DNA from: a virus
Strand: one strand, 5' to 3'
Length of the DNA stretch: 24,226 nt
IMG/VR virus record: IMGVR_UViG_3300008267_000972
Location: 1-24,226 of that record
Position 1 is the first letter of the stretch; every line of letters begins with the position of its first letter. Under the pieces are notes generated by a model. The model saw only the letters and a list, made by a program, of their open reading frames with translations, did no database searches and was not told the DNA's origin. This document shows, piece by piece, positions 1 through 24,226 of the stretch. Both the position numbers and the translations under genes were made by a program.

Positions 1-3000
1 TTGGTATAACTTGTATCAGAAGCAAAATCTGGTGTTGCAGTTGTATTAATTTCAAATGGATACTTTGTTACTACTGATTCTGGATATGAAAAATCTGAAG
101 ATGGTAGTGCATTGACTGTAGGTCTAATTTGTATATTAACAGGAATATTACTGTCGTCTTTTGCGGAGAAGAATAATTTAACATTCTCAACAAAAAGGCC
201 ATTTGGATAAACCTCTGGATCTACAAAGAAGGTTTGTGCCAATGGGTCAACACGCCAAGTGCTTGTAACAACCTCTCTAGAAGTTGTAGACTGTAACAAT
301 GGTGAAGTAGCATTACCAACAAATTTAACTCCAACATCCACATTGTAAACAGTATTTAATAGATTTGTTTTGTTTACTTTAATACCCGATGACACAAAAG
401 TTTTCTCAGCAAAAGAAATTGCATCTGCATCGTAAGTATTACTAAATGATTCAGTTAAACGGAAATTTCTTTCACCGTTTCTAAATGTTGCAACTGGAGG
501 ATAAAATACACCAGAAATATCACCTAATTTATTTGCGGAATTATAACCAATACTATATGTCCAACTTGTTGCAGCTTGTTCAGCGGTGGTTGTTGTTTCG
601 GTTACGGTTGCAACTTTTGTAGAAGTATTGTAAGCCACAACAGTAAACTCTCTGCCATGACCTTCATAACTACCAGTTTCATGAACTAGAGTCAATGTGT
701 TACCTGCAATGTTTACGGAAGGAGCATCAGAAGCTAATGTAATCGTATTTGGACCAACACCTCTTGTTAAACCTGAACGATGATCTAATACGGATGCAAT
801 TGCATATGTGCTCTTAGATTCTAATCCATAAATTACTTTACTTGAAAGTGGTTTACCAGTTTCATTAATAACGCTTACATTTGAAGATCCTCTTTCGCTA
901 TTTGAAACAATTACCATATCGTAATTTGTTCCACCAGCAAGGTAACTAGCAATATTGAATGCTAAGTCGGAACCATTATTTGCAATCAGAGCAATTTCGC
1001 CAGATACAAAAATAGTATTCGAATGTACACCTGAAGTTACTTGTAATTTATTTGGTATTACAATATATTCGTCAACCGAAACATCATCAAAAAATGCATA
1101 GAATCTCGCATTTGGTTTTAATGATGTGCCAACAAAAGTAATATCTCTTGGTTTGATGTATGGTTGAATTGCAAGATCAGTTACATATGTTCCAAGATCG
1201 ACTTCAGTTGTCGAACTACTAATTTGTTTCATGTTGAGTTCTGCACCTTTTTGTACATAAACTCGGTCTGTTGTTGTTTGTAAATTACCAAACGAATTGC
1301 CACCAAGGCCAATTGTTCGGTTGTCTACTGTAGTTACAGTTTCAAACCATTTACTATCAACAACTTTAGCAAAAGGATTATCTTTATCATTTACCCATGT
1401 TGGATTTTGATCAGAGATATATTTGAAAGCATCGTTTACAAAATTAAATGCATTTTCTAAACCTTGTGCAGAATTGATTGTAACTTTTGCAGTATGATTG
1501 GTATCAACATCACCGGTATACTCAGGCAACAATTTGATGTTACCTTTAAAGTTAGCAAATAAAGCACTTGCAACTGGTATAGATTTTGTTGCATAAGGCT
1601 GTGATGCAAAAGCAGTATTTGCATAACTTAACATTAATGATTTTTGATCATTAACACCTACAGCAGCATAAGAACCTGAGGAATTTGCTTGAGACCATTT
1701 TAATTTAAATGTTCTCATTAATGAAGCTGGTTTTAATTGAGCTTCTTCAATAAGGTTGCGGTTATCAAAGCCAACATCACTATAGGTTGCTTGTACATCT
1801 CTTGTAGTAAAATTGTCTACAAGAATACCATATTTGGATCTTTCGAGACCATCAGCATCTAAAATTTTAGAATCGGCTGCGTTCTTTTCCAAATTTGTAA
1901 GAGCAACATAATACTCTAAACCTTTAATTCGTTTTTCAAACGCACCAATGTCATTCATTGTAAAACGGCGATTGTTTTTAAACTCTGCATTAATTTCTTT
2001 GACACTTTCTGTATAAGGAGGAATAGTCAAAGTATAAATCATCATATCGTTTGGATCGATAGGAGGTGGAATTGGTGTAACAGAAGATTTACCTGAAACA
2101 ACCGAAAATTCTTTAGATGGTTTAACTACCAATTTATCAATGCGACTTAAATAATATTCAAAACCAAGTTCTGCCGTATAATCAGGATCGGCATTGACAG
2201 CACCAGATATTGTTTCTGAAGCAATTTGTCGTGTTGGTCTAAAGTCTAAACAAGAACGCAGAGAAATTAATTTACCATCTTCATTACTTAAAAATTTGGA
2301 CATTTCATCATAGGTGAAATTTGATCCAGTTTTTAAATAAGAATCAACAGTAAACAAACCAATATTTTGTGGTGATGGAGCAGCTTGATGTTTTAAATAT
2401 TTGTATTGTACCAACAACGAAGAACCTGTTGGTGAACTATAACCACGCTTTAATTTAATTGTTGCATGGTCGTAATGTGTTTTACGTTGACCATTATCAA
2501 ACTCATAATTATTAGTTACATCATAAGTTGCATCTGTTAACATCGCAGTTGTTACATTGCCTGTGCCACGAGAATCTGTAATTCGAACAATCTCATAAAC
2601 ATCTGGTACCTGTAAACTAACAACAGTACCAGGAGTTTTTAATTGTTGCATTAGTGCTGCATTATTAAAGAATGTTGCACCAACATCTTGAAAAACGTAA
2701 CCACCTGTAATAGTCGTTACAGTACCAGTATTACCTGAAGATAATGAATTACCAGCAGTGTCTAAATTATAAGGAACTTTTGCATGTAAATCTGCACCTG
2801 TGGTAAGTGGTATCATTTGTTTACCACGAATTGCACCAGATGTTCCATTTTCTGCATTGTTTACTTTTGTTGTAATAATGAAGTCTGCACGAACACCAGC
2901 AGTATCAAAATCGACAGTAATGGAGTTATTACTTACAGCAGTAACAGTAAACAAATTATTAGCTAAACTTACAACAGTATTTGGTGCAATACCAGAAGCT

Positions 3001-4928
3001 GAATTTGATGTTGAATTGTAACGAATAAAGCAAATAATATTATTTAAAATTTGTGAATCGTTAAGAACACCTGGCGAACCTGCAAATGCAAAAGTATCTG
3101 TACCAGTTGTTGAAATTGTTAATGAACCCCCACCGTCAGCAAGTTTATCAGAGTAAACTTTTCTAGCATAAAAATCCAAATTATTAATTGAACCAGCTTT
3201 AATAGATTCAAAAGGAGTATCAAATATTAAACTTGTTTTTGATGGTTCAGTAATGTAGGCATCACCAGTTGCAACATCTTTAGAACTACTGTGAACATTG
3301 GCTGCAAAAGATAAAGATGATCCAGATTTTACTGAAATTGATTCTGCCACTTTGAAGTCTGATTCGATAGAATAAGTATTTGAAGCAGGTATAAATGGTA
3401 ACGCTTGAGAAAGTGTAATTGTTTGAGCTACACTATTAGATTCTCTGATTAAAATTGGTGCCAAAAATAGTCCTGCACCATCAGTAATTCTAAAGTACAT
3501 ATTAGCATAACAATTTGCTTGTGCTGTCGTTGAGAAAGAAGATTCCAATTCAATAACAGTATTTGTGGATCCAGAACTTGGTATAGTACCAATAATTGGT
3601 GTTGAGGTTACATCAAAAACATTTACATAAAAAGAATGTGAAGTGCCTACATCAGAGGCAAAAGATGTATTATATTTCATCATATCGGCACGGAGTGTAC
3701 CAATTTTTGTCGAATTATATTCGTTAGATGAAGCTGGATTAATTGTATTAAAACTTGTACAATGTATATCAAGTTTTGGAAAGCTGGATATATCTAATGT
3801 GCCATAAGTATTAGCTACAACAATGTAACTAGAATAATTTGTTGGTAGATCATAATCAGATACATTGGCTGTAGTTCTTGCTCTAGGTATAGTTATACGA
3901 GTAGGTGCAATCGTTTGAACTTCGTAACCGCCAACATAGGCTTTACCTGGATCTAACACAGCTGTAAATGAATCTGCAATTAAATTATTGTTTGCATCGT
4001 AAGCTTCTTCTTCAAGCGATAACACAAAAGGATCAACAGTATAATTACCTGATTCTTCAAATGTTCTACGTGCAAGTGTTTTTTCAATTTCACTATAAAC
4101 CGGATAATTAATTTCTTTTGTTTTAACACCATTGACAATTCTAATAACTTCAAAGAAAGAAGATTCATCGGTGGAATCTAATGTTCTTTTTGACAGTCTA
4201 GTTGCAATTTCAAATCGAGCAGCACCAGGAGCTTGATAATTAAAGGCACCTTGAGCAGGATCTAATAGTGAAGTATCATCAACCTCATCTATAATATTTT
4301 CTTCAAATTCAATACCAATTTTATATGAAGGTTGAGTGTTTATTGTTGTTGCATTGTAACCTATACGATAAAACAGTTCTAGTACTAGAAATTGTGGAAC
4401 AACTTTTACAAAATTACCTTTAAAGTAATAAACACCTTCCTGAATACTAGCAACATAGGATCGTCCTACGGCTGAAGTATCTTTTGCTTGAGCAAATATA
4501 TTTTGCCCAAAAATTTTGATTTCATCATTTTCAGAAAATGTATCTGAACTTAAATACTTTAAAATTAAAATTGGATTTGTTGTACTATCATCAATTGCAA
4601 TTACTTTAGCACGAACATTTTTACCAGAATTGTAACTTATAATAGTCTTATCGGTAAATTGAGTAACATCAATATCTTCATTATTATATTGAGTATTTAA
4701 TATTAAGTAAAAGGCACGATCATCTAAAGAGATTTTACCACCAACAATTGGACTACCACTTTTGAAAATGTGGTTGCCAAATTTTTCAATTTGGCTTGAT
4801 AAGATTGTTTGTAATTGAGTTAATTCACGGGCTTGAACAGAATATCCAGGCCTGAAAAGAACTCGCATGTAATTCTTATCTTCGTCAAAATCATCATAGT
4901 ATGGATCGTAATTAAAAAAAGTAGTCAT
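1..4928 (-). CDS. Giant DUF4815-type baseplate/tail structural protein (C-terminus beyond window)
   Basis: The frame is open from the ATG at 4928 to the window edge, about 1,642 codons. I sampled it in many places without meeting a stop. An AGAGGA ribosome-binding site precedes the ATG. The N-terminus (start MTTFFNYDPYYDDFDEDKNY, then an R-P-G-Y-S-V-Q-A-R-E-L-T-Q-L-Q segment) is the signature of DUF4815 proteins of T4-like cyanophages. Further landmarks are NDIGAFEKRI near residue 990, IQPYIKPRDITFVGTSLKPN near residue 1,250, and FFVDPEVYPNGLFVENVKLF near residue 1,565. The last resembles a module near the end of related proteins, so probably little is missing. The exact role is unknown. Its place after gp8 suggests a peripheral baseplate or fibre-attachment part, in the position of T4 gp9/gp10; this is inference. 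Confidence 0.8.
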   Translation of the reverse strand, partial: MTTFFNYDPYYDDFDEDKNYMRVLFRPGYSVQARELTQLQTILSSQIEKFGNHIFKSGSPIVGGKISLDDRAFYLILNTQYNNEDIDVTQFTDKTIISYNSGKNVRAKVIAIDDSTTNPILILKYLSSDTFSENDEIKIFGQNIFAQAKDTSAVGRSYVASIQEGVYYFKGNFVKVVPQFLVLELFYRIGYNATTINTQPSYKIGIEFEENIIDEVDDTSLLDPAQGAFNYQAPGAARFEIATRLSKRTLDSTDESSFFEVIRIVNGVKTKEINYPVYSEIEKTLARRTFEESGNYTVDPFVLSLEEEAYDANNNLIADSFTAVLDPGKAYVGGYEVQTIAPTRITIPRARTTANVSDYDLPTNYSSYIVVANTYGTLDISSFPKLDIHCTSFNTINPASSNEYNSTKIGTLRADMMKYNTSFASDVGTSHSFYVNVFDVTSTPIIGTIPSSGSTNTVIELESSFSTTAQANCYANMYFRITDGAGLFLAPILIRESNSVAQTITLSQALPFIPASNTYSIESDFKVAESISVKSGSSLSFAANVHSSSKDVATGDAYITEPSKTSLIFDTPFESIKAGSINNLDFYARKVYSDKLADGGGSLTISTTGTDTFAFAGSPGVLNDSQILNNIICFIRYNSTSNSASGIAPNTVVSLANNLFTVTAVSNNSITVDFDTAGVRADFIITTKVNNAENGTSGAIRGKQMIPLTTGADLHAKVPYNLDTAGNSLSSGNTGTVTTITGGYVFQDVGATFFNNAALMQQLKTPGTVVSLQVPDVYEIVRITDSRGTGNVTTAMLTDATYDVTNNYEFDNGQRKTHYDHATIKLKRGYSSPTGSSLLVQYKYLKHQAAPSPQNIGLFTVDSYLKTGSNFTYDEMSKFLSNEDGKLISLRSCLDFRPTRQIASETISGAVNADPDYTAELGFEYYLSRIDKLVVKPSKEFSVVSGKSSVTPIPPPIDPNDMMIYTLTIPPYTESVKEINAEFKNNRRFTMNDIGAFEKRIKGLEYYVALTNLEKNAADSKILDADGLERSKYGILVDNFTTRDVQATYSDVGFDNRNLIEEAQLKPASLMRTFKLKWSQANSSGSYAAVGVNDQKSLMLSYANTAFASQPYATKSIPVASALFANFKGNIKLLPEYTGDVDTNHTAKVTINSAQGLENAFNFVNDAFKYISDQNPTWVNDKDNPFAKVVDSKWFETVTTVDNRTIGLGGNSFGNLQTTTDRVYVQKGAELNMKQISSSTTEVDLGTYVTDLAIQPYIKPRDITFVGTSLKPNARFYAFFDDVSVDEYIVIPNKLQVTSGVHSNTIFVSGEIALIANNGSDLAFNIASYLAGGTNYDMVIVSNSERGSSNVSVINETGKPLSSKVIYGLESKSTYAIASVLDHRSGLTRGVGPNTITLASDAPSVNIAGNTLTLVHETGSYEGHGREFTVVAYNTSTKVATVTETTTTAEQAATSWTYSIGYNSANKLGDISGVFYPPVATFRNGERNFRLTESFSNTYDADAISFAEKTFVSSGIKVNKTNLLNTVYNVDVGVKFVGNATSPLLQSTTSREVVTSTWRVDPLAQTFFVDPEVYPNGLFVENVKLFFSAKDDSNIPVNIQIRPTVNALPSSDFSYPESVVTKYPFEINTTATPDFASDTSYT

Positions 4929-4936
4929 TTATTCCT

Positions 4937-6277
4937 CTAGAAACTTAAAATGAATCGTATTCTATCTATTTGGTCTGCATCTCTTGTAATAGGTGTTTTA
5001 TCTGAAACATATAAAATTTTACCCGAATATAATTCTAGTGATGGATCAGTTTTATTTATGGCTACTCGGATAGAGCCACTCGATTGTCCTTTAATAGGTT
5101 CATTTGTGGCCAATGTACCATTTACATTATTAACATAAAGTAAATTATTGGTTTCATCAAATGAAATTACTTCTGCACTAAACGTTGATGATGCATAATC
5201 AACACCTTGAAAAACTATTTCATCATTATTATAATTGCCTACACCAGCTGAAGTTTTAATTTTTGTATATAAAGTATACAATTCATCTGATGCTAAAGTT
5301 GTTGTTCCATATTCATATGGATTTTTTATAATTACAACTTCACGATATTCGTTTTCTGTAGGAAAAACACCAGATTCACTACCATCAAAATCAACATTAA
5401 ATATGATGGTGTTGGCATAAAGTTCTTCTACTGGATCGTAGCCGTGTCCGTTTTGTGGTGAAAGAATAACTTCAGCCGCAGCTGAGGTTCCAATACCACC
5501 AGCAACATCTCTAAAAGTCAAATTTGCTTTGGTGTAATCCGAACCTCTATTCTGAATCGTAACACCTGCAATTTTACCATTGGCCACATTGGCTTTTAAA
5601 ATTGCTCCAGTACCATCACCTGTAATTGTGATTATGTCTTGCGATGAACCATCAGTATAATTATTTCCAGTATTTGTAACTCGTACTATATCTATACTTC
5701 TATTTACAGCAGCCGCTCTAACAAATCGATTGTATAAAACAGGTAAATAATCATTTGTTAAGAACTTTTGTTTTTGTTGAGCAGTTAAAGTGTACATATA
5801 TTTCCACTTATAACCATCAGCAGTTAAAAAGAAAGGTTCTTCTAAAGATGTAGAAGATAAAGATAATTGTGGTTCACTAGTCGATGCAGCTGCATTGTTA
5901 TTCCATAAACATTTAAAAACTTGATCTTTAGAGTTTAAAACATAAAAATTTGTACCAGCTGGACATACTGTACAACCAGCAAATCTATAAACTGTACCTG
6001 TTGTCCAATTTACTCTAGGTACAACAAAAGATGCATTTTCTTGTGATATTCTTTTTGCAACCATTCCACGATCATAATAGGTATTCAAATCTCTAATAGC
6101 TTGACCTGGTGTTGGAGCAATTTCAGTACCAGTATTCCAAACAGTTTCTTTTCCCAAAGACACAAACATGTAAGATTTTCTATTTGCTGGAAGGTATGAA
6201 TTCGCACTCACATCTAGTAGATCATAGATGCTTTGTGCCAATAGTGTGGAAAATTGGAAAGTCAGTAAGGAGGCCAT
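4937..6277 (-). CDS. 8: Baseplate wedge subunit gp8
   Basis: This 446-residue protein is recognised by its C-terminal end, PITRDADQIDRIRFILSF, which matches the T4 gp8 ending (R-P-P-I-x-M-A-x-D-Q-T-E-E-I-N-I-L-F-T-F), and by a gp8-like N-terminal half with FVSLGKETVWN, a VVPRVNW segment and a DGYKWKYMYTL motif. T4 gp8 has 334 residues. The extra length is mostly a glycine/tyrosine beta-module around residues 195-270 (VTNTGNNY, ITGDGTGA, IQNRGSDY) and insertions near the C-terminus. In T4, gp8 joins gp10, gp7, gp6, gp53 and gp25 in the wedge. The gene follows gp7 with 8 bases between them. An AATAAATAG box overlaps the gp7 stop, and no clear Shine-Dalgarno is seen before ATGGCC. Confidence 0.85.
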   Translation of the reverse strand: MASLLTFQFSTLLAQSIYDLLDVSANSYLPANRKSYMFVSLGKETVWNTGTEIAPTPGQAIRDLNTYYDRGMVAKRISQENASFVVPRVNWTTGTVYRFAGCTVCPAGTNFYVLNSKDQVFKCLWNNNAAASTSEPQLSLSSTSLEEPFFLTADGYKWKYMYTLTAQQKQKFLTNDYLPVLYNRFVRAAAVNRSIDIVRVTNTGNNYTDGSSQDIITITGDGTGAILKANVANGKIAGVTIQNRGSDYTKANLTFRDVAGGIGTSAAAEVILSPQNGHGYDPVEELYANTIIFNVDFDGSESGVFPTENEYREVVIIKNPYEYGTTTLASDELYTLYTKIKTSAGVGNYNNDEIVFQGVDYASSTFSAEVISFDETNNLLYVNNVNGTLATNEPIKGQSSGSIRVAINKTDPSLELYSGKILYVSDKTPITRDADQIDRIRFILSF

Positions 6278-6281
6278 AGTT

Positions 6282-6290
6282 CTATTTATT
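6282..6290 (-). promoter_or_regulatory. Possible T4-type late promoter box before gp8
   Basis: On the minus strand AATAAATAG fits the relaxed late-promoter motif N-ATAAATA-B known from T4-like cyanophages. It overlaps the gp7 stop and lies only 5 bases from the gp8 ATG, so transcripts would start at or inside gp8. It may be chance in AT-rich DNA. Confidence 0.2.
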
Positions 6291-7407
6291 CAACTTTTTG
6301 AAGGATTGTGGTGACTAAGTTTGCGGTAGTTATAAATGATCCAGAAACCAAAATGGTATTGGCATTAACAAATGTAACGGTTCTTATATCGTCAAATACC
6401 ACATTGATTGTTTGGTTATTTGCAGTAACATTGATAGTATTTTGTGTCATCAAACTGGTGGTGTTTGTAACATAGGTTACAGTTTCAGTATTTCCACTTG
6501 AAATAAAAATGGTATCACCATCTTGTACATCATTAATGAAGGTTGTTAAGTTACCTGTAACCACATTTGATGTGGACGCCACATTTACTGTACCATTAAC
6601 TCGTTTAGATAAGGTTGTAAGAATAACCATATCACCAACATTTACGGTATTTGCAAGATTAGGTGACGCTCCTGTAGCAACCATATTGTTCGAACCACTT
6701 CGAATGTTGAAGGTATTTGCAAGTTCGGTTTTAATAATGTTGATTGTGGTTAGTGATGTATTTGCTACATCCTCAGTATGAGAATTTATTCGGTTAACAA
6801 ATGTTTTGGTTCCTAATGGATGTACAATTTCATTCAATGATTTCTTAAATTTGTTGTAATCATTTTCCGTTTGAATTTGATATGAGAAATTGTGGTATTT
6901 TGTACCATCTTGTATTTTTTTGTCGGAACTAGGTTGGCCATCCGTATTCAAATAAATTCCAGGATAACGAATCAAACCATTTTCAAATCTGGCAGTTGCT
7001 TTTGCTTTGCCATCTCCATAATATAATACAGAATTAACATTTGCTTTTACGGCATTATCGGCCGATGAAATCTGTATTTGATTATTAAGAGTGCCTTTAT
7101 AATTAAAGATACGCAAAAGTCCACTTGAGGGAGTAAATTTCTCAACAAAAGCTGTAAATGTGGCATTACTACTTGAATTTCCTTGATAAATTATAGTATT
7201 GGAAACAAATAATTGTCCTGAAGTAACATTTGATACGGTCAAATCCGCATTTCTTAAAGATATTGTTGGAGCGCTAACATAGTCATAACCAAAACTAGAA
7301 ATTCTGAGAGATGAAATAGATCCAATTTTTGTTGTAAATAAACTAACATCAACACCTTCACCTAAAATTTCAGTTACAGAAAGAACTGCATTTGAACCAC
7401 TTGCTGT
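6286..7407 (-). CDS. 7: Baseplate wedge gp7, C-terminal part, in the -1 frame
   Basis: This frame is open from 7428 down to the stop at 6286 and continues the gp7 protein. Upstream of the first ATG (7242) it already encodes family-like sequence (FTASGSNAVLSVTEILGEGV, then SISSLRISSFGYDYVSAPTI), so 7242 is not a natural start and no ribosome-binding site precedes it. Further on come GIYLNTDGQPSSDKK, YHNFSYQIQT and EIVHPLGTKTFVNRIN, which I recognise as the conserved late part of gp7 in T4-like marine phages. Read through from 9068 with a -1 slip at 7407-7413 the whole product would be about 927 residues; T4 gp7 has 1,032. Without the slip or an indel correction this part is untranslated. Confidence 0.75.
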   Translation of the reverse strand, partial: TASGSNAVLSVTEILGEGVDVSLFTTKIGSISSLRISSFGYDYVSAPTISLRNADLTVSNVTSGQLFVSNTIIYQGNSSSNATFTAFVEKFTPSSGLLRIFNYKGTLNNQIQISSADNAVKANVNSVLYYGDGKAKATARFENGLIRYPGIYLNTDGQPSSDKKIQDGTKYHNFSYQIQTENDYNKFKKSLNEIVHPLGTKTFVNRINSHTEDVANTSLTTINIIKTELANTFNIRSGSNNMVATGASPNLANTVNVGDMVILTTLSKRVNGTVNVASTSNVVTGNLTTFINDVQDGDTIFISSGNTETVTYVTNTTSLMTQNTINVTANNQTINVVFDDIRTVTFVNANTILVSGSFITTANLVTTILQKVE

Positions 7408-9068
7408 AAATTTGTTTGTGAATAACCTTCACCACCTTTAATTAAAGAACCATTGTCATTAAATGTGACGGTTTTGATGCCATTATTTCCAGCATGAAGT
7501 TGCGTAATTGAGGCATTTGCACCATAGCCAGAAGATCCTGTGAACACCAAGTATTCACCAACATTGTAATTTGATCCACCATTAGTGATTCGAATTCTGC
7601 CTAAAGAACCAACTTCATTAATTGGCCTTCTAAATATTTTATAAACATCTACAGCACCAACATCATTTTCAAAATTATCACCTTCTAATGTGATTGTATT
7701 TGTTGTTACTGATTCTATATTCCTAATTTCTTCAAATTTATTAGGAGAATTTAAACGAACTGTATCACCAGCTTCAAAAGAAACGGTTAAATTTTGCGAA
7801 CTATCATTTATAGTTTTTGTTCCTTTTAATAAGGATGTAGATGAAATAATTAGTGAGTCAGCTATGTCTTCCAAATAATAACTATAAAATTTAGCTAAAG
7901 GTAAAGACTTATAACCACCACCAGATCCATCTGTTGTAACATAAGAAATTGGGAATACATTTAGTGTTTGGGTTGTAGTAATAAAACTAATTTGGCAATT
8001 TTCAATATTTGCGGTATTTGCTGCACCATCTAATGTTAAAGTATGAATGGTCTCAATTGCAACATTGCTTACATTGACTAGTCTTTGTGTATTTGTATCT
8101 ACAAGAGAAATAGTTGCTTTAGATTCTTGACCTAAAACCGAATCTTTAAAACCACCAACAAAATCAATTAATGAACTATTTACAATGTCTGGTGATCGGA
8201 ATCCAAACCCTCCATCATTAACAGCCACTTGAATGATCGATCCTTTTGTAACTGATCCTACAGTAGCAATAGCACCAACAGGTGTTTGATTGACTGGTGG
8301 AGTTGGATTTAGTCCTCCAACAATTGAAACCGGATCACCATCATAACCTATTGTTGGATCATATGCATTATAAAATAAACCTCTAAATTCAGGATTAATT
8401 TTAATTTCAGACAATGATCCAATCAAACGACCACTTACTGAAATTGGCGTTCCATTGGAAATATATGTGGCAGAAATTGTTTCTCCCGTTTGAAATAGTT
8501 TCTTAACATTTGAAACAAACATTTCAACATATTGAATACCTAATTGTCGATCAATTGATCTTGTGACACTTTCGACAATTGCTGTAGACTTTGATAAATC
8601 TCCAGTAACTTTTACGCCAACCAAATTAAAAATATTATTATCGCTGGTATCAACACGCAAAGACAATGGTAAAACCCATTTACCGTCCGAAGCAATTAAT
8701 ATTTCTTCTTTAGGATAATAAATTTCAATATCTTCATTATAAAAAATTCGAAATAGAAACTTAACGGATTGAGGAGTACCTTTTGCTCGGTAATATTGAT
8801 TAATAAATTTTAAAAGAGTTGCTTTGTCTGATATAATTTCTTCAGGAAAATATGGTGCAAGTTCTTGTTTAATTAATTCAATATATGTGTTTGTTGCTAA
8901 ATCCAAATCTTTCGATTCAGCAAAAGATTCAACAGCACTTAGAATTTGATTATTTGTTTTTGTCCATTCATAATACTTTTCTAAGAATGTGACAAATTTA
9001 GGGTAGTCTTCCCTTACAAATTCGGGTAGTTGTTTTTCAACTAATGAGGAAACTAATAGTTCGGACAT
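7374..9068 (-). CDS. 7: Baseplate wedge gp7, N-terminal part
   Basis: The 564-residue frame begins MSELLVSSLVEKQLPEFVRE and continues with YPKFVTFLEKYYEW and a KGTPQSVKFLFRIFYNEDIE segment, the N-terminal pattern of gp7 in T4-like cyanophages, where gp7 is a core wedge subunit. The middle holds glycine/tyrosine beta-modules (GGFGFRSPDIV, NGGSNYNVGEYLVFTG, GGEGYSQTN). The ATG at 9068 overlaps the gp6 stop by one base (TAATG), the operon's usual coupling. After GYSQTNL the zero frame runs only ten more codons (QQVVQMQFFL) to a stop at 7374, while recognisable gp7 sequence goes on in the -1 frame. The 564-residue form is therefore a truncated product, or the gene carries an indel. Confidence 0.8.
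   Translation of the reverse strand: MSELLVSSLVEKQLPEFVREDYPKFVTFLEKYYEWTKTNNQILSAVESFAESKDLDLATNTYIELIKQELAPYFPEEIISDKATLLKFINQYYRAKGTPQSVKFLFRIFYNEDIEIYYPKEEILIASDGKWVLPLSLRVDTSDNNIFNLVGVKVTGDLSKSTAIVESVTRSIDRQLGIQYVEMFVSNVKKLFQTGETISATYISNGTPISVSGRLIGSLSEIKINPEFRGLFYNAYDPTIGYDGDPVSIVGGLNPTPPVNQTPVGAIATVGSVTKGSIIQVAVNDGGFGFRSPDIVNSSLIDFVGGFKDSVLGQESKATISLVDTNTQRLVNVSNVAIETIHTLTLDGAANTANIENCQISFITTTQTLNVFPISYVTTDGSGGGYKSLPLAKFYSYYLEDIADSLIISSTSLLKGTKTINDSSQNLTVSFEAGDTVRLNSPNKFEEIRNIESVTTNTITLEGDNFENDVGAVDVYKIFRRPINEVGSLGRIRITNGGSNYNVGEYLVFTGSSGYGANASITQLHAGNNGIKTVTFNDNGSLIKGGEGYSQTNLQQVVQMQFFL
7407..7413 (-). other. Candidate -1 frameshift heptamer A AAT TTA in gp7
   Basis: In the gp7 zero frame the codons are ACA AAT TTA, giving the heptamer A AAT TTA, a perfect X XXY YYZ site (the type used by Rous sarcoma virus gag-pol). 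Slipping back one base enters exactly the frame that encodes the rest of gp7. A GAAGG stretch lies 12 bases upstream, similar to stimulatory Shine-Dalgarno elements in bacteria. Downstream I see only a weak 5-bp hairpin (CAGTT/AACTG) starting about 16 bases on. A missing A in the run would produce the same picture, so this is a candidate. Confidence 0.45.
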
Positions 9069-10057
9069 TATAGACTATTCATTTCTATAACAACACTTGT
9101 TGGATCTTCACTATCAAAGGCCAACATTTTGTTTTGCTGTGATGAAATAACAGAAATTTGTGGTCTAATATTAACAGATAATTCTCCAAAATCATTTGCA
9201 ACATCTGTTGGATTAAAGTTATTAATATAAATTTTTCCTGTATAATAATCAATTGATCCTATAACACCAAAATTGGCACCATAGTTCAAAATTACTTTTG
9301 TATTTTCATTTGTTACTTCATCTGGTTTATAGTAAACAATTCTTAATTGGCCATAACGACCTTCTAATACTGCCGAAGCGGCACCTAACTGTCCACCACC
9401 TCCAATAATTCTTACTGTAGCTGTAGTATAACCAACACCTGGATTTGTTACTGTAACTTTAGAAAGTTTAGAATTAACTATGGTCGCAATAGCAGTTGCT
9501 CCTTGTCCATCACCAATAATTTCAACTGTTGGTGTTGTCATATAATTAATGCCTGGATTTGTAACAGTAATTGATTCAACACCGGTAAAAGAAGATGGTA
9601 CTTCTTCTAAGAAAGATTGTCTTGAAATGCCTTCTTCATCCAACATTGTAAATTCTGGATTTGAGTATAGATTGTCTGATGTAGTTCCTTTTTGTAAAGG
9701 AACACCATAGTCTAAAATATAACTATTAGAATTGATTAAATCAGGTCTAAATTTTTTAGTTAAAAATAATTCCAATTCATTTGATTGAATTGCAGAATCT
9801 AAATTATCAATTCTAGAACTCAATATAGATGATTTAAAAATTGAATTAAAAGTATTTAAATTATCATTACAATAATTTTCAATTTCTGTTTGTATAGAAG
9901 ATTTTAATGTATTAGTATTACTAATTGTTTTTGTTGGATCATAATAAACTTTAGAAATTAATTTTAAAAAGTTATAATCAATATCAACAATTTCAGGTGT
10001 TACTGTAAGAATACTAATTGGCTTAATGATCTTTTCTTTAACAAATTCTTTTTCATC
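9068..10057 (-). CDS. 6: Baseplate wedge gp6, C-terminal part, frame-shifted
   Basis: The frame is open from 10078 to the stop at 9068. The first ATG is at 9823, but gp6-like sequence begins well upstream: KEFVKEKIIKPISILTVTPE, VDIDYNFLKLISKVYYDP, then SILSSRIDNLDSAI. These match the T4 gp6 region after its central domain (for example LAPITPSIISPNYLFIK). The later part contains two beta-modules (VTNPGINY, GDGQGATA, VTNPGVGY). It ends with a GKIYINNF segment and a KMLAFDSEDPTSVVIEMNSL tail typical of gp6. The 251-residue ATG-started product would lack the front of this region and has no Shine-Dalgarno, so I treat it as the detached C-terminal half of gp6. Confidence 0.75.
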   Translation of the reverse strand, partial: DEKEFVKEKIIKPISILTVTPEIVDIDYNFLKLISKVYYDPTKTISNTNTLKSSIQTEIENYCNDNLNTFNSIFKSSILSSRIDNLDSAIQSNELELFLTKKFRPDLINSNSYILDYGVPLQKGTTSDNLYSNPEFTMLDEEGISRQSFLEEVPSSFTGVESITVTNPGINYMTTPTVEIIGDGQGATAIATIVNSKLSKVTVTNPGVGYTTATVRIIGGGGQLGAASAVLEGRYGQLRIVYYKPDEVTNENTKVILNYGANFGVIGSIDYYTGKIYINNFNPTDVANDFGELSVNIRPQISVISSQQNKMLAFDSEDPTSVVIEMNSL

Positions 10058-10866
10058 GTGGAAGTCGCAATAAAACTGTTAGCTTTGTTTGCTAAGTCAC
10101 CATTCGTAATTAAGTATTTTACTGAAACAATGCTTCCATCAGGTATTTTTTTACCTAAAACATTATTACCAAAATAAATTTCATACTTGTTATTTTGGCC
10201 TTCTTGTATATAATATACTTCAGAGGTTGAATCTATATCTAAAGCATCAGTATTCAATGTATAAACTGTAGATGTTGAATTTGAAATTGATTCCCTTACA
10301 CTAACTTTAATTGTTGAGGTATCAATATTAATATCTGGTAAAGTAAAAATTTGTTTTGGATTGGAAGCTTCAACATGTGTAAAACTATATGTTGCTAATT
10401 GGCCTTCATAAATTTTCAAATTAGCAAATACAAAGTTATTACCAGTTTTTGAAACTGTCGTATCTTCTAATGTAATGAAATTGTAGGATTTACTATCAAT
10501 TAAATTTGAAAGGAAAATATAACCTTCAGGTAATGTTAATGAACCTGGCGTTGAAGATAAAGAATCAACTGAAAAATTAATTTTAGCTAAAGGTGCCGAT
10601 GCAGAACGTGGAGTATAACCAAATCGTTTAGCATGAGATACAACAGAGTTTCTTAATATTGCAGAATCTAAAAAAGATTCATTTGCCAACATATTCAAAT
10701 AATATGAATTGTAATGCGTATTATAGGCAAGAATATCCAAAAGAACATTTAAACCTGCTCCTTCGAAATCATAATCAGAAAACTCGGATTGTTGTTTTAA
10801 AAAACTTTTAAGATTAGATTTGAGTGTATCAAAATCTAAATCGGTTACATTTAAACGGTCTGCCAT
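10000..10866 (-). CDS. 6: Baseplate wedge gp6, N-terminal part, truncated
   Basis: The 288-residue frame starts MADRLNVTDLDFDTLKSNLK and contains SEFSDYDFEGAGLNVLLDIL and YNTHYNSYYLNMLANESFLD, the hallmark N-terminus of gp6 (T4: NEFLDYDFEGSRLNVLCDLL). gp6 subunits dimerise to join wedges around the hub. Family-like sequence holds to about residue 268 (YLITNGDLANKANSF, matching T4 STNGADANGAVGF). The frame then runs off into KKNLLKKRSL and stops at 10000. The ATG overlaps the gp25 stop (TAATG). The expected central region between the ADANG-type motif and the post-central segment is absent here, so the gene seems to have lost about 100-130 codons as well as its frame. Confidence 0.8.
   Translation of the reverse strand: MADRLNVTDLDFDTLKSNLKSFLKQQSEFSDYDFEGAGLNVLLDILAYNTHYNSYYLNMLANESFLDSAILRNSVVSHAKRFGYTPRSASAPLAKINFSVDSLSSTPGSLTLPEGYIFLSNLIDSKSYNFITLEDTTVSKTGNNFVFANLKIYEGQLATYSFTHVEASNPKQIFTLPDINIDTSTIKVSVRESISNSTSTVYTLNTDALDIDSTSEVYYIQEGQNNKYEIYFGNNVLGKKIPDGSIVSVKYLITNGDLANKANSFIATSTMKKNLLKKRSLSQLVFLQ
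10045..10072 (-). other. gp6 deletion/frameshift junction
   Basis: Here the zero frame of gp6 (SFIATSTM, ATG codon at 10056-10054) gives way to the -1 frame (DEKEFVKEK). The local sequence ATGAAAAAGAATTTG offers only G AAA AAG, not a perfect slippery heptamer. Relative to T4 gp6, about 100-130 residues are missing at this point. This is better explained by an internal deletion or assembly collapse than by recoding. Confidence 0.5.
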
Positions 10867-11270
10867 TATCTGACTCTTTGTAGTAAGAATTGAATTGTTA
10901 TTGGGTTAGTTAAATTGATAATAAAAAAATCCAACTTAATTGAATATCCGTTATTATCGAAATCTGGTATGGCTGTTACTTTGGACACACTAACACGAGG
11001 TTCAAAATTTTCTATTGTTTGTAAAATTTCTCTTTCCAAAGTAATTGCTGTAATAGAATCTATATTTTCAAACAATAAAGCTCGAATGTTGGAACCATAA
11101 TCTGGATTAAATGGTTTCTCATAGTGGTTTGTCAGTATAATATTTTTTAAAGAATTAATAACTGCCTGTTCATCCACATGTTTGTTTATGTCTTTTTTAA
11201 CTGGATGAATATTAAAAGACAGGTCTAAGTCTTTAAATTGTCTGGTTGTTTGTGTGGTTACTGTAGCCAT
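10866..11270 (-). CDS. 25: Baseplate wedge subunit gp25
   Basis: This 134-residue protein, close to T4 gp25 (132), has the family's core: EKPFNPDYGSNIRALLFENI at about residues 51-70, and NFEPRVSV around residues 88-95 with the conserved E-P-R triplet. gp25 is the small lysozyme-like-fold, non-enzymatic wedge protein that bridges gp6/gp7/gp53 and the sheath. The gene is followed directly by gp6 with a one-base TAATG overlap and is separated from the upstream unknown gene by 10 bases. The leader GATAAATAACCC before ATGG shows no Shine-Dalgarno; translation may depend on coupling. Confidence 0.93.
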   Translation of the reverse strand: MATVTTQTTRQFKDLDLSFNIHPVKKDINKHVDEQAVINSLKNIILTNHYEKPFNPDYGSNIRALLFENIDSITAITLEREILQTIENFEPRVSVSKVTAIPDFDNNGYSIKLDFFIINLTNPITIQFLLQRVR

Positions 11271-11280
11271 GGGTTATTTA

Positions 11281-12117
11281 TCACGTATTTGCCAGGTTAT
11301 TTTTAAGGAAGTCTGTACCAATGTAATTTTGTATCAAATAATTATCCGTATTGCCAGAATTGTTAAATTGTGTAACAAAACGATAGTCATTCAATACTTG
11401 TCTTTGTTTTTTATAAAAATTCCAGTCTGATGTTCTTCTGGTAAACATTAAAGAATTGGCTTGTTCTAAAGTAGAAATAATGCTAACTAAAGCTGAGTTG
11501 GTTATATTACTTGTGAGACCATTATAGGAGTTGGTTAAACTTATGTACCCATTTCCTATATTCCAACTGTTTGCGGTTAATTCAGGATTTACAAAAATAC
11601 TTGTAAAGCAACCTAAAATTGCATCTGTGTTTTGTACCGATTCGGTAGAATAAAGTAGTCTAGTCAATTCACTACCTTGTGCCATTGCCATCTGATAGTT
11701 TGGTATATTTGGAGAATCAACTAAAAATTCTGTACTAAGTGTTGTTGCTCCAAGACGGGACATATTATCAGTATGAGATTTAAAATCTAATATTTGCACT
11801 AACAAATTATTTGCAGTATTGGCCAAATTTCTGGCTTGAATTGAAGTGTTTGGAAAAGTATTTGCAACATCGTTTGTACAAAATGTTATAATTGAATTTG
11901 TATTTGATGTTATACTAGAACAAACACCTTGTACTGGATTTTTAAAATAGTTACTTGGTGAAATTGTACCATTAGCAATTTCTTGAGTTTGCCATTGAAC
12001 TACATCCGAAGGATATACGTTCATACTGTTTTTTGCTTCTTGACTTAAATAATAAGCTCCACCAAATTTTGTGGTATCAAAACTAAAAGTCAATCTTGAG
12101 GATATTGTATTTGCCAT
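11281..12117 (-). CDS. Unrecognised structural protein between spike and gp25
   Basis: I do not recognise this 278-residue protein. It begins MANTISSRLTFSFDTTKFGG, is rich in Asn, Ser and Thr, has two Cys around residues 66-80 and one in ILGCFTS, and has no signal peptide or membrane segment. Predicted character is mixed, with helical stretches (QARNLANTANNLLVQILDFK, then SALVSIISTLEQANSLMFTR). It starts 2 bases after the spike gene's stop and precedes gp25, so it is co-transcribed and co-translated with baseplate genes. By position it is a virion, probably baseplate, component; this is inference from context only. Confidence 0.6.
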   Translation of the reverse strand: MANTISSRLTFSFDTTKFGGAYYLSQEAKNSMNVYPSDVVQWQTQEIANGTISPSNYFKNPVQGVCSSITSNTNSIITFCTNDVANTFPNTSIQARNLANTANNLLVQILDFKSHTDNMSRLGATTLSTEFLVDSPNIPNYQMAMAQGSELTRLLYSTESVQNTDAILGCFTSIFVNPELTANSWNIGNGYISLTNSYNGLTSNITNSALVSIISTLEQANSLMFTRRTSDWNFYKKQRQVLNDYRFVTQFNNSGNTDNYLIQNYIGTDFLKNNLANT

Positions 12118-12119
12118 AA

Positions 12120-12908
12120 TTATTGAATTGGTGTTGGTGTACCTGATGGTCCTTTAGGTGTTGGATGTATGTGTATATTATATAACTGTCGAATCAATTC
12201 CATTGGTCCCCTAGAATCTTGTACTGCTGCCAATCCAAATATAATTGGTGAAGTTACTGTTACAGTTGAAGTAATTACGCCAGGTGGCACAGGACTCTCT
12301 GAGGTAAATCCTGAATTAATACCACCTAAAGTTTGAATTCCCAAATAAGAGAACAATTGTTTTCCAGCCACAATGTTATCACCTGAATGTATGCTACTTG
12401 CAGCTGTCAATAGTCCATTAACTGTAACATCACCATTTAAATTTATTCCATCTGGTGCATTGATTGTTACTGTGCCTGTTGCACCGCCAGCTGCTAAATC
12501 TAAATCACCACCAGCAAAAATAGAAGCATCACCTTTAACTTTGGTTGTTAAATTTCCTTCAACCATTGTGTATGCATCACCATCAACCTTTACATCAGCA
12601 TCACCTTGAACACGCAATACTGAATCTCCTTCAATTACAATATTGCATACGCCTTTAATTAATACGTGGTTATTTTTGGCAATAATTTGATAACCATCAC
12701 CAACAATCTTATCAACTCTTGTTCCATCTTTTTGAAATTCTGTAAATGTGCCTAAACGATGTGCTAGTCTAACTGTTTCAGAATCTTTTGTATCATCCAT
12801 AGCAAATAGATGACCCGATTGTGTTTCTGTTACATGTGCATATGGATATTCACCAACAAATGTTGATGAAGGTTCTGTCCAATCAAGTCCACTAGGTTTA
12901 GTTGCCAT
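12120..12908 (-). CDS. 5: Central spike protein, gp5 C-terminal beta-helix as a separate gene
   Basis: The 262-residue protein corresponds to the C-terminal part of T4 gp5. EPSSTFVGEYPYAHVTETQS at residues 12-31 matches T4 EPVSSYKGEYPYVHTMETES. Residues about 75-135 are gp5-type octapeptide repeats (VIEGDSVL, VQGDADVK, VDGDAYTM, VEGNLTTK, VKGDASIF), the intertwined triple beta-helix. The protein ends with YNIHIHPTPKGPSGTPTPIQ, with H246 and H248 forming an H-x-H pair like those that bind a metal ion at the tip of P2 gpV and phi92 gp138 spikes. T4 instead caps its spike with a separate PAAR protein. The start overlaps the gp5 stop by one base. Confidence 0.88.
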   Translation of the reverse strand: MATKPSGLDWTEPSSTFVGEYPYAHVTETQSGHLFAMDDTKDSETVRLAHRLGTFTEFQKDGTRVDKIVGDGYQIIAKNNHVLIKGVCNIVIEGDSVLRVQGDADVKVDGDAYTMVEGNLTTKVKGDASIFAGGDLDLAAGGATGTVTINAPDGINLNGDVTVNGLLTAASSIHSGDNIVAGKQLFSYLGIQTLGGINSGFTSESPVPPGVITSTVTVTSPIIFGLAAVQDSRGPMELIRQLYNIHIHPTPKGPSGTPTPIQ

Positions 12909-13957
12909 TATACTCGTCCAAATGATTTAGCTGTAACCGCCAATATTGTTGCTTGTGCTACTGCGGTTGTTGAGGCATTTACTGCTGTTTCTATTGCTTG
13001 GCCGGTTTCTTTTGCGGTTTCAACTAAACTTTTAATTTCAGAAAATGGAGATGGATTACCATCTTTAGTTACACTATCAAACGATAAAGCATCTGATAAA
13101 GCGTTGGTGAATTCCTGCAAACACTTTTTTAATTGTGCTGCCAATTGTGCAGGCAGACTTGCAATGTACGCAATAAGTTCGTTGCAATATTTAATAAAAT
13201 CAGCAATAGCTTTTGCAACATCAGTAATAAAATCCGCAGCTTTCTTTATCATTTTTAATATCTCTTTGATTTGCCTAATTGCAGCTTGAATAGCAGTAGA
13301 CATTGGACCTGAAGAAAGACTTGTAAAATATGCTTTTATTGCAGCTCTTGCTTTTTGAACAAATTCATAAACTTTAAGTTTTTCAATTGCAATATCATAT
13401 CTAAGTTTCTTTTTAAAATCGCAAACATGTTCTGCATTGGAATCAGCAACTGAAATACTACTGTTCTCATATACTCCACGAGCAAGAGGTGCTGTCGTTG
13501 GTTGACCAACTGATCTTGTTACAATGCCTTCAGGTAATACTGGTGTTTTATCCGCTTGCTCTTGCGTTAGTTGTGGTACAAATCCTGCTGACTTGTTGTA
13601 ACTGTATGAACCAACTTTAGAACCAGAACTTGTAACATTCACCACATTGGTTGATTGTATTCCTGGAAGAATACCAATAATAATGGGATACTGTAATGTT
13701 TCAGGATCTAAAAAATAACCAACAACCCATTCACCAGGTCTTGCAACTGAAGTGGTATAACCTTGTGATAAAGGTATAGCTCCATGAGCCCAAGGAAGAT
13801 TATCAACAGGCACTTCTTCAACATTAGGTGAATGTAATCCGATAATACGGACTTTATACATTCCAATATTTAATTTGTCGTGACTATTCTCAACAACACC
13901 AACCCAATTGGTTGGATCAAAAGTGCCATAGTCTTTTTTAGGTTGATTAACTATCAT
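12908..13957 (-). CDS. 5: gp5-like hub protein: OB-fold plus helical domain, no lysozyme
   Basis: Residues 15-100 match the T4 gp5 N-terminal OB-fold: NWVGVVENSHDKLNIGMYKV, RIIGLHSPNVEEVPVDNLPW, GEWVVGYFLDPE, PIIIGILPG. In T4 this domain binds the gp27 trimer. T4 gp5 then has a lysozyme domain with a catalytic Glu; here there is none. Instead come a low-complexity linker (105-175) and a long Ala/Lys/Ile-rich helical region (about 180-345, such as AIRQIKEILKMIKKAADFI). The gene ends at 349 residues, and the spike beta-helix is the next gene, starting in the TAATG overlap. The start is a 4-base ATGA overlap with the hub gene. Loss of muramidase activity from gp5 is inferred from the missing domain. 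Confidence 0.87.
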   Translation of the reverse strand: MIVNQPKKDYGTFDPTNWVGVVENSHDKLNIGMYKVRIIGLHSPNVEEVPVDNLPWAHGAIPLSQGYTTSVARPGEWVVGYFLDPETLQYPIIIGILPGIQSTNVVNVTSSGSKVGSYSYNKSAGFVPQLTQEQADKTPVLPEGIVTRSVGQPTTAPLARGVYENSSISVADSNAEHVCDFKKKLRYDIAIEKLKVYEFVQKARAAIKAYFTSLSSGPMSTAIQAAIRQIKEILKMIKKAADFITDVAKAIADFIKYCNELIAYIASLPAQLAAQLKKCLQEFTNALSDALSFDSVTKDGNPSPFSEIKSLVETAKETGQAIETAVNASTTAVAQATILAVTAKSFGRV

Positions 13958-15303
13958 GCGTAATATGCCGAATCTTGAATTGGTTTAGAAGTTAATATTC
14001 CATATTCTCTATTTGATGAATCTGAAACTGCTTCAATTACTACTTCATGTTTATTTGGTTGTATACAATGGTGTGTTGCAATTACCAAATGATTTCCATA
14101 CAATGATTTATCCAAATTATCTTCATTTTTTAAATACTGACCAATCTTAGGTACGAGTAACTTAACATTTACACCAGATGTTATTTGAAAATTTCCAGGT
14201 AAAACTATTTGCACTCTTTGTGTCATTAAATTTTGTACTATTGCTCGTCTTTGGAAGATATACTTATAAGGGTCATCAACATAGTTTAATGATTCGGGAT
14301 CTTTCTGATTAATGAAATCATTATCTTTTCTATAATATCCAAAAACATAAACAGATTGTTTAGCATCAAACATTTGAGTATTGTTTAATCCTTTTACATT
14401 TTCAACAACTGCTAAATTAGGAACTTTATTACCATGTTCACTAGTATAATAATGGTCATCAAAAGTAATTTCTCTTTGTGCAATCGTTCTGGTTATTGGA
14501 TCAAATCCAATAAATTTACCAGCATAAACTCCATTCTGAACCGATTTTAAAAAGTCAAACTGTGATAGAACCTTAAAATCTTTAATACCTAAAAATTGAG
14601 TTTCTTCAGTTTTATCACCCAAATTTATATTTTTAGGTGTAAAATTTAACGAAGCTACTGGCGATATTGAAAGTAATGTTGATAGACTTACAAAATTATA
14701 ACCTTTATTATTTTCAAAAAATAAAAAAGATGGAGATTCATTTTTATCTAAACACCTTTTTGCACACCAATCAATAGCGTCAATTGGATGTAGATTAGGT
14801 ATTGCTACTTTTTTTAATCCTTCAGATTCAACAAACAAACTACCATCTTCAATTTGTTTATCAATATCAATATTCAAATAGTCTTTCATTATAGACTTTG
14901 CAATATTTGAATACTTTTCTCTATACGATTGATTTACTCGTAATTGTTCAGATAAAATAAATTCTTCGGAAATAAAATGTAACACATAAACTTCAGAACG
15001 TTGATTTACACCTTTTCTGTTACTTTGTTTAAATACCCTAAAAACTTTTTGAAATGCAAAATCACTATCTGCATCATCATTTTTATTTTTTCGTATATCA
15101 ACAATTAAATTTTCAGATCCATCTAGTGCTAATTTATCAGTAAGTCCTCGACTATCAAGAATTACAACATTACCATGTACACAAGGTAACAATATACTAT
15201 CGTGTATATTTAATTCCTGAAATAAACCAGATATGTCAATTTTTTTGTCTTTGTAAACTAAAGATAATTCTTTAATTACAAAATTGGATACTGCACTGGT
15301 CAT
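13954..15303 (-). CDS. Baseplate hub protein, gp27-like
   Basis: This 449-residue protein lies between gp53 and gp5 with ATGA overlaps at both ends. It has the T4 gp27/phage-hub arrangement: an N-terminal beta domain with a DSILLPCVHGNVVILDSRGL segment (compare T4 RDSLYGRNEGMLQFYDSKN), a middle with FISEEFILSEQLRVNQSY, IPNLHPIDAIDWCAKRCLD and PSFLFFENNKGYNF, and a C-terminal beta domain with FQITSGVNVKLLVP and LVIATHHCIQPNKHEVVIE (compare T4 FNLTPGVKIIFND and VIHELSNNNSVTNLYMF). In T4, gp27 forms a trimeric ring that holds gp5. Assignment rests on these patterns and on adjacency to gp5; direct sequence identity to gp27 is low. Confidence 0.7.
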   Translation of the reverse strand: MTSAVSNFVIKELSLVYKDKKIDISGLFQELNIHDSILLPCVHGNVVILDSRGLTDKLALDGSENLIVDIRKNKNDDADSDFAFQKVFRVFKQSNRKGVNQRSEVYVLHFISEEFILSEQLRVNQSYREKYSNIAKSIMKDYLNIDIDKQIEDGSLFVESEGLKKVAIPNLHPIDAIDWCAKRCLDKNESPSFLFFENNKGYNFVSLSTLLSISPVASLNFTPKNINLGDKTEETQFLGIKDFKVLSQFDFLKSVQNGVYAGKFIGFDPITRTIAQREITFDDHYYTSEHGNKVPNLAVVENVKGLNNTQMFDAKQSVYVFGYYRKDNDFINQKDPESLNYVDDPYKYIFQRRAIVQNLMTQRVQIVLPGNFQITSGVNVKLLVPKIGQYLKNEDNLDKSLYGNHLVIATHHCIQPNKHEVVIEAVSDSSNREYGILTSKPIQDSAYYA

Positions 15304-15947
15304 TTAGTAAAAACTCCAATAAACTCTTGTTCTACAACAGGTACAAAGTCTGGTTTTAAAATTTTAATTGATCTTTTGCTTTCGTTTTCAGCAATTTCAT
15401 AATCATAATAACTTAATGTATCTTTTGTTATACTAATATTAATTGTGGTGTTATCACTTAAAGTATAATTTGTTGAAGTTGAAACCACATTAGCATAGTC
15501 ATTTTGGGTTACATTTAAAGTATTGACCGATATAGTTTCATTTAATATTGTATTTGTTTTTGTTTCAATTTTGTGGTATTCTTTAACATGTGTTTGTGCC
15601 CATGTCGTACCTGTACCTTCGGTAGAACTATTGGCATATTGTGATTGACGATATTTAATATCAATATATTTAATTAAAGAACTTTCATTTAAAGGCCAAT
15701 CAAATTGTGGGTGCAAAATATCATTTAGCATTAAAATGATCCAATGTTTTTCAGCAGAACCATATATCTTATGAGCAACAATTTCTGGTGTTTCTCCGTC
15801 AGTAACCAAATATTCATAATAAATTACTGAATTTTCTTTAAAGTCATTTTCAAAAGAAACTTTAGAAAGTAGATTTGTTACATATTGAATATTTTTACCA
15901 TCAAAGGTATATGAAGTTTTAGGGAAATAATTAAAATATTTTGCCAT
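15300..15947 (-). CDS. 53: Baseplate wedge subunit gp53
   Basis: At 215 residues it is close to T4 gp53 (196). The N-terminus MAKYFNYFPKTSYTFDGKNI and the segment at residues 50-90 (DGETPEIVAHKIYGSAEKHW, then ILHPQFDWPLNESSLIKYI) are typical of gp53, whose N-terminal region is LysM-like. In T4, gp53 clamps neighbouring wedges together during baseplate assembly. A Thr/Asn-rich C-terminal region (about 110-185) is variable. The ATG overlaps the gp48 stop by one base, and the stop overlaps the hub start (ATGA). Confidence 0.88.
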   Translation of the reverse strand: MAKYFNYFPKTSYTFDGKNIQYVTNLLSKVSFENDFKENSVIYYEYLVTDGETPEIVAHKIYGSAEKHWIILMLNDILHPQFDWPLNESSLIKYIDIKYRQSQYANSSTEGTGTTWAQTHVKEYHKIETKTNTILNETISVNTLNVTQNDYANVVSTSTNYTLSDNTTINISITKDTLSYYDYEIAENESKRSIKILKPDFVPVVEQEFIGVFTK

Positions 15948-17086
15948 TATTCTGCCTCTCCTCCACCACTTTGAAATTGAGTTTTTCTATTAGCGTCATC
16001 TGAAAAATTTGATTTTGTAAGCATTTCAAGTTCTTTAAATTGTAACGACAGGCGAATACCTACTGGCATTCCTGTGCCGCCTTTTGTAGCATATTGTCCA
16101 CTTGGGACTTCATATGTTGAAAAACCATTTGGTGCATAGTCTATGTCAATAGTTTCTAAAGCACATGTGGAGATTTTTGGTATATTTGGATTTTCTAATC
16201 CATTATAATAAAATTTAATATCAAATTCAGATGGAGGTACCATAAAAAATCCACCAAGTCCACCAGCATTTTGTGAACCTAACAATTCTGGTGCTTGATG
16301 AAAACGCAATCTATCTAAAATACTTTGGACTTCTATAGCTTCTTTTTCTGACCTTGGATAAAACATAAAATCGAATCTAAATGATCTGAGAGCAGGAGAA
16401 GAATAAAGAACTTCTAAAGCTGGATTGGTTACAAAACCAAAAGCACCAGCAAATGCAGTAGCACCCAATTCTCCAGCAAGTGATGCCAAACCACTAAGTA
16501 AAAATGGTGAGGCATTATTTCCAAGTTTACTTAAAAAATCATCAATTGAATTAGATCCTTGAGCAGCCTGCAAAGCTGCACCAGCAGCTGCAAACATACC
16601 GCCACCCATCTTCACATCACTATAACCTTGATTGTGTGTAAAATTTAAAGTATCAGGCATGTACAACGCAATCGTATCGGTTGTTCTACGAATTGTTCTA
16701 ACCTCTAGTGCTGGTCTATAATCTGAACCAGATATGAAACCTTGATTTCCTTTAAAAAAATTAGTGGCTTTAGATATAACGTCACCGTATAAATCTGAAA
16801 AATTGGATAAACCTCCAATTCCTGTGCCGCCAATTGATTTATTTAAATTTTGTCTATTTGTAAAAATTGATGGAACATCTGTAGATGATGGACCAATATA
16901 ACTTGTTTTGATTTGTTCATTAATATGAATAACCATATAATGACCTTTATCGTAACTACCCAAATCAATAGGATATTTGAATGTGTTTGAATTATATCCA
17001 GAACCAACCAAATTGTTTCTGGAATCTCCAGTTCTGGAGATAGGATTCTTATTGAATGTTATTTCGGTTAAGTTAAAAATACCCAT
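15947..17086 (-). CDS. 48: Baseplate tail tube cap gp48
   Basis: The 379-residue protein (T4 gp48 has 364) shows the conserved C-terminal tube-like half: NPALEVLYSSPALRSFRFDF at residues 221-240, FMFYPRSEKEAIEVQSILDR, FMVPPSEFDIKFYYNG, and PVGIRLSLQFKELEMLTK. A Gly/Ala-rich stretch fills about residues 160-220. gp48 sits on the hub and, with gp54, starts tail tube polymerisation. It is the first gene of the minus-strand baseplate operon, with AAAGG six bases upstream of its ATG and a late-promoter-like CATAAATAC about 27 bases upstream. gp54 would be the alternative name, but the gp54-like gene is on the other strand at 18141. Confidence 0.8.
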   Translation of the reverse strand: MGIFNLTEITFNKNPISRTGDSRNNLVGSGYNSNTFKYPIDLGSYDKGHYMVIHINEQIKTSYIGPSSTDVPSIFTNRQNLNKSIGGTGIGGLSNFSDLYGDVISKATNFFKGNQGFISGSDYRPALEVRTIRRTTDTIALYMPDTLNFTHNQGYSDVKMGGGMFAAAGAALQAAQGSNSIDDFLSKLGNNASPFLLSGLASLAGELGATAFAGAFGFVTNPALEVLYSSPALRSFRFDFMFYPRSEKEAIEVQSILDRLRFHQAPELLGSQNAGGLGGFFMVPPSEFDIKFYYNGLENPNIPKISTCALETIDIDYAPNGFSTYEVPSGQYATKGGTGMPVGIRLSLQFKELEMLTKSNFSDDANRKTQFQSGGGEAE

Positions 17087-17112
17087 CTTTTGCCTTTAAT
17101 GTTAACTAGATA

Positions 17113-17121
17113 GTATTTATG
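17113..17121 (-). promoter_or_regulatory. T4-type late promoter for the gp48 baseplate operon
   Basis: On the minus strand CATAAATAC matches the N-ATAAATA-B late-promoter motif of T4-like cyanophages (T4: TATAAATA). It is 27-35 bases upstream of the gp48 ATG, leaving room for a leader with the AAAGG ribosome-binding site. It lies in the 32-base divergent junction and overlaps the gp4 ATG on the other strand. Confidence 0.5.
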
Positions 17122-17550
17122 TCATATAAAGGAAGGTTTAAACCTAAAAATCCTAAGAAATATAATGGTAGTGCAGATAACATCATTTATCGTTCTTCTT
17201 GGGAGTTAAGGGTTATGAAGTATCTTGATGAAAGCCCCAACATTATTTGGTGGGCTTCGGAAGAACTCGCCATTCCATATCGTTCTCCAGTAGATCAAAA
17301 AATGCACCGATACTTTCCTGATTTTATAGTTAAGGTTCGTGAAAAGACTGGATTAGTAATGACATATATTCTAGAAGTCAAACCTGAGAAACAAACCAAG
17401 GTTCCTATTCAAAAAAGAAAAACTCAAAAGTATTTACAAGAAGCTGCAACATACGCAATTAACCAAGAGAAGTGGAGAGCTGCAGACATATTTTGCCAAG
17501 ACCATGGTTGGAAGTTTAAAGTGGTTACAGAAAAAGATTTAGGAATTTAG
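17119..17550 (+). CDS. 4: Head completion protein gp4 (PD-(D/E)XK nuclease fold)
   Basis: The 143-residue protein begins MSYKGRFKPKNPKKYNGSAD and IIYRSSWELRVMKYLDESP, the signature of T4 gp4 (also called gp50/65), a head completion protein with a TnsA-like nuclease fold. Candidate active-site residues are E29 (SSWELR), D68 (YFPDF) and E86/K88 (LEVKP). In T4 it finishes DNA-filled heads before tail joining. It is divergent from gp48, with only 32 bases between them. The ATG shows no obvious Shine-Dalgarno (ACTAGATAGTATTT upstream), and the start overlaps the opposing late-promoter box. It is followed by the 192-residue gene after 12 bases. Confidence 0.9.
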   Translation: MSYKGRFKPKNPKKYNGSADNIIYRSSWELRVMKYLDESPNIIWWASEELAIPYRSPVDQKMHRYFPDFIVKVREKTGLVMTYILEVKPEKQTKVPIQKRKTQKYLQEAATYAINQEKWRAADIFCQDHGWKFKVVTEKDLGI

Positions 17551-17558
17551 TATAAATA
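17551..17558 (+). promoter_or_regulatory. Perfect T4 late promoter box TATAAATA
   Basis: TATAAATA is the exact T4 late consensus recognised by gp55 with gp33. It follows the gp4 stop directly and lies only 4 bases before the next ATG (17563), so transcription starting about 5-8 bases downstream would give a leaderless or slightly truncated mRNA for that gene. It could mainly serve the downstream gp54/gp26 genes. Confidence 0.45.
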
Positions 17559-17562
17559 GTAG

Positions 17563-18141
17563 ATGGCCACACTAATAGACAGAATACAAAAATCTTTAGA
17601 TAAAGAAGGTTTAGCACCAAGAACCCGACAATCTAGAGCATGGTTACAAAATAAAATAAGCTCTCTAAATGCTTCACAACGATCCTTATTTAGAGATGTT
17701 GACCGAACAACTAGATCCGCTTTTGTTGGACATATGTACTTTTTCTACTATGATCCAAAGCATAAAGAAAAATTACCATATTATGATCGATTTCCTTTGG
17801 TGTTGCCGGTAGAACAATACAATGATGGATTTTTAGGTATTAATTTACACTACATTCACCCAAGAGAGAGAATGGTATTACTCGATAAATTAAGTGAAAC
17901 AGCAACAGATAAAAGTTTTGATATTAATACAAGATTAAGACTAAATTATCAGTATTTAAAAAGAGCAACAAAAGCATTTGAAGCAAAACCATGCATTAAA
18001 AGGTATTTGTTTACACATGTTAGATCCAGATTTGTTGAAGTTTTTGCTGATGAGTGGGACATAGCTGCCATGTTACCAATGGAAACATTTGTTGGTGCTG
18101 GAACAAACAAAGTATACGCTGATTCAAGGAACAAATTCTAA
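17563..18141 (+). CDS. T4-like virion protein, possibly DNA end protector gp2
   Basis: The 192-residue basic protein contains MYFFYYDPKHKEKLPYYDRF (about residues 58-77), then PLVLPVEQYNDGFLGINLHY and IHPRERMVLLDKL, a pattern I associate with a conserved protein of T4-like marine phages. In T4, gene 2 (DNA end protector, 274 residues) is next to gene 4, so gp2 is the best positional candidate; I cannot confirm homology from memory. C-terminal features include KPCIKRYLFTHVRSRFVEV and EWDIAAMLPME. No Shine-Dalgarno is visible; the upstream bases are a TATAAATA box. The stop overlaps the next ATG (TAATG). Confidence 0.55.
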   Translation: MATLIDRIQKSLDKEGLAPRTRQSRAWLQNKISSLNASQRSLFRDVDRTTRSAFVGHMYFFYYDPKHKEKLPYYDRFPLVLPVEQYNDGFLGINLHYIHPRERMVLLDKLSETATDKSFDINTRLRLNYQYLKRATKAFEAKPCIKRYLFTHVRSRFVEVFADEWDIAAMLPMETFVGAGTNKVYADSRNKF

Positions 18142-18914
18142 TGTCATTTGCACCAAATTTATTTCTAGCTAACATTAAAGCTAAAGATGGTTTAGCTAGA
18201 CCAAATCGTTTTCAAGTTGTATTACCTATTCCGCAATATATCAATAACTTTATTGGTAATTCGGTATTCGAACAGTTATTCAATTTACCAAATACCATAT
18301 TTACAAATGCTTCTGAAATTTTGGGTGGAGTATTTGGTAGTCAACCGCAAGATTCACAATCTAAAACAACTAACGCTTCTATATCAAGATATTTGGCGTT
18401 ACAATGTGAATCTGCTGAGTTACCAGGAAAAACTTTAAATACGGCTGATGTAAAAGTTTATGGTCCAACTTTTAAAGTTCCATATCAATCTCAATATACA
18501 GATACATCATTAACATTTTTATGTACAAATGAATTTTATGAGCGTAAACTTTTTGATCGTTGGTTGGAAGCTATTATGCCAACAGATACGAACAACCTTA
18601 GGTTTCCAAAAGATGAAAAAACCAGGTACATGACAAATATAAAAATTATTCAGTATGACGAATTTATCAAACAAATTTATGCGGTAGAATTAATTGATGC
18701 CTTTCCAATTGGAATAGCATCGCAACAATTAACTTGGACGGATGATAATGTACACAGATTAACTGTGCAGTTTGCATATCAGAAATATAGAACCATCTAT
18801 GACGGCACTTACGATTTAACTCAAGCTGCGGCCGCATTGTTTGGTTTACAAGGCGAAAAATTAATGAGTGGTTTAGGAAAAAATGTGGACCAAAAATTAG
18901 GGAGAATCTTTTAA
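18141..18914 (+). CDS. 54: Baseplate tail tube initiator, gp54-like (tail tube fold)
   Basis: The 257-residue protein has the tube-protein fold pattern shared by gp19, gp48 and gp54: LARPNRFQVVLPIPQ at residues 18-32, RYLALQCESAELPGKTLNTA at 83-102, VYGPTFKVPYQSQYTDTSLT, FLCTNEFYERKLFDRWLEAI, YDEFIKQIYAVELIDAFPIG and RLTVQFAYQKYRTIYDG. gp19-type tube subunits are about 160-200 residues; the longer N-terminal insert (40-80) and C-terminal tail fit gp54 (T4: 320), which initiates the tube on gp48. It is coupled to the upstream gene by TAATG and followed 15 bases later by gp26. Tail tube or a tube terminator is the main alternative. Confidence 0.72.
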   Translation: MSFAPNLFLANIKAKDGLARPNRFQVVLPIPQYINNFIGNSVFEQLFNLPNTIFTNASEILGGVFGSQPQDSQSKTTNASISRYLALQCESAELPGKTLNTADVKVYGPTFKVPYQSQYTDTSLTFLCTNEFYERKLFDRWLEAIMPTDTNNLRFPKDEKTRYMTNIKIIQYDEFIKQIYAVELIDAFPIGIASQQLTWTDDNVHRLTVQFAYQKYRTIYDGTYDLTQAAAALFGLQGEKLMSGLGKNVDQKLGRIF

Positions 18915-18929
18915 TTAAGTGAGGAAATT

Positions 18930-19661
18930 ATGTTACCAAAAATTGATGTACCAATATATGATCTGAAGTTGTTATCAACGGGAAAGAAAATACGATTTAG
19001 ACCCTTTACTGTTAAAGAAGAAAAATTGTTTTTGATGGCTGCGGAAGCAGGAGATTTAAAATCAATTACCGATACAGTTAAACAAGTTATTAATAATTGC
19101 GTTTTAGATGAACTTGATATTGATGAATTACCTTTGTTTGATATTGAACAGATTTTCTTACAACTCAGATCCAAATCAGTTGGTGAGTTAGTAAATTTAA
19201 AATATCGTTGCAATAATTTAATTAAAGACGAATCTGAAGAAGAAAAGAAATGTAATACAGTAGTGGAAATTGATGTTAATATTAATGACATAATTCCAGA
19301 ATTTGAAAAAACGGATAAAAACAAAATAGAAATTACCGAAAATTTGGGTGTAGTAATGAAGTACCCAAATTTCAAAGTGTTTGAATCTCTTGATGGTGAA
19401 AATGAAACAGAATCTATTTTAAATACTATTATAAGTTGTATTGATTATATTTACGATAAAGAAACTTTATATTATGCAAAAGATTCGACAAAAGAAGAAT
19501 TAAGTGAGTTTGTAGAATCATTACAGACCAAAGATTTACAGAAGTTTAAGGAGTTTTTTGATACTACTCCAAAGTTGCGTAAGAATATAAACTTTAAATG
19601 TCCTAAGTGTAGTTATGAAGAAAATGTTTTAGTTGAAGGAATCGAAAGTTTTTTCGTATAA
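18930..19661 (+). CDS. 26: Baseplate hub assembly protein gp26
   Basis: The 243-residue protein (T4 gp26: 208) has the gp26-family N-terminus: MLPKIDVPIYDLKLLSTGKK, IRFRPFTVKEEKLFLMAAEA. Cys pairs C94/C108 and C224/C227 (FKCPKCSYE) look like one split zinc-binding site. gp26 acts in hub assembly and, with gp51, is not or barely present in the finished virion. GAGGA eight bases upstream of the ATG is a good ribosome-binding site. The last codons before the stop are AGT TTT TTC GTA TAA, which contain a perfect -1 slippery heptamer leading into the gp51-like frame. In this respect it resembles the two-product tail chaperone genes of other phages (P2 E/E', lambda G/GT). Confidence 0.85.
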   Translation: MLPKIDVPIYDLKLLSTGKKIRFRPFTVKEEKLFLMAAEAGDLKSITDTVKQVINNCVLDELDIDELPLFDIEQIFLQLRSKSVGELVNLKYRCNNLIKDESEEEKKCNTVVEIDVNINDIIPEFEKTDKNKIEITENLGVVMKYPNFKVFESLDGENETESILNTIISCIDYIYDKETLYYAKDSTKEELSEFVESLQTKDLQKFKEFFDTTPKLRKNINFKCPKCSYEENVLVEGIESFFV

Positions 19662-19693
19662 TATTTGGTTATGATAATTTAGGTAATCATTTT
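19635..19693 (+). other. Candidate -1 programmed frameshift site, gp26 to gp51
   Basis: The heptamer T TTT TTC at 19649-19655 is in the gp26 zero frame (AGT TTT TTC GTA TAA), four bases before the stop begins. GAAGGA at 19635-19640 lies 8 bases upstream, like the stimulatory Shine-Dalgarno of E. coli dnaX. Downstream, ATGAT and ATCAT (19671-19690) can form a 5-bp stem that may extend across a small internal loop. The P2 E/E' site, T TTT TTG, is nearly identical. Confidence 0.65.
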
Positions 19694-19852
19694 CAGACGA
19701 ACTTTGCTTTAATGCAACATCACAAGTATAGTTTGACTGAATTGGAAAACATGATGCCGTGGGAAAAAAGCATCTATGTGGGTATGTTACTGAAGTATTT
19801 GGATGAAGAAAATGAAAAGATTAAATTGTTAAATGCTCAAAGAAAAGGTTAA
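19655..19852 (+). CDS. 51: gp51-like C-terminal extension of gp26 reached by -1 frameshift
   Basis: From 19655 a 65-codon frame, -1 relative to gp26, runs to the stop at 19852. It contains GYDNLGNHFQTNFALMQHHK and YSLTELENMMPWEKSIYVGM, and ends LLNAQRKG. The YSLTELExMxPWE pattern is that of the small hub-assembly protein (gp51 position) after gp26 in T4-like marine phages, and recalls the P-W-E/R motif in the frameshifted halves of tail chaperones. No ATG, GTG or TTG exists in frame before 19712, which lies inside the conserved part. An independent start at 19712 would give only 46 residues. A gp26-gp51 fusion of about 307 residues is the best reading. Whether a short standalone form is also made is open. 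Confidence 0.6.
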   Translation, partial: RIIFGYDNLGNHFQTNFALMQHHKYSLTELENMMPWEKSIYVGMLLKYLDEENEKIKLLNAQRKG

Positions 19853-19856
19853 TTAA

Positions 19857-21401
19857 ATGGCTGGAAGATTAGCTAGAATACTAGAACAAGAATATAAGAC
19901 CAAAGGTTTAGTCGGTGGTCTAGCTTCTGCTGGTGGAAAAAGACTAAAAGAAATGTTTGACATACGAAATGTCTTATTTTCTGGTGGTGGTATTGGTTCA
20001 CAAATTGGTAAAAAAATATTTGGTAAAGGATATTCGGCTACAGCTGATAAAGATAAAGCCGAAAGTATATCAAATCGTATTCAACCTCCACAACAAATTT
20101 TTTCGCAAGAAAGTATTGAAATACTATTATCAATTAAAAATGATACCAGGATTTCTGCAAAAAATTCGGTAGCTTTGCCTCAAATTGCTAGAGATATTAA
20201 TTTAGCAAAATTAAATATTATGAAGTTGGTAAGACTTCAAGGCGATACGGCTGAAATGAAAGCCGATATGTTTTTCAAAAGAGCGGGTGCTCGTGAAGAT
20301 GCCTATGAAAATCAATTTAAAAAAGGCAGTAAAACTTCTCCACAACCTGTTGCAAAAGGTGAATCTAAATCACTCATACAACAATTATTTACTGGTCTAT
20401 CAGGTTTAAGTAGTATTATAAGTGGTGCATTAAGTTCTTTAGGTGGAGTAATTAAAACAGCTCTTCTTGAATTAGGAGCATTACTTCTTGGTAAGAAATT
20501 ACTTGATTCAGTACCAACTAACGTACCTGATGTTCCAGATTCGGATAGAAAAGAAAATAAAAAAACCGATAAAGATAAACCTAAAAAAGCCGCACCTCCA
20601 CCAAAAAGAATGGCACCTCCAAAATTGGCCTTAGGTACGGCATTATTATTTTATTCTCCTGAGGTTGGTGCAGGATCCGATATAGTTCCCAATCAGAGTA
20701 CTTCACCATCTCCAATTGGTTTTGATTATAACAAATATAAAGAATTGGTAGCTCAACAAGAAAGTGGAAACAAATCCATTGATAATGGTAAAGGTTTTTT
20801 AGGAAAATATCAATTTGGTGCTCAAGCGTTAGAAACTTTTGGTTATTTGAAAAAAGGAACCAGTAAAGGAAATGATAATGCTGTTTATGATCCAAATAAT
20901 TGGACTGGCAAAGACGGCATGAAAAATAAAGATGACTTCTTGAATAATTTACAAATTCAAGAAGATTTGATGAAAAAATATACTCAAATGAACATGGTAG
21001 GTTTGAACAAAGCTGGTGTAATGAAAGGTGTAGAGGGTGATGGTGCAGCTATCGCATCTAGACTATATGCAGCTCATCATGGTGGTGTTGGTGGCGCCAA
21101 AGCTTTATTTTTGGAAGGCAAAAATACAAATGACAAATATTTACCTGGTGCAAGTGTAGGTAAAAGTGCTACGAATATGGCATCATTGTATTCTAGTGGG
21201 TCAGCGCCTAGTGGTGCAACGATTAATGAAGCTTCTGTTGCTATTGCATCACCTCCGGCATCAACCTCCACACCATCTACAACAACTCCAATCGTCAATG
21301 TAGATAATAGCAGAACTCAGATGGCAAGTGCTCCATCAGGTACACAAGTAAGTGCTTGGGATAATTTGATGTTTGAGAATATGATTACCCGAGTAATATG
21401 A
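19857..21401 (+). CDS. Tape-measure/hub-type tail protein with muramidase-like domain
   Basis: The 514-residue protein follows gp26/gp51, where T4 has hub and tape-measure genes (27, 28, 29). Residues 1-160 are basic and helical. Residues 172-215 form a hydrophobic Gly/Leu-rich stretch (LFTGLSGLSSIISGALSSLG) like the membrane-active parts of tape measures. Residues 225-255 are a Lys/Pro linker (KPKKAAPPPKRMAPPK). Residues 290-446 resemble a lytic transglycosylase/muramidase: QQESGNKS with candidate catalytic E302, GKYQFGAQALETFGY (316-330), NNWTGKDGM, and AAIASRLYAAHHGG with H407/H408. The C-terminus is Ser/Thr/Ala-rich. Since gp5 lacks its lysozyme, this is the likely tail-delivered cell-wall enzyme. 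AAGG lies 8 bases before the ATG. gp29 equivalence is inference. Confidence 0.65.
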   Translation: MAGRLARILEQEYKTKGLVGGLASAGGKRLKEMFDIRNVLFSGGGIGSQIGKKIFGKGYSATADKDKAESISNRIQPPQQIFSQESIEILLSIKNDTRISAKNSVALPQIARDINLAKLNIMKLVRLQGDTAEMKADMFFKRAGAREDAYENQFKKGSKTSPQPVAKGESKSLIQQLFTGLSGLSSIISGALSSLGGVIKTALLELGALLLGKKLLDSVPTNVPDVPDSDRKENKKTDKDKPKKAAPPPKRMAPPKLALGTALLFYSPEVGAGSDIVPNQSTSPSPIGFDYNKYKELVAQQESGNKSIDNGKGFLGKYQFGAQALETFGYLKKGTSKGNDNAVYDPNNWTGKDGMKNKDDFLNNLQIQEDLMKKYTQMNMVGLNKAGVMKGVEGDGAAIASRLYAAHHGGVGGAKALFLEGKNTNDKYLPGASVGKSATNMASLYSSGSAPSGATINEASVAIASPPASTSTPSTTTPIVNVDNSRTQMASAPSGTQVSAWDNLMFENMITRVI

Positions 21402-21404
21402 AAA

Positions 21405-21424
21405 AACCCCGCCTAAGCGGGGTT
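21405..21424. terminator. Intrinsic hairpin terminator between convergent genes
   Basis: AACCCCGC-CTAA-GCGGGGTT forms a perfect 8-bp GC-rich stem with a 4-base loop. On the minus strand it is followed by a T run (TTTTTT counting stem bases), a good terminator for gp32, whose stop is 21 bases away. On the plus strand only TTC follows, so it is weaker for the tape-measure-like gene ending at 21401. Confidence 0.85.
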
Positions 21425-21444
21425 CAATACTTGCATGGGATTTT

Positions 21445-22323
21445 TTAATTCTGATTTGCAAGAGATTTGAAATAATCCAAATCTTCATCTTCAGCACCAG
21501 AGGTATTAAACTCCTCCTCTTCCTCAGATAAATTTGCATCAGCAGCTTTAACAGCAGCAAGTCCAGGAACTGCTGTACCTAGAACTTTATCTAAACGACC
21601 TTTTAATTGGTCATAAGATTTAAAGTGCTTCTTATCAGTAAATTCTTTTAAACCAAATTCTGATTTCCACAATGCTTCAAGTTTTTCATCATCACCATCA
21701 TACAGAGCAGAAGGACTTTCAAACTCTGATTTATCATAATTACGATAACCTTCAACATTACGAATCTTCAATTTGAAGTTAGCGCCTTCCCAAAAATCAA
21801 ATGGGTTAATAGGCTTTTCATCGGGAAACTCAGGATTCATTGCTTCTGAAATCTTATCAAAGATTTTCTTACCAAATTTAAACAACTTAATTTGACCTTC
21901 ATTATCTTTGTTGGATGGATCAGAAACAATAAGTACATTAGCAAGATAACTTAACTTACGCTTGCGGTCACGAGCAATGTTTTTGTTTGCTTCGATTCCA
22001 GAATTCCATAACATAGAATTGGCTTCACAAACTGGACATTTCTCATTCAGCGTTGTAAGACAATTATCAATTAACCATCCACCAGGTCCCTGAAATCCGT
22101 GGGAGAAAATGCGAATCCATGGGAGTGCATCATCACCATCGGCTTGAGGTGCTGGAAGAAAACGAATAACAGCCATACCATTGCCTGCTTTATCAACAGT
22201 TGGTTGCCATAGTCTGGTGTCATCTTTGGATCCCGCATCAGCGGATTGAGTTGTGGCTTCGATTGCTTTGGTGAGTTTTTCCAAATCACTACGGCCACGC
22301 TTGAGGTTAGCAAAACTACTCAT
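21445..22323 (-). CDS. 32: Single-stranded DNA-binding protein gp32
   Basis: The 292-residue protein (T4 gp32: 301) has all gp32 hallmarks. A basic N-terminal LAST-like segment, LKRGRSDLEKL (7-17), serves cooperative self-binding. The OB core carries a zinc site H75-x12-C88-x7-C96-x2-C99 (SHGFQGPGG, DNC, EKCPVC). The C-terminal acidic tail (SEEEEEFN, EDEDLDYF) docks replication proteins such as gp59. It coats ssDNA in replication, recombination and repair. AAAGGAAATACT before the ATG supplies a good ribosome-binding site. Three 11-base repeats precede it, a possible autoregulatory operator as T4 gp32 has. The gene ends at a strong terminator, and the T4 order 33-59-32 is kept, with a nucleotidase gene inserted before 32. 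Confidence 0.96.
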   Translation of the reverse strand: MSSFANLKRGRSDLEKLTKAIEATTQSADAGSKDDTRLWQPTVDKAGNGMAVIRFLPAPQADGDDALPWIRIFSHGFQGPGGWLIDNCLTTLNEKCPVCEANSMLWNSGIEANKNIARDRKRKLSYLANVLIVSDPSNKDNEGQIKLFKFGKKIFDKISEAMNPEFPDEKPINPFDFWEGANFKLKIRNVEGYRNYDKSEFESPSALYDGDDEKLEALWKSEFGLKEFTDKKHFKSYDQLKGRLDKVLGTAVPGLAAVKAADANLSEEEEEFNTSGAEDEDLDYFKSLANQN

Positions 22324-22337
22324 AGTATTTCCTTTCG

Positions 22338-22370
22338 TATAAACGGAGTATTAACGGTATATAAACGACT
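22338..22370 (-). repeat. Three tandem 11-base repeats upstream of gp32
   Basis: Read on the plus strand the units are TATAAACGGAG, TATTAACGGTA and TATAAACGACT, starting at 22338, 22349 and 22360, exactly 11 bases apart. They end 15 bases before the gp32 ATG (22323) and abut its ribosome-binding site. On the gp32 mRNA side each is C/T-CGTT-T/A-ATA. T4 gp32 represses its own translation by binding an A/U-rich repetitive leader. This could be the equivalent, or a one-helical-turn array for a DNA-binding protein. Confidence 0.6.
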
Positions 22371-22391
22371 TATCCACATAAACATAATATA

Positions 22392-22877
22392 TCATTTATT
22401 TAGTAAATCTTTTAGTATTTTTAAGGTACTAATAACATCTTTGTGGTGAATAGCAACACCACCTACTTCTCGCCATTGATTGATATTTTGTTCCGTATCA
22501 TCAATCAATAGTGAATTTACATTAGAATAATTTTTCTTATGTCTTTTACCTGGAACTAAAATTACTGGAAAATCAATACCATGTTTCTTTAACCATTCCA
22601 GTTTTTGCTCTCTAATAGGAGCATCTCTTTTTTCGGAGGATGTAGAAGATAATATCTCAGTAGGAATAGGTAATGATCTCAGATACTCAATTAACTCCAT
22701 AGTATCTGGCATCAAATCTAATTTTGCAAATTCTCTCGATTCAATAAATTGGTTGAAGAATTTATCGAATACCTTATAAGTATCTGCCTCATGTGGATAT
22801 ATCTTATAGAGTTGCCGATATTTTTTATTGAAATCGGCAATGACTCCATCCATATCTAAATATATTTTCTCAATCAT
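22392..22877 (-). CDS. HAD-family phosphatase, 5'(3')-deoxyribonucleotidase-like
   Basis: The 161-residue protein has HAD motif I at the start (YLDMDGVIADF, D8 nucleophile and D10), motif II ILSSTSS (S77-T79), Lys candidates K92/K111, and motif IV LLIDDTEQNINQW (D126/D127). This fits the small NT5C-like deoxyribonucleotidases common in T4-like phages, which remove phosphate from dNMPs and could balance nucleotide pools. Substrate cannot be read from sequence. The ATG overlaps the end of the gp59 frame by 8 bases. It sits between gp59 and gp32, a position not used in T4, suggesting an inserted accessory gene. Confidence 0.8.
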   Translation of the reverse strand: MIEKIYLDMDGVIADFNKKYRQLYKIYPHEADTYKVFDKFFNQFIESREFAKLDLMPDTMELIEYLRSLPIPTEILSSTSSEKRDAPIREQKLEWLKKHGIDFPVILVPGKRHKKNYSNVNSLLIDDTEQNINQWREVGGVAIHHKDVISTLKILKDLLNK

Positions 22878-23493
22878 TATTCATCATCTTTTTTAGTATC
22901 AATGTATATTTTACTACATCTTGTGGTAAAAAAGAGGCATACTTGTCAATTTTTCTTCGGTAATCTGGCCATCTAATACTGTCAGTAATCTGTTTAGACC
23001 AGTTCGGTACAAAACCTAAAATCTTGTTAAGTATAATTACCGTTTCTATTTGAATTTCTTTTCTTAGAGCCAAGGTAAGTAGTGGTGGATAATTACCATC
23101 ATTCACCTTCAACATTCGATTGAAGATAACTTTACAATCTTCGGTTTTTACTTTACAATCTTCAAGGATAACTTTACAATCATTTTCAAAGGTATAAGAT
23201 AAAGACTGTAATACCCGTTGCCTTTTTAGGTGAGTATTTTTGGCTTCTTCTAATAATAGGTCGCCAACCCATTTAATATCATCCTCTACAAAATTAGCAA
23301 CAATAAAAGATTCTAAATCTTCTTTGGTATTAAATTTGCGTGAGAGTTTATAGAAATGGTATTTGTCTTTTCTATTCTCAAAGGCATTAACGTTAACATT
23401 TGTTTTACCGCCATACTTAAAATAATCATATTTTTCGGTGGTAAAATGTAGTTTTAATGACTGGAATATTTCAAAGGTTTCATAACCATTCAT
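22870..23493 (-). CDS. 59: Helicase loader gp59
   Basis: The 207-residue protein (T4 gp59: 217) has the family's N-terminal pattern: YETFEIFQSLKLHFTTEKYD, YFKYGGKTNVNVNAFENRKD, KYHFYKLSRKF, then ANFVEDDIKWVGDLL. In T4 it binds forked DNA and gp32 and loads the gp41 helicase. A C-terminal helical half follows (PPLLTLALRKEIQIETVIIL, NWSKQITDSIRWPDYRRKI). Between the two halves is an unusual run of three 7-residue repeats, DCKVILE, DCKVKTE, DCKVIFN, at about residues 105-125. The start overlaps the gp33 stop (ATGA) and gp32 lies two genes downstream. Confidence 0.85.
   Translation of the reverse strand: MNGYETFEIFQSLKLHFTTEKYDYFKYGGKTNVNVNAFENRKDKYHFYKLSRKFNTKEDLESFIVANFVEDDIKWVGDLLLEEAKNTHLKRQRVLQSLSYTFENDCKVILEDCKVKTEDCKVIFNRMLKVNDGNYPPLLTLALRKEIQIETVIILNKILGFVPNWSKQITDSIRWPDYRRKIDKYASFLPQDVVKYTLILKKMMNND
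23129..23191 (-). repeat. Three 21-base in-frame repeats inside gp59
   Basis: The plus-strand word ACTTTACAATC recurs at 23129, 23150 and 23171, exactly 21 bases apart, encoding DCKV three times at seven-residue spacing. The flanking bases of each unit differ, so the units have diverged by a few substitutions since duplication. Confidence 0.85.
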
Positions 23494-23714
23494 ATAGGTA
23501 ATCGAGAAGTTTTCACTTTGAGTAAATTTGCTTTTTCTGCCTGTTCTTGCATTTTTGCTTTTAAAGTGGGATTCACAAGTGTAGCTGCCACTTCAATTTC
23601 TAATCCCGTATCTTTACAATGCTGAACTATGGCTTCAAGATAAGTATAGTCGGTATTAGCAACCAAACCTTCTATTTTCATAGCAAACTTCCGCATTTCT
23701 TCTTTTGTTGCCAT
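23490..23714 (-). CDS. 33: Late transcription co-activator gp33
   Basis: I chose the ATG at 23714 (MATKEEMRKFAMKIEGLVA, 74 residues) because it sits in a TAATG overlap with the upstream stop, as elsewhere in this genome; an ATG 12 bases upstream at 23726 would add only MWKI. The small protein, with YTYLEAIVQHCKDTGLEIEV, AATLVNPTLKAKMQEQAEKA and a KTSRLPI end, resembles the gp33 of T4-like cyanophages (T4: 112 residues). T4 gp33 binds the beta flap of host RNA polymerase and connects it to the sliding clamp gp45 to activate late promoters together with gp55. The gene order 33-59 followed by 32 matches T4 and supports the call. Confidence 0.72.
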   Translation of the reverse strand: MATKEEMRKFAMKIEGLVANTDYTYLEAIVQHCKDTGLEIEVAATLVNPTLKAKMQEQAEKANLLKVKTSRLPI

Positions 23715-24136
23715 TATTTTCCACATTCAGTAACGGGACAATTAACGTCCCAGCATTTGTGGCCTCCCATTGTTTTTTTAGATAACTTACATACAGGACA
23801 AAGCAAATCTGAAGAACCAAAAATGTTGTTTAAATAGTCCTGTTCTAATTGTTCTTCATGTCGTTCAACAATTTTAGTCCAAGGATCAGATTGTGGTGTT
23901 TTAAATTCTTCGTTATACCACTCCGATGGTTCTTCACTATAGTCAAAACTATCACTATGATTATCTACAAAATCCAGTTGACCATTAAATTGAAATCCAC
24001 AACCTTTTAGAAACATTTCGAATTCGCTGATAATATTATCTAAAGACTCACCATTGAATTCAACTGTTTTCTTCGAAACAATGCCATCACTAAATGGCAT
24101 TGGATCATCTTCACATATAAAAGTAAATTTAGACAT
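23714..24136 (-). CDS. Small protein with C-terminal zinc-finger-like cysteines
   Basis: I do not recognise this 140-residue protein, apart from a feeling that similar ones occur upstream of gp33 in marine T4-like phages. The N-terminal half (MSKFTFICEDDPMPFSDGIV, LDNIISEFEMFLKGCGFQF) looks like a small alpha/beta domain. A long acidic region (55-105) follows. The C-terminus carries C113-x2-C116, H126, C128, C133 and C138 (LLCPVCKLS, GGHKCWDVNC), probably a zinc site. It overlaps neighbours on both sides by one base (TAATG), so it is translated with gp33. Co-expression suggests a link to replication or late transcription; no function is assigned. Confidence 0.6.
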   Translation of the reverse strand: MSKFTFICEDDPMPFSDGIVSKKTVEFNGESLDNIISEFEMFLKGCGFQFNGQLDFVDNHSDSFDYSEEPSEWYNEEFKTPQSDPWTKIVERHEEQLEQDYLNNIFGSSDLLCPVCKLSKKTMGGHKCWDVNCPVTECGK

Positions 24137-24226
24137 TATTTTACCACCGTTTCATATAGATTTTCAAATTGTTCATGTATTGCAATTTCTTCATCATAGT
24201 TTTGTTTATGATAAACCTTAACTAGT
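24136..24226 (-). CDS. C-terminal end of an unidentified gene (cut by window edge)
   Basis: The minus-strand frame is open from the window edge to a TAA at 24136-24138 that overlaps the next ATG by one base. The visible 29 residues (LVKVYHKQNYDEEIAIHEQF, then ENLYETVVK) are polar and helical. It is too short to identify. The overlap shows it belongs to the same operon as gp33, gp59 and gp32. Confidence 0.55.
   Translation of the reverse strand, partial: LVKVYHKQNYDEEIAIHEQFENLYETVVK

Follow-up and report, generated by a model that had tools for sequence, protein, structure and literature searches.

A conserved slippery heptamer at the gp26/gp51 junction of T4-like phages points to a two-product tail assembly chaperone gene

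The gp26/gp51 junction in the window phage

The window, the whole 24,226-nucleotide stretch of viral DNA analysed here, carries a gp26-like gene flanked by a tail-tube-like gene and a candidate tape-measure gene; an extension in the -1 frame runs past the end of gp26 (Table 1). A sequence-only reading of this DNA had described a T TTT TTC heptamer in the zero frame of gp26 with GTA TAA directly after it and a GAAGGA element 8 bases before it; all of these are present, the zero-frame end of the open reading frame (ORF) being AGT TTT TTC GTA TAA. The -1 frame is open from the heptamer up to a stop codon at 19850-19852, and its earliest ATG, GTG or TTG is the ATG at 19712, which lies within the conserved part and so bears out the earlier description of an open frame with no usable start ahead of that part. 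The predicted fusion comprises 240 + 67 = 307 residues, as had been estimated. No other in-phase TTTTTTC occurs in the 22 window ORFs that were examined (6182 codons), and by chance about 0.016 in-phase TTTTTTN would be expected within the final 10 codons of any one ORF.

Table 1. Features at and around the gp26/gp51 junction of the window phage.
Feature	Position	Strand	Support or remark
Tail-tube-like gene, directly upstream of gp26-like gene	18141..18914	+	phrog_45 tail tube, E 2.4e-38
gp26-like gene, short chaperone form (TAC-N), 243 aa	18930..19661	+	PF12322, E 5.4e-60; phrog_150, E 3.3e-65
GAAGGA, Shine-Dalgarno-like putative stimulator	19635..19640	+	8 nt upstream of heptamer
Slippery heptamer T TTT TTC	19649..19655	+	zero frame; in-phase T TTT TTN at the same place in relatives
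-1 frame extension, long-form C-terminal domain ('gp51' in cyanophage annotation)	19655..19852	+	phrog_634, E 3.1e-25; purifying selection
Zero-frame stop TAA	19659..19661	+	one codon past heptamer; spacing common to 327/329 loci
Candidate tape-measure gene, 514 aa, transglycosylase-like domain, directly downstream	19857..21401	+	phrog_27932 tail lysozyme, E 1.1e-20

The gp26 product leaves the phrog_150 profile at position 232 and the -1 peptide re-enters it at 231, continuing through 278; the -1 peptide also matches PHROG 634, 'baseplate hub assembly catalyst' (E 3e-25). The position of the downstream gene, the annotation of its equivalent in phage Cr30 as tail tape measure and weak matches in relatives suggest that it may encode the tape-measure protein; its own product returned no tape-measure match, and its counterparts in relatives match only weakly. 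Those counterparts range from about 514 to 1167 aa in other T4-like phages, as expected for a tape-measure protein, and the domain that the window product carries belongs to the hub lysozyme in other phages.

Elsewhere in the window, two baseplate wedge genes on the minus strand are split. A gp6-like gene (phrog_219) at 9068-10866 has its first part at 10000-10866 and the rest in another frame, the open frames overlapping near 10000 in what looks like a single-base contig indel and not biology; a second gene (phrog_17744/phrog_26741), at 6286-9068, is broken near 7374, probably also by an indel error.

Conservation of the site and of the -1 frame

We compared the gp26/gp51 junction, as the sequence-only reading had proposed, across 333 loci at which it is readable, drawn from viral contigs, named phages and annotated records and falling into 55 protein clusters at <70% identity. 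An in-phase T TTT TTN stands at the end of gp26 in 329/333 loci and 52/55 clusters, and in 327 of the 329 loci that have it the distance from heptamer to gp26 stop is exactly one codon. Its carriers include marine and freshwater contigs, cyanophages, KVP40, PX29, avDM6, Cr30, phiN3, phiM9 and a Desulfovibrio phage; the heptamer of RL38J1 was recognised by eye. The four loci without it are L072, whose ORF is broken, two Ackermannviridae and one Vibrio phage. Close relatives combining a gp51 start codon and ribosome-binding site with loss of the heptamer, a pattern that the earlier reading had named as telling against it, were looked for in this set; in the close relatives the heptamer was always present, save in L072. 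Other scans of viral contigs, alignment-wide and KVP40-like, yielded no usable result. In Pelagibacter phage Mosig, T TTT TTC is kept and the zero-frame stop lies eight codons further on; its public annotation begins gp51 at an internal ATG.

The conservation lies in the nucleotides as well as in the two phenylalanines that they encode. Conditional on the protein sequence and on local codon usage, the heptamers have a joint probability of about 10^-22; the second heptamer codon is TTC in 47/51, against an expected 31% (the TTC share of Phe codons there). Of the other FF pairs in these proteins only 2/59 are written TTTTTTC, and of those across every long ORF at these loci 5/188. In phiM9 and RL38J1 the second F is replaced by L, written TTG, which leaves a T TTT TTG that is still slippery; the heptamer is thus retained although the residue is not.

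To ask whether the -1 frame is translated where no conventional start is available, we compared pN/pS over the 15 codons past the gp26 stop in 78 loci without an ATG, GTG or TTG between the heptamer and +44. The -1 frame gave a ratio of 0.18 and the remaining frames 1.32 and 1.41, which indicates that the -1 frame is under purifying selection even without any usable start codon. Such codons are absent between the heptamer and +20 in 32 of the 52 heptamer clusters, and up to +75 in avDM6 and the Desulfovibrio phage. In S-RIM8, PX29 and avDM6 the -1 frame opens just 13 nt ahead of the last base of the gp26 stop, only at the heptamer, so translation must enter it there or later. Many cyanophages have an ATG at +2 as well, and KVP40, Cr30, phiN3 and phiM9 have a stop-start overlap (TAATG/TGATG); in phages with either arrangement a free C-terminal peptide could also be made. 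Across these genomes, comparison of sequences establishes conservation of the site, conservation of the frame relation and coding in the -1 frame without a start codon.

A purine-rich, Shine-Dalgarno-like element accompanies the heptamer, its best site lying 5-9 nt upstream in 30/32 clusters with a mean duplex energy of -6.2 against a background of -1.3. Synonymous shuffles gave -5.0 +/- 0.28, and 0/100 were as low as the observed value; by this measure the element is conserved beyond what amino-acid constraint demands. The small downstream hairpin that the sequence-only reading had suggested did not hold up: in the window phage the 45 nt concerned fold no better than shuffled sequence (z = -0.4), and a search of its clade found no conserved downstream hairpin. 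Strong hairpins (z down to -8) are predicted in P-SSM2, S-SSM7, S-PM2, S-ShM2 and Cr30, and we rejected the hairpin as a general stimulator because it is strong only in some cyanophages and Cr30 and missing in the window clade. The cyanophage hairpins (loci L001, L002, L003 and L188) sit at the same place just past the gp26 stop with differing sequences; that of S-PM2 is about 14 base pairs long, and the stem predicted in P-SSM2 and S-SSM7 encloses the ATG annotated as the gp51 start.

Proposed mechanism and alternative explanations

Together, heptamer conservation, codon choice and pN/pS strongly support the proposal of the sequence-only reading that gp26 and gp51 are joined by a programmed -1 frameshift, and we hold with high confidence that one gene here gives two proteins, a short and a long form. 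Most ribosomes would terminate at the TAA at 19659 and release gp26, the short chaperone (TAC-N). Some, delayed by contact between GAAGGA and the anti-Shine-Dalgarno sequence, would move back by one base at T TTT TTC, with both tRNA-Phe re-pairing with TTT TTT, and would then read the -1 frame to 19852, making the long form (TAC-NC) of 307 residues. On the analogy of lambda G/GT, the two forms would coat the tape-measure protein, probably the product of the gene at 19857, recruit tail-tube or hub parts and leave after tail assembly. The slipping and its frequency we infer, and the chaperone role is suggested by gene position and by this analogy.

The main alternative is that a small gp51 is translated separately, by stop-start reinitiation or from a non-standard start, and that the heptamer is a by-product of a conserved FF C-terminus. 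Cyanophage records do annotate gp51 from an ATG past the stop, the TAATG/TGATG overlaps of KVP40, Cr30, phiN3 and phiM9 would suit reinitiation, and Ackermannviridae relatives have no heptamer. A by-product of FF should not, however, show a codon choice so far from random, and separate initiation would have to operate in the 32 clusters that are startless to +20 and in avDM6 and the Desulfovibrio phage, startless up to +75. Even where the cyanophage +2 ATG exists, the conserved Shine-Dalgarno-like element ends >20 bases before it, too distant for ordinary initiation, and P-SSM2 and S-SSM7 are predicted to bury it in the stem of a hairpin. Furthermore, T4-type gp51 is a single protein that reads through the junction. 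We therefore consider separate translation improbable as the explanation of the arrangement.

Two other explanations would give the same fused product by changing the nucleic acid. Transcriptional slippage on the T6 run, producing mRNAs of altered length, would make a nearly identical protein, and a T run is a possible slippage site; yet T6 is short and selection should favour a longer run, whereas TTTTTTT is avoided (the 47/51 preference for TTC), the codon phase is conserved although only a ribosomal mechanism needs it, and the Shine-Dalgarno-like element acts on ribosomes. We regard this as very unlikely. Least probable of all is a sequencing or assembly indel in the T run of a gene that is truly one continuous ORF: two other genes on the same contig, both for baseplate wedge proteins, do look broken by single-base indels (at ~10.0 kb and 7.37 kb), but the same frame relation and heptamer recur in 329 loci, including the cultured, finished genomes of KVP40, P-SSM2 and S-PM2, and the zero-frame stop follows one codon past the heptamer in 327 of them, a comparison that already refutes the indel. 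Programmed -1 frameshifting thus remains our preferred reading; the arrangement is real and widespread among T4-like phages, and the window phage, judged from its sequence, almost certainly makes both forms.

T4 gp26 and gp51, and comparison with known systems

The sequence-only reading had extended the two-product gene to T4 itself, and here it needs correction. T4 gp26 and gp51 are the products of divergently transcribed neighbouring genes without a heptamer, an arrangement shared with Aes508. T4 gp26 has PF12322 alone; T4 gp51 (249 aa) has a complete PF12322 at residues 1-201 (E 7.7e-55) followed by a tail homologous to the -1 peptide, and is therefore already the full long form. Indeed, T4-type gp51 occurs naturally as a fusion within one ORF and stays colinear with IESFFRIIFGYDNLGNHFQTNFALMQHHKYSLTELENMMPWEKS over the junction. 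By sequence, then, the T4 pair is two paralogous genes, gp51 corresponding to the whole long form and gp26 to the short form. T4 and Aes508 have two PF12322 copies; each of 16 other phages searched, every complete heptamer phage among them, has one, and the window, a 24-kb record that is a fragment, gave one match. In an unrooted tree the gp26 clade (99/99) and the gp51 clade (100/100) are well defined, with the single-gene group on the other side not strongly supported (93/69). On this tree, which has no root, the T4 lineage would most simply have duplicated the gene and given up the frameshift. T4 gp51 is essential, being required for assembly and absent from the particle (review, PMC3004832).

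The heptamer is also missing from Ackermannviridae and two Vibrio phages (K369 and K475). In the Ackermannviridae Ds9CZ and MK-13 the -1 ORF has an overlapping ATG; in Det7, UPM 2146, Kevin and SenASZ3 an ATT or ATC stands in place of the relatives' ATG and the -1 ORF is conserved, with no ATG, GTG or TTG before +29 in Det7 and no other early start codon in SenASZ3, UPM 2146 and Kevin. Tentatively, and with no great confidence, one family might have taken three routes to a short/long pair: most groups would frameshift, the T4 group would rely on two paralogues, and Ackermannviridae, which lack the heptamer yet keep the -1 ORF, in several genera with no early ATG, GTG or TTG, would follow a third.

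Neither sequence nor fold searches matched the family to any solved chaperone fold. By sequence, we found no solved structure for gp51 and only chance-level matches for the gp26 profile. An AlphaFold2 model of T4-type gp51, the natural long form (pLDDT 87.9), had no match in the PDB with E below 0.25 (best VIA-align Z 3.6) and returned mainly its own family from a viral structure library.

The window locus combines a PF12322 short form with a C-terminal extension that shows homology to the last part of T4 gp51 and is colinear with it across the junction, and has a frameshift site with one PF12322 match, one of the two arrangements (the other being two PF12322 genes) by which T4-like tail assembly chaperones are recognised. 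Genes 26 and 51 are reportedly named in the abstract of the 2022 paper by Vladimirov, Gautam and Davidson. That paper, on T4-like tail assembly chaperone genes (Virology 2022;566:9-15; PMID 34826709), appears in the references of PMC10885494, which says of it that some T4-like phages have one short and one longer fused gene and do not frameshift; in PMC12846349 it is the source given for poly-T frameshift signals within the TAC-N genes of such phages. From what these sources relate, the frameshift arrangement was already proposed in 2022 for the same genes with the same short/long idea, so the novelty here is small and the window phage is a well-supported further, uncultured example. Judged by these sources, the present comparison may go beyond that study in scale, in its codon and Shine-Dalgarno statistics, in the F-to-L cases and in its reach to Cr30 and to rhizobium and Desulfovibrio phages. 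What follows in practice is a corrected annotation for a gene that most public T4-like phage records split in two.

Among other frameshifting systems, P2 E/E+E' shares the T-run heptamer, its site T TTT TTG being identical to the phiM9 and RL38J1 form. E. coli dnaX likewise has an upstream Shine-Dalgarno-like stimulator near a -1 heptamer; the window clade differs in having no conserved downstream hairpin. The slippery site of lambda G/GT is G GGA AAG, a different heptamer from the T TTT TTC of the window phage, and the searches made here brought up no sequence relation between lambda G/GT and the window chaperone. In both, a -1 frameshift of low frequency, predicted for the window phage, falls close to where a chaperone gene ends; that gene lies between tail-tube and tape-measure genes in lambda and its relatives (PMC5009743), and between a tail-tube-like gene and a candidate tape-measure gene in the window. 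That 2016 review describes G-T frameshifting as a widely conserved trait of long-tailed phages 'except T4'. T4 gp26 and gp51 both carry PF12322, like the window gene, but as two divergent paralogues without a heptamer; gp51 would be the chaperone's long form and gp26 its short one, a two-gene solution that explains the apparent exception of T4 to tail-chaperone frameshifting.
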